Positions 1-41,234 of a stretch of 41,234 nucleotides of DNA are shown here, in pieces. The notes below the pieces were generated by a model that was not told the DNA's origin, did no database searches, and worked only from the letters and a program-made list of their open reading frames with translations. The position numbers were made by a program, and so were the translations under genes. Each line of letters opens with the position of its first letter. The stretch's first letter is position 1. Source of the stretch: a virus; IMG/VR virus record IMGVR_UViG_3300028577_000022, positions 1 to 41,234 of that record; one strand, given 5' to 3'.

Positions 1-139
1 GATGACGGCGACTGCCTGACGTAGGCGCCACTCGGCTTCATTGACGGCGATCATTTCGATGCCGGCAGCGTTCTCGCGGCGCTCACGCTGCGCGTCGAGC
101 CACTGCCCGTCGCGAGTCTCGGGGGCGTCAAGGATGCCG
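1..139. repeat. Terminal direct repeat, left copy
   Basis: The first 139 bases match 41096-41234, with one difference: T at 13, G at 41108. The match is exact from 14 to 139. It lies inside a minus-strand coding region that continues across the join, so it shows a circular, permuted or terminally redundant genome. Its short length fits an assembly overlap at least as well as a true packaged repeat. Confidence 0.95.
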
Positions 140-150
140 TAGGCGGTCAT
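1..150 (-). CDS. Small phage protein, N-terminal part (gene crosses the genome junction)
   Basis: An ATG at 150-148 opens a minus-strand frame that reaches base 1 without a stop (MTAYGILDAPETRDGQWLDA at the N-terminus). If the ends are joined, it continues from the right end to the TAA at 40975-40973, giving a 90-residue protein. The start overlaps the TGA of the alanine-rich gene upstream (147-149), so the two are translationally coupled. The middle (around AVNEAEWRLRQAVAVIAGL) looks helical. I do not recognise a function. The one base that differs between the two terminal copies gives GCA here and GCC at the other end, both alanine. Confidence 0.75.
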   Translation of the reverse strand, partial: MTAYGILDAPETRDGQWLDAQRERRENAAGIEMIAVNEAEWRLRQAVAVI

Positions 151-821
151 GGCCGCTGCTCCGTGAGGATGCGAAACGCCATGATCTTCTTTTCCGGCGC
201 GACCACGGGACGACCGCTCGGGCCGATTTCGAGAACGCCAGCTAGCGCCGAGATCATGGCGGTAAAGATTTTTTCTTTGGCGTCGGCGGCGGCGATGGCC
301 CTGGCGGCGGCGCTGGCGGCGGCGTAGGCGGCGGCGTAGGCGGCGGCGGCGCTGGCGGCGTAGGCGGCGGCGTCGGCGGCGGCGTCGGCGGCGGCGCTGG
401 CGGCGGCGTAGGCGGCGGCCTTTCTCGCCTCAATCGCCAACAAATGAGCCTCGACAAGCGTTCCCTTGAACGCCCTCAGTTTCTCAGCCCATACCGGCAG
501 TTTCGCCGCATCCAAAGCGATTGGCGCAAAGACGCGGATCGCCTGCCATGCCAGATATTCGGCGCGCTGCTGCTCATGTTCTTTCGAACGCGTGCCCACG
601 AGACGCGGGATGAACGGCACGAGCTTCTGGCGCCAAGCATCCGGCAGACTGTCGTTGATGCGCCGAGCGAAGGCACCAATCACCGGGCACGCACATTGAG
701 GCGCGTCCGAGTGTTTCTCGCCCTCCATCCATGCCACCGCCTCCATAAGGCAGAGGCCTTGCTCGGCTTTCTTGTGGGCGCCGGCCTTTAGATTGAAGAT
801 TGTCAGGTCGTTGAGGTTCAT
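147..821 (-). CDS. Alanine-repeat phage protein
   Basis: A 224-residue protein of unknown function. Residues 1-130 form a conserved-looking domain (CLMEAVAWMEGEKHSDAPQC, then a Cys and Pro-rich stretch and an LVGTRS segment) that I recall from uncharacterised phage proteins. Residues about 134-180 are an array of AAAYAAAS/AAADAAA units encoded by repeated GGCGGC triplets, probably a long helix. A 40-residue tail follows. The start is supported by GGAG nine bases upstream. It is in the long minus operon just before the junction gene. A second alanine-repeat gene (40359-40973) lies on the other side of the junction. Array length may vary between isolates. Confidence 0.8.
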   Translation of the reverse strand: MNLNDLTIFNLKAGAHKKAEQGLCLMEAVAWMEGEKHSDAPQCACPVIGAFARRINDSLPDAWRQKLVPFIPRLVGTRSKEHEQQRAEYLAWQAIRVFAPIALDAAKLPVWAEKLRAFKGTLVEAHLLAIEARKAAAYAAASAAADAAADAAAYAASAAAAYAAAYAAASAAARAIAAADAKEKIFTAMISALAGVLEIGPSGRPVVAPEKKIMAFRILTEQRP

Positions 822-825
822 GTCG

Positions 826-1197
826 TTACTCCGCGAGTTTGGAGAGGATGGAACGGGCTTGTTTTAATGTTTCGGCAAATGCCTCGGATTTGTAGGCATC
901 GTCACGCTCAAATCCATCGTAGATGCCGACCTCCGCATCAAATGCGAGAATGTTCGCGAGCGCCGCCACCAGCTCGTCATGGGCGTTGACGGCCTTGATG
1001 ATGAAGGCGGCGTTAGCGCGCTCCCTATCGCTGACGTGATCAATATCTCTTGAGAAGCGATCCAGACTGATCGATGCCACGTCGTGTCTCATCCCGCGTA
1101 CGCTGTCGCCGGGCATGATTACAAAAAATACAAATCGGCCCTGCTCATCTTTGCCTAAGGTCAATTCCCAAGGCGTCCTCGCGTGCTCTGCGGTCAT
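826..1197 (-). CDS. Conserved hypothetical phage protein
   Basis: 123 residues from the ATG at 1197. An upstream in-frame start at 1269 would run into the preceding gene, so I prefer 1197. The N-terminal half has a beta-rich segment (RFVFFVIMPGDSV). The C-terminal half contains FIIKAVNAHDELVAAL, followed by a helical LKQARSILSKL end, a pattern common in small uncharacterised phage proteins. No catalytic motif is seen. It ends four bases before the alanine-repeat gene begins and is part of the same leftward operon. Confidence 0.75.
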   Translation of the reverse strand: MTAEHARTPWELTLGKDEQGRFVFFVIMPGDSVRGMRHDVASISLDRFSRDIDHVSDRERANAAFIIKAVNAHDELVAALANILAFDAEVGIYDGFERDDAYKSEAFAETLKQARSILSKLAE

Positions 1198-1225
1198 CGC
1201 GCACTCCCTGTTCGCGCTGGGCGGG

Positions 1226-1477
1226 TTAGGCGGCGGCTTTGAATTGCAGCCGAATGTGAGCCGGAGCACGCGACATCACATCCGCGTAGACCTTGGCGCG
1301 TTCGGTTTTCAGCGCCGGGCTTTTCGCGTGAGTGAGCAGCGCCCCCAACCGGTTGAGCTTCGACACCCACGCCCGATCTTCATTGCGATAGATTGCGTAG
1401 GACCGCCGCGCGCCGCGATTGTTCTTGCGCTTCGTGCTCCGCGCTTGGTTGGCTTTGCTGTTGCCGCCGACTGCCAT
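1226..1477 (-). CDS. Small basic protein, first gene of the leftward operon
   Basis: 83 residues from the ATG at 1477, preceded by a strong GGAGG on the minus strand. The N-terminus is Lys/Arg/Asn-rich (NSKANQARSTKRKNNRGARR), so the protein is strongly basic and may bind nucleic acid; that is inference. The rest is helical with no motif I recognise. It is the first gene downstream of the putative minus-strand promoter at about 1540, so it should be expressed early. Confidence 0.65.
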   Translation of the reverse strand: MAVGGNSKANQARSTKRKNNRGARRSYAIYRNEDRAWVSKLNRLGALLTHAKSPALKTERAKVYADVMSRAPAHIRLQFKAAA

Positions 1478-1516
1478 CGTCGTCCTCCGTGCCCTTGGTG
1501 CTGGGCTGATGGCCGC

Positions 1517-1544
1517 ACTATGCACGCGCCGCCAAACCTGTCAA
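1517..1544 (-). promoter_or_regulatory. Putative leftward sigma70-type promoter
   Basis: On the minus strand, TTGACA (1544-1539) is followed by a 16-base spacer and CATAGT (1522-1517, 4 of 6 matches to TATAAT). It sits 40 bases upstream of the first leftward gene. It is back to back with a rightward TTGACA at 1559, the two boxes forming an inverted pair separated by 14 bases. Prediction only. Confidence 0.45.
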
Positions 1545-1558
1545 TACACTATTTGCGC

Positions 1559-1586
1559 TTGACACATATTTTCTTTCATGCACAAT
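1559..1586 (+). promoter_or_regulatory. Putative rightward sigma70-type promoter
   Basis: TTGACA (1559-1564), a 16-base spacer and CACAAT (1581-1586, 4 of 6 matches). If this is right, transcription would begin near 1592-1594, about at the second in-frame ATG (1593) of the first rightward gene, which would make that message leaderless. Prediction only. Confidence 0.4.
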
Positions 1587-1742
1587 CACCGCATGACACC
1601 TCAGCAACGCTGGATCAAGAATCATCCTGAAGAATATCGCGCGATGCGGGCGCGTTGGCGGGACAAGAACCGCGACCGGCTGCGTCGATATAATAAGCTC
1701 TATCAACGCAAGCGCCGGGCCAAAATGCGGAACGGCAAATGA
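1578..1742 (+). CDS. Very small highly basic protein
   Basis: 54 residues from the ATG at 1578, or 49 from the ATG at 1593, which better fits the putative promoter. The body (PQQRWIKNHPEEYRAMRARW, then many Arg/Lys) resembles the short basic N-H-P-E-E-Y-R phage proteins often found beside HNH or resolvase genes. It probably contacts DNA or RNA, but no catalytic motif is visible. Its stop overlaps the RusA start (ATGA-type overlap), so it leads the rightward operon. Confidence 0.6.
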   Translation: MHNHRMTPQQRWIKNHPEEYRAMRARWRDKNRDRLRRYNKLYQRKRRAKMRNGK

Positions 1743-2080
1743 GCCTCATCTTCACCATCCCCATGCCGCCGAGCGTCAATTCCATCTGGCGCCAGGGCAA
1801 GCGCAAGGTCTACCGCAATCCACAATACAAAGCGTGGATGCACAGCGCGGCATGGACAATCCGTTTTTACTCGTGTCTACACGATCCCCTATCTGGCGAC
1901 ACCTTCATCGAGATGAAATTCGGTCCTCGCAATAAAAAGGCCGATCTCGACAATCTTTTGAAGGCGACGATTGACGCGCTCGTGCAGGGCGGTGCGATTA
2001 AAGATGACCGATACGTCAAGAAGCTGACGGCAGAATGGGCCGATGTCCAAGGCTGCCACATCAGGGTGAGCGCGATATGA
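1739..2080 (+). CDS. rusA: RusA-family Holliday junction resolvase
   Basis: 113 residues, close to the usual 110-125 of the family. RusA cuts four-way DNA junctions and lets phages resolve recombination or replication intermediates before packaging. Seen in the sequence: the N-terminal PMPPSVNSIWR segment and the key acidic block KKADLDNLLKATIDAL, followed by GGAIKDDRYV, which together supply the Asp metal ligands. It works naturally with the annealing protein encoded at 38272-39264. It overlaps neighbours by four bases on both sides. Confidence 0.88.
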   Translation: MSLIFTIPMPPSVNSIWRQGKRKVYRNPQYKAWMHSAAWTIRFYSCLHDPLSGDTFIEMKFGPRNKKADLDNLLKATIDALVQGGAIKDDRYVKKLTAEWADVQGCHIRVSAI

Positions 2081-2370
2081 CCGACGATCTTTTATCCTGG
2101 CGCCCTCCGGTCCCTCCGATCTACGATGGCGCTACATACAGTCAGCAGCGCGACGGCAAGCGCCTGAACGCGCAGTGCCAGAAAGTCTTTGACGTGATGA
2201 AAGACGGCCAATGGCGCACACTCAGGGAGATATCGGATATGACGGGCGCGCCGGAGGCATCGGTGTCGGCTAGGCTCCGCGATTTTCGGAAGGTTGCGTT
2301 TCTCAGCGCCAAAGTCGAGCGCGAGTTCGTGCGGCAAGGGCTGCATCGGTATCGGCTGGTGGTGCCGTGA
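2077..2370 (+). CDS. Winged-helix-like phage protein
   Basis: 97 residues from the ATG at 2077, which overlaps the RusA stop; an upstream in-frame ATG at 2035 lies inside rusA and is not needed. Residues about 32-78 (FDVMKDGQWRTLREISDMTG, then EASVSARLRDFRK) fit a winged helix-turn-helix that senses or binds DNA. HRYRLV at the end forms the likely last strand. The family is common beside phage replication and resolvase genes. It may be a local transcription regulator; its role is not proven. Confidence 0.75.
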   Translation: MTDDLLSWRPPVPPIYDGATYSQQRDGKRLNAQCQKVFDVMKDGQWRTLREISDMTGAPEASVSARLRDFRKVAFLSAKVEREFVRQGLHRYRLVVP

Positions 2371-2570
2371 AAGACGTTGACCTCATCAACGCAATTCTTC
2401 TCTGGCGCACTCGGCACATGAACACCGCCCAGATCGCCCGAGAGCTGCGCGTCGATGAGAGCGAAATATGGGCGAAGCTCGATTGCTTCCACCCGAATGA
2501 AAACCTCGGCGCCCACTTCGCGGAGGCCAGCCGCGTGATGAAGGATATATCGTGCGCGAAGAAATCATAG
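2367..2570 (+). CDS. Small helix-turn-helix protein
   Basis: 67 residues with a GTG start at 2367 overlapping the previous stop. Residues 16-37 (RHMNTAQIARELRVDESEIW) have the spacing of a helix-turn-helix that recognises DNA, as in Sigma70 region 4-like or Cro-like folds. There is no other domain. The last 19 bases overlap the methyltransferase gene, giving tight coupling. Confidence 0.65.
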   Translation: MKDVDLINAILLWRTRHMNTAQIARELRVDESEIWAKLDCFHPNENLGAHFAEASRVMKDISCAKKS

Positions 2571-3274
2571 GCGAGTGCAGGCTGATCCTGGGCGACTGTC
2601 GCGAGATTTTGCCGACGCTGGGTAAGGTTGATTGTGTGGTTACGGACCCACCGTATGGCGTAAATTATACAGGAAGCGCAACTCGCCATTCCAATATATC
2701 TGGCAATGGATATATCTCCTTTGAAGATTCGCCTGAGAATATTGAGCGCATCTGCGTTCCCATTATAAAAACGGTCATTAAAATGGCAAAGCGCGTATGC
2801 CTAACGCCGGGCATTCCGAATGCCCGGCGTTATCCAACCCCCGATGGCGAAGGCGTTATTTGGTATCCGAGCGGCGCTAACAGGGGGCCGTGGGGGTTCG
2901 TTACCCATCAGCCTATATATTACTACGGCAAATGTCCTTTTCTCGCCAGTGGGCGCGGCTCTATGCCTACAGGGTTTCAAACGACTGAGCCCGCCGAGGA
3001 AAATGGCCATCCATGTCCCAAACCAATTCGTCAAATGAGTTGGCTGGTTAAGCGCGCCAGTCTTGAGTGCGAGACCGTTTTAGACCCTTTCATGGGCAGC
3101 GGCACCACGGGCGTTGCCTGCGTCAAGCTCGGACGCAAGTTCATCGGCATCGAGATCGAGCCCAAATATTTCGACATTGCGTGCAAGCGGATTGAGGCGG
3201 CTGTCAAAGAACCGCGTCTGCCGCTGCCCGAGCCGAAGATGAAACAGCAATCGCTACTGGACGACACGCGATGA
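2552..3274 (+). CDS. DNA (adenine-N6 or cytosine-N4) methyltransferase
   Basis: 240 residues. DNA methyltransferases of this family move a methyl group from SAM to a base, here probably to shield phage DNA from host restriction or to regulate it. The catalytic DPPY is at residues 32-35, and the SAM-binding FMGSGTTG at 180-187 is followed by GRKFIGIEIEPKYF. Catalytic motif before SAM motif is the beta-class order. The GTG start at 2552 has AAGGA upstream. No restriction partner is seen. The 5' third is AT-richer than its surroundings, hinting at separate acquisition. A 31-nt palindrome lies inside the gene (2802-2832). Confidence 0.9.
   Translation: MREEIIGECRLILGDCREILPTLGKVDCVVTDPPYGVNYTGSATRHSNISGNGYISFEDSPENIERICVPIIKTVIKMAKRVCLTPGIPNARRYPTPDGEGVIWYPSGANRGPWGFVTHQPIYYYGKCPFLASGRGSMPTGFQTTEPAEENGHPCPKPIRQMSWLVKRASLECETVLDPFMGSGTTGVACVKLGRKFIGIEIEPKYFDIACKRIEAAVKEPRLPLPEPKMKQQSLLDDTR
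2802..2832. repeat. 31-nt almost uninterrupted palindrome inside the methyltransferase gene
   Basis: The left arm TAACGCCGGGCATTC (2802-2816), one central C, and the right arm GAATGCCCGGCGTTA (2818-2832) are exact reverse complements over 15 bp. The element encodes residues 84-94 (LTPGIPNARRY) without breaking the frame. It could form a very stable hairpin in mRNA or single-stranded DNA, or bind a dimeric protein. Confidence 0.95.
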
Positions 3275-3468
3275 CATGCTTCGTTGGCCGCCCGAAGCTA
3301 GCCCTGGCCCTGTCTAAACCGCATCGCCAAGCCATTTTAAGGGCTTACCGTGAGCATTCCGCCGGGGAGGTGGTGCTGATGTTCAATCTGCGGGGCAAAA
3401 GCACGGTCTACGACCTCGCCTACCGATCCGGGATGCACAAGATGAAACAGGGTCCGAGGCCGAAATGA
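3271..3468 (+). CDS. Small helix-turn-helix-like protein
   Basis: 65 residues. The segment KPHRQAILRAYREHSAGEVV, followed by GKSTVYDLAYRSG, looks like a helix-turn-helix with a recognition helix near residues 43-55. I do not recognise the family with confidence. It overlaps both neighbours by four bases, typical of this rightward operon. It may regulate its own operon; that is inference from size and fold. Confidence 0.6.
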   Translation: MTCFVGRPKLALALSKPHRQAILRAYREHSAGEVVLMFNLRGKSTVYDLAYRSGMHKMKQGPRPK

Positions 3469-3623
3469 AAGCCGAGATCACGATCAAGAAAGCCCTGCAC
3501 CGCAGCTCGCCAGAGGATCGGTTCAAGCGCCTGATGGCAGACCAGCGGTATCCTGATACCATTCTGAAGCCGACGCTCCAGGTTTATCGCGAGAGCGTGC
3601 CAGTGGAGTTTAGGGAGATATGA
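3465..3623 (+). CDS. Small hypothetical protein
   Basis: 52 residues, start overlapping the previous stop and end overlapping the next start. The sequence is charged (MKAEITIKKALHRSSPEDRF at the start) and includes LMADQRYPDTILKPTLQVYR. No known motif. The perfect overlap pattern on both sides is the main reason to accept it as a gene. Confidence 0.55.
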   Translation: MKAEITIKKALHRSSPEDRFKRLMADQRYPDTILKPTLQVYRESVPVEFREI

Positions 3624-3775
3624 CCGACCAAATACTCCGCGAATACGATCTGTTCGGCCTCCGCGTGGCAGAGGCTTGGGGCATCACGCGCCGAGAGCTT
3701 TGGGAGATGTGGAAGGCGCGGGAGAAGCGGCGCTTGGATGGCAACAGGAACGAAACGGGCCTTGACCTAAGTTAG
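3620..3775 (+). CDS. Small hypothetical protein, possible DNA-binding helix
   Basis: 51 residues, start overlapping the previous stop. The centre (FGLRVAEAWGITRRELWEMW) resembles a helix-turn-helix in which ITRRELWEMWKAREKRR would be the recognition part; the C-terminus is polar. It closes the first block of the rightward operon. Its TAG sits directly against the first hairpin of the structured region. Confidence 0.55.
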   Translation: MTDQILREYDLFGLRVAEAWGITRRELWEMWKAREKRRLDGNRNETGLDLS

Positions 3776-4075
3776 TTTTTGGTGTTTACAAAAACGAATG
3801 GCCCGGGGAGTTAGACACTCACCCGGGCCGGGATTTCGATGGACCTGGCAGAACATCGAAACCCGAAGTCCCAAACGTATAACCAACATAATAGTTCCTG
3901 CCAAGCCTCGCGAGGGCGTTGACGACTTAGCTGGCTCGCGGGCTCAGATGTCGGGAACCAGGACCGCCGCCCGACAGCCTCGGATCGTAAGGTGCGAGAG
4001 GCAGCACGGGGTGGGGTTGTGCGATGGCCCCTGATCAGTTGGCACCGACTTGCGGATGATCGTCACCAATCCGCA
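3775..4075 (+). other. Hairpin-rich non-coding stretch (possible structured RNA)
   Basis: No convincing gene lies between 3776 and about 4055. The stretch holds consecutive inverted repeats: 3775-3781 with 3789-3795 (GTTTTTG/CAAAAAC); 3800-3811 with 3817-3829 (12-bp GC-rich stem, 5-nt loop TAGAC, one bulged A); 3830-3841 with 3854-3864 (11-bp stem, one bulged A), directly abutting the previous helix; palindrome 3906-3915; 3949-3955 with 3970-3976 (TGTCGGG/CCCGACA); and 4051-4057 with 4069-4075. This density suggests a structured RNA, a riboregulator or a transcription pause/termination zone. No U-tract follows the strongest stem. Confidence 0.5.
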
Positions 4076-4175
4076 GGGCCTGATGCGCGGCCTCGTCCGA
4101 AAGGGTCACGCAGGCATAGACCTGACGCGATGTAAAAATCGCGGTAAGTCGATCTATGCCTTCGCAACAGCCTGA
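4056..4175 (+). CDS. Possible small basic protein
   Basis: A 39-residue frame starts at ATG 4056 and ends 11 bases before the next gene. Codons and composition (MIVTNPQGLMRGLVRKGHAG, then a basic end) look protein-like, and it lies in line with the operon. It has no clear ribosome-binding site and its 5' end overlaps the last hairpin of the structured region, so it may not be translated. Confidence 0.35.
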   Translation: MIVTNPQGLMRGLVRKGHAGIDLTRCKNRGKSIYAFATA

Positions 4176-4186
4176 ACCGAAGGGTC

Positions 4187-4537
4187 ATGAGTGTAGTAAG
4201 AAAGATCAGTAAGGAAGACTGGCGGAGACTGACGAAAATCTGTGGGATGTTCGGCAGCAGTTTTGATGGTGAAAGGGCGTCGGCGGCAAAATTGGCCACG
4301 GACATCATCAAATCCTACGGCCTTACTTGGGAGCAGGTGTTCGCGTCATTTTTGGGACCACAGCCGATTGACGACATTGACCACGTCGTTGCGGCTGCCG
4401 AGTGCTTGAAGATGCCCGAATGCCATTCGGAATGGGAATTGCAATTTTTGCGGGGGATCATGAAACGGCGCGATCTAAGCGATAAGCAATGGGATGTACT
4501 CGAACGCCTGCTGACGAAAACGCGGGCAATGGCATGA
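4187..4537 (+). CDS. Phage protein with a DUF2786-like segment
   Basis: 116 residues. Residues 14-55 (GMFGSSFDGERASAAKLATD, then SYGLTWEQVF) follow the pattern of the DUF2786-type helical domain found in phage and plasmid proteins. The C-terminal half (ECHSEWELQFLRGIMKRRDL, then KQWDVLERL) is helical and may mediate partner binding. It sits immediately before the replication-organiser-like gene with a four-base overlap, so a role in replication or its control is plausible. No enzyme motif. Confidence 0.65.
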   Translation: MSVVRKISKEDWRRLTKICGMFGSSFDGERASAAKLATDIIKSYGLTWEQVFASFLGPQPIDDIDHVVAAAECLKMPECHSEWELQFLRGIMKRRDLSDKQWDVLERLLTKTRAMA

Positions 4538-4923
4538 GCGACGATTTTGCCGTATTCTGGCTCGCCTATCCCCGCCGGATCGCAAAGGGCGCCGCGCGTA
4601 AAGCCTTCGCCCTCGCCATCCGAAAAACCACCTTGGAAGCAATTCTTTCTGCCATCGAAGCATACAAAAAACACAAGCCGGAGCAGATAGACTTTTGCCA
4701 CCCGGCGACATGGCTGAATGCAGAAAGATGGGACGATGAATGGACGCCGCCCGAAACAGTGAAAGCAGCGCCGGTTGTGAGGCCCGCAAGATCACTCGAC
4801 GAGTTGAAGGCATTTCTCGGCGAGGCTAAACGGACTGTGCCGAGCGAGATTGCGAAAGCAAAATCAGTGGACGATCTGCCAACATTTCTCAAGATGATCC
4901 CGATAAGCTGGAGAGCAGCGTGA
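4534..4923 (+). CDS. Replication organiser / helicase-loader-like protein
   Basis: 129 residues from the ATG at 4534, which overlaps the previous stop. The N-terminal half (FWLAYPRRIAKGAARKAFAL, then CHPATWLNAERWDDEW) matches the C-terminal domain common in phage replication initiation proteins (DnaD/gpO-like organisers that bring the host helicase to the origin). The usual N-terminal DNA-binding domain is absent, so this protein is short; the preceding gene could supply that function. It is the only replication candidate in the genome besides recombination genes, so host polymerase and helicase must be used. Confidence 0.65.
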   Translation: MSDDFAVFWLAYPRRIAKGAARKAFALAIRKTTLEAILSAIEAYKKHKPEQIDFCHPATWLNAERWDDEWTPPETVKAAPVVRPARSLDELKAFLGEAKRTVPSEIAKAKSVDDLPTFLKMIPISWRAA

Positions 4924-5312
4924 GCGACGAGATGAAAGAGATTGGCGGGGCTGCATCCCCCGTCAATGAAGGCCAGCGCTCTCAAGCGGCGCCAATACCG
5001 CTGGCCGATGCTGGCACGCGTAACCCTGGGCGCCCAGGGAATGTCAGCAGCGGGAAGCGAGCCCGTCCTAAGTGGGCTCGTGTAGGGAAGGTCCGAATCC
5101 ATCCCATCCCCGACGACTGTCCGCAGGAACTCGCCGACTACATCGCGACGGTCGTGCGCGGCGCGGTCGCGGACGGCCTGAACAAGCACGCCACCGATTT
5201 GTCTCCGTCCAAGCGGGGCTCACTCGTCGGCTCGATCGGCAAGCGCGCGGTGAATCAGCTTTGCTGCGCCGAGGGTCGCAAGATGCTCGCGATTTATCTA
5301 CCTAAACTGTGA
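4920..5312 (+). CDS. Hypothetical phage protein
   Basis: 130 residues with a GTG start at 4920 overlapping the previous stop. The first 55 residues are low in structure and rich in Pro, Gly and Ala, with a basic patch (GKRARPKWARVGKVRI). Residues 63-130 form a compact part (CPQELADYIATVVRGAVADG, later CCAEGRKMLAIYL). I do not recognise the family. Its start lies in a 22-base ribosome-binding cassette that recurs almost unchanged at 5311-5332. Confidence 0.65.
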   Translation: MSDEMKEIGGAASPVNEGQRSQAAPIPLADAGTRNPGRPGNVSSGKRARPKWARVGKVRIHPIPDDCPQELADYIATVVRGAVADGLNKHATDLSPSKRGSLVGSIGKRAVNQLCCAEGRKMLAIYLPKL

Positions 5313-5328
5313 TAAGCTGGAGGGCGGC

Positions 5329-5385
5329 ATGACCAGAGACCAGGCTTGCGGACCCGACGCAAAATTTTGGGAACCGAAGCCATGA
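5329..5385 (+). CDS. 18-residue coupled leader peptide (candidate)
   Basis: An ATG at 5329, just after a GGAGGGC ribosome-binding site, opens an 18-codon frame (MTRDQACGPDAKFWEPKP) whose TGA overlaps the ATG of the next gene. The strong site and exact stop/start overlap suggest it is translated, either as a leader or mainly to pass ribosomes to the next gene, which has no good site of its own. Confidence 0.4.
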   Translation: MTRDQACGPDAKFWEPKP

Positions 5386-5639
5386 CCGACCTCATCGAGC
5401 TGATGGCGCGGGCGATTGATAGCGCGGAGGGCGAGTTGGATGAATTGCACTATGTCATGGCCAAAGCCGCCGTCGCCGCTCTCCGCGCCGCCGGCTACGC
5501 GATTGTCCCGTGCTACCCGACAGAGGCGATGGTGGAGGCTGGAGAAATTGAATTGGAGAGCGAATCATTTTTTTTAGGGGGCGACGATGCAGCAAAGGCG
5601 TGGCGCGCCATGCTCGCAGCCGGCGAGATCAAGCCATGA
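5382..5639 (+). CDS. Small phage protein with a C-terminal amphipathic segment
   Basis: 85 residues from the ATG at 5382; an upstream in-frame start at 5346 has no ribosome-binding site. Residues 1-35 (DLIELMARAIDSAEGELDEL) and the segment AAVAALRAAGYAIVPCYPTE with AMVEAGE are common in small alphaproteobacterial phage proteins. No function is known. It is the last convincing gene of the rightward operon; a 20-codon frame at 5636-5698 overlaps its stop but has no other support. The next gene is on the opposite strand. Confidence 0.7.
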   Translation: MTDLIELMARAIDSAEGELDELHYVMAKAAVAALRAAGYAIVPCYPTEAMVEAGEIELESESFFLGGDDAAKAWRAMLAAGEIKP

Positions 5640-5714
5640 ATGCCGAAAATCTGCCCGTCCATGCGCGTTGGAGGGATTTTGGTACCAGAGTGGCCTAAAC
5701 CCGAGAAGCACGCA

Positions 5715-5900
5715 TCACGGAGCCTCTGAAGCGGTTTTAAGCAGATACCCGACCACGATGACCACGGCACCCGGTATCTTGCGCTCCCCGGATTCCCACC
5801 GCCGCACGGTACGGCCATGTGTGACCCCCACAGCCCGAGCAAACTCTTCCGCAGACAGGCCGAGGGCCTTGCGGTGAGATTTGAGTTGAGCGGGGGTCAC
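5715..5900 (-). CDS. Cro/CI-type (XRE) helix-turn-helix regulator
   Basis: 61 residues with a GTG start at 5900, coupled to the TGA of the gene upstream. The whole protein is one Xre-family helix-turn-helix: LKSHRKALGLSAEEFARAVG, then GRTVRRWESGERKIPG. SAEEFARAVGVTHGRTVRRW is the two-helix DNA-binding unit. There is no dimerisation or cleavage domain, so it is Cro-like in size. It is last in the 7339-5715 minus operon; the operator-like inverted repeat at 7369-7405 before that operon is a natural target. A truncated copy of its N-terminus lies at 6293-6427. Confidence 0.88.
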   Translation of the reverse strand: MTPAQLKSHRKALGLSAEEFARAVGVTHGRTVRRWESGERKIPGAVVIVVGYLLKTASEAP

Positions 5901-6025
5901 GGCGTTACCGCTGCTGCTGTGATGGCCGCTACAGCCGCCGCCAGTCCAAAAGGGGCCAGAATGATGGGGGCGAAGGCCGACATCACTAGCATTCCGAAGG
6001 CGAGAGCGTAGAATGCAAATCTCAT
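5897..6025 (-). CDS. Small membrane protein
   Basis: 42 residues from the ATG at 6025, preceded by GGGAG in the repeated start cassette. The sequence is almost wholly hydrophobic (FYALAFGMLVMSAFAPIILA, then an Ala/Val-rich end), enough for one or two membrane helices. Its TGA overlaps the GTG of the repressor gene, so repressor translation depends on this frame. Function unknown; it may act on the host envelope. Confidence 0.6.
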   Translation of the reverse strand: MRFAFYALAFGMLVMSAFAPIILAPFGLAAAVAAITAAAVTP

Positions 6026-6049
6026 GGCGCGTCTCCCGTGTTGATGAGC

Positions 6050-6292
6050 TTAGCGGAGTTGGGTAAAGCCGGCGTCTGCGGCTGCCTGCCCGTCGAAATC
6101 CACGAAATAGCAATCGCAAGACCTCCCATCGGGCACGCCGAAGCTGACATACTGCTTGAGCTGGTTCTTAAGTACGAAACGCCGGGCTTTGATACCCATG
6201 CCACGTAAATCACGATAAAACTCGTCACGGGCAGATTTGGCATCCATATCCGTCGAGAAATTGTCCCAAAGCCTGCTGAAAGAACGTTGCAT
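6050..6292 (-). CDS. Small hypothetical protein
   Basis: 80 residues from the ATG at 6292, chosen because the repeated start cassette (6299-6315) gives it a GGGAG site; the frame is open further upstream only because it reads through the repressor remnant. It has a helical half (RSFSRLWDNFSTDMDAKSAR) and a strand-rich half (KQYVSFGVPDGRSCDCYFVD). No known domain. It belongs to the repressor operon. Confidence 0.65.
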   Translation of the reverse strand: MQRSFSRLWDNFSTDMDAKSARDEFYRDLRGMGIKARRFVLKNQLKQYVSFGVPDGRSCDCYFVDFDGQAAADAGFTQLR

Positions 6293-6427
6293 ATCCGTGC
6301 TCCCTGTGTTGATGACTACGGCGAGACCGTAGCGACGATCGCCTGCGGTGACCCCTACGGCTCTGGCAAACTCTTCGGCAGACAGGCCAAGGGATTTGCG
6401 GTGCGCCTTCAGTTTAGCGGGGGTCAT
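6293..6427 (-). pseudogene. Truncated copy of the Xre repressor gene
   Basis: From the ATG at 6427 the frame reads MTPAKLKAHRKSLGLSAEEF and ARAVGVT, nearly the same as the first 27 residues of the repressor at 5715-5900. Then similarity stops abruptly, before the recognition helix. The remaining codons (VVINTGSTD) are simply a translation of the start cassette of the next gene, with which it is in frame. It looks like a duplicated repressor cut short by recombination at a cassette; a short fused product cannot be excluded. Confidence 0.75.
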
Positions 6428-6795
6428 TGATTGACCTCGTCGTCCGCGATCAGCCGCTCATATTCGGCGTCGGGCGTGACGTCGCCGTGGAAGCCGCGCC
6501 AGCCGAATGCGCCGCGCTCGACAACCCGGCGCGCGATCTCGGTCCACGCATCGTCGTGTGTGTCGCAAATCACGTAGTAGCCGTAGCAGTAATGCATTTC
6601 ACGCGCGCCAAAGGTTGAGTTTTCCGAAAACCTGGACCGATAGAGGCCCCACCCCTTGGTGCCCAGACTCTCGGGCGACTCCTGGCGCAGCTCCCAGCGA
6701 TAGCCGTCGGCCGATAGGATCATGTCGGCAGCCTGCTGCGCCGTAAGACCGCGCTCGATAACGCCGCTGTCGGTGGTGATGGTGTATGTGGTCAT
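6424..6795 (-). CDS. Hypothetical phage protein
   Basis: 123 residues with a good GGAG site upstream. It starts with strands (MTTYTITTDSGVIERGLTAQ), followed by QAADMILSADGYRWELR and a central aromatic part (AREMHYCYGYYVICDTHDDA). This looks like a small alpha/beta protein seen in other phages without known function. Its TGA overlaps the ATG of the repressor remnant. Confidence 0.72.
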   Translation of the reverse strand: MTTYTITTDSGVIERGLTAQQAADMILSADGYRWELRQESPESLGTKGWGLYRSRFSENSTFGAREMHYCYGYYVICDTHDDAWTEIARRVVERGAFGWRGFHGDVTPDAEYERLIADDEVNQ

Positions 6796-6804
6796 TTTCC
6801 ACTC

Positions 6805-7002
6805 CTACCAGCAAAGGGCTTTTTTGTCGGCGAGCCACGCAGGCATCGTGACCGTGCCGTTTTCAATCGTGATTTGAGAGAGGGGCAGCCAGATATCGGC
6901 TCGGCCCAGGCAATCAATCGGATCGGCGATGCCGCCGAGATCGACCCGCACGGCCTTGTCGGTGCGTTTCGTTTCGCGAATGATTTTAAAGGTTTTGGTC
7001 AT
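6805..7002 (-). CDS. Small hypothetical protein
   Basis: 65 residues beginning MTKTFKIIRETKRTDKAVRV, with a GGGAGACAGG cassette site in front of the ATG at 7002. The likely fold is beta-rich (VRVDLGGIADP, then IWLPLSQITIENGTVTMPAW), as in small single-sheet domains. No function is recognised. The TAG leads straight into the ribosome-binding site of the next gene. Confidence 0.65.
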   Translation of the reverse strand: MTKTFKIIRETKRTDKAVRVDLGGIADPIDCLGRADIWLPLSQITIENGTVTMPAWLADKKALCW

Positions 7003-7169
7003 GTCCTGTCTCCCGTGTTGATGAGATTAATCATCCGCTGTTCGAGCGCGCATATCTGCGCCCATTGTTCGCCCGTTTCCGCTTTGGGGATCAGGCGCTC
7101 AATGCGGCAGCGCAGTTCTTCGACAGTCTCCGGCGCGAAGTGAGCGGATGCGGCGTCGAATGGGTTCAT
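6999..7169 (-). CDS. Small helical hypothetical protein
   Basis: 56 residues from the ATG at 7169, set by the start cassette at 7176-7192. It is helical and polar (APETVEELRCRIERLIPKAE, then QWAQICALEQRMINL), with coiled-coil-like spacing. No homologue is recognised. The end overlaps the next start. Confidence 0.6.
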   Translation of the reverse strand: MNPFDAASAHFAPETVEELRCRIERLIPKAETGEQWAQICALEQRMINLINTGDRT

Positions 7170-7195
7170 ATCCGTGCTCCCTGTGTTGATGATTA

Positions 7196-7339
7196 CTAAG
7201 ACTGACGACGCCATGTGCGATAATCGGCGACGCTCTCAAAGGCCCGGAAGCCTCCATCAACCTTCGCGATGATAGCGGCCCACGGGCAGGCTTTTTGTGC
7301 GGCGCGGCGGGAAGTGGTTTCGATGAATTTGGTCTGCAT
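7196..7339 (-). CDS. Small hypothetical protein, first gene of the repressor operon
   Basis: 47 residues from the ATG at 7339, with AGGAGAG upstream in a diverged start cassette. Its sequence (MQTKFIETTSRRAAQKACPW, then IAKVDGGFRAFESVADYRTW) resembles small phage proteins of one helix followed by a hairpin. No function known. It is the first gene after the promoter inside the 7369-7405 inverted repeat. Confidence 0.6.
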   Translation of the reverse strand: MQTKFIETTSRRAAQKACPWAAIIAKVDGGFRAFESVADYRTWRRQS

Positions 7340-7365
7340 GGCGTCTCTCCTTGGTTGATGACCAG

Positions 7366-7405
7366 ATACTAGGACCATTCGGGCGTACATGTCAAATGGT
7401 CCTAG
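7366..7405 (-). promoter_or_regulatory. Leftward promoter embedded in an 11-bp inverted-repeat operator
   Basis: CTAGGACCATT (7369-7379) and AATGGTCCTAG (7395-7405) are perfect reverse complements, 15 bases apart. On the minus strand TTGACA (7395-7390) and, 18 bases on, TAGTAT (7371-7366) form a promoter whose -35 and -10 boxes overlap the two arms, so a bound repressor would block it. The Xre protein of this operon is the obvious candidate. The rightward late operon begins at 7457. Confidence 0.7.
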
Positions 7406-7456
7406 ATCACAAACCCGTGATATTGCATTCCGGGCGGATTGGGGTAGGGTAGCGGG

Positions 7457-7621
7457 ATGGATGATCCGAGAACCGTGAAGTCTGCTATCAGACGCGTCCT
7501 AGACGGCGCTCAGGGCACCGCCCTTGTCGATGGCAAGCACTACCTCCTAGTCAGCCCGGAGTGGGCCATCGAAACTATCGCAGCAGCCATCCTCAACCTT
7601 GAGCCTGATACGGAGCGATAA
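7457..7621 (+). CDS. Small hypothetical protein
   Basis: 54 residues, first gene of the rightward late cluster. It starts MDDPRTVKSAIRRVLDGAQG; the C-terminus is an amphipathic helix (WAIETIAAAILNLEPD). A GGGTAG-type weak site lies upstream. It ends three bases before the next start. No function is recognised. Confidence 0.6.
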   Translation: MDDPRTVKSAIRRVLDGAQGTALVDGKHYLLVSPEWAIETIAAAILNLEPDTER

Positions 7622-7624
7622 AGC

Positions 7625-7834
7625 GTGAAACACCTCCCGCTCGAAGACCACCACCTACTGCGTGACATGGGCCACGCCGACACGTTCAAGGGCCGCCCGA
7701 CCAACCCCTACAAGGGCCAGAAGCCCAGCGTCGGCCCGCTCGGCAAACTCGCCACCCCGAACACCAAGAAGCTCCGCCAGGCCCCGGCAGGCAGTCCCGC
7801 CAACGGCAACGTCGCGGGCGCCAAGAAGCGATAG
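7625..7834 (+). CDS. Small basic hypothetical protein
   Basis: 69 residues with a GTG start at 7625. It is rich in Lys, Pro and Gly (GRPTNPYKGQKPSVGPLGKL), probably disordered. It lies directly before the terminase small subunit (stop and start adjoin at 7834/7835), so a DNA or packaging role is possible but unproven. Confidence 0.6.
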   Translation: MKHLPLEDHHLLRDMGHADTFKGRPTNPYKGQKPSVGPLGKLATPNTKKLRQAPAGSPANGNVAGAKKR

Positions 7835-8221
7835 ATGGGCCGCCCGAGTATTCACACGCCGGAATTGGCCGCCGAAATCTGCCGCCGCCTTGAAGCAGGC
7901 GAAAGCCTCCGCTCGATTTGCCGGCGCGATGGAATGCCTAGCGGACAATGTATTAATGAATGGATTCAAGACAATAGAGAGGGTTTTGGTGACCAATACG
8001 CGATAGCCCGGAACAATGGGCTGGACGCGATGGCCGAACAAACTCTGGACATTGCCGATGATGTTGCGGGCGATCCGGCAAGAGACAGGCTGAGAGTCGA
8101 TACTAGGAAGTGGTATCTCTCAAAACTGGCCCCAAAGCGATATGGCGAAAAGCTCATCCATGAGGGTGGCGATACACCTGTTCGGATGAGCATCAGTTGG
8201 GAAGAGCCGGACGATGCCTGA
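7835..8221 (+). CDS. terS: Terminase small subunit (Sf6-like)
   Basis: 128 residues. The small subunit binds phage DNA as a ring and hands it to the large subunit for cutting and packaging. The N-terminus is a helix-turn-helix (LAAEICRRLEAGESLRSICR, then GMPSGQCINEWIQ). The C-terminal part has DTRKWYLSKLAPKRYGEK, a hallmark of the Sf6-type small terminase family. It overlaps the large subunit gene by eight bases. Confidence 0.88.
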   Translation: MGRPSIHTPELAAEICRRLEAGESLRSICRRDGMPSGQCINEWIQDNREGFGDQYAIARNNGLDAMAEQTLDIADDVAGDPARDRLRVDTRKWYLSKLAPKRYGEKLIHEGGDTPVRMSISWEEPDDA

Positions 8222-9506
8222 CGGCGGCACCCAGAAGATCAAAATACCCTACAAGCCTCGGAAGCAATTCCAGCCGTTCCACGACAGAAAACAGCGCTGG
8301 TCTTTGACGGTGGCCCACCGCCGGGCCGGCAAAACCGTCGCCCGAATTAACGAACTCATCAAAGGCGCGCTGACATGTCCTCTGGTCGAGCCGCACTTTG
8401 CATATTTCGGTCCGACATTTTCACAAGTCAAAGACATCGCGTGGCTGTATCTCAAACGGTACGGCCTTGTGGTTCCGGGAGCTAAAGCGAATGAACACGA
8501 ACTCCACGTCACCTTTCCCAACGGAGGCCGAGTTCGCCTCTACGGTATGGAAAACTATGAACGTGCTCGTGGAATATACCTCGATGGTGCGGTCTTTGAT
8601 GAATACGGAATTATGGACCCCCGAGCATGGCAGGAAGTTGTTCGGCCTGCACTCTCAGATCGCAAGGGTTGGTGTGACTTCATTGGAACGCCTAACGGCA
8701 GAAATCATTTCTTTGAACTGCTCTATGGAGACGCCGAAGGCAAAGTAGAAGGCGCCCAAGGTAATCCCGATTGGTTTGTCAGCGTCATTAAGGCGTCCGA
8801 AACCAATCTCATCGATCCGGGTGAATTGGCTGACGCCCGTAAGACCATGTCAGCCGATCAATACGAGCAGGAATACGAATGCTCGTTCCAGGCTGCGCTG
8901 GTCGGGTCCTACTTCGGGGCAGAGTTGGCGGCAGCCGAACGTGAAAACCGCATCAGGAACGTCCCTGCCGAGCCTCAGCTTCTCACACAGACATGGTGGG
9001 ACCTCGGCATCGGCGATGCCACGGCCATCTGGTTCGTGCAACTTCTAAACCGTGAAATCCGCGTCATCGACTATTACGAATCCAGTGGGGTTGGGCTGGA
9101 TCACTACGCCAAGGTCTTGCAGGAGAAGCGATATGTCTACGGGGAACACATCCTGCCGCACGACGCGGAGGTCAAAGAACTCGGCACGGGGCGAAGCCGG
9201 ATCGAAACCCTCGCGAGCCTCGGCATTCAAGCTCGAGTTATCCCGCGTTCTAGCGTTGACGACGGGATTAACGCGGTCCGCGTTTTACTACCGCGTACAT
9301 GGTTTGACGCCACCAAATGCAAAAGAGGCATCGAAGCTCTCCGGCAATACCGGAAAGAATACAACGAAAAGCTGAAGTGCTTCAGCAACAAACCTTTGCA
9401 CGATTGGACCTCTCATGCCGCTGATGCTTTCCGTTACGGCGCGATTGGCTTGAACGAGGCGCCGAAGTCCAAGCCTATCAACTATCCAGCATTGGGAATC
9501 GTATGA
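8214..9506 (+). CDS. terL: Terminase large subunit (packaging ATPase and nuclease)
   Basis: 430 residues, normal length. It pumps DNA into the empty head with ATP and cuts concatemers. Walker A AHRRAGKT is at 34-41, Walker B GAVFDE at 125-130, and the coupling segment FIGTPNGRNHF near 157. The RNase H-like nuclease follows: WWDLGIGD (Asp263), HDAE near 316-319 and DWTSHAADAFRY (Asp404). All key residues are present, so it should be active. It acts with the small subunit upstream and docks on the portal encoded at 10340-12721. Confidence 0.97.
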   Translation: MPDGGTQKIKIPYKPRKQFQPFHDRKQRWSLTVAHRRAGKTVARINELIKGALTCPLVEPHFAYFGPTFSQVKDIAWLYLKRYGLVVPGAKANEHELHVTFPNGGRVRLYGMENYERARGIYLDGAVFDEYGIMDPRAWQEVVRPALSDRKGWCDFIGTPNGRNHFFELLYGDAEGKVEGAQGNPDWFVSVIKASETNLIDPGELADARKTMSADQYEQEYECSFQAALVGSYFGAELAAAERENRIRNVPAEPQLLTQTWWDLGIGDATAIWFVQLLNREIRVIDYYESSGVGLDHYAKVLQEKRYVYGEHILPHDAEVKELGTGRSRIETLASLGIQARVIPRSSVDDGINAVRVLLPRTWFDATKCKRGIEALRQYRKEYNEKLKCFSNKPLHDWTSHAADAFRYGAIGLNEAPKSKPINYPALGIV

Positions 9507-9715
9507 AGCTGAATCCCATGATCCCGGGCGTGGCCAAACTCGACGCGTACGAGAAAATTGCTAGTCAGGTGAGCGCCCCTTATCACACCGTTGATGTGAT
9601 GACCGCCGCCGATCTTGGATTGAGCGGCCCGATTTACATCAACGAGGTTGCGCGGCAGCACAGCGAGCTTATCGATGCGATTTTTAGGGATGCGATGGCG
9701 GGGTTGTCGCGCTAA
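9503..9715 (+). CDS. Small hypothetical virion-cluster protein
   Basis: 70 residues, start overlapping the terminase stop. The C-terminus (GPIYINEVARQHSELIDAIF) is helical. No family is recognised. It lies between terminase and a methyltransferase-like gene in an unbroken rightward operon. Confidence 0.62.
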   Translation: MKLNPMIPGVAKLDAYEKIASQVSAPYHTVDVMTAADLGLSGPIYINEVARQHSELIDAIFRDAMAGLSR

Positions 9716-10347
9716 TGGTTGCCTGGAAATGGCAGGATTGGGAATTCTCGAACGGCTGCATCGCTAACGGCGCGCCGCATGGGTGGAGGCCAAACCCTAT
9801 CGATCCTGACGAGCCCACCACCGCCACGTATCAAATACTGCTAGGCTGTGGCTCACGCCGCGAGAAGCTGCTGGGCCATCCCGATAGCCGGGAGTGGGTG
9901 AACCGCGTCACGCTGGATATCGAGGCCGCCCACAAGCCCGATATTGTCCACGACCTGAACCGATTGCCCTTGCCCTTCCCGGATAACTCGGCATCCGAGA
10001 TTCATGCCTATCAGGTCCTCGAACATTGTGGACGACAGGGGGACGCCAAGTTCTTCTTCGCGCAGTTCCAGGACTTCTGGCGCATCATGATCCCTGGCGG
10101 CAAGTTCTTCGCCTCGGTGCCGAGACACGACAGCGTGTGGGCCTGGGGCGATCCGAGCCACACGAGGGTCATTCCCCAAGAGTCGCTGATCTTTCTGCAT
10201 CAGCCCTCATACGCCCAAGTCGGCAAAACCAGCATCAGCGATTTCAGGGCTATCTATTCCGGGGATTTCGATATACTCGCGCGTCAAAATGCGGGCGAGC
10301 ACATGATCTTCGTACTGGAGGCGGTCAAACCGGCGCGGCATGCCTAA
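9715..10347 (+). CDS. SAM-dependent methyltransferase-like protein
   Basis: 210 residues with a class I methyltransferase outline: SAM loop LLGCGSRREK near 42-51, acidic strand end TLDIE near 66, LPLPFPDNSASEIHAYQVLE near 83-102 (Methyltransf_11-like post-motif) and the FWRIMIPGGKFFASVP strand near 120-135. The methyl acceptor is unknown. Family members act on small molecules, glycans or proteins, not DNA; there is no DPPY. In a virion cluster that also holds a glycosyltransferase, it may modify virion or host surface glycans. It overlaps the portal gene by eight bases. Confidence 0.82.
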   Translation: MVAWKWQDWEFSNGCIANGAPHGWRPNPIDPDEPTTATYQILLGCGSRREKLLGHPDSREWVNRVTLDIEAAHKPDIVHDLNRLPLPFPDNSASEIHAYQVLEHCGRQGDAKFFFAQFQDFWRIMIPGGKFFASVPRHDSVWAWGDPSHTRVIPQESLIFLHQPSYAQVGKTSISDFRAIYSGDFDILARQNAGEHMIFVLEAVKPARHA

Positions 10348-12721
10348 GATGGATTCCGTCACGCTGAAGAGCATCCTTGCCGGCGAGCTTGATAATGCTC
10401 TCGGCATTGATGGCGGCAGGCTCTCCAATTCCCGCAGGGAAGCACTTCGATATTACGAGCGCATGCCGTTCGGCAATGAGCAGGCTGGTCGGTCTCAGGT
10501 TGTCTCCGCCGATGTGATGGAGGTCATTGAGTGGGTGTTGCCTGCTCTGCTCCGCATCTTCACGGCGGGCGATGAAACGGTGAAATTCGAGCCGCAAGGC
10601 CCGGAGGATGAGAAGGCGGCTGCTCAAGCGACCGACTTCGTGAACTTCATTTTCAGCAAAGACAATGAAGGCTTCGCGATCCTCTACACGTGGTTCAAGG
10701 ACGCCTTGTTGCAGAAAAACGGCTTCCTCAAGGTCTACTGGAACAGCCAGGATCAGGTCGAGACCGAACACTATACCGGCCTGACCGACGATGAGTTTGC
10801 TGCGCTACAGGATCAGCCGGATATCGAGATTCTGAACGTCAAAGACTACCAGGACATCTCGCAACTACCGATTCCCACTGCTGGCGGGAACGGCGCCATG
10901 GGGCCAGCAGCCTCCCCTCCCGGGGTCAATCCCATGGCGCCACCAATTCCCGGAGGCATTGAAGCCCCAGCCCCGATGCTTCACGATTGCGTTTTGAAGC
11001 GGCGCGGCAAGATTGAGCGGGTGAAAGTCGAGGCCGTTGCGCCGGAAGAGATTCTGATCTCCCGCCGAGCCATCTCAATCGAGGAAGCCCCGTTCGTCTG
11101 CCATCGTGTCAGACACACCGTCAGCACACTGATTGAATTGGGCTACGATGAGGAACAGCTCAAGCGCCTCGGCACCTACGATGAGCAGGAATACAACACC
11201 GAACGCATCCAACGGTTCCTCCCCGATGACGAATGGCCGTACCGTTCTGAGCGCACCGACGAAGCTGCGCGAGAGATGTGGGTCAACGAATGTTATATCC
11301 GGGTTGACGAGGACGGTGACGGTATTGCGGAGTTGCGGAAGATCACGCTCGGCGGTTCTGGTAGTTATGAAATCCTCACCAAGGGCGGGAAGGACGACGA
11401 CGAAGAAATAGACGAATGCCCGATCATCTCGATAACACCCATCCCGGCGCCGCATAAGTTCTTCGGGTATTCTCTCGCCGATCTCGTGATGGACCTTCAG
11501 TTGATGAGGTCCGTCATTTGGCGGCAGATGCTGGATAACCTGTATCTCAGTAATAACCCGAGACACTTGGTCATCACGGCGCCAGGGTATGCGAATACGG
11601 CGACGATTGACGACCTCTTGCTGTCTCGACCGGGCGGAATAGTTCGGGCCGACAAACCCGACGCTGTGACGCCGTTGGTTACGCCGTTCGTGGCCGACAA
11701 AGCTTTCGAGATGATGCAGTTCATTGACGAGGTGCGTGAAAGCCGCACGGGCGTCTCTCGGCGTAATCAAGGGCTGGCCCCCGACGATCTGAACAAAACC
11801 GCCAGCGGCATGAACATGCTGCAGCAGGCTGCGGCGCAGCGCGTAGAACTTATCGCCCGTGTGTTCGCGGAAACCGGGATGCGGCAGCTTTTCAAACGCA
11901 TCCTCGGGCTTGTGATCCGCCACCAACAGAAAGCCCGGATCATCAAACTCAGAAACGATTGGGTGCCGATGGACCCGCGTGAGTGGAAGGAAAATTACAA
12001 CATGACGGTCTCTGTCGGCCTCGGTACAGGCAACCGGGACCAACAGCTACAGCATTTGCAATCCATCCTCGCCATGCAGATGCAGGCTGTTCAGATGCAG
12101 GGCGGAGCGGACGGCCCGATTGTGACCAAAGAGAATCTGTACAAGACGGCGGAGAAGTTCGTTCAAGCGGCCGGCTTCAAGAATGCACTAGACTTTGTCA
12201 GCGATCCCTCCAAGGCTCCGCCCCAGCAACAGAAGCCCGATCCGAAGATGATCGAACAGCAAGCCAAGATGCAGCTTGCTCAGTTCCAGGCTCAATCGAA
12301 GGCTCAGCTTGAGAAGGAAAAGGGCGAGCGCGAGGCCGCCGTGCAGCAGCAGCGCGCCCAGCAGGAAATGGCTCTTGAGCAGATTCAGGCCGCGCACAAG
12401 ATGGAGATTGAGAAGCTACAGGCTCAGACGGACATCATCGTGGCCCAGGTCAAAACCCAGCTTGAGATTCAGAAAGCCGAGACTCAGGCTCGCTTCAAGG
12501 CCCACGAGCAGGGCATGAAGATGATGAACGAGAATTATAAACTCGGGGTCGATAAGGGGCTAATCAGCTACAAAGAAGAAAAGGAAGAACCCAAACCCGA
12601 TCCCGGCCCTTCGCATGCCGAGCAGGCTTTGACGAAAATCCACGAGCATCTGAGCAAGCCCAAGCAAGTGTCATTCATGCGCGATAAGAACGGCAAGATC
12701 GCCGGGGCGACGATCCAATGA
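10340..12721 (+). CDS. Portal protein
   Basis: 793 residues, long as in P22-like podoviruses. Twelve copies form the ring through which DNA enters and leaves the head. The N-terminal part (SRREALRYYERMPFGNEQAG, then VVSADVMEVIEWVLPALLRI) is the typical start of this portal group. The middle has GYSLADLVMDLQLMRSVIWR and the conserved NKTASGMNML. Residues about 630-740 are a Gln/Lys/Glu-rich coiled coil, matching the barrel that extends into the capsid. A Pro/Gly/Met-rich insert lies near 180-215. It is placed right after terminase, as expected. Confidence 0.93.
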   Translation: MPKMDSVTLKSILAGELDNALGIDGGRLSNSRREALRYYERMPFGNEQAGRSQVVSADVMEVIEWVLPALLRIFTAGDETVKFEPQGPEDEKAAAQATDFVNFIFSKDNEGFAILYTWFKDALLQKNGFLKVYWNSQDQVETEHYTGLTDDEFAALQDQPDIEILNVKDYQDISQLPIPTAGGNGAMGPAASPPGVNPMAPPIPGGIEAPAPMLHDCVLKRRGKIERVKVEAVAPEEILISRRAISIEEAPFVCHRVRHTVSTLIELGYDEEQLKRLGTYDEQEYNTERIQRFLPDDEWPYRSERTDEAAREMWVNECYIRVDEDGDGIAELRKITLGGSGSYEILTKGGKDDDEEIDECPIISITPIPAPHKFFGYSLADLVMDLQLMRSVIWRQMLDNLYLSNNPRHLVITAPGYANTATIDDLLLSRPGGIVRADKPDAVTPLVTPFVADKAFEMMQFIDEVRESRTGVSRRNQGLAPDDLNKTASGMNMLQQAAAQRVELIARVFAETGMRQLFKRILGLVIRHQQKARIIKLRNDWVPMDPREWKENYNMTVSVGLGTGNRDQQLQHLQSILAMQMQAVQMQGGADGPIVTKENLYKTAEKFVQAAGFKNALDFVSDPSKAPPQQQKPDPKMIEQQAKMQLAQFQAQSKAQLEKEKGEREAAVQQQRAQQEMALEQIQAAHKMEIEKLQAQTDIIVAQVKTQLEIQKAETQARFKAHEQGMKMMNENYKLGVDKGLISYKEEKEEPKPDPGPSHAEQALTKIHEHLSKPKQVSFMRDKNGKIAGATIQ

Positions 12722-12867
12722 TGAACCTCACGGACGCCGCTCGGGAGTTTCTGACCGCCGCTGCTGTATTTCTTACGCCGGATAGGGTAGCGGCGGTTAC
12801 TTCAGCCATCGATGGGGAAAAACTGGCAAGCCCGCGCGTCACCATCGCCTCGGTTCAATCCGCGTAA
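12718..12867 (+). CDS. Small hypothetical protein
   Basis: 49 residues, its ATG (12718; a second at 12721) overlapping the portal stop and its TAA abutting the next ATG. It starts MMNLTDAAREFLTAAAVFLT, followed by PDRVAAVTSAI. No motif known. The exact fit between two genes is the main support. Confidence 0.6.
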   Translation: MMNLTDAAREFLTAAAVFLTPDRVAAVTSAIDGEKLASPRVTIASVQSA

Positions 12868-13488
12868 ATGAGCGCAACTTGGAATCCCTCTGATAAAAAC
12901 GCCGGTATTACGCTTTCCGGCGGCAATCTCATTGCCACGCGCACGAGCGGCACGAATGGTTCTGGTCGCGCGACCAACGGGCTTTCCGCCGGCTTGGTCT
13001 ATGCCGAGTTCACGATCACGGCGGTTGGGAACGACCCGCAAGTTGGATTCGCGAATTCTTCGGCATTACTAGCCGACTGGCTTGGACAGGACGCAAACGG
13101 ATGGGGTTACGATACCAACGGGCAGTTCTATAATAACGGCGCCAACGTATCGACGCCCGGCGCCTACACCACCGGCGATGTGCTTGGCCTCGCGATCAAT
13201 TTTACGACCGGCAAAGCCTGGTGGCGGAAGAACGGCACATGGAACGGCGACCCAGTCGCCGGCACCGGACAAGCGGTCTCGGGATTGACCGGCACGCTCT
13301 ATCTTGCGTGGGGATTTTTCTCGGGGACCAGCGAGTCGATCACGCTCAATACCGGAGGTTCGTCGTTCGCCGGCTCGATTCCTTCTGGCTATGCGGCATG
13401 GGGACCGCTCGGCAACGTGTTCCGTCAAGGCCCGCTCGACGGCATCGGTGGCGGCGGCCCGTTTTTCTCCGATCCTTTGGCGGGTTAG
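12868..13488 (+). CDS. SPRY-domain virion protein
   Basis: 206 residues. SPRY domains are beta-sandwiches that bind protein or sugar partners; in phages they occur in decoration and receptor-binding proteins. Seen: GLVYAEFTITAVGNDPQVGF, the WGYDTNGQFYNNG segment, VLGLAINFTTGKAWWRKNGT and a late NTGGSSFAG strand, all in the order typical of the fold. The Gly-rich C-terminus (GGGGPFFSDPLAG) may anchor it. Its place between portal and a large beta-rich protein suggests a surface or head-decoration role. Confidence 0.8.
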   Translation: MSATWNPSDKNAGITLSGGNLIATRTSGTNGSGRATNGLSAGLVYAEFTITAVGNDPQVGFANSSALLADWLGQDANGWGYDTNGQFYNNGANVSTPGAYTTGDVLGLAINFTTGKAWWRKNGTWNGDPVAGTGQAVSGLTGTLYLAWGFFSGTSESITLNTGGSSFAGSIPSGYAAWGPLGNVFRQGPLDGIGGGGPFFSDPLAG

Positions 13489-15264
13489 ATGAAGCTGATC
13501 GTCAAAAAGGGTCGGACATCGCTTCTTGTCCGCATCTTCATCCAGGACAGCAGTTCGACCGTCGGCGCCGGTCTCACGGGCTTGACCAACGCTTCAGGCA
13601 GCCTTGTTTGTTACGTGGCCCGCGATGACGATGGCAACGCTGCCGCGACACAGCTTTCATTGTCAGCGGGCACCAGGGGCACTTGGTCATCTGGTGGCTT
13701 CAAGGAAAAAGACGCGACCAACATGCCGGGCGTCTACGAGCTTGGCATCTCGAATGCTGCAATCGCGACGGGCTCCGAAAGCTGCACGATCATGCTCAAG
13801 GGCGCCACCAACATGGCGCCGTGCGTGCTCGAAATTCAGCTTGTTGCCTATGATCCGCAGGACAGCGTCCATCTCGGGTTGACGTGCCTGCCGAACACGG
13901 CGGTCACGACGAACGCCAGCCTTCTCACTTCCGGTACTGGCACCGATCAGTTGAGCGTCACCAGCGGACGCATCGATATCGGCAAGGCGCTCGGAACTGC
14001 GGTCACGCTCGATAGCAACAACGTTTTGAACGTCTCGGCGAAATATGTCGGCGGCACGTTGCTAACGGCCCGTGATATAGGCGCGAGCGTCCTGCTCTCC
14101 GCCGGCTCTGGCACGGGCCAGCTTGACTTCACCTCCGGCGTCGTCAAAGGCAACGTCACGCAATGGAGCGGCACGACCGTCGCGACGCCAAATACCGCTG
14201 GTGTCCCGGTGGTCGATACCAGAACCGTGGCTAGGGTCGGGACGGCTCAAACGGGAGCCACCACATCCGTCACGCTCGATGCCGGCGCGTCGGCGACGAC
14301 CAATTTCTATGTCGGGATGCGCGTGCATATCATCTCCGGTACTGGAGCGCCTGAAAGTAGCGTCATCACGGCCTATAACGGCAGCACGAAGGTCGCGACC
14401 ATCGCCTCGACGTGGCCGACGGCGCCGGACAATACATCGGTCTTTCTCATCACGATGGATGCGAAGAACGACGTTCGCACGATCAGTGGCGGCAACGTCA
14501 ATACGGGCGCGGCTCAGATCGGCGTGAACGTCGTCAACTGGAATGCCTCAGCGGTTGCGGCCCCGAACGTCTCGGGCGTCCCAATCGTGGACGCCGGATA
14601 TGTTTCCGGGACCGCACAGACAGCGCGTGATCTTGGCGCGAGTGTCCTGGTGGCAGGCGATTTCTCGGCGACGATGAAAACGTCTTTGAACGCCGCAACT
14701 CCGGCATCCGTTACCGGCGCCGTCGGTTCTGTTACCGGGAACGTCGGCGGTAATGTGGTGGGTTCGGTCGGGTCCGTGACTGGACTCACGGCCTCCAATC
14801 TCGACGCGACGGTGTCGAGCCGCATGGCGACTTACACTCAGCCAACCGGATTCCTGGCCGCGACCTTCCCGAGCGGCACGGTCGCGAATACAACTAATAT
14901 AACGGCTGGAACCATCACGACCGCCACGAACCTGACCAATGCGCCGACCGCTGGTGACTTCACCGCCGCCATGAAAACGTCGCTGAATGCTGCCACTCCG
15001 GCGGTGACCGTCAGCGACAAGACGGGCTTCTCGCTGACCTCTGCTTACGACTTCGCCAAAGGCACCACGGCGATGACCGAGAGCTACGCCGCGAACGGTG
15101 CGGCGCCCACTGCGATACAAGCTATGTACGCCATCCATCAAATGCTGATGGACTTCTCGATTGGCTCGACGACGTACACCGTGAAGAAACTGGATAACGC
15201 GACCACGGCCTTTGTGGTAACGCTGAACGACGCGACTAGTCCCACGGCTGCCGCTCGGACATGA
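13489..15264 (+). CDS. Large repetitive beta-rich structural protein
   Basis: 591 residues, Thr/Ser/Ala/Gly-rich. The N-terminal 125 residues form one domain (VKKGRTSLLVRIFIQDSSST). The middle is repetitive, with DIGASVLLSAG and DLGASVLVAG, KTSLNAATPA twice (near 400 and 500), and VGSVTGNVGGNVVGSVGSVT. The C-terminus (KGTTAMTESYAANGAAPTAI, then MLMDFSIGSTTYTVKKLDNA) is a motif I recall in many metagenomic phage structural proteins. It is probably a head fibre or decoration protein; the receptor is unknown. Internal repeats make it a likely site of expansion. Confidence 0.72.
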   Translation: MKLIVKKGRTSLLVRIFIQDSSSTVGAGLTGLTNASGSLVCYVARDDDGNAAATQLSLSAGTRGTWSSGGFKEKDATNMPGVYELGISNAAIATGSESCTIMLKGATNMAPCVLEIQLVAYDPQDSVHLGLTCLPNTAVTTNASLLTSGTGTDQLSVTSGRIDIGKALGTAVTLDSNNVLNVSAKYVGGTLLTARDIGASVLLSAGSGTGQLDFTSGVVKGNVTQWSGTTVATPNTAGVPVVDTRTVARVGTAQTGATTSVTLDAGASATTNFYVGMRVHIISGTGAPESSVITAYNGSTKVATIASTWPTAPDNTSVFLITMDAKNDVRTISGGNVNTGAAQIGVNVVNWNASAVAAPNVSGVPIVDAGYVSGTAQTARDLGASVLVAGDFSATMKTSLNAATPASVTGAVGSVTGNVGGNVVGSVGSVTGLTASNLDATVSSRMATYTQPTGFLAATFPSGTVANTTNITAGTITTATNLTNAPTAGDFTAAMKTSLNAATPAVTVSDKTGFSLTSAYDFAKGTTAMTESYAANGAAPTAIQAMYAIHQMLMDFSIGSTTYTVKKLDNATTAFVVTLNDATSPTAAART

Positions 15265-15695
15265 TCGCCGCCGTTGTAACGAGAGGGTATGGCTCGTTCG
15301 GGTCCATACCGCTTGTCACGGTTCGCGGGTATCTTCCCGGTGGCCCAACCCCGCCAGTCCCCGTTGGCAGGCTCGGCAAGAAAAAGCGGCGCATCTACGA
15401 ATACCGCCTGCCTGACGGGAGTGTTATCAGCGCCCTGACGGCATCCGATCTCCGGGACCGCGTTAAGGCGTATAAGGCTGGGTTGCCGGTTCCGGTTGAG
15501 CGGAGGGTGGATAATCCCCCGCCGCAACAGCGCAACACTGCAACACCTACGCAGACCTATATCCACGTCCCCGCTACTTTCGCCGAAGCACTGCCGTCCA
15601 ATCCCAACGCCATCAATGATGAGATTGCGCGGCTGTTAGAGGACGAGCAGGACGAGGAAGAGGCCATCTATTTCATCTTACAGGCGCTCCAATGA
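15261..15695 (+). CDS. Hypothetical virion-cluster protein
   Basis: 144 residues. Start overlaps the previous stop. It has a basic centre (GKKKRRIYEYRLPDGSVISA), then a Pro-rich linker and a strongly acidic end (EIARLLEDEQDEEEAIYFIL). The acidic amphipathic tail suggests a binding surface. No family recognised. Confidence 0.65.
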   Translation: MIAAVVTRGYGSFGSIPLVTVRGYLPGGPTPPVPVGRLGKKKRRIYEYRLPDGSVISALTASDLRDRVKAYKAGLPVPVERRVDNPPPQQRNTATPTQTYIHVPATFAEALPSNPNAINDEIARLLEDEQDEEEAIYFILQALQ

Positions 15696-15853
15696 ATGAT
15701 TGGATTTTATGGGGACTGATGGGCGTCGCGCTCGTGTTCCTGATTTATATCTATTTTCAACCACGCCGACGCCCGTGGGAATATTTTGTGCGCCCACACA
15801 CATCTTATGGAGCCAGTGATGATAAGAAATATCCGCCTAGGAAATCGCCATGA
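15692..15853 (+). CDS. Small single-pass membrane protein
   Basis: 53 residues, overlapping both neighbours by four bases. Residues 4-23 (WILWGLMGVALVFLIYIYFQ) form one clear membrane helix, followed by basic PRRRPWEYF and a polar tail. It is probably inserted in the inner membrane with a short cytoplasmic end. Role unknown. Confidence 0.62.
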   Translation: MNDWILWGLMGVALVFLIYIYFQPRRRPWEYFVRPHTSYGASDDKKYPPRKSP

Positions 15854-16131
15854 CCGACCATGAAATCATGCTGAAGGCCGCCAACTGCGAGCGGCTGCTG
15901 AACGACGTTTACCTCAAGGAAGCCCTTGAAGGCGTTGAGCTTGCCGCTGTTGACATATGGAAGAATTCCGCTACTGGAGAACAAGATAAGCGGGAGAGTG
16001 CCTATCGAACGGTATTTGCCGTCAGGGCGCTCCGGGCGCAACTGCAAACGTATTTCGACGCCGGCAAGATTCTGAAGGCGCGAAACGAGGATACGAATGG
16101 ACCCCAACCCGAAGCCGGTAATCTCGCCTGA
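15850..16131 (+). CDS. Conserved small protein upstream of scaffold
   Basis: 93 residues, helical and polar (LKAANCERLLNDVYLKEALE, then AYRTVFAVRALRAQLQTYF and AGKILKA). This layout, a two-helix protein ahead of the scaffold gene, is common in podovirus-like genomes, where it is probably a minor head or assembly factor. It overlaps the scaffold start by 35 bases. Confidence 0.65.
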   Translation: MTDHEIMLKAANCERLLNDVYLKEALEGVELAAVDIWKNSATGEQDKRESAYRTVFAVRALRAQLQTYFDAGKILKARNEDTNGPQPEAGNLA

Positions 16132-17083
16132 GACTCCGGCAGCCGATGTACTAGAACACGCGCTCTTTGGCGACGATACGGCGCCGGGCGCAGAAGAATC
16201 TCCGGCGGCTGAGCCGTCCGAAGAACCCGCAGCGGAAGCGCCCAGCGGGGAACCAGAGCCAGAAGCCGAACCGGCTAGTCCGGTCATCGACCCGCCTGCC
16301 TCATGGAATGCTGCCGACAAAGCCGAATTCGCGAAGCTTCCACCCAATGTTCAGAAGACTATCGCTGAACGGGAAAGCCAGCGTGATGCCGGACTTGCGC
16401 GGAAGCTTGAAGAAGCCGCGTCCGAACGCAAGGCCGCAGAGGCCGACCGCCAGGCCGCACAGCAATCCCGAGCGCAGCTTGTGCATCAGTCGCAAGTCGC
16501 CCTCGCCTCGCTTTACCCGGAGCTACAGCAGTACCAGAGTGTAGATTGGGTTACGCTTGCCGACACCGACCCCGCGCTTTGTCAGAAATTGACGAAGCAA
16601 AAGGAGGCGGTGGAGGCCAAGATTCGATGGGCCGAAGCGACAATCAAGGCGACGAACGACCAGCAAATTGCCGAGCAGCAAGCTCGTCGTCAGCAGATGT
16701 TGCTAACGGAAAAAGAGAGATTCACGGCCAAATATCCGCAATATGCCGCCCCAGAAAAGGCGCGGAAGTTTGCGGAGAATGCCGAGAAGTATCTCGCCAG
16801 CGAAGGTTTCAATGCTGGGGAAATTGCTCGTCTCAGTGAGACGCTTTTTTCCGACCATCGCATGCTGACCATGTTGCACAAGAACATGGACGCGGCGGCG
16901 AAACAGCGTTCCCTTGCGGCGGCCCAAGACAAGAAAGGCAAACCCGTACCCTCGCTGCAACGCGCCGGCCAAGTGATCGAGAGCGACGAAGGCGCTGCTA
17001 AAACACAAGCTGCTCTGATGAACCGTCTCAAGAAAACCGGCTCCGAACGGGACGCCGCGAAGTTCTTGGAGACCATCATATGA
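16097..17083 (+). CDS. Capsid scaffolding protein
   Basis: 328 residues. Scaffolds guide capsid subunits into a closed shell and then leave. The first 65 residues are acidic and Pro/Ala/Glu-rich (PAAEPSEEPAAEAPSGEPEP). Residues 75-210 are a long coiled coil (ERKAAEADRQAAQQSRAQLV and others), and the C-terminus is basic and helical (AALMNRLKKTGSERDAAKFL), the usual coat-binding part. No catalytic residues of a head protease are seen. It directly precedes the major capsid gene, the normal order. Confidence 0.9.
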   Translation: MDPNPKPVISPETPAADVLEHALFGDDTAPGAEESPAAEPSEEPAAEAPSGEPEPEAEPASPVIDPPASWNAADKAEFAKLPPNVQKTIAERESQRDAGLARKLEEAASERKAAEADRQAAQQSRAQLVHQSQVALASLYPELQQYQSVDWVTLADTDPALCQKLTKQKEAVEAKIRWAEATIKATNDQQIAEQQARRQQMLLTEKERFTAKYPQYAAPEKARKFAENAEKYLASEGFNAGEIARLSETLFSDHRMLTMLHKNMDAAAKQRSLAAAQDKKGKPVPSLQRAGQVIESDEGAAKTQAALMNRLKKTGSERDAAKFLETII

Positions 17084-17092
17084 GCAGGAGCC

Positions 17093-18043
17093 ATGACCGC
17101 TGTTACCAATACCTACCTCACGTTTACCGCTAAGGGTATCCGCGAGGACCTGACCGACGTTATCTACAATATCTCCCCGACCCAGACTCCCTTCATGTCT
17201 GGCATCGGGAAAACCAAGGCCACGCAGACTCTCCACGAGTGGCAGACCGACACTCTCGAAGCCGCGACCACGGCGAACGCGCAGCTTGAAGGCGACGACA
17301 TCACGTCGTTTACGACCCAGGCCGCCACGACTCGCCTCGGCAACAACACCCAGATCAGCCGCAAAGACCTGATCGTGTCGGGCACTCTCGACACGGTGGT
17401 CAAGGCCGGTCGAAAGTCGGAAGTCGCCTATCAGGCTTCAAAGCGCATGAAGGCCCTGAAGCGCGATATGGAAACCATCTTGTGCGCCAATCAGTCCACC
17501 GTGGCTGGTTCCGCGTCGGTGGGCCGTACTCTCGCCTCGCTCGATTCGTGGATTTACACCAACACCGTCAAAGGTGCGGGTGGCTCCGATCCGACTGCGG
17601 CGACGGGCGCTTATACCCGTACTGACGGCACTCAGGTTGCGTTCACGGAAGCCAATCTGAAAACCGTCATTCGGAACGTCTACACCTCGGGCGGCGATCC
17701 CGACACCATCATGGTCGGCCCGTTCAACAAGCAGGTGGTGTCCGGTTTTGCCGGCAACGCCACTCGCTTGATCGATGCGGAAGAGAAGAAGCTTGTCGCC
17801 GCCATCGATGTGTACGAATCGGATTACGGCATCATGCAGGTGCGTCCCAACCGCTTCCAGCGTGAACGCGATGCGTTCGTGCTGGAGATGGACAAGTGGG
17901 CCGTGGCCTTCCTCCGTCCGGTTCAGATCGCCGATCTTGCGAAAACCGGCGACGCCGAGAAGAAGATGTTCATCGTGGAATACACCTTGGAGTCGCGCAA
18001 CGAAGCGGCTTCCGGCGGCGTGTTCGATCTCACGACCTCGTAA
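17093..18043 (+). CDS. Major capsid protein (SU10/DUF5309-like)
   Basis: 316 residues, HK97-type coat protein; hundreds of copies form the head. The start EDLTDVIYNISPTQTPFMSG and the later HEWQTDTLEA, RLGNNTQISRKDLIVSGTLD and SEVAYQASKRMKALKRDME are typical of the SU10-type family. The C-terminus has the conserved P-domain segment ALEMDKWAVAFLRP-like (VLEMDKWAVAFLRPVQIADL) and KKMFIVEYTLESRNE. AGGAG lies upstream of the ATG. It should be the most highly expressed late gene. Confidence 0.95.
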   Translation: MTAVTNTYLTFTAKGIREDLTDVIYNISPTQTPFMSGIGKTKATQTLHEWQTDTLEAATTANAQLEGDDITSFTTQAATTRLGNNTQISRKDLIVSGTLDTVVKAGRKSEVAYQASKRMKALKRDMETILCANQSTVAGSASVGRTLASLDSWIYTNTVKGAGGSDPTAATGAYTRTDGTQVAFTEANLKTVIRNVYTSGGDPDTIMVGPFNKQVVSGFAGNATRLIDAEEKKLVAAIDVYESDYGIMQVRPNRFQRERDAFVLEMDKWAVAFLRPVQIADLAKTGDAEKKMFIVEYTLESRNEAASGGVFDLTTS

Positions 18044-18054
18044 GAGGTGGCCCT

Positions 18055-18492
18055 ATGAGCAACATCAATCTAGTTCAGACGGCGCGCGGTAGCTTGGAGG
18101 TTCGAGGTGCGGACGGGGCCGATCTTGGCTGCACCTTCGCCGAGACCGAATGGTTGGCCGCGTCCGTCTCGAAACGCTTCTTCGTCGCCCCCAGAGCAGT
18201 CAGGGTGCATTCTCTATATGCCACCGTCACGGTCTCGGGAACCGACACAACCACGCCGGCCCCCACGGCGGTTATCAAGAAAGTGCCGTCAGCCAGTCCA
18301 ATGACGAGCGGCACGGTTCTCCACTCCAGCACAATCAATCTTGCCGGCACCGCCGATACCGTTCAAACTTTGACGCTCTCCACGACCGCCAGCGATCTCG
18401 ATTTGGCCAAGGGCGATTCCCTGGCCATCGTGTTCACGGGAGTTTTGACGGCGGCAACCGGTATCGCACAAGTCGGGTTGGCCTGGAAATGA
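18055..18492 (+). CDS. Putative capsid decoration protein
   Basis: 145 residues from the ATG at 18055, with an AAGAGGTGG ribosome-binding site; the longer open frame upstream lies in the capsid gene. It is beta-rich and Thr/Ser-rich (VRVHSLYATVTVSGTDTTTP, then LSTTASDLDLAKGDSLAIVF). Size, position after the major capsid gene and composition fit a head decoration or stabilising protein. That is inference. Confidence 0.7.
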   Translation: MSNINLVQTARGSLEVRGADGADLGCTFAETEWLAASVSKRFFVAPRAVRVHSLYATVTVSGTDTTTPAPTAVIKKVPSASPMTSGTVLHSSTINLAGTADTVQTLTLSTTASDLDLAKGDSLAIVFTGVLTAATGIAQVGLAWK

Positions 18493-18803
18493 AACGCCTC
18501 TTCGACCACGACCCGCTTTCTGGACTCACGGAGTGGTTTCACTACGACGACGCCACCGACAAGATCACGATTGAGACGGTGGACGACGTTGAACCAGTCT
18601 TGGATGCCAACAAGCGGTCGTACAACGAAGGCCGTAAAAGCACGGACTTCCGGAGGATCGCGACGATTCCTCCGGTCGTCCAGCTTTTGTGGATGGAAAA
18701 ATACGGGGTCGATTTGACGAACAAAGACCATCTTCCGGCGGTCAAGCGTTTGCTGAACGATCCTGAATGGCGGTATCTCCGGACATCGCCGGGAGTTATC
18801 TGA
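18489..18803 (+). CDS. Conserved podovirus protein, head/tail region
   Basis: 104 residues from the ATG at 18489 overlapping the previous stop. The sequence (MKRLFDHDPLSGLTEWFHYD, then DDVEPVLDANKRSYNEG, ending NDPEWRYLRTSPGVI) is a pattern conserved in many podovirus-like genomes next to the capsid gene, with no assigned function that I can state. Probably a virion assembly component. Confidence 0.75.
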   Translation: MKRLFDHDPLSGLTEWFHYDDATDKITIETVDDVEPVLDANKRSYNEGRKSTDFRRIATIPPVVQLLWMEKYGVDLTNKDHLPAVKRLLNDPEWRYLRTSPGVI

Positions 18804-19114
18804 TGCGTTCCAATGTTCCGGCTTTTGCGCCCGGCGGCCCTACTGTCACCGTCAGCGCAAGCTCCACAAATTCTATCGCAAAGTTCAATCCGCAGAAGTC
18901 TTGTCCTCATGTCCGCATTTATAATGCGGGTTCGGGTTTGGTCTTCGTGGTCTTCAATGACACAACGCAAGCGGTGTCATCGACGGGCATCGGCGTTCCC
19001 ATTGCCTCCGGTGTAACCGAAGTTCTCGGTTGCAATACCCAGCTCGCAGCCGGGATCATCTGTGCGTCCGGGATCACGGCAACGGTTTACCTCACGCCGG
19101 GTGAAGGCATATGA
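18803..19114 (+). CDS. Small beta-rich virion protein
   Basis: 103 residues from the ATG at 18803, which overlaps the previous stop. A strand pattern (PHVRIYNAGSGLVFVVFNDT, then VPIASGVTEVLG and GITATVYLTPGEG) suggests a jelly-roll or single-sandwich decoration fold. No motif for activity. It is tightly packed in the late operon. Confidence 0.65.
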   Translation: MRSNVPAFAPGGPTVTVSASSTNSIAKFNPQKSCPHVRIYNAGSGLVFVVFNDTTQAVSSTGIGVPIASGVTEVLGCNTQLAAGIICASGITATVYLTPGEGI

Positions 19115-19530
19115 GCCTGCACGGCAGCGGCATACCGGGAGCCTTGGGCTCGAACACCGCTCAAGGTGGACCTATCGCGCGTATCCTCGGCGCGGACATG
19201 ACGCTGACGACCGACCAAGCCCTGACAATGCTGGTGGTCCCGGCCAAATATGTCATTCGCCGCATCGTTGCCGAACGTGCTTCGGGCGCCTACGGGACGG
19301 CCTGTCTTGGAGGCATTTACACCGCTGCATCCAAAGGCGGCTCAGCTATCGTTGCGGCCACGCAAAGCTATGTATTGTTGTCGGGAGCAAATACCGCCGT
19401 AGACATGACGCTGGCGGCGCTTGCGGCGGCGACGATCATCACGTCGGCGCAACTCTATCTCGCTCTCAGCACGGGCAATACCGGAGCGTTCACGGCAAAC
19501 ATCTATGTTTGGGGAGAAATCATCTCTTGA
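19111..19530 (+). CDS. Beta-rich hypothetical virion protein
   Basis: 139 residues. After a Gly/Ser-rich lead it shows alternating strands (IRRIVAERASGAYGTACLGG, IVAATQSYVLLSGANTAVDM) and ends AFTANIYVWGEIIS. It is similar in style to the two preceding small proteins, possibly paralogous decoration subunits. Its stop overlaps the TTG start of the glycosyltransferase gene. Confidence 0.62.
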   Translation: MSLHGSGIPGALGSNTAQGGPIARILGADMTLTTDQALTMLVVPAKYVIRRIVAERASGAYGTACLGGIYTAASKGGSAIVAATQSYVLLSGANTAVDMTLAALAAATIITSAQLYLALSTGNTGAFTANIYVWGEIIS

Positions 19531-20255
19531 AAATCTGCATCGTCGTTCCGACGCACGATACGTGGAAGGCTCATTTCGGGTTTTCGCTTGCGTACATGAT
19601 GACGTACTTCGTAGCCCAACCGCCGTCCATTCCGTCTGAAATCACCTTGGATGTAGCGTGGTCGTCGATCCTGCCGAGTTCTCGCCAGGACTGTGTAAAC
19701 ATGGCCTTGGCCAAGAAGCCGACGCATGTCCTGTGGTGCGACTCGGATATGAAGTTTCCGCATGATAGCTTGCATTGTCTGCTGAAGCACGATCTTCCCA
19801 TCGTGGCGGCCAATTACATCACACGTAGAGCGCCGAACAAACCTGTTGCTCAGGATGAGCACGGAAGCCTGATTACCTCGCGTCACAAGACCGGCATTCA
19901 GGAAGTGCGCCGTGTCGGGCTAGGGCTTTGCTTGATGAAACTTGAAGTGCTCAAGGCCATCGAGCCTCCGCATTTCATGTTCGGATATACAGCGAAGAAA
20001 CAGTGGCTCGGAGAGGATGTGTTTTTCTTCTCTAGGGCAAAGGAACACGGCTACACCCCGGTAATCGACCATGACCTCTCCAATCGAGTCTCCCACATCG
20101 GAGACTTCGAGTACGATATGGAGTGCATCCCCGAGTTCGTCTCGGAAGATAGCCATAGTGGGAATGGCGCCGACCTCAACGGCAAAGGTCCCGCTGCAAG
20201 ACCCGGAGTGGGAGACGTGGGGGCTGGCGTGGGACGTGAGAGCGTTCGGGTTTGA
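19527..20255 (+). CDS. GT-A-type glycosyltransferase-like protein
   Basis: 242 residues from the TTG at 19527, overlapping the previous stop; this gives MKICIVVPTHDTWKAHFGFS, the normal first strand. GT-A enzymes move sugars from nucleotide-sugars to acceptors. The metal-binding motif is seen as VLWCDSDMKFP near residue 70. It continues with the acceptor-side NYITRRAPNK and RRVGLGLCLMKLEVL, and with GEDVFFFSRAKEHGYTPVID. Homology seems to end near FEYDMEC (about 197). The last 37 residues are out-of-frame reading of the next gene, pointing to a lost stop or frameshift. It may glycosylate virion or host surface components. Confidence 0.8.
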   Translation: MKICIVVPTHDTWKAHFGFSLAYMMTYFVAQPPSIPSEITLDVAWSSILPSSRQDCVNMALAKKPTHVLWCDSDMKFPHDSLHCLLKHDLPIVAANYITRRAPNKPVAQDEHGSLITSRHKTGIQEVRRVGLGLCLMKLEVLKAIEPPHFMFGYTAKKQWLGEDVFFFSRAKEHGYTPVIDHDLSNRVSHIGDFEYDMECIPEFVSEDSHSGNGADLNGKGPAARPGVGDVGAGVGRESVRV

Positions 20256-20658
20256 CCGCTGCTATGAAATGCACGATCCGATAAAGTTTCCGTGGACGAA
20301 ATATTCGGTCGAGAACTACGAAAACTACCCGGAGAAATTCGTGACGCTCGAAACCTATCCGCTCAAGGAAATCGACGCCATGACGGGCGGCAGAGGGTGT
20401 GATTCATCGATTGGATACATGGTGCTCCACGCCATCTATGAGCGGACACTGAAGTCGGACGTTCCGATCCACATTGGATTGTGGGGCACGGATATGTCGG
20501 GCGATACGGAATACAAGTATCAGCGCGACGACCTTAACTGGATGCTTGGCTTAGCACATGGAAAGGGGGTGAGCGTCTACCTGCCGGAAGAGTCCAAACT
20601 TTTCCGAAAGCCCCGCTGGTATGGAATTGAGTTCGGCGGCAGTGAGGATTGGCTTTGA
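20071..20658 (+). CDS. Phage protein with a Rossmann-like start (KIAIVGMAP family)
   Basis: 195 residues from the ATG at 20071, but the protein core begins about residue 26 with KIAIVGMAPTSTAKVPLQDP and EWETWGLAW. No ATG, GTG or TTG exists between 20071 and that strand, so either the first 25 residues are a non-homologous lead or translation enters by frameshift from the glycosyltransferase frame. Later: YEMHDPIKFPW, GGRGCDSSIGYMVLHAIYER, and IGLWGTDMSGDTEYKYQRDD. I know this arrangement from phage proteins of unknown function, possibly sugar- or nucleotide-related. It overlaps the previous gene by 185 bases. Confidence 0.68.
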   Translation: MTSPIESPTSETSSTIWSASPSSSRKIAIVGMAPTSTAKVPLQDPEWETWGLAWDVRAFGFDRCYEMHDPIKFPWTKYSVENYENYPEKFVTLETYPLKEIDAMTGGRGCDSSIGYMVLHAIYERTLKSDVPIHIGLWGTDMSGDTEYKYQRDDLNWMLGLAHGKGVSVYLPEESKLFRKPRWYGIEFGGSEDWL

Positions 20659-21572
20659 GCCTTGCTACCTACACAGATTTGCAGACTGCGGTCGCTAATT
20701 GGCTGATGCGCGCCGGTGATACGGAAATCACCGGCAACGTCGCCGATTTCATCACGCTGGCCGAGTCCCGTATTCATTACGGATCGGAAGCGCAAATCAG
20801 GACCGTGCCGCTTCGTATCCGGGCGATGGAATTTGGAACCACGCTTGTCGTGAATGCGGTTCTTGTTTGTGGGGCCACGACAGGATCGAGCAACGCCTAT
20901 GCCGCGACGCTGGCGGGAACGACGCTGGCGCTCGGAACCACTCTCTCCATTACCCCGAATTTCACGAACACCGGAGCCGCTACGCTGAACCTCAACGGCG
21001 GCGGTGCTGTTGCCATCGTTTCAGGGTCTTCTCTCACGGCACTGTCCGGTGGCGAACTGATCTCCGGCGCACCGTCCGTCGTCTATTACAATGGCACGCA
21101 ATACGTGCTCTTGCCGGCAAGCAATGGCGTCCCGCTTCCTCCGGGCTATCTCGCGATGCGAAGCAAGTACCTCGCTTCACAACCCCATCAAGCATTGGTC
21201 CAAACCTCTCCAGAATACGGAAACATCATTTGGGCGTCGAACAGCAACTCCCGTCCCCTCATGTTTCAAATCGAGGGAGACACGATGACGTTCACGCCGC
21301 CGCCGGACGGCACCTACTATCTTCCCATGCTGTACTGGAAAAAGTTTCCGGCGCTCTCGAATACGCAAGCGACGAACTGGCTGATGACCAACAAACCGGA
21401 CACCTATTTGTATGCCACGCTGCTGGAAGCTTCTATTTTCATTTCGGACGACGCCCAAGCTCAGAAATATGCGCTGCTCTACGCGGCTTCTTGCAACGCG
21501 CTTCAATCGCAGGATGTGCGTGACCGTTACGACGGCACGATGACCATCCGAACGGATGTGCAGGGGCCATGA
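20655..21572 (+). CDS. Head-tail adaptor protein with an inserted fibre-type module
   Basis: 305 residues from the TTG at 20655, which overlaps the previous stop (a TTG at 20649 is an alternative). The adaptor ring joins portal and tail nozzle. The N-terminal TYTDLQTAVANWLMRAGDTE, then VADFITLAESRIH and VPLRIRAME, and the C-terminal part after LPPGYLAMRSKYL (DTMTFTPPPDG, then YWKKFPAL) make one adaptor fold. Residues about 60-158 interrupt it with a module (GATTGSSNAYAATLAGTTLA, then GAATLNLNGGGAVAI and YYNGTQYVLL) normally seen in tail fibres. A related module is in the fibre gene at 29639. Confidence 0.82.
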   Translation: MSLATYTDLQTAVANWLMRAGDTEITGNVADFITLAESRIHYGSEAQIRTVPLRIRAMEFGTTLVVNAVLVCGATTGSSNAYAATLAGTTLALGTTLSITPNFTNTGAATLNLNGGGAVAIVSGSSLTALSGGELISGAPSVVYYNGTQYVLLPASNGVPLPPGYLAMRSKYLASQPHQALVQTSPEYGNIIWASNSNSRPLMFQIEGDTMTFTPPPDGTYYLPMLYWKKFPALSNTQATNWLMTNKPDTYLYATLLEASIFISDDAQAQKYALLYAASCNALQSQDVRDRYDGTMTIRTDVQGP

Positions 21573-23092
21573 GTCTAAAGCACTTCGCCGAATGGAAACC
21601 GGACACTCCCGATGTAGGTGAAGACGTTATCGTTGCAATGGGCGTCGTTCCCCATACTGAGGAAGATTACGGACCGTTCGCGGCACTAGCGACATTCTCT
21701 ACGGCCCTGGATCATATCTGCCAGGGCGCGCAAGCGTTCATTGATAGCTCTTCAAATGTCCGTATTTTCGCGGGCACATCGGATAAGCTTTATCTCTTCG
21801 GCGGCACGGTCCCGGCGGATGTTTCGCAGTCCGGCGGATATTCCATCGGCACTACGTCAACGTGGAAATTCTCTCAGGTCAGCACGAGCCTGACGGACCT
21901 GATTATTGCTGCCGGCGATCCGAATACGAACATCCAGAGTTACGATCTCAATTCCTCTGCTCTATTCGCCGATCTCTCAGCAGGCGCTCCAAGAGCCAGG
22001 GCGATGGCTCTTGTCTATCCGAGTTTTCTCGTGGTCGGAAATACTTGGGACGGAGTGGATGGGTTCGTTTCCAATCGTGTCTGGTGGCCGGATGCAAATG
22101 ACGTAACCAATTGGCCGACGCCGGGGAGTTCTAGTGCCCAGGCCGTGCAGAGCGATTTCCGCGACCTCGTGATCGGCGGGGCTGTCCAAGCGATTACAGG
22201 ACCTATCGGCGGCAACGCCGCCGGGATGGTCATCTCCTCGACGGCAACGCATCGCATCGTTTATGCTGGGCCTCCGGCGGTTTTAGACTTCTTCCCGATC
22301 TCTCAATCAATCGGGACCAACGCTCCGAACAGTGTGATCTCGGTTCTCGACTTCGTGTTCTGGTGGTCGAACTCGGGATTTTATATGTCCGATGGTGCCA
22401 CTCTGAAACCGATAGGGGCGCGCAAGGTTGACCAGTACATGGCAACCCGCGTCGATAACGCGAACCTCAATCGTGTCGTCGCCGGGGCCGATCCCATTTT
22501 GAAAATGGTGTATTGGGCGGTCCCTGACGGATCGAACAGCAACGGCAATCCCTCTTTCGTCATCGGGTATAATTGGGAATTGGGATGGTGGTCGCTCCCG
22601 TTGGACGCAACGAATGTCGAGACGATCTTCCCGAGCTACGCGGTCGGGCAAACCCTCGACGACCTGACGACGACTTATGGTGTGCTCGATAATGTCCCAT
22701 TCGCTTTGGGAAGCCCTGTGTTTCTCGGTGGCCGTCCTGTTCTGGGTGGTTTCGATAGCACTCACAAATACGGGGCCTTCAATGGGGCATCGGTTGCAGC
22801 CTCCGTCTACACCGGAGAGTTGATGGGCGATAACTCTCAGAGAGTCATCATCCAAGGCATTCGTCCTTACGTGAACTGCACGCAAAGCGCCATCACGGCT
22901 TATGGTGGGTATAGAGACACGCCGGTTGCGGCGCGGTCTTTCACGACCGGGACTTCGCCGAATTCGTCCGGCATCTGTCCGCAAAGACGCTCCGCTCGGT
23001 ACATGCTTGTCAGAGTGGACATCGCTGCCGGCGCGAATTTCACGCACGCGGCTGGCGTTGAGGTCATCGCGAAAGGCGAGGGATTGCGATGA
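21569..23092 (+). CDS. Tail nozzle / hub protein (P22 gp10-like)
   Basis: 507 residues, about the usual length. The nozzle closes the short tail and stabilises packaged DNA. It has beta-propeller blades such as VRIFAGTSDKLYLFGGTVPA, YPSFLVVGNTWDGVDGFVSN, VWWPDANDVTNWP, and DFVFWWSNSGFYMSDGATLK. YNWELGWWSLPLDATN and the late VYTGELMGDNSQRVIIQGIR are typical of this group. Position after the adaptor fits exactly. Assignment is by pattern, not by alignment. Confidence 0.82.
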   Translation: MSLKHFAEWKPDTPDVGEDVIVAMGVVPHTEEDYGPFAALATFSTALDHICQGAQAFIDSSSNVRIFAGTSDKLYLFGGTVPADVSQSGGYSIGTTSTWKFSQVSTSLTDLIIAAGDPNTNIQSYDLNSSALFADLSAGAPRARAMALVYPSFLVVGNTWDGVDGFVSNRVWWPDANDVTNWPTPGSSSAQAVQSDFRDLVIGGAVQAITGPIGGNAAGMVISSTATHRIVYAGPPAVLDFFPISQSIGTNAPNSVISVLDFVFWWSNSGFYMSDGATLKPIGARKVDQYMATRVDNANLNRVVAGADPILKMVYWAVPDGSNSNGNPSFVIGYNWELGWWSLPLDATNVETIFPSYAVGQTLDDLTTTYGVLDNVPFALGSPVFLGGRPVLGGFDSTHKYGAFNGASVAASVYTGELMGDNSQRVIIQGIRPYVNCTQSAITAYGGYRDTPVAARSFTTGTSPNSSGICPQRRSARYMLVRVDIAAGANFTHAAGVEVIAKGEGLR

Positions 23093-23445
23093 GCCAGGCC
23101 GGTCATTCCCCGCTTCCTCGAGGCCCTGGCGACAAATCCGTTGACGGTCTAGTGCGGTTCGCACAGCAGACTTCTGACGTTGTGAACGGAATTATGAGGG
23201 GCCGGACGAACAATCAATTCGCCGGGACTCTCACGGCCAACGCCGCTTCGTCCGTGTTCATGAATGCGAATATCGCGAATGACAGCACGGTCATGGCCGT
23301 TCCAATCACGTCGAACGCTTGGGCGGAATGGCGTGGGGCAAGTTTCATCATCAACGCCGCCGACATCATGAACGGCCAAGTAACGGTTCATCACGCCAAT
23401 AACTCACAGACCGATAGAACGTTCCGCTTCATGGTGATCGGATGA
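23089..23445 (+). CDS. Small tail-region protein
   Basis: 118 residues, overlapping both neighbours. After a short Pro-rich lead, GLVRFAQQTSDVVNGIMRGR is a helix, followed by strands (GTLTANAASSVFMNANIAND and HHANNSQTDRTFRFMVIG). This style is common just after the nozzle gene in podovirus-like clusters. The precise role is unknown. Confidence 0.68.
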   Translation: MSQAGHSPLPRGPGDKSVDGLVRFAQQTSDVVNGIMRGRTNNQFAGTLTANAASSVFMNANIANDSTVMAVPITSNAWAEWRGASFIINAADIMNGQVTVHHANNSQTDRTFRFMVIG

Positions 23446-23837
23446 TGTATCCACGCACAGTTTTGCCGAGCCCGCTGCAAACGACGGCGGCGTCAGGCAT
23501 GGGCGCCCTACAAGGACTACTCCCGGCGATGAAGCAGGGCGGTGCAGGCATTCAGCCTCCGCAAGCACCTACGCCACCCGCCGTTACGCCGCCGCCGAAT
23601 GCGCTACAGCAGAGTATCGGCATGCTCGGTGCCTTGAAGAACAATCCGAACGCGCCGTTTTCAGGCTCACTCAACGGCGTATTCAACCCGACAGCGAACG
23701 GCGCTCAGTGGTCGCCACAGAATGCCGCCGCACAAGGTATCCAATCCGGCGATCTCTACGCAGACCCTTTGACGAAACAAGCTTCGCAGTGGCAGCAGCC
23801 GGGCATGTTCGGATATCTGAAAGGTTTGTTCGGGTGA
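23442..23837 (+). CDS. Pro/Ala-rich hypothetical virion protein
   Basis: 131 residues. A helical N-terminus (PLQTTAASGMGALQGLLPAM) precedes a Pro-rich linker (PPQAPTPPAVTPPPNALQ). The C-terminus includes KQASQWQQPGMFGYLKGLFG, an amphipathic end seen in ejection-type proteins that pass through membranes. This suggests an internal-virion component; inference. Confidence 0.62.
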   Translation: MMYPRTVLPSPLQTTAASGMGALQGLLPAMKQGGAGIQPPQAPTPPAVTPPPNALQQSIGMLGALKNNPNAPFSGSLNGVFNPTANGAQWSPQNAAAQGIQSGDLYADPLTKQASQWQQPGMFGYLKGLFG

Positions 23838-24244
23838 ACTTCGTCACGCTCAAACCCCATCAATTCGAGTCGTGGAAGAAGCGTTGCTGGCCGCACATCC
23901 AGAGCGTGATCCAGCGGAGCCACGGTCGATACAATGAAGCTAGTGTTCTCGACGCGATCCGGGCCGGGGAATTTTGGGTCATCGTCGTGCAGGAAAACGG
24001 GACTTGCATGGCCACTCTTTTGGCTCAGCCGGTCACATGGAAAACGGGGCTGAAAGAACTTCAGGTGCTCGGACTGTCCGGGCGGGATTCAAGCTCTTGG
24101 CTGCATCTTGAGAGGGAATTCGCGGCCCTAGCCAAGTCGCTGAATTTCGATATCGTAAAATCGGAAGCGCGTTTCGGATGGACGCGTAAGTTGAAAGACC
24201 GTGGTTGGAAGGCAACCCACGCGATCATGGAACTGGTGCTTTAA
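23834..24244 (+). CDS. GNAT-like small virion-cluster protein
   Basis: 136 residues, GTG start at 23834 overlapping the previous stop. It has an N-acetyltransferase-like outline (GEFWVIVVQENGTCMATLLA, then KELQVLGLSG, HLEREFAALAKSLNFD and KLKDRGWKATHAIMEL). The acetyl-CoA P-loop is not clear. Similar GNAT-like proteins lie beside internal-virion genes in T7-like and other podoviruses and may have lost enzyme activity. Its TAA overlaps the next ATG. Confidence 0.68.
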   Translation: MNFVTLKPHQFESWKKRCWPHIQSVIQRSHGRYNEASVLDAIRAGEFWVIVVQENGTCMATLLAQPVTWKTGLKELQVLGLSGRDSSSWLHLEREFAALAKSLNFDIVKSEARFGWTRKLKDRGWKATHAIMELVL

Positions 24245-25209
24245 TGTCTAGTGGCAGTCAGCCGGCACAAACGACCACAAGCACGACTAACACGACGCCG
24301 TGGTCGGCCCAGCAGCCTTACCTGACTGACATTTTTCAGCAGGGCCAGAACCTTGCCCAAACCAATCCGATCACCCCTTACACCGGAGAAACCGTAGCGC
24401 CGTTCTCGCCTGCTCAAAATCAGGCGATGAGCATGACGCAGAACCTCGTGAACCAAGGCGGCCCGCAGATCACGCAGGACGCTACCTCAAGCCTCACGCC
24501 GTTCCTGAACGGGTCATACCTCTCCGCGAATAACCCATACTTCCAGCAGATGGCCGCGACCACGGCGGCCAATGTGCTACCGCAGATCAATAGTCAGTTC
24601 GCGAACTCTGGTGGCCAAGGTGGATTACAGGCTCGTGCCCAGGGGCAGGGTCTCGGCGACGCCATCGGCAACCTTGCTTATCAGAATTACAATCAAGGCA
24701 TGTCCAACATGCTTGGAGCGCAGGCTTATGCTCCGGCTCTTGGCCAGCAGCCTTATACGAATATTGCGGCCCTCAGTGACGTGGGCGCGGCCCAGCAGGG
24801 CCAGCAGCAGCAGTTGACGAACGAGCAAATCCAGAAATTCCAGGCCGGGCAGCAGGACCCGTGGCAGACGCTTGGTCTTTACCAGGGCGCCGTCTCAGGG
24901 AACTACGGCGGCACCACGACAGGGTCTAACTCTCAGACCATCGCCTCGCCCAACCCGCTCACGCAAATCTTGGGTGGTCTCACGGCAGGTGCCGGTATCG
25001 CCGGCTCCCTGTTCTCGGATGAACGCCTGAAAACCGACATTAAGGAAGTGGGCGAAACCAAGGACGGATTGCCGATTTATACCTACAAGTATATATGGGG
25101 CGGCCCGCCGCAGATGGGCGTCATGGCGCAGGATGCCCTCGAAAAGCATCCGGAGGCCGTTGGTAGCTTCGGCGACTTCCTCACGGTCGATTACAGCAGG
25201 ATCGACTAA
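24244..25209 (+). CDS. Ejection-type virion protein with an S74-like C-terminus
   Basis: 321 residues from the ATG at 24244. Gln/Ala/Asn-rich through most of its length (NQGGPQITQDATSSLTPFLN, AQQGQQQQLTNEQIQKFQAG). A membrane-like Gly/Ala segment (ILGGLTAGAGIAGSLF) is near 248-263. The last 57 residues, from SDERLKTDIKEV to GVMAQDALEKHPEAV, match the short intramolecular chaperone (peptidase S74-like) tail found in phage fibre and ejection proteins. The Ser-Asp at the domain start would be the cleavage point. Probably part of the DNA ejection complex. Confidence 0.78.
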   Translation: MSSGSQPAQTTTSTTNTTPWSAQQPYLTDIFQQGQNLAQTNPITPYTGETVAPFSPAQNQAMSMTQNLVNQGGPQITQDATSSLTPFLNGSYLSANNPYFQQMAATTAANVLPQINSQFANSGGQGGLQARAQGQGLGDAIGNLAYQNYNQGMSNMLGAQAYAPALGQQPYTNIAALSDVGAAQQGQQQQLTNEQIQKFQAGQQDPWQTLGLYQGAVSGNYGGTTTGSNSQTIASPNPLTQILGGLTAGAGIAGSLFSDERLKTDIKEVGETKDGLPIYTYKYIWGGPPQMGVMAQDALEKHPEAVGSFGDFLTVDYSRID

Positions 25210-27413
25210 TGCCCAGTCTCTTCGATCTTCTGATGCAGGGCCAACAGGACCCGTATAGCGGTTCTGGCGGACCTTATGGCGGCCTTCCTACGCCCCCGGA
25301 TTACACCGCTCCGGGCTTGCCTGGGCTTCTGGAGGGGATGAAGGGCAACGTCCCTGTGCAGCCTCCCCAGGCTCCGCCGGATTATACGGCTCCAGGGCTT
25401 CCGGGACTGATTCCGGGCATGAAGGGCAACGTCTCTCCCTACGGCCCACCACAGACCTTCCCAATCCCTCCTGGACAGTATCCGCAGGCCGCCCAACCCC
25501 CGGCGGAAGGGTTGCCACAGCCGCCCGCCGCCCCGCCCGATTCCAATGTTTACAACGGTGCCATTCCGCCGCTTCCAGGCAGGCCCGATACGTCCCTGCC
25601 CACTACCAGGGTAGGCTACGCCCCCGGCAACGCACCCAGGACCCCTCCCGACGCGATTAAAGGCATAATCGCGGACGCAGCTAAGACCGTCGGCGTCGAT
25701 CCGAATATTTTGACCAACATCATCGGTCAGGAAAGCAGTTTTGATCCCAATGCGACGGCCCGACGCAAAGACGGCACGCCGATAGCCCAGGGTCTCGGGC
25801 AGATGACGCCCGATACTTTTAAGGCGTATCTGGCCAAATACGGCGCCCAGTACGGCTTCGGCCCGGACACCTCGCCAACCGATCCAAGGGCGAATGCGCT
25901 GATGACGGCGCATTACATGAAGGACACTCAGGACCTCTTCGAGAAGAACTTCGGGCGTCCGCCAGCCAATCCAGGCGAACTTTACGCGGTCCACGCTCAC
26001 GGGGTGAACGGCGCCAAGATGCTGTTCAACGCCCCGCCCGATACTTCGATGAAAACCCTGGTCCCTTCGGCTTTCGACAAGAGCCGGTCTGACTACACTC
26101 CGATTACGGAAGCGCAGTTTTCGGTTAAGGACCCGGCGACGGGCCAGACTCGCCCGCTTACTGTGGCCGAATATAAGGATCGGCTGAACCGCATTGCCTC
26201 CGGAACAGGCCCCACGATGGCCGGGGCGCCTCCGGGGATGCCTCCAGGCACCCCAGGTTCCCCGCCTAATGTTTCACGTGAAACACCACCGGGGATGCCA
26301 TCTCTGCCCCCAGGCACCCCAACTGTACCGGACTTGCCGGGCGTTCAAGACGTGAACACCAGCATCAATTTCGGCAAGAACGCCCCTGTCTGGTCCACCT
26401 TGGCCAACATCGGCGCGGGGATGATTAACACGCCCCGTCATCTTGGGGTGCTGGGCGCCATCGGGTCGGGCTTGCAGCAGGGCGTTAAGAACCTGAACGA
26501 GATTCCGACGCGGCAGCTACAGCAGGTCTTGGCTCAGACTCAAATCGGCACCGCAAACATGACGATGCAGCAGAAACTTTCCCTGCTGAATTGGGCACAG
26601 AAACTTCCGCCCGGCGATGGCCGCCGCGATGTCATTATGGCGAGCCTCGCGGGGGTCACGCGCGATCTCGGCGTGTTCGCCTCAAGCCTGCCTGCCGGTA
26701 CCCGCTACAATGCAGAGGGCAAAATCGAGACGATTCCAGGCGCCACATCGACTACGGCGGAGATGGAAGGCACGAAAGAGGGCGTCAAAGATACGTTTGC
26801 CAGCGTCAAAGAGTCTGGCGAACATGCGATGGCTGCCACGAACATTCTCGATATCTCACAAAAGATTCGCAATCTTTTGCCGCAGATCAGCGGACAGGTT
26901 GGCTGGCAGGCCGATACTCTGGCGCAGGGCCGCTCTTTGCTAGGGCGCATGGGGTTTGAGGATTCGGATAAGATTGCGCCTTATGAAGTCGCCAAGAAAT
27001 TGCTCACGCAACTTTCCGCGAATTACGCCAAATCTCTTGGGCAGTCTCGCGTCACCAATGCCGAGTTGATTACCAGCCAGCTCGCGAACGCTAATCAGAA
27101 CATGCAGCCGGACGCCATTAAAGGGGCGCTTGATGCGACGGAGTCGGAGGCTCAAAAGGTCATTGATTATCACCACGGAAAATTGGATTACGCGCAATCC
27201 CACAACGGCCTGTTGCGTGACTCCACCGGCTCTTATGACCAGCAGTGGCTCAAGTCTCGCGGATATCTGAAGGGCGCTCCGGCCTCTCCGCCAGCGAATG
27301 CATCGCCTGATAACGTCATCCCGAAGCTGCCGGAAGATGCGAAGCCTGTTGTCCGCAACGGTCGCAATCTTTTCTATTCGATGAAAACCGGCAAGTACTA
27401 TGAGCCGCAGTGA
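25209..27413 (+). CDS. Internal virion protein with lytic transglycosylase domain
   Basis: 734 residues. Its soluble lytic transglycosylase domain (about 153-290) cuts cell-wall glycan to let the ejection apparatus pass. The catalytic Glu175 lies in GQESSFDPNA, with GLGQMTPDTFKAYLAKYG and ELYAVHAHGVNGAKML after it. Residues 1-150 are Pro/Gly-rich with a 57-bp direct repeat (25296-25352 and 25377-25433, PPDYTAPGLPGL). A second Pro/Gly linker (about 330-375) contains the perfect parS sequence. The rest is helical, as in gp16-like ejection proteins. The second of the ejection-type gene trio. Confidence 0.86.
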   Translation: MPSLFDLLMQGQQDPYSGSGGPYGGLPTPPDYTAPGLPGLLEGMKGNVPVQPPQAPPDYTAPGLPGLIPGMKGNVSPYGPPQTFPIPPGQYPQAAQPPAEGLPQPPAAPPDSNVYNGAIPPLPGRPDTSLPTTRVGYAPGNAPRTPPDAIKGIIADAAKTVGVDPNILTNIIGQESSFDPNATARRKDGTPIAQGLGQMTPDTFKAYLAKYGAQYGFGPDTSPTDPRANALMTAHYMKDTQDLFEKNFGRPPANPGELYAVHAHGVNGAKMLFNAPPDTSMKTLVPSAFDKSRSDYTPITEAQFSVKDPATGQTRPLTVAEYKDRLNRIASGTGPTMAGAPPGMPPGTPGSPPNVSRETPPGMPSLPPGTPTVPDLPGVQDVNTSINFGKNAPVWSTLANIGAGMINTPRHLGVLGAIGSGLQQGVKNLNEIPTRQLQQVLAQTQIGTANMTMQQKLSLLNWAQKLPPGDGRRDVIMASLAGVTRDLGVFASSLPAGTRYNAEGKIETIPGATSTTAEMEGTKEGVKDTFASVKESGEHAMAATNILDISQKIRNLLPQISGQVGWQADTLAQGRSLLGRMGFEDSDKIAPYEVAKKLLTQLSANYAKSLGQSRVTNAELITSQLANANQNMQPDAIKGALDATESEAQKVIDYHHGKLDYAQSHNGLLRDSTGSYDQQWLKSRGYLKGAPASPPANASPDNVIPKLPEDAKPVVRNGRNLFYSMKTGKYYEPQ
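26270..26285. promoter_or_regulatory. parS: Perfect parS centromere site (TGTTTCACGTGAAACA)
   Basis: The 16-bp palindrome TGTTTCACGTGAAACA equals the bacterial chromosomal ParB-binding consensus (TGTTNCACGTGAAACA). It codes residues 355-359 and the last base of 354 (NVSRET) inside a Pro/Gly repeat linker, using TCA, CGT and ACA codons that fit the DNA motif rather than the neighbours' GC-rich choice. Chance expectation for one exact 16-mer in 41 kb is about one in 100,000. No parA or parB is encoded, so host ParB would have to bind it. Confidence 0.88.
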
Positions 27414-29440
27414 TGGCTTATAAAGTCATCGACCCCTCGGAATTGGACAAACCTACCGGCGGGTATCGCGAAGTCGATCCAGGCCCGAGCGATGATGTCG
27501 GCATGCGCGCTGTTGGCACGTCGGCGCTTTCTGGTGTTGGCGGCGTCGTTCAGGGCGCGAGAGATACGGCCAACCCGCTTAGCATTCTGTCTCTGCTGGC
27601 GAAGTACGGCACGCCGCTTCCTGGGCAAACCGCTCAAAAAGCCTTGGGCGTAGATAAGACTGTTTCCAACATTGGAAATTGGGCCGAACGCAACGCGCCC
27701 GTGACCGATCCTCTCCAAGCTTCATACGCAAACAATCCCGATCTCTATAAGAATTTCCAATCCGCTACGGGGATGGATGTCGAGAAAGACCTTTCGACTC
27801 CAGAAAAAGCCGTCGCAGCTCGTGGCGGAGAAATGACGCCGCTGCGCGATGACCTGGGGGCGGCTGGCCGGGCCGTGGGCGCATCCATCGTCGGCGCTCC
27901 CGCCTCTCCGCTCATGGCGCTCCTTGCTGGTGTGGGCGCCGGAACAGGCAGGCATCTTGGGCGAATGGCCGGGAATGCCGATCTTGGCGAGACTATCGGC
28001 TCGCTTGGTGTTCCAACTGTCGGTGCCGGGCTTAAGGCTGCCGCCACGCGAATGATTGCTGGCGGCCCCAAGACGCAAGGGGCCGTCTCTGCCGCTGTCG
28101 CCGATGCTCGGCGTGCTGGGCTTGAAATACCCTCGATGGGACAGGCCGCGATTGACGTAACGCAGCGCCCGTCTTGGACCGAAAATATGCTTTCCAAGCT
28201 TTGGACCGGACCTGCGGGAGCGAAGCAGGGCGCGGAAGTGGCGAGCGCCAATAGGAGCCTCGCCGATTTTGCCGGGCAGGCTTATCGCCCGCTCGATCCC
28301 TCGATTGCCGGCAATCTTTACAAAAGCGCCATCCAGCAGGGTAAGGCAACGGCTCTCGGCAAAGTCACGACGCTCGAAAACAAAGTCGCTCAAGGCGCCC
28401 AAGGCATTGCCACGCCGCTGACGGAATATGAAAACACCCTCCAATCCCTGACGAACAAAAATCCGGCAACGACGGCGCTCGTCCCGGGAGCCGTTCCGTC
28501 TGGCATTCAGGAGTACGCCGACAGGCTCGCGCAATTCAAAAAAACTGGCCAGCCAATCCCGTTCGAGACGAGTGAAGCGATCCGCAAGAGCATCGGCAAA
28601 AAGATCGGGGATGCCGGACCGAACGCAATTACGCCTGATGGCGCGGACGTTGCGGCCCTCAAGAAACTCTACAGCTCCATTCTTGACGACCAACGCTCGG
28701 CGCTTGTGAGTTCGAGCCGCCCCGACCTTGTCCAAACCTTCGATGCCAAGCGCCGGCTTTATTCGTCTCTGATGGGGCAGCCGGGGAAAACCGGCAGCTT
28801 CCAAATCCTCGAACCGCTGGCCTCGGCAAAGAGCGGAGAGGATGTCGTTCAGATGTTGCAGAATTGGGCGGTCAAGAATCCGACCGAGTTCAAGACTGCG
28901 ATAAGCTTCATGCCGAAGGATCAGAGAGGGCTGGTTAGCTCTCAGGTATTGGCCAAGATCGGGCGCAGTCCTCAGGGCGAGTTTTCGTTCGATAGGTTTC
29001 GCTCCGACTGGAACAAGCTCGGAGAAGCCGGGGGCCAACAAGACACAATCCGCCGCGCGCTGTTCGATGGCCCGATGGGGCCGGATTACCGCAAGGGGCT
29101 GGATGCGTTCTTTCGATATGCGGACAGGGCCTCGCGCGCCAGCAAGGTGCTGCTGAATCCGCCGAAGTCTGGCGACGTGATGGCGAATGTTGGCGTTCTC
29201 GGCGCGGTCGGGAGTGCCATAGCCTCTGGTTCGCCGCTGGCGATGGCCGGTGCCGCGACATCAATCGGCGCCAGTAAATGGCTCATCGGCAAAATGATGG
29301 ACCCGAAGTTTGTGAGTAAATTCGCAAACCCACAGATGAACGGCCAATTCATTCGGGGAGAATTGGCGCGCGGAATTGAGCTTGAGACCAACCCGGATAC
29401 AAAGGCCGCGCTACAGAAGCTTCGCGATGCCGTGCCTTAG
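27413..29440 (+). CDS. Large internal-virion / ejection protein
   Basis: 675 residues from the ATG at 27413 (a GTG at 27410 overlaps the previous stop). Mostly helical, Ala/Lys/Gly-rich, no enzyme motif. Segments typical of ejection proteins include VGASIVGAPASPLMALLAGV (hydrophobic, membrane-prone, near 155-175) and AVGSAIASGSPLAMAGAATS near 600. TFDAKRRLYSSLMGQPG and FFRYADRASRASKVL suit the helical lattice of T7 gp16 or P22 gp20-like components. It follows the transglycosylase protein and likely forms the channel with it. Confidence 0.75.
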   Translation: MAYKVIDPSELDKPTGGYREVDPGPSDDVGMRAVGTSALSGVGGVVQGARDTANPLSILSLLAKYGTPLPGQTAQKALGVDKTVSNIGNWAERNAPVTDPLQASYANNPDLYKNFQSATGMDVEKDLSTPEKAVAARGGEMTPLRDDLGAAGRAVGASIVGAPASPLMALLAGVGAGTGRHLGRMAGNADLGETIGSLGVPTVGAGLKAAATRMIAGGPKTQGAVSAAVADARRAGLEIPSMGQAAIDVTQRPSWTENMLSKLWTGPAGAKQGAEVASANRSLADFAGQAYRPLDPSIAGNLYKSAIQQGKATALGKVTTLENKVAQGAQGIATPLTEYENTLQSLTNKNPATTALVPGAVPSGIQEYADRLAQFKKTGQPIPFETSEAIRKSIGKKIGDAGPNAITPDGADVAALKKLYSSILDDQRSALVSSSRPDLVQTFDAKRRLYSSLMGQPGKTGSFQILEPLASAKSGEDVVQMLQNWAVKNPTEFKTAISFMPKDQRGLVSSQVLAKIGRSPQGEFSFDRFRSDWNKLGEAGGQQDTIRRALFDGPMGPDYRKGLDAFFRYADRASRASKVLLNPPKSGDVMANVGVLGAVGSAIASGSPLAMAGAATSIGASKWLIGKMMDPKFVSKFANPQMNGQFIRGELARGIELETNPDTKAALQKLRDAVP

Positions 29441-29580
29441 CTCCATTCGACGCTTTTTACACTAATAACCAGCGTGGCGATGAGACACCCGATAACGCCC
29501 ATGCCAATGCCGAGTCCGGCTCCAGAGGCGAAGCCGAAACCAGCTAGCGCGATGCCAGTAAGGAACAGAATTAAGCCCAT
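29437..29580 (-). CDS. Candidate minus-strand small membrane protein
   Basis: Between two plus-strand late genes, a minus-strand frame (ATG 29580, TAA 29437-29439) encodes 47 residues that are almost fully hydrophobic: MGLILFLTGIALAGFGFASG, then a Gly-rich turn and GVIGCLIATLVISV. That predicts two membrane helices. It fills most of a 198-base gap and overlaps the previous gene's stop by four bases. No clear ribosome-binding site or promoter is seen. Confidence 0.42.
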   Translation of the reverse strand: MGLILFLTGIALAGFGFASGAGLGIGMGVIGCLIATLVISVKSVEWS

Positions 29581-29638
29581 GCCCGAAATGTACCACAGCG
29601 CCACCTAGTCGTCACCCTGCACAAAGGCGGAACGTAAA

Positions 29639-30868
29639 TTGACGGACATACGCACCTGGAATCAAACCGACGCGAGCAACACCGCAGCCGCCCCTGCGGG
29701 CTGGCCGCTTAGCTCGGTCATGTTTCCGAACGATGTGCCCGGTTCTGGCCGGGCCATGATGGGCGCCGGAGCCAGATATATCGCCGACAATACCATTCCC
29801 ATTCTAACGACCGGGACGTCCACGGCTTACGCGGTGACGATTGCCCAAGCCGCGACGCTGGCAACGCCCTTGTCCTTCATGGTCAAGTGGCACGTCGCGA
29901 CCGGAGCGGCGCCGACGATTGCCGTTAATGGGCTGACGGCCAAGAATATCAAATGGGCGAACGGGACTGCTGTCGCGGCGAACGATTTCGCCATCAATAC
30001 CTATGCGTGGATGTTCTACGACGGCACGCAGTTCATCGTCTCGACCAACATGGCGCCGCCGTTCCTCAACCCCATGACGACGGCTGGGGACATCATCTAC
30101 GGCGGAGCCTCGGGTGTTCCGACGAGGCTTGCAGCGGGGACCTCGGCTCAGGTTCTGACTGGAGGCTCGCCGCCGGTTTGGCAGGCGGTGAACGGCACTC
30201 AAATCCGCATGGGCTCGGATGCGCAGGGCGATGTCTATTACTACAACGGCACGAACGTGGTGCGCCTGGGGGCCGGCACGGCCGGTCAAAGACTGACGAC
30301 CGGCGGCGCTTCTGCCAACCCATCTTGGGCCTCGGATCGATGGGTGTCGCTGGGCATAACCAACGCGGCTGGCGCGGCCTCGGCAACGCTGGTCGCGCTT
30401 TTCGACGATACGAAATACTCGCGATACGCGATTGAGATCACCGGCCTCGTGCCTGCCACGGATGCAACCGATCTATATATGCTTGTCGGCACTGGCGGAA
30501 CGCCGACATACATCACCGCCAACTACAATTACAGCGGCGCAGGTGCCGGCGACGACGGCGTTTACTCGGGCGCAGGCGCAACGTCACAAGCGCAGATGCT
30601 GGTCAACTATGCCAGCACTGGACCTCATCTCTCGAACGGATCGAGCACGGCGGCGGATGCAACGATCCTATTCTCTAATCCGCAGACGACCGGCACGGAT
30701 AAGATTTTCGACACGCGCATTACGTTCAAATCTTCCGCAGGCCATTACATAAAACTAACCGGCATGGGCGCCTACACGGTTACGGGCGCAATTACTGCAA
30801 TCAAGTTCCTGATGTCGTCGGGGAATATCACTGGCTCGTTTCAGCTTCTCGGATTGCTGAAGGCATGA
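29639..30868 (+). CDS. Tail fibre / receptor-binding protein
   Basis: 409 residues from the TTG at 29639, supported by AAAGGCGG upstream. The N-terminus (WNQTDASNTAAAPAGWPLSS) is the virion anchor seen in short-tail fibres. Residues 55-140 carry the module TGTSTAYAVTIAQAATLATP, GAAPTIAVNGLTAKNI and FYDGTQFIV. The centre has GDIIYGGASGVPTRLAAGTS, and the C-terminal half (from ITGLVPATDATDLYMLVGTG) is a beta-sandwich ending NITGSFQLLGLLKA, likely the receptor-binding head. It is the last structural gene before lysis. Confidence 0.85.
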   Translation: MTDIRTWNQTDASNTAAAPAGWPLSSVMFPNDVPGSGRAMMGAGARYIADNTIPILTTGTSTAYAVTIAQAATLATPLSFMVKWHVATGAAPTIAVNGLTAKNIKWANGTAVAANDFAINTYAWMFYDGTQFIVSTNMAPPFLNPMTTAGDIIYGGASGVPTRLAAGTSAQVLTGGSPPVWQAVNGTQIRMGSDAQGDVYYYNGTNVVRLGAGTAGQRLTTGGASANPSWASDRWVSLGITNAAGAASATLVALFDDTKYSRYAIEITGLVPATDATDLYMLVGTGGTPTYITANYNYSGAGAGDDGVYSGAGATSQAQMLVNYASTGPHLSNGSSTAADATILFSNPQTTGTDKIFDTRITFKSSAGHYIKLTGMGAYTVTGAITAIKFLMSSGNITGSFQLLGLLKA

Positions 30869-31170
30869 TCCGCCTCGCGCTTCTCATCATCCTGTTCGCC
30901 AGCCCGGCTTGGGCGCATGGCGACGCCGACTGGATTCGCAAGGGCGGTTACGCGAATCCCGCCGATCCCCGGCAATTTTGCTGTGGGCGCGTGGATTGCG
31001 TCGAGATCGCCGCAGAGCGCGTTCACGAAGGCCCGGACGGCTACAAACTCGACGACTACGGCGAGACGGTGCCGCACAAACTTTCGACGCCCTCGGAGGA
31101 CGGCAAATACTGGCGCTGTCAGTGGGGCGGCGAGCGGAAGTGCTTCTTCTATCCGCTGACGGGGTTTTGA
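30865..31170 (+). CDS. Secreted cysteine-containing small protein
   Basis: 101 residues. It has a clear signal peptide (MIRLALLIILFASPAWA) with cleavage after Ala17. The mature part (HGDADWIRKGGYANPADPRQ, then FCCGRVDCVEI, ending YWRCQWGGERKCFFYPLTGF) has five cysteines, suited to periplasmic disulfides. I know this pattern from alphaproteobacterial genomes and phages with no assigned role. Placed at the head of the lysis block, it may act in the envelope. Confidence 0.75.
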   Translation: MIRLALLIILFASPAWAHGDADWIRKGGYANPADPRQFCCGRVDCVEIAAERVHEGPDGYKLDDYGETVPHKLSTPSEDGKYWRCQWGGERKCFFYPLTGF

Positions 31171-31171
31171 G

Positions 31172-31342
31172 ATGCGCTCGCTCATCCTCGCGCTCGCCCT
31201 CTCCGCCTGCGGTTCAATGGACCAGGAAACCGCCGTGCTGGAGGGCTTGAACCTCGAACACGGCATCGGCGGCTGCCTGATGCTCGTGCGCGCGCTTGAA
31301 GGTGGTGGATGGCGGATCAGGCCGCGGAGTTGTCAGCGATGA
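31172..31342 (+). CDS. Small lipoprotein
   Basis: 56 residues from the ATG at 31172, overlooked by usual length cut-offs. The start MRSLILALALSAC ends in a lipobox (LSAC, lipidated Cys13). The mature part (GSMDQETAVLEGLNLEHGIG) is short and ends basic. Position in the lysis block suggests an outer-membrane component; the canonical o-spanin is encoded later at 32791. Its TGA overlaps the next ATG. Confidence 0.6.
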   Translation: MRSLILALALSACGSMDQETAVLEGLNLEHGIGGCLMLVRALEGGGWRIRPRSCQR

Positions 31343-31458
31343 AGATTTATTCGTCGTGGCGCATTCGACGCGAGCGCAATCGCAGGCTCGTGTGGTTCGC
31401 TATCTCGCTCGGGCTGACGCTGGCCGTCATCGCTCTGGATTATATCCATGTCCGATAG
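31339..31458 (+). CDS. Small single-pass membrane protein
   Basis: 39 residues, start overlapping the lipoprotein stop. It has a very basic N-terminus (KIYSSWRIRRERNRR) followed by one membrane helix (LVWFAISLGLTLAVIALDYI). By the positive-inside rule the N-terminus is cytoplasmic. It may be a pinholin-like, antiholin or spanin-like protein; the sequence does not decide. It overlaps the holin gene by 11 bases. Confidence 0.6.
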   Translation: MKIYSSWRIRRERNRRLVWFAISLGLTLAVIALDYIHVR

Positions 31459-31846
31459 CCCCAACATCGCGCAGCAATTCTTCGACGCTGTCGGCGTGCC
31501 GCTGGTGGCGGTTATCGCATCGGTGCTCGGCGCGGTCGGCGGTCTCGCCTTCGCAGATAAGGTCACGCCGCGCATGGCCGCCATCATCGTGGCAATGGGC
31601 GTGGGCTTCGGCTCGTTCGGCAGTCAGGCCGCCGTCGCGTATCTGACGCTCAATCCGCTGGTGGCCGGCTTCATCGGTTTTCTCGGCGGCATTCTCTCCA
31701 TGCCGATCCTGGGCCTCGTGTTCGGCGTGTTCGCGCGCTGGCGGGATAAGTCGTCGGACATCGCGGATCGCGCGGTTAATCGCGCGCTCCCCGGTGGCGA
31801 AAGCGGACGGCGCGAGGAAGAGCATCACGATGAGGAGCACCACTGA
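31448..31846 (+). CDS. Holin
   Basis: 132 residues with three membrane helices (about 16-37, 43-65 and 68-92: VPLVAVIASVLGAVGGLAFA, AAIIVAMGVGFGSFGSQAAV, PLVAGFIGFLGGILSMPILG) and a charged C-terminus rich in Glu and His (EEEHHDEEHH). This is a class I-like holin that opens the inner membrane at lysis time. It lies before the endolysin gene, as usual. The His-rich tail is unusual but consistent with a cytoplasmic regulatory end. Confidence 0.8.
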   Translation: MSDSPNIAQQFFDAVGVPLVAVIASVLGAVGGLAFADKVTPRMAAIIVAMGVGFGSFGSQAAVAYLTLNPLVAGFIGFLGGILSMPILGLVFGVFARWRDKSSDIADRAVNRALPGGESGRREEEHHDEEHH

Positions 31847-31911
31847 TGCTCTTCTTCTGCGCCGTCGTCGTTCAGCACATCACCATTTGGTCCATGATGG
31901 CCTATCCATGA
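31846..31911 (+). CDS. 21-residue hydrophobic coupling frame (candidate)
   Basis: The ATG at 31846 shares a base with the holin stop. The TGA (31909-31911) overlaps the endolysin ATG. The peptide (MLFFCAVVVQHITIWSMMAY plus P) is hydrophobic enough to enter a membrane. It may be a real tiny protein, or mainly a device that carries ribosomes from holin to endolysin, whose own start lacks a good ribosome-binding site. Confidence 0.4.
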   Translation: MLFFCAVVVQHITIWSMMAYP

Positions 31912-32519
31912 TCCAGGGTTGCGACACAGCGGCAATCGTCACGCCCTACGTGATGCGGCTGGCCGGTGCCGGCTGCAAATTCGTGGGCCGCTATCAGTGG
32001 AGCCTGACCGTCGAGGAAGTGGCGGCGATCCATTCCGCGCAGATGCGGGTGCTCCATATTTTCGAGGGCGGACGGAACGCGACGACGCCCGCATATTTCA
32101 CGGCGGCGCAGGGCGACGCGGATGCCAGGAAGATGCTCGCGAAGGCGGCCGCGCTCGGTCAGCCCAAGGACAGCGGACTTTATTTCGCCGTGGACACCAA
32201 CCCTGCGCCCGATGATGGCGATTCTGTAACGCCTGACGTGTCTGATGTGGTAAAGTACTTCCAGCGCGTGTGCGGGCTCGTCAGCGTCGGCGGCTATCGA
32301 GTCGGCGCCTACGGCTCGGGCCTCGTGCTCGAAACCTTGGGCCAAGCGAACTTGATTGAACTTGCGATGCTGGCAAACGCCTCCGGGTGGTACGGATCGA
32401 AAGACTTCACAATGTGGAACGTACATCAATACAGCGTGCCCCGCCCCGCGTGGCCAGGCGCGTCGCTGATGATCGATGCATGCGAGGCGTACGATCTCGA
32501 TGAAGCGGGGTGCTGGTGA
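31908..32519 (+). CDS. Endolysin, DUF1906 glycoside-hydrolase-like
   Basis: 203 residues from the ATG at 31908; the longer open frame upstream lies in the holin tail. The fold is the Rv2525c-like (DUF1906) TIM barrel, related to GH25, that cuts peptidoglycan glycans. Seen: MIQGCDTAAIVTPYVMRLAG with Asp6, KFVGRYQW, RVLHIFEGG, GLYFAVDTNPAPDD, VGGYRVGAYGSGLVLETLG and WNVHQYSV. No signal peptide, so release depends on the holin. The spanin pair follows. Confidence 0.88.
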   Translation: MIQGCDTAAIVTPYVMRLAGAGCKFVGRYQWSLTVEEVAAIHSAQMRVLHIFEGGRNATTPAYFTAAQGDADARKMLAKAAALGQPKDSGLYFAVDTNPAPDDGDSVTPDVSDVVKYFQRVCGLVSVGGYRVGAYGSGLVLETLGQANLIELAMLANASGWYGSKDFTMWNVHQYSVPRPAWPGASLMIDACEAYDLDEAGCW

Positions 32520-32812
32520 TGGCTTGGCTCGGAACATTTCTCGCGAGCGCGCTATTCAAATACTTCATCGGCCCGCTGTTGCTCGCCGGCATCGCATTCG
32601 GCGGATATGAGGCGTGGAAGTGGCATGTTGGGCGCGAGGCATTGATCGAAGCGCAGCGCGAGGCATTGGTGAAGGCCGCCGTCAACCGTCACGACAAGAA
32701 GGTGGTCGAAGGCAACGTGCGCATCCTGGATGACACGACGCTGATCGAATGCACGGCGGGCCGGCTCGAATGCTGCAAGCAGGGGGCGAAATGCACCGCA
32801 CCATCCCCGTGA
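32519..32812 (+). CDS. Inner-membrane spanin-like protein (Rz-like)
   Basis: 97 residues from the ATG at 32519, overlapping the endolysin stop. One N-terminal membrane helix (LASALFKYFIGPLLLAGIAF) is followed by a charged helical part (HVGREALIEAQREALVKAAV) and a Cys-rich end (GRLECCKQGAKC). This matches an i-spanin: anchored inside, periplasmic helix reaching the outer membrane. The lipoprotein gene that would be its partner overlaps its last 22 bases, the classic Rz/Rz1 layout. Confidence 0.75.
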   Translation: MAWLGTFLASALFKYFIGPLLLAGIAFGGYEAWKWHVGREALIEAQREALVKAAVNRHDKKVVEGNVRILDDTTLIECTAGRLECCKQGAKCTAPSP

Positions 32813-33009
32813 TCCTGTTGCTGGCGGGCTGTCAAAGCGCGCCAACGCTGCCACCGGCTGTCGATCTTTGTGAGAACTACCAGAGCTCGGTCATTCCGCG
32901 CGACGCCGGCGCCGTGCTCGTGAAGTCGCCTGACGGCAAGTTTCACCTCCAGGCCCACGGCGCCAACGAGGTTTTCTTCCACGACAAATGCAACCGCCGC
33001 TCACCCTGA
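32791..33009 (+). CDS. Outer-membrane spanin-like lipoprotein (Rz1-like)
   Basis: 72 residues from the ATG at 32791, with AGGGGG upstream, out of frame within the 3' end of the Rz-like gene. MHRTIPVILLLAGC gives a lipobox (LAGC, Cys14). The mature part (QSAPTLPPAVDLCENYQSSV, ending in HDKCNRRSP) has the early prolines typical of o-spanins. With the previous protein it would fuse inner and outer membranes in the last step of lysis, which implies a Gram-negative host. Confidence 0.78.
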   Translation: MHRTIPVILLLAGCQSAPTLPPAVDLCENYQSSVIPRDAGAVLVKSPDGKFHLQAHGANEVFFHDKCNRRSP

Positions 33010-33020
33010 AAGGAACGACA

Positions 33021-33167
33021 ATGACCGACCCGCTCCAGACCGCCGCTCAGACCGCCTCGACCGTCCGCACCGAGGCCAACACCTTCGTCAATCGGAACTG
33101 GTGGTGGCTCGCCATCGCCGTGTTCGCCGTGGGCGACCTCATCGGACACACCCGCTGGCCGTTCTGA
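33021..33167 (+). CDS. Small membrane protein
   Basis: 48 residues with a good AAAGGAAC site. Polar Thr/Ala/Gln-rich N-terminal half (MTDPLQTAAQTASTVRTEAN), then one membrane helix (WWWLAIAVFAVGDLIGH). This looks like small phage or alphaproteobacterial proteins of unknown role that follow the lysis genes. Its TGA overlaps an upstream ATG of the next frame. Confidence 0.65.
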   Translation: MTDPLQTAAQTASTVRTEANTFVNRNWWWLAIAVFAVGDLIGHTRWPF

Positions 33168-33217
33168 TGCTCCGCCGTCTCTGCCGCCTCTTCCACAACC
33201 TGAGAAGGATACTTGCC

Positions 33218-33415
33218 ATGCCCGCCGAACTCGACCGCCTGAATGCCTCTTTCGCCGGCCTCAAGACTTCCGTCGAGGCCGCGCTCGCCAAGGTCAACAC
33301 CGGTATCGACCCCGCCGCCCTGACGCCCGTCGCCGACGGGATGGACGCGCTCAAGGCCGAGGTTGACGCCGTGCTGACGCCGCCGGCCGCACCCGCCGCG
33401 CCGCCCACCGCATAG
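33218..33415 (+). CDS. Small helical protein, end of the late operon
   Basis: 65 residues from the ATG at 33218, chosen for its AGAAGG site nine bases upstream; the frame also has an ATG at 33167 coupled to the previous stop (82 residues). PAELDRLNASFAGLKTSVEA, then ALAKVNTGIDP and DGMDALKAEVDAVL form two amphipathic helices with coiled-coil spacing, followed by a Pro/Ala tail. Function unknown. An 8-bp hairpin sits on its stop codon (33412-33431). Confidence 0.65.
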   Translation: MPAELDRLNASFAGLKTSVEAALAKVNTGIDPAALTPVADGMDALKAEVDAVLTPPAAPAAPPTA

Positions 33416-33431
33416 CCGGCCCTCCGGCTAT
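33412..33431. terminator. 8-bp hairpin over the last late-gene stop
   Basis: ATAGCCGG (33412-33419), loop CCCT, and CCGGCTAT (33424-33431) form a perfect stem. There is no T-run, so it may only protect the 3' end or attenuate; the proper terminator is at 33684-33720. Confidence 0.5.
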
Positions 33432-33683
33432 CCGCGCGGCCCGGGGATTGGCCGCAACCCAGCCTGTCATTCCGCCCTATTAAAACGATAGGTGCGAATC
33501 GATAGGTCAAAATGATAGGTTGGGTTGGATCGGTTCCCAATCACGCCCAGACGGCCATCATGCTTCGCCCGGTGTGGGTGGCCTGCGGTACGAGAGCCGT
33601 GATCTGGCGCTAAGACCGGGTGTAGGGGACGGGGCTGCCTGGCGTGAGCTGAAGGCCCCCTTTATCGATCCGAGAATGCCACT
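33416..33683. other. Gene-free stretch with a short direct-repeat cluster
   Basis: I see no supportable gene between 33416 and 33962; the open frames present (for example 33520-33774) have atypical composition and no ribosome-binding site. GATAGGT occurs three times at 33487, 33501 and 33514 (spacings 14 and 13 bases) in an AT-richer patch. This could be an iteron-like protein site, part of an untranslated RNA or a remnant. Confidence 0.5.
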
Positions 33684-33720
33684 GCGCCGCTTGTCCTTCG
33701 GGGCGGGCGGCGCTATTTTT
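33684..33720 (+). terminator. Intrinsic terminator of the late operon (UUCG tetraloop)
   Basis: GCGCCGC (33684-33690), TT, GTCC, the tetraloop TTCG (33697-33700), GGGC, GG and GCGGCGC (33707-33713) make a 13-pair stem counting G-U wobbles. TATTTTT (33714-33720) follows at once. This is a textbook Rho-independent terminator for rightward transcripts. It lies 269 bases beyond the last late gene, so the message has a long untranslated end or an RNA gene is included. Confidence 0.85.
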
Positions 33721-33836
33721 CGTTTCAGGTGCGGCGGCGTGGAAAGCAGACACGGAATAGAGACACGCACATAGCGTTGAGCGGGACTGAGCGGACGCGC
33801 TTAGATCGCCCGAGGATTCCTCCAAACTCGCTCGTA

Positions 33837-33967
33837 GCCGGCGTAGCGCCGGCCGAAGTGCGCAAGGCGGTCTTGCCGAGATGCACTTGCTGTAGCAGCT
33901 CAGAGAAGGTGAGCAGCGCCCGGTCCATCCTCAATCTCCCAAATCAGCGAACGTGACCGCGGTCACG
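33837..33967. other. Hairpin and 16-bp palindrome at the end of the leftward operon
   Basis: GCCGGCG (33837-33843), TAG and CGCCGGC (33847-33853) form a 7-bp stem. CGTGACCGCGGTCACG (33952-33967) is a perfect 16-bp palindrome spanning the TGA of the last leftward gene. Neither is followed by a T-run on the minus strand. They may slow or stop leftward transcription, or bind a dimeric protein. Confidence 0.5.
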
Positions 33968-34202
33968 ACGGCGGCTCCGGCAGCGGCATCCAATGAAGCG
34001 GATCGCACCAGGACGAGAGACTATCTCCGTCCATGCCGAGCCAACCGTCCCATGTGCCCTTAACGAACCGCCCCTTGTCCGAACGCTCTTCGGCTTTCCA
34101 ATATGCGCCGACAGTCACCGCGCCAGATTCGAGACCCTTCGGGACATGAAGCAGCACAAACCGCCCGTCCTTTGGCGCGCTGTCCATCGATTTCCAGGTC
34201 AT
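33963..34202 (-). CDS. DUF551-like small protein
   Basis: 79 residues from the ATG at 34202, overlapping the previous stop. The sequence MTWKSMDSAPKDGRFVLLHV, then GAYWKAEERSDKGRFVKGTW, and the ending WCDPLHWMPLPEPP fits the DUF551 pattern (N-terminal W and DG, C-terminal W-P-L-P-x-P-P) found in phages and prophages. Function unknown. Last gene of the leftward operon. Confidence 0.78.
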   Translation of the reverse strand: MTWKSMDSAPKDGRFVLLHVPKGLESGAVTVGAYWKAEERSDKGRFVKGTWDGWLGMDGDSLSSWCDPLHWMPLPEPPS

Positions 34203-34297
34203 CTCCGCTCCAATCTGCGCACGCGCTCGCACAGCCCGATCACCAGGCCCGTCATGACGCCCGAGTAGATGATGAGCGCGGCGAGGATGAGGGTCAT
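34199..34297 (-). CDS. 32-residue membrane peptide (candidate)
   Basis: ATG at 34297 overlaps the upstream stop, and TGA overlaps the downstream ATG. MTLILAALIIYSGVMTGLVI is one membrane helix followed by a basic cytoplasmic tail (CERVRRLERR). The exact overlaps on both sides and the membrane/basic pattern favour a true small protein. Role unknown. Confidence 0.55.
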   Translation of the reverse strand: MTLILAALIIYSGVMTGLVIGLCERVRRLERR

Positions 34298-34533
34298 TTG
34301 ATTGTCAGATCGGCGGCTAATCCTGATCGCCATTTTTGGTCGTCAGTCAACTCGCCAATGTCACCTGGGTGCATTTCGTCAGGCCGACACAGCACTCGGT
34401 GGCCCGCGAGATATTCAATCATGTCGTCCCAATCCCGCTGCCGCGGCACGTTTTCAGAGATGAAACTGAATTGAAGCTCGGAATCAGAGATTTTCAATTT
34501 GAATGGACGATTTTTGCGGACGCAGACCGTCAT
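34294..34533 (-). CDS. Small hypothetical protein
   Basis: 79 residues from the ATG at 34533, sharing one base with the upstream stop. Basic strand-rich start (MTVCVRKNRPFKLKISDSEL), then RDWDDMIEYLAGHRVLCRPD and an acidic/polar end. No family recognised. It lies between the nucleotidyltransferase and a membrane peptide. Confidence 0.6.
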   Translation of the reverse strand: MTVCVRKNRPFKLKISDSELQFSFISENVPRQRDWDDMIEYLAGHRVLCRPDEMHPGDIGELTDDQKWRSGLAADLTIK

Positions 34534-35300
34534 CACCCCACCCCATCCATCTCACGCGCGCGGTCCCAATGGCTGTATGATGCCTGGACCATGAATTTGT
34601 TGATCGTGTCGGTGTCGGCGGCGATCAGGCATCGCTCCACGAGCGCGCGCAATTCGATCTCGGTGCTCTCGATCAATGCCAATGTTTCGGCGAGCGAAAG
34701 CTTGCCTGCACGAACAGCTCGGAGTGTCGATAGATTCGGCTCGGCGACGGGCAGTGTTAGGCGCCTCTGCGTCAGATATTCGATGCCCTCGAATCCAAGA
34801 CGCAATGCGTGCATCGCGAATTTGGTATCGTAGCCATACTTTTCGACCAATTCAGGGCGGTTTACCTTCTGGTTGCGCTCGCCGGTTAGCGACTTTTTCT
34901 GTCCGGTGAGGTATCCGAGAAACCGCCATCCGGCTTCGCGGCTCACGAAAGCTTCCCGGATATCAAGCAGTCCGCGCCCCAATTCCGTTTTGATGATGTG
35001 CTCCGGCAGCCAAAGCAAAACCAACACGGACGGATTGCCCTGCGCAGCGAGGCGACAGAATTTTCGCAGGCTGTAGATCGTCAGGTCCAAGTCACCCGGA
35101 CCGCTGCGCACACCCTCGGGTTTGTCACGATAGATATAGTGTTCAAAAAGCGAGAGACCGCACACATACTCGGGCGGCTCCATGCAGACGCCCATTTCAT
35201 CGCGGTCGTCCTGGCCTTCGATAGCTGTGCCGTGCGCGGTTGAGCCAACAACGCCGCGCAGAATTTCGTTTGACAGGGCCAACATTCGTTTATCGGTCAT
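34533..35300 (-). CDS. RlaP-type nucleotidyltransferase-like protein
   Basis: 255 residues. The pol-beta-type core is visible: GVVGSTAHGT (19-25) with the GS signature, QDDRDEMGV (30-38) carrying the metal-binding Asp pair, and DLDLTIYSLRKFCRLAAQGN (third acidic strand). NPSVLVLLWLP and the later GYDTKFAMHALRLGFEGIEY are typical of the YcgL/RlaP superfamily (PF10127-like) known in phages. Family members transfer nucleotides to RNA, proteins or small molecules; substrate here is unknown. It might modify host tRNA or proteins, or act in counter-defence. All core residues appear intact. Confidence 0.8.
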   Translation of the reverse strand: MTDKRMLALSNEILRGVVGSTAHGTAIEGQDDRDEMGVCMEPPEYVCGLSLFEHYIYRDKPEGVRSGPGDLDLTIYSLRKFCRLAAQGNPSVLVLLWLPEHIIKTELGRGLLDIREAFVSREAGWRFLGYLTGQKKSLTGERNQKVNRPELVEKYGYDTKFAMHALRLGFEGIEYLTQRRLTLPVAEPNLSTLRAVRAGKLSLAETLALIESTEIELRALVERCLIAADTDTINKFMVQASYSHWDRAREMDGVG

Positions 35301-35373
35301 GGATTATCCCACGCGCGCGGAGGCTGGCTATCACCAGGGCGAGCGCGGCGAGTCTCGCAATCAGGTCACTCAC
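35290..35373 (-). CDS. 27-residue hydrophobic coupled peptide (candidate)
   Basis: A GTG at 35373 overlaps the previous stop, and the frame ends at TAA 35292-35290 within the nucleotidyltransferase start. MSDLIARLAALALVIASLRA is amphipathic to hydrophobic. It fits the operon's overlap habit and may simply couple translation. Weak support. Confidence 0.3.
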   Translation of the reverse strand: MSDLIARLAALALVIASLRARGIIHDR

Positions 35374-35659
35374 GTTCGATCTCCGCGCGGAGTTGGGCTA
35401 TCATGGCGCTCCAAATCCTACCAGGATACATGATGAAGGAGTCGCCGAGCTTGAGTTCAAAGCCGCCGGCATCCATTGCGGCTGCTAACATCTTCTCGCT
35501 CGGCTCAGCGGCGGCAGAGAGGCCCGCGAGGATGGCTACTTTCATATCAGCCATTTCCCCAGCGCGTTCATCAGGATGGAGGCCGTCCCACATTGCTGGT
35601 TTGTGAAATTCATCGACAGCACGGCACTCCGCTTCAATCGCCGGGTGTTCTTTACTCAT
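35366..35659 (-). CDS. Hypothetical phage protein
   Basis: 97 residues from the ATG at 35659, overlapping the methyltransferase-like stop. Helical start (MSKEHPAIEAECRAVDEFHK), then MADMKVAILAGLSAAAEPSE, KMLAAAMDAGG and MYPGRIWSAMIAQLRAEIER. The AAMDAGG pattern followed by a W-x-A-M segment recurs in small alphaproteobacterial phage proteins (as in 5382-5639). Function unknown. Confidence 0.65.
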   Translation of the reverse strand: MSKEHPAIEAECRAVDEFHKPAMWDGLHPDERAGEMADMKVAILAGLSAAAEPSEKMLAAAMDAGGFELKLGDSFIMYPGRIWSAMIAQLRAEIERE

Positions 35660-36201
35660 TGCCGGAAGCCCCATGATAATTGAGGAGTTGGCGATTTTGT
35701 GAATTCACCCCATGCCGTCATTATGGCGTTGCTACCAGGGAAAATATCGGTCAGTTCATCGTCGGCGTTGGCGCCAAGTAGATCGAAAATCCATCGGCAG
35801 AATTCTCGCGGCTTGGCCCCGGTAAGGCCCCGTCGAAGTGTAATATTAGCTGAAACCCAATCCCGCACAGTCGGCTCTATGCGAGATCGTTTCCGGCCGC
35901 CACGAAAGATCACTGGCTCCCACGCATAAGCAGGATTGACGTTTGGCTTGAAGATCGCGAAAGGTTTTACCCAAGCGCCGACACGACAGTCCGGCGGACA
36001 AAGCGGCAAGATCGTTCGGAGTGACGGCGCGCTGCATGACATCACCCACCCATCATTAAATTCGCAGCCGAGCCGATCTATTAATTTCTGATGAGTTTCA
36101 ACGCGGTCCCACGCAAGGGCATCAGGATGATGTTTGGCGTACAATTTTCCGCATCCAAGATATGGTGGATCGGCATATGCAAATCGCATCCGCTCACTCA
36201 T
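35656..36201 (-). CDS. DPPY-containing methyltransferase-like protein
   Basis: 181 residues. MSERMRFAYADPPYLGCGKL has the DPPY catalytic motif at 11-14 on an initial strand, as in MT-A70-like and phage adenine methyltransferases. Later: WVMSCSAPSLRTILPLCPPD, VGAWVKPFAIFKP, WEPVIFRGGRK and KPREFCRWIFDLLG, which order well with that fold. No FxGxG SAM loop is clear, so it resembles the MT-A70 type. It may methylate phage DNA or RNA. Second methyltransferase beside that at 2552-3274. Confidence 0.78.
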   Translation of the reverse strand: MSERMRFAYADPPYLGCGKLYAKHHPDALAWDRVETHQKLIDRLGCEFNDGWVMSCSAPSLRTILPLCPPDCRVGAWVKPFAIFKPNVNPAYAWEPVIFRGGRKRSRIEPTVRDWVSANITLRRGLTGAKPREFCRWIFDLLGANADDELTDIFPGSNAIMTAWGEFTKSPTPQLSWGFRQ

Positions 36202-36634
36202 TGCCGGGGTCGTCCTTCGCGGTCGGACGCGGCATCTTCATGATCCTGTCCGTTAACTGCTTGCGCATGGCCTCGATTTTCTCGGGCGGATTGTTGGGCC
36301 ACAGCTCGGCGAGTAAATCTTCCGCTTCACCGAGCGCGCTGGCTTGGTCGATATTCAGCGAATGGGCATGGTCGAGTTCAGCCCGCATCGCCTCAGCGTG
36401 CGCCTCGGCGGCCTCACACCGATCATTGGCGCAGTCACGTTGCCACATTAACTGAATCGCATTTTCGCGCGCCTCATCCCGCGTGAGTTCCGCTTCGCGC
36501 GCTCGGGCGGCAATATAGGCAGACGCGACCAAGACAGCGTCTTTCTCAAATCCGACTGACGATTCATCGTAAGCGCCAACCACAATACGCTGCGCAGCTT
36601 CCGCCGCCCGTTCGTCGGTGACGCGAGTGGTCAT
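36194..36634 (-). CDS. Coiled-coil hypothetical protein
   Basis: 146 residues, Ala/Glu/Arg-rich and almost fully helical. RAREAELTRDEARENAIQLM, then CEAAEAHAEAMRAELDHAHS and LGEAEDLLAELW give a long coiled coil from about 45 to 120. N-terminus has RVTDERAAEAAQRIVVGAYD. Such proteins are common in phage small-gene operons; role unknown. Overlaps both neighbours. Confidence 0.65.
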   Translation of the reverse strand: MTTRVTDERAAEAAQRIVVGAYDESSVGFEKDAVLVASAYIAARAREAELTRDEARENAIQLMWQRDCANDRCEAAEAHAEAMRAELDHAHSLNIDQASALGEAEDLLAELWPNNPPEKIEAMRKQLTDRIMKMPRPTAKDDPGNE

Positions 36635-36843
36635 GGTCGCACCGCTTTGGCAATAGCGCGATCATAGCGCCGCAAGCATCGAGTTCCTTCTTCTTTGCAA
36701 ATTCGAATCAGGCGCTCTCCGGTTCCGTAACAATCCGAACTTATTAGACCGCCCTCCATCAGGGCAATCACCGCGTAAAATATATTGAGATCAGTGTGCG
36801 CCCGCGCTGCCTGTTCAGCGAATTCCTGTCTGTCGGGTTTCAC
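36631..36843 (-). CDS. Small hypothetical protein
   Basis: 70 residues with a GTG start at 36843 overlapping the previous stop. MKPDRQEFAEQAARAHTDLN, then IFYAVIALMEGGLISSDCYG and RLIRICKEEGTRCLRRYD. Three cysteines and a hydrophobic centre; probably a small helical bundle. No family recognised. Confidence 0.6.
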   Translation of the reverse strand: MKPDRQEFAEQAARAHTDLNIFYAVIALMEGGLISSDCYGTGERLIRICKEEGTRCLRRYDRAIAKAVRP

Positions 36844-37136
36844 GGCTTCACCGCGAGGCCAGCGGCGATGAGGGCGTCTGCGATGTCCAGCGACATGGCG
36901 CCGTTGTATTCAACGCGCGGCAAGACAATTTCGATAATCTTGGAGCGCACCGCCTCCCGCGTCGGCTCGGCTGCGTCGATGGCGGTTCGCAATGCTTCCA
37001 TATCCTCGCCATATTGCGGGCCGGTGTAAGGGCAGCCGTGAATAGCCGCGATATTAAAGGCATTCAGCGCGCCTCCATGCGCCTCGATGGCATCGAGCTT
37101 TTCCAACAGTGCGCGCGCCGCCTCGACGATGCTCAT
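36840..37136 (-). CDS. Small hypothetical protein
   Basis: 98 residues. Helical N-terminus (SIVEAARALLEKLDAIEAHG), then GCPYTGPQYGEDMEALRTAI and EAVRSKIIEIVLPRVEYNGA with a DALIAAGLAVKP end. The last motif (ALIAAGL) is common in small phage proteins. Start and stop overlap neighbours by four bases. Function unknown. Confidence 0.65.
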   Translation of the reverse strand: MSIVEAARALLEKLDAIEAHGGALNAFNIAAIHGCPYTGPQYGEDMEALRTAIDAAEPTREAVRSKIIEIVLPRVEYNGAMSLDIADALIAAGLAVKP

Positions 37137-37645
37137 GGCTTTTGGTCCCGGATGGCTTGGGCAGCGGCAAGAGCTTCTTGTGCCGTTTCCCAGCGGTGGT
37201 TGGCGTAAATGGATTCTCTGACCTCAATCTGAATACGATGGGAGACAAGTTGAATTAACCCAATCAAGCCGGCCAGAGCCGCCACGGTGTCATCATTATT
37301 TTTCCGTTCCTCCGCGCGCCCGGCGGAGAACTTGGCCGAGACTCTATCGACCGCATCTTCACAGACCCCTACACATCCGCGCGGCTCTTTCCCGACCGCG
37401 AAACAGGAACACGATCCGGGCTTGCTATGTAAGGCTTCACGCGCCCTCTCGCGGTCATCGCGCGTCGGTTCGTGGGATAGAAGGGCGCGCAGTTGTTCGG
37501 CAGCAAACCGAAGAATACCCGGCAAGCCACTGTCGAGCGGCCGTCCGTGTTTATCAATGTCGCGCGCGTAAGCCTCCAGTGTGGATGGGGTTCGTTTCAA
37601 CCGGTCAGCGGTCGATTCTTTCGGCCCTTGTTGTGTCTCGCTCAT
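37133..37645 (-). CDS. Hypothetical phage protein
   Basis: 170 residues from the ATG at 37645 (a GTG at 37648 is just upstream). Segments: LKRTPSTLEAYARDIDKHGR, GILRFAAEQLRALLSHEPTR, a Cys-containing centre (KPGSCSCFAVGKEPRGCVGV) and a helical C-terminus ending WETAQEALAAAQAI. The four clustered cysteines could bind zinc, though spacing is irregular. No function recognised. Confidence 0.62.
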   Translation of the reverse strand: MSETQQGPKESTADRLKRTPSTLEAYARDIDKHGRPLDSGLPGILRFAAEQLRALLSHEPTRDDRERAREALHSKPGSCSCFAVGKEPRGCVGVCEDAVDRVSAKFSAGRAEERKNNDDTVAALAGLIGLIQLVSHRIQIEVRESIYANHRWETAQEALAAAQAIRDQKP

Positions 37646-37953
37646 CACCCCATCTCCCTATGAAACTTCTCCGCCCGCGCTCTCAGAAGGTCGGCGAGAA
37701 GATATTTGTCTCTCCCAAGTTTGTCGCGCCAGAATGCCGCCTCCCCTTCCCCGCCGTGTGATTCCATGTGGTGCTCATGGCAAAGCGGGAGCGCCCAATC
37801 ATCCCTGGGTTTTTCTCCAATCCCGGCGGCGTGGCCCAGGCGAAGGTGTGCCGGATCGCTCGGGAGCTTCCCGCAGATGAGGCATGGAACATCGCGCATG
37901 CGATCAAGGTGCTTGCGGTCCAAGACCTCGACGCGTTTGGGGTTGGCATTCAT
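37645..37953 (-). CDS. HNH-like nuclease (DUF968-type pattern)
   Basis: 102 residues. The core reads VPCLICGKLPSDPAHLRLGH, then GIGEKPRDDWALPLCHEHHM and ESHGGEG. CxxC with AHLR and LCxxHHxxSH provides the zinc and catalytic His pattern of small HNH-like proteins such as DUF968, common beside phage recombination genes. It likely nicks or cuts DNA in recombination or packaging; it is not next to terminase, so packaging is less likely. Overlaps both neighbours. Confidence 0.75.
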   Translation of the reverse strand: MNANPKRVEVLDRKHLDRMRDVPCLICGKLPSDPAHLRLGHAAGIGEKPRDDWALPLCHEHHMESHGGEGEAAFWRDKLGRDKYLLADLLRARAEKFHREMG

Positions 37954-38282
37954 CGCAGATTCGCCTCGGCTCTTTCGTTCGCAGCCTTCGACCGCATCAG
38001 TTCGATGTAGGCTTGGTAGACATCGTAGGAGACGCGGGCTTTGTTGGCGTCGCGTCTTGCTTCTCCGAGCGCCGCAAGATGCTGGCGATACTTTGGTGAC
38101 ACCCTGCCCGCACGTTCGATGGCCGCTTGCGTTGTGGTGTCTTCATTGCGCGCCTCAATCTCGCATTCCGCCAAAACCGACTTCGTCACATCATCAAGCG
38201 CTTGGTAAGCCGAGTTTGCATCCGCCCATCTATCTCCGCGTCGGCGGAGTTCGTGGTACAGTTCCTCGGCGTCAAGCTGCAT
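37950..38282 (-). CDS. Helical hypothetical protein next to the annealing protein
   Basis: 110 residues, highly charged and helical: LDAEELYHELRRRGDRWADA, VTKSVLAECEIEARNE, PKYRQHLAALGEARRDANKA, then VSYDVYQAYIELMRSKAANE. This layout often sits beside RecT/Erf-type genes in phages. It overlaps the annealing-protein gene by 11 bases, so a partner role is plausible. No enzyme motif. Confidence 0.68.
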   Translation of the reverse strand: MQLDAEELYHELRRRGDRWADANSAYQALDDVTKSVLAECEIEARNEDTTTQAAIERAGRVSPKYRQHLAALGEARRDANKARVSYDVYQAYIELMRSKAANERAEANLR

Positions 38283-39264
38283 CGGGGATCAGTGTTTTCA
38301 GCCTCATTCCGAACGCCTTGCGGAGCATCTTCATTTCCGCGTCCGTGAAATTGGCCTTCCGGTTTTTGATGTCCGTGCCGATCACCTCCAACTCCGCCTG
38401 AGTCTCGGCGATGTCCATGCGGTCAAGCAGAGCCTCGGCGGCGGACGTGATGGGCGATTGGGAAGGAGGCTCCGCCGTAGAATTCCGAACCGGCGGAGCC
38501 TCCGGGCTACCGGCGTCATTGCCGGCGCTTTCGATGACGGGCGGACGGTTGGCGAATTTCTTCTCCAGCTTCGACTTGTGGTCTTCATAACGCTGGAGCG
38601 TCACGTCCGCGTAATTCAGGCCCGCGCCATTGGATGCGGCCCCCTCAGCTTTGGCGAGGAAGTCTTGGACCTCCGGCGATTGCCAGAACGCAAGCAACAT
38701 GTCGGGATCGCCGCACGCCTCGATTTCGTCCGCGAGCCGGTCGGCCTCGGCCTTGATCGGATTGCCGCGCTGGCCTTCGACTTTTACGGCGCCGGGAATC
38801 GTCTCGACCTCGGTTTCATCCAAAAGCCCGAGGCCACAGTGAGCCAGCACCGTCCGTCGAATGGCCTTGGTCGTGGCCTTCAAGAGGGCATTGGACAATG
38901 CCTCGCCTTTGAGGCTGCCGAGTGGCACGGCGCCCATGTTCTCGCTGAACCGCCCCTCTTTGTCCGTCACGCGCGCCTCGACACAGTAGATGTCGTCGAT
39001 CTTTTCCCGCTTCGTGATCTGGACGGACAGGCCCCGTGTCTGGCAAAGCTGCTGCGTCGCCCCTGCCGTGGCGTACAGGACTTCTTTGCCGTTGAGCCGG
39101 AGCAACTGGAACGGCTGCGCGGCGGGGTCCAAGCCAACCTGCTTACAGCGATAGGCCACGTACTGAAGCTTCTGCGCTGGCGTCAGCCGCCCGACATCGC
39201 CGTTGAGCACAAGGTTTTCGACGATCTTGGGGTCGAGTTCATCGCGGGTGACGAGTTGGTTCAT
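38272..39264 (-). CDS. Putative single-strand annealing recombinase (RecT/Erf-like)
   Basis: 330 residues. The core (about 25-155) has LTPAQKLQYVAYRCKQVGLD, then PFQLLRLNGKEVLYATAGAT, GLSVQITKREKIDDIYCVEA, LGSLKGEALSNALLKATTKA and IRRTVLAHCGLGLLDETEVE. This is the pattern of a phage recombinase/annealing family that pairs homologous single strands. The C-terminal half is a linker with Ser/Pro/Glu (SPEAPPVRNSTAEPPSQSP) and a helical tail. With RusA it makes a phage recombination pathway; no 5' exonuclease partner is evident. The family name is tentative. Confidence 0.7.
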   Translation of the reverse strand: MNQLVTRDELDPKIVENLVLNGDVGRLTPAQKLQYVAYRCKQVGLDPAAQPFQLLRLNGKEVLYATAGATQQLCQTRGLSVQITKREKIDDIYCVEARVTDKEGRFSENMGAVPLGSLKGEALSNALLKATTKAIRRTVLAHCGLGLLDETEVETIPGAVKVEGQRGNPIKAEADRLADEIEACGDPDMLLAFWQSPEVQDFLAKAEGAASNGAGLNYADVTLQRYEDHKSKLEKKFANRPPVIESAGNDAGSPEAPPVRNSTAEPPSQSPITSAAEALLDRMDIAETQAELEVIGTDIKNRKANFTDAEMKMLRKAFGMRLKTLIPDAA

Positions 39265-39458
39265 GGTGTCGCTCCGATTTCCTTGAGGGCGGTTTCACAA
39301 AACTCCTGCGCGTCTCCGATACAACAAACGATGCTGTCCCAATGGTCATCAACTTCTGTTCTGGACTGGCTGCCCGTGGGGATCAGCGCCATCGCCTTAT
39401 TGAGCAAGTCGCGCACCTCCCGCAGCTTGTCGGCCTCGTCGTCGATGGTGCGGGTCAT
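39261..39458 (-). CDS. Small helical hypothetical protein
   Basis: 65 residues from the ATG at 39458 (overlaps the previous stop); a longer version at 39479 would run into the upstream gene. MTRTIDDEADKLREVRDLLN, then KAMALIPTGSQSRTEVDDHW and CIGDAQEFCETALKEIG. All-helical; no recognised family. Confidence 0.6.
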   Translation of the reverse strand: MTRTIDDEADKLREVRDLLNKAMALIPTGSQSRTEVDDHWDSIVCCIGDAQEFCETALKEIGATP

Positions 39459-39697
39459 GGCTTCTGCTCTGAGCACCACTCACACCATCGGCGATGCAGA
39501 TGAAGTGGAACGTCGTATCGTTTGATGCGATATTTCATCCCGGCGAAGATTTCCGTTTCCTCGCGTTCAATAATAAGATTTTTCTTCATCAATGCGGCCA
39601 ATGTTGAAGGGTGGTGATAGCCGTCTTCGCCAATACAGATTTGCTCGAACGCGGCGCGCTGGCGCTTTGAGCATCCCTTTGCTGGGTGATCCGTCAT
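39455..39697 (-). CDS. Small winged-helix-like protein
   Basis: 80 residues from the ATG at 39697. SKRQRAAFEQICIGEDGYHH, then PSTLAALMKKNLIIEREETE and MKYRIKRYDVPLHLHRRWCE. The helix-loop-helix followed by a strand wing (LIIEREE...YRIKRYDV) resembles MarR-like or other winged-helix folds, so DNA binding is likely. It may tune the operon. The family is not certain. Confidence 0.65.
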   Translation of the reverse strand: MTDHPAKGCSKRQRAAFEQICIGEDGYHHPSTLAALMKKNLIIEREETEIFAGMKYRIKRYDVPLHLHRRWCEWCSEQKP

Positions 39698-39972
39698 CAC
39701 GCTTTCTCCTCGCAATCCGCAGGAAGGCCGCCCATCGCCCTCACCCTTTCGTTCATCCGACTGCGCTTCAGCAGCTTCTCCGGCACCCATTTCCGCATGT
39801 TCTGATTGTCTGCCGGGCTCCAGTATTCGATGAGCGCGCCGCCCATCCTGTCGATATCAAGCACCGAAACATCGATGCATTTGTATTCAGCCGTGTGTCC
39901 GACAGTCGGGCGCCACGCATGGGCGAGACGCGGGCGCAGATACGAGCGGATGTCGATGATGGCGGCGGTCAT
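39697..39972 (-). CDS. Small hypothetical protein
   Basis: 91 residues from the ATG at 39972. MTAAIIDIRSYLRPRLAHAW, then TAEYKCIDVSVLDIDRMGGA and SPADNQNMRKWVPEKLLKRS. Strand-rich centre and basic C-terminal helix. No family recognised. One-base overlap (39697) with the next gene. Confidence 0.62.
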   Translation of the reverse strand: MTAAIIDIRSYLRPRLAHAWRPTVGHTAEYKCIDVSVLDIDRMGGALIEYWSPADNQNMRKWVPEKLLKRSRMNERVRAMGGLPADCEEKA

Positions 39973-40220
39973 AAGCTTTGCTCGCGAATGTGTTCGGCGA
40001 TAGTTTCGGCGCCGGCCGCCCAACCGCGACACCACTCCAACGCGGGGTCGGCGGCCTTCGCATGCTTCTCGGCAATCTTTGCGCACCGTTCGATTTCTGT
40101 CGCACAAACCGCTGATATCAATTCAAGAGCGGCGGCTTCAATCTCTGCGCGAATGCGCTTGCCGCAAAGTCCGTGAACTGGGAGACGGGCGAAGGCCCTT
40201 GCCATCATTTCGTTAGTCAT
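39969..40220 (-). CDS. Small helical hypothetical protein
   Basis: 83 residues from the ATG at 40220, overlapping the membrane-protein stop. MTNEMMARAFARLPVHGLCG, then AALELISAVCATEIERCAKI, AEKHAKAADPALEWCRGWAA and GAETIAEHIREQSL. The AEIERCAKIAE...IAEHIRE pattern is widespread in small alphaproteobacterial and phage proteins with no known role. Confidence 0.68.
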   Translation of the reverse strand: MTNEMMARAFARLPVHGLCGKRIRAEIEAAALELISAVCATEIERCAKIAEKHAKAADPALEWCRGWAAGAETIAEHIREQSL

Positions 40221-40354
40221 CGCCAGAACCACCAGAAGGCCATGAAGCCCATCGCGATCCCCGCCACGACGGACATGATCGCCCACGGCAGCACGGGCTC
40301 GCGCTTCTGCTTGGCGCGGCGCAACATCAGAGGCACGTCGTCCAGCATGTTCAT
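40217..40354 (-). CDS. 45-residue membrane protein
   Basis: ATG at 40354 and TGA overlapping the next ATG. Polar, basic N-terminus (MNMLDDVPLMLRRAKQKREP), then one membrane helix (WAIMSVVAGIAMGFMAFWWF). It follows the alanine-repeat gene by four bases. Small membrane proteins of this type are common in phage early operons and may act on the host membrane. Confidence 0.6.
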   Translation of the reverse strand: MNMLDDVPLMLRRAKQKREPVLPWAIMSVVAGIAMGFMAFWWFWR

Positions 40355-40358
40355 CGCC

Positions 40359-40973
40359 CTACTCCGCCGCCAGTTTTGTGGTGACCGTGGCCTTCATCGC
40401 TGGCCATTTGCCTTTCGGCCACCCCCTGAGGCACGCCAGGAAGTGCTTTGTTTGGGCGGCCCAGGCGGCGGCCCAGGCGTCGGTGGCCCAGGCGGCGTCT
40501 CCGGCGGCGGCGATGGCCCTGGCGGCGGCCCAGGCGGTCCCGGCGGCCCAGGCGGCGGCCACGGCGGCGGCCCTGGCGGCGGCCCAGGCGGCGTCCCCGG
40601 CGGCCCCGGCGGCGTCCCCGGCGGCGTCCCCGGCGGCCACGGCGGCGGCCCTGGCGGCGTCCAATTCTTCCTTCGTCGCTTTCTTTTTCAGAAAGCGCTC
40701 TACCACGTCGTTGCACGCCTTTACGCGCGGATCGGTGCTTAGGTGTTCGACCGAGCGCGCGAAATCGAGCGCGAGGCGCCGCGCGAACCAATCGACGTTA
40801 TCGACCGCGCGCAGGCACCACAGCGCGTCGTCCAATCCGTTCGATTCCAGGATCGTGGCGAGCGACAGCCGCGCGTTGTCCGGTTTTGTCTTACCGAGCG
40901 CCTTGAGCAATTTGCGCCAGCCGCCTTCACACGGATCATGCGCGCGGATTTTTTCGAGCGTCGTATAGAGCAT
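40359..40973 (-). CDS. Alanine-repeat phage protein (AAGDAAWA type)
   Basis: 204 residues from the ATG at 40973, coupled to the junction gene. The N-terminus (MLYTTLEKIRAHDPCEGGWR, then KLLKALGKTKPDNARLSLAT and ILESNGLDDALWCLRAVDN) is a conserved domain I know from many phages and prophages. Residues about 113-175 are an array of AAGDAAGDAAGAAGDAAWAA-type units encoded by GC-rich triplets. A short end (TKHFLACLRGWPKGKWPAMK) follows. Function unknown. Array length probably varies by slippage. Confidence 0.85.
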   Translation of the reverse strand: MLYTTLEKIRAHDPCEGGWRKLLKALGKTKPDNARLSLATILESNGLDDALWCLRAVDNVDWFARRLALDFARSVEHLSTDPRVKACNDVVERFLKKKATKEELDAARAAAVAAGDAAGDAAGAAGDAAWAAARAAAVAAAWAAGTAWAAARAIAAAGDAAWATDAWAAAWAAQTKHFLACLRGWPKGKWPAMKATVTTKLAAE

Positions 40974-41234
40974 TACTCGACTCCATGTTGGCGGCGGATT
41001 TCGGCGCTCAACTTGCTGATGCAGTCCAGGCCCGTCTCCAGCGTGATCTCCAGATCGAGGCCGAGGTCCACCTTGTGGATGTTCGACAACCCGGCGATGA
41101 CGGCGACGGCCTGACGTAGGCGCCACTCGGCTTCATTGACGGCGATCATTTCGATGCCGGCAGCGTTCTCGCGGCGCTCACGCTGCGCGTCGAGCCACTG
41201 CCCGTCGCGAGTCTCGGGGGCGTCAAGGATGCCG
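40973..41234 (-). CDS. Small phage protein, C-terminal part (gene crosses the genome junction)
   Basis: The minus frame enters at the right end and ends at TAA 40975-40973, its last base shared with the next gene's ATG. Joined to the start copy (140-150) it gives 90 residues. Body: IAVNEAEWRLRQAVAVIAGL, then DLGLDLEITLETGLDCISKL and SAEIRRQHGVE. Helical, with a repeated Leu/Asp/Glu stretch. No function recognised. Confidence 0.78.
   Translation of the reverse strand, partial: GILDAPETRDGQWLDAQRERRENAAGIEMIAVNEAEWRLRQAVAVIAGLSNIHKVDLGLDLEITLETGLDCISKLSAEIRRQHGVE
41096..41234. repeat. Terminal direct repeat, right copy
   Basis: Matches 1-139 with a single G/T difference at 41108 versus 13. 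See the left copy for meaning. Because it keeps the reading frame of a minus-strand gene, joining the ends restores one intact gene. Confidence 0.95.

Follow-up and report, generated by a model that had tools for sequence, protein, structure and literature searches.

A perfect 31-nt palindrome inside a phage DNA methyltransferase gene, possibly the product of a quasi-palindrome template switch

The methyltransferase gene and its palindrome

The window analyzed here (the whole stretch of virus DNA, 41,234 bases) carries terminase, portal and major head genes downstream of a DNA methyltransferase gene, which together indicate a tailed-phage genome. A search for near-identical phage records with positions 1-25000 of the window as query returned no match. 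A gene for a RusA-type endonuclease lies upstream of the methyltransferase gene, and a nucleotidyltransferase gene (phrog_388, E 3.9e-52) is found on the minus strand at 34533-35300. The features needed for what follows are these:

1739-2080: RusA-type Holliday-junction endonuclease gene (PF05866, E 2.1e-12), ending 0.5 kb upstream of the methyltransferase gene
2552-3274, plus strand: DNA methyltransferase gene (N6_N4_Mtase), GTG start, 240 aa, from the ORF list, Pfam and PHROG
2802-2816, plus strand: 5' arm of the palindrome, TAACGCCGGGCATTC, codon 84 base 2 to codon 89 base 1 (..L T P G I..)
2817, plus strand: single-base spacer C, the middle base of codon 89
2818-2832, plus strand: 3' arm of the palindrome, GAATGCCCGGCGTTA, codon 89 base 3 to codon 94 base 2 (..N A R R Y..)

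Judged by its domain and motif content, the palindrome-bearing gene is a phage N6/N4 DNA methyltransferase: residues 148-210 match PF01555 (E 1.2e-23; 84.7 bits vs. a cut-off of 26.7), residues 3-227 match the DNA methyltransferase family phrog_67 (E 1.2e-49), and the motifs DPPYG (D32-G36) and DPFMG (D178-G182) are both intact and invariant across 14 aligned sequences. An AlphaFold2 model of the enzyme (mean pLDDT 80.9) predicts coil over residues 85-98, interrupted by a short helix at 91-93, and strands on either side at 79-84 and 99-104; the model contributes nothing decisive.

A first-pass annotation of this DNA had described a 31-nt palindrome with 15-bp arms and one central base at 2802-2832, within codons 84-94 of the methyltransferase frame, and both the symmetry and its location hold. 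The arms are 100% complementary, forming a perfect inverted repeat with a short spacer (15-1-15 around C2817), and ORF 2552-3274 places the whole between codon 84 base 2 and codon 94 base 2, where it encodes the peptide LTPGIPNARRY. Codon 89 is the centre: its C gives CCG (Pro), and the same base inverted to G would give CGG (Arg). Around it the codons mirror one another in the pairs Thr85/Arg93, Pro86/Arg92, Gly87/Ala91 and Ile88/Asn90, and 9 of the 15 base pairs fall outside codons 91-92. The second-best perfect inverted repeat in the whole window, at spacers of 0-10, has 9-bp arms; with a wider spacer (13) there is a perfect 13-bp pair at 38465-38503.

The annotation had also supposed that coding DNA would seldom hold such symmetry by chance, and here the calculations agree with it. 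With the peptide fixed and the codon usage taken from the window's 29 ORFs, the exact probability of pairing at 15 of 15 positions is 9.5e-6, and 11-residue stretches that could encode a palindrome at the same codon phase number 3 among 8261 in those ORFs, the present one included. The peptides of 18 relatives with a TPG-like motif could attain at most 13 pairs. When the 25.8 kb of ORFs were shuffled synonymously 200 times and permuted by codon 200 times, no arm of at least 14 arose; by extrapolation, the expected number of arms of at least 15 is 1.4e-3 under synonymous shuffling (a figure inflated because these shuffles retain the palindrome's own peptide) and 7e-5 under codon permutation. 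On these estimates the palindrome is unlikely within one window; it is rare per window, in figures that take no account of selection among many windows.

We therefore treat chance as a serious rival to the template switch considered below: residues tolerated in a variable loop could have come to be encoded by codons that mirror one another by luck, with the site standing out because many windows were looked through. Under this explanation both the palindrome-capable peptide and the codon choice (about 1e-5) must coincide, and the 400 ORF shuffles without an arm of at least 14, together with the scarcity of such arms elsewhere, argue against it. Arms of at least 14 with spacers of 0-8 occur once in 260 non-redundant loci totalling 2.37 Mb (a locus was removed if more than 10% of its 31-mers were common to a longer locus). 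The single case, on a Bacteroidales contig (L144), is a perfect 16-1-16 palindrome at 696-728.

The same survey also bears on whether tight palindromes are generally in excess. An order-1 Markov comparison over the 260 loci (spacer 0-8) gave 35 arms of at least 11 vs. 3 expected, a hint of general excess that we dropped, since an order-4 model at spacers of 0-3 in the 186 viral loci (1.97 Mb) gave no clear excess: 26 observed vs. 19.0 expected for arms of at least 10, 9 vs. 6.0 for at least 11, 2 vs. 1.5 for at least 12 and 0 vs. 1.0 for at least 13. At spacers of 4-8 in the same 186 loci the order-4 model did leave some excess (16 vs. 7.0 for at least 11; 8 vs. 1.5 for at least 12). Because the screening behind the site may be wide and tight palindromes are not clearly enriched, coincidence keeps a substantial share of our belief, even if we incline to doubt it.

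Relatives, copies and regulatory signals

Relatives of the enzyme were collected by scanning viral_contigs with the methyltransferase gene, with an alignment and with the relatives L003 and L195, and by a further scan of genome_contigs. The viral_contigs candidates were the best 80 of 134 and the best 80 of at least 592 in two of the scans and 14 and 41 loci in the other two; those from genome_contigs were the best 80 of 163, and terminase-fetched loci were searched as well. To be counted, a relative had to carry Trp-Gly at alignment columns 114-115 and a distinct local peptide, which left 34; the column, pair and base-identity counts below refer to the 29 of these that are ungapped over the palindrome. 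Among the matches listed, the closest relatives (L003 and L195/L336) are 58% identical. The 397 genomes of one bacterial order yielded two matches at E <= 1e-35, both 39% identical.

It had been proposed that the palindrome is an inserted mobile element, tolerated in a part of the enzyme that varies among homologs. Small mobile palindromes that insert repeatedly are known (the Rickettsia palindromic elements, REP and MITE), and the present case resembles them in having palindromic DNA inside a reading frame; it differs in being a single copy and in showing no insertion. In the protein alignment, 29 of the 34 distinct relatives (among the matches listed) are ungapped over residues 84-94, and the five gapped ones, which lack TPG, differ in length by one residue (L004, L012, L016 and L350) or by six (L233). 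The search for the arm sequence found no second copy in the record, in viral_contigs or in genome_contigs: within the record there is no other 14-nt arm at up to one mismatch, and the 29-mer and the 21-mer core (centre base free) gave 0 matches in viral_contigs, as did the 21-mer core in genome_contigs, in scans that may omit records very near the window. A 42-nt BLAST query against phages and plasmids produced partial matches only (E >= 0.5). The symmetry alone speaks for an insert comparable to the in-frame elements of Rickettsia, and we dismissed a mobile palindrome of the RPE, REP or MITE type, for which we found neither dispersed copies nor an insertion relative to homologs, as having almost no probability.

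The residues under the two arms differ in how well they are shared. Across the 29 ungapped relatives, exact TPG is present in 17 (L005, L052, L060, L067 and L086, among the 12 without it, may be loosely aligned), with Thr85 in 20, Pro86 in 19 and Gly87 in 25. At column 89 the commonest residue is Arg (14/29), and Pro occurs in 2; 12 relatives have Asn at column 90 and 24 have Tyr at column 94. Most relatives (21 of the 29) carry Leu, Met or Ile at column 91, where 2 carry Ala; at column 92, 21 carry Trp, His or Phe (Trp being the commonest) and a single one carries Arg. At the level of bases, the 5' arm agrees with the 29 relatives at an average of 8.24 of 15 positions and the 3' arm at 5.66 of 15, with per-base values of 0.07, 0.10 and 0.03 for codon 91 (GCC). 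The peptide IPNARR is found in none of the relatives gathered (among the matches listed).

Fit to the family was scored against a profile of 29 of the 34 relatives, gapped ones included (L052, L060, L067, L086 and L233 were left out). With the score summed over residues 91-92, the present enzyme comes third from the bottom among 30 members, above only L350 and L016, which are gapped there; residues 89-92 rank as the 25th worst of 219 four-residue stretches, so that a deviation of this size is not unusual for this methyltransferase.

The DNA symmetry is not a family trait: counted over the same 15 pairs, the 29 relatives average 4.31 (maximum 8), vs. 4.09 (sd 1.59 per pairing) in a control that joined the left arm of one relative to the right arm of another. 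A leftover of ancestral symmetry is thus absent among these methyltransferases. The two nearest relatives, with 5 and 6 of the 15 pairs, lie near the control mean, which is compatible with coincidence; so is the presence of Ala91 and of Arg92 each in at least one relative, with the remaining residues also found among relatives.

Two putative promoter-like sites, both matches to a sigma-70-like consensus, lie just left of the palindrome:

2762-2789, minus strand: TTGCCA-16-TATAAT, 11/12
2757-2784, plus strand: a weaker site, 9/12

These sites bear on another possibility, that the palindrome is a selected, lineage-specific regulatory element. It might be bound by a protein, either a regulator or the methyltransferase itself, or might act as a hairpin in the mRNA. 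The strongest version would make it a candidate operator or activator site of an in-gene antisense promoter at 2789-2762: the minus-strand match, 13 nt from the left arm, is the only site of at least 11/12 in the record, and transcription beginning from it at about 2755 (hand count) would have the palindrome centred near -62, a position compatible with an activator. The weaker plus-strand match beside it and a symmetry that is exact across 15 bp also favor regulation. Sites of at least 11/12 appeared in 1 of 10 simulated records and in 8 of 3000 simulated local stretches (composition of 2680-2801, 42% GC). Over 1700-3500 as a whole, however, the consensus scan gave these two sites vs. 1.1 expected, and their closeness to the palindrome was noticed post hoc. 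Of 20 relatives, none has a minus-strand match at the same place and only L169 has a plus-strand one, which is weak (9/12), and the 29 relatives lack the symmetry, at 4.31 pairs beside the 4.09 of the control. Nor does the record hold further copies of the palindrome or an excess of half-sites: near-copies of the 11-nt arm core number 32, both arms included, vs. 27.3 expected, a chance level, on which repeated protein-binding half-sites in this phage were rejected.

The mRNA hairpin, which had likewise been suggested at the outset, is physically plausible: the fold of the 91-nt stretch is stable (-38.6 kcal/mol, z -3.5), and it counts in favor of a regulatory role; against it, the hairpin has no terminator tail, Rfam match or conservation. 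Within 1700-3500 a terminator-like site is present only at 2375, and an intrinsic terminator or a known RNA family was ruled out, given the missing T run and the missing Rfam match. It is the promoter-like neighbor that keeps a lineage-specific regulatory site, which we think unlikely on balance, among the candidates.

A template switch as the tentative explanation

The explanation to which we give the most weight, still tentatively, is that a single quasi-palindrome template switch, since fixed, produced the palindrome by copying the 5' arm over the 3' arm. Such an event would account in one step for the perfect symmetry, for the conserved length over residues 84-94, and for a 5' arm that is conserved beside a 3' arm that deviates (A91 in 2/29, R92 in 1/29 and P89 in 2/29). 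Several observations weigh against it: a deviation like that of residues 89-92 is not unusual for this enzyme, tight palindromes are not clearly enriched in the 1.97 Mb of viral loci, so that template switching leaves no general footprint there, and the promoter-like match 13 nt away must be a coincidence of a kind seen in 8 of 3000 simulated stretches.

The course of events might have been as follows. The ancestor would have carried a partly symmetric stretch, in which the 9 pairs outside codons 91-92 may have pre-existed and an ancestral Trp (TGG) at codon 92 would have supplied two more (hand count); a mismatched block of 4, contiguous if the ancestral codon 91 was, e.g., Met, would then have lain between outer arms of 7 and inner ones of 4. 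During replication the nascent strand would have either folded back on itself or moved over to the sister strand, and the 5' arm (the TPG-I codons) would have served as the template that overwrote the 3' arm, replacing the mostly hydrophobic-aromatic residue pair of the relatives with Ala-Arg and keeping both length and frame. Optionally, the 1-nt spacer could have been inverted from G to C, changing Arg to Pro at residue 89; this inversion is not required, since one of the two nearest relatives (L003) carries Ala rather than Arg at this position. The outcome is what the gene shows today, an in-frame, perfect 15-1-15 palindrome; the stretch that holds it is mostly coil and flanked by two predicted strands, and the catalytic motifs are undamaged. 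The palindrome itself would probably be without a function of its own. Because the closest relatives are only 58% identical, the imperfect ancestral repeat is inferred, its parent allele being absent from the sample.

Conversion of imperfect into perfect inverted repeats by template switching is described for E. coli in PMC7202029, which also cites T4 rIIB and yeast CYC1 as cases of quasi-palindrome mutation. These cases resemble the present one in being in-gene perfect repeats, compatible with the copying of one arm at unchanged length; they differ in that the imperfect parent of the present palindrome is unobserved and its gene is known only from a virus contig. For yeast coding genes, PMC8604942 describes arm homogenization and spacer inversion with perfect arms of up to 16 bp: in REG2, the two together gave 16-bp arms around a 5-bp spacer and five altered residues, and SPO75 undergoes recurrent spacer flips. 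With the REG2 type our palindrome shares long and perfect coding arms, adjacent residues that would have changed within a single arm, a possibly inverted spacer and a preference for short spacers. In yeast, however, the strain phylogeny shows the event (PMC8604942), whereas here it is inferred from relatives at no more than 58% identity.

The mitochondrial genes of Nematomorpha offer another parallel, in that perfect inverted repeats lie in coding sequence that is translated and not processed out, with template switching as a possible mechanism (PMC6649704). The Nematomorpha palindromes are numerous, up to 284 bp long, and carry conserved residues from both arms; ours is single, 31 nt long and conserved in one arm only. 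PMC8794818 and PMC13155455 provided further background. The titles and abstract openings listed by our literature searches contained no description of the present site or of a naturally fixed case in a phage.

By analogy with the SPO75 spacer flip (PMC8604942), the palindrome could be imagined as a flip switch, a hypothetical inversion of the centre base toggling residue 89 between Pro (CCG) and Arg (CGG), so that phage populations would carry two forms of the enzyme; we rate this as very improbable.

An artefact of sequencing, amplification or assembly, such as fold-back copying during library preparation, must also be weighed. Fold-back errors can make perfect palindromes, the sequence comes from a virus contig, and the palindrome was not found a second time. 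On the other side, length and frame are kept and the protein is normal past the palindrome, when an artefact would usually duplicate or truncate; we hold this explanation to be highly doubtful.

If the template switch is the right explanation, a single error of the polymerase replaced several neighboring residues of a phage enzyme together, and the gene would be a case, fixed in nature and in a phage, of a process that has been described for reporters in E. coli and for genes of yeast. A striking in-gene palindrome need not be a mobile element, and this one is a good specimen rather than a new kind of element.

Other repeats and palindromes in the window

G+C-rich tandem arrays at 278-419 and 40455-40659, one close to each end of the record, encode alanine-rich stretches of minus-strand frames; the two proteins showed no significant similarity to each other in BLASTP (E 17).

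A perfect 16-bp palindrome, TGTTTCACGTGAAACA, at 26270-26285, identical in sequence to the canonical parS of bacterial chromosomes, lies in a Pro/Gly-rich linker of a 734-aa frame with transglycosylase and tail matches, where it codes for N-V-S-R-E-T. It is the only plus-strand-read site at up to 3 mismatches in the window, and it is found as well in L341, in L350 and in at least 120 stretches of viral_contigs.

Five near-copies of TCATCAACACNGGNG span 1.33 kb among small minus-strand frames, all on the minus strand (6033-6047, 6301-6315, 7010-7024, 7178-7192 and 7347-7361). At up to 2 mismatches the whole window holds 10 matches vs. 0.98 expected, and the sequence is possibly a repeated translation-start or promoter element. 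A 79-nt direct repeat (5821-5899 and 6348-6426, 82% identical) lies in two like-reading minus-strand frames, the first of which matches helix-turn-helix models; from its sequence, the second looks like the same domain shortened and joined to another sequence.
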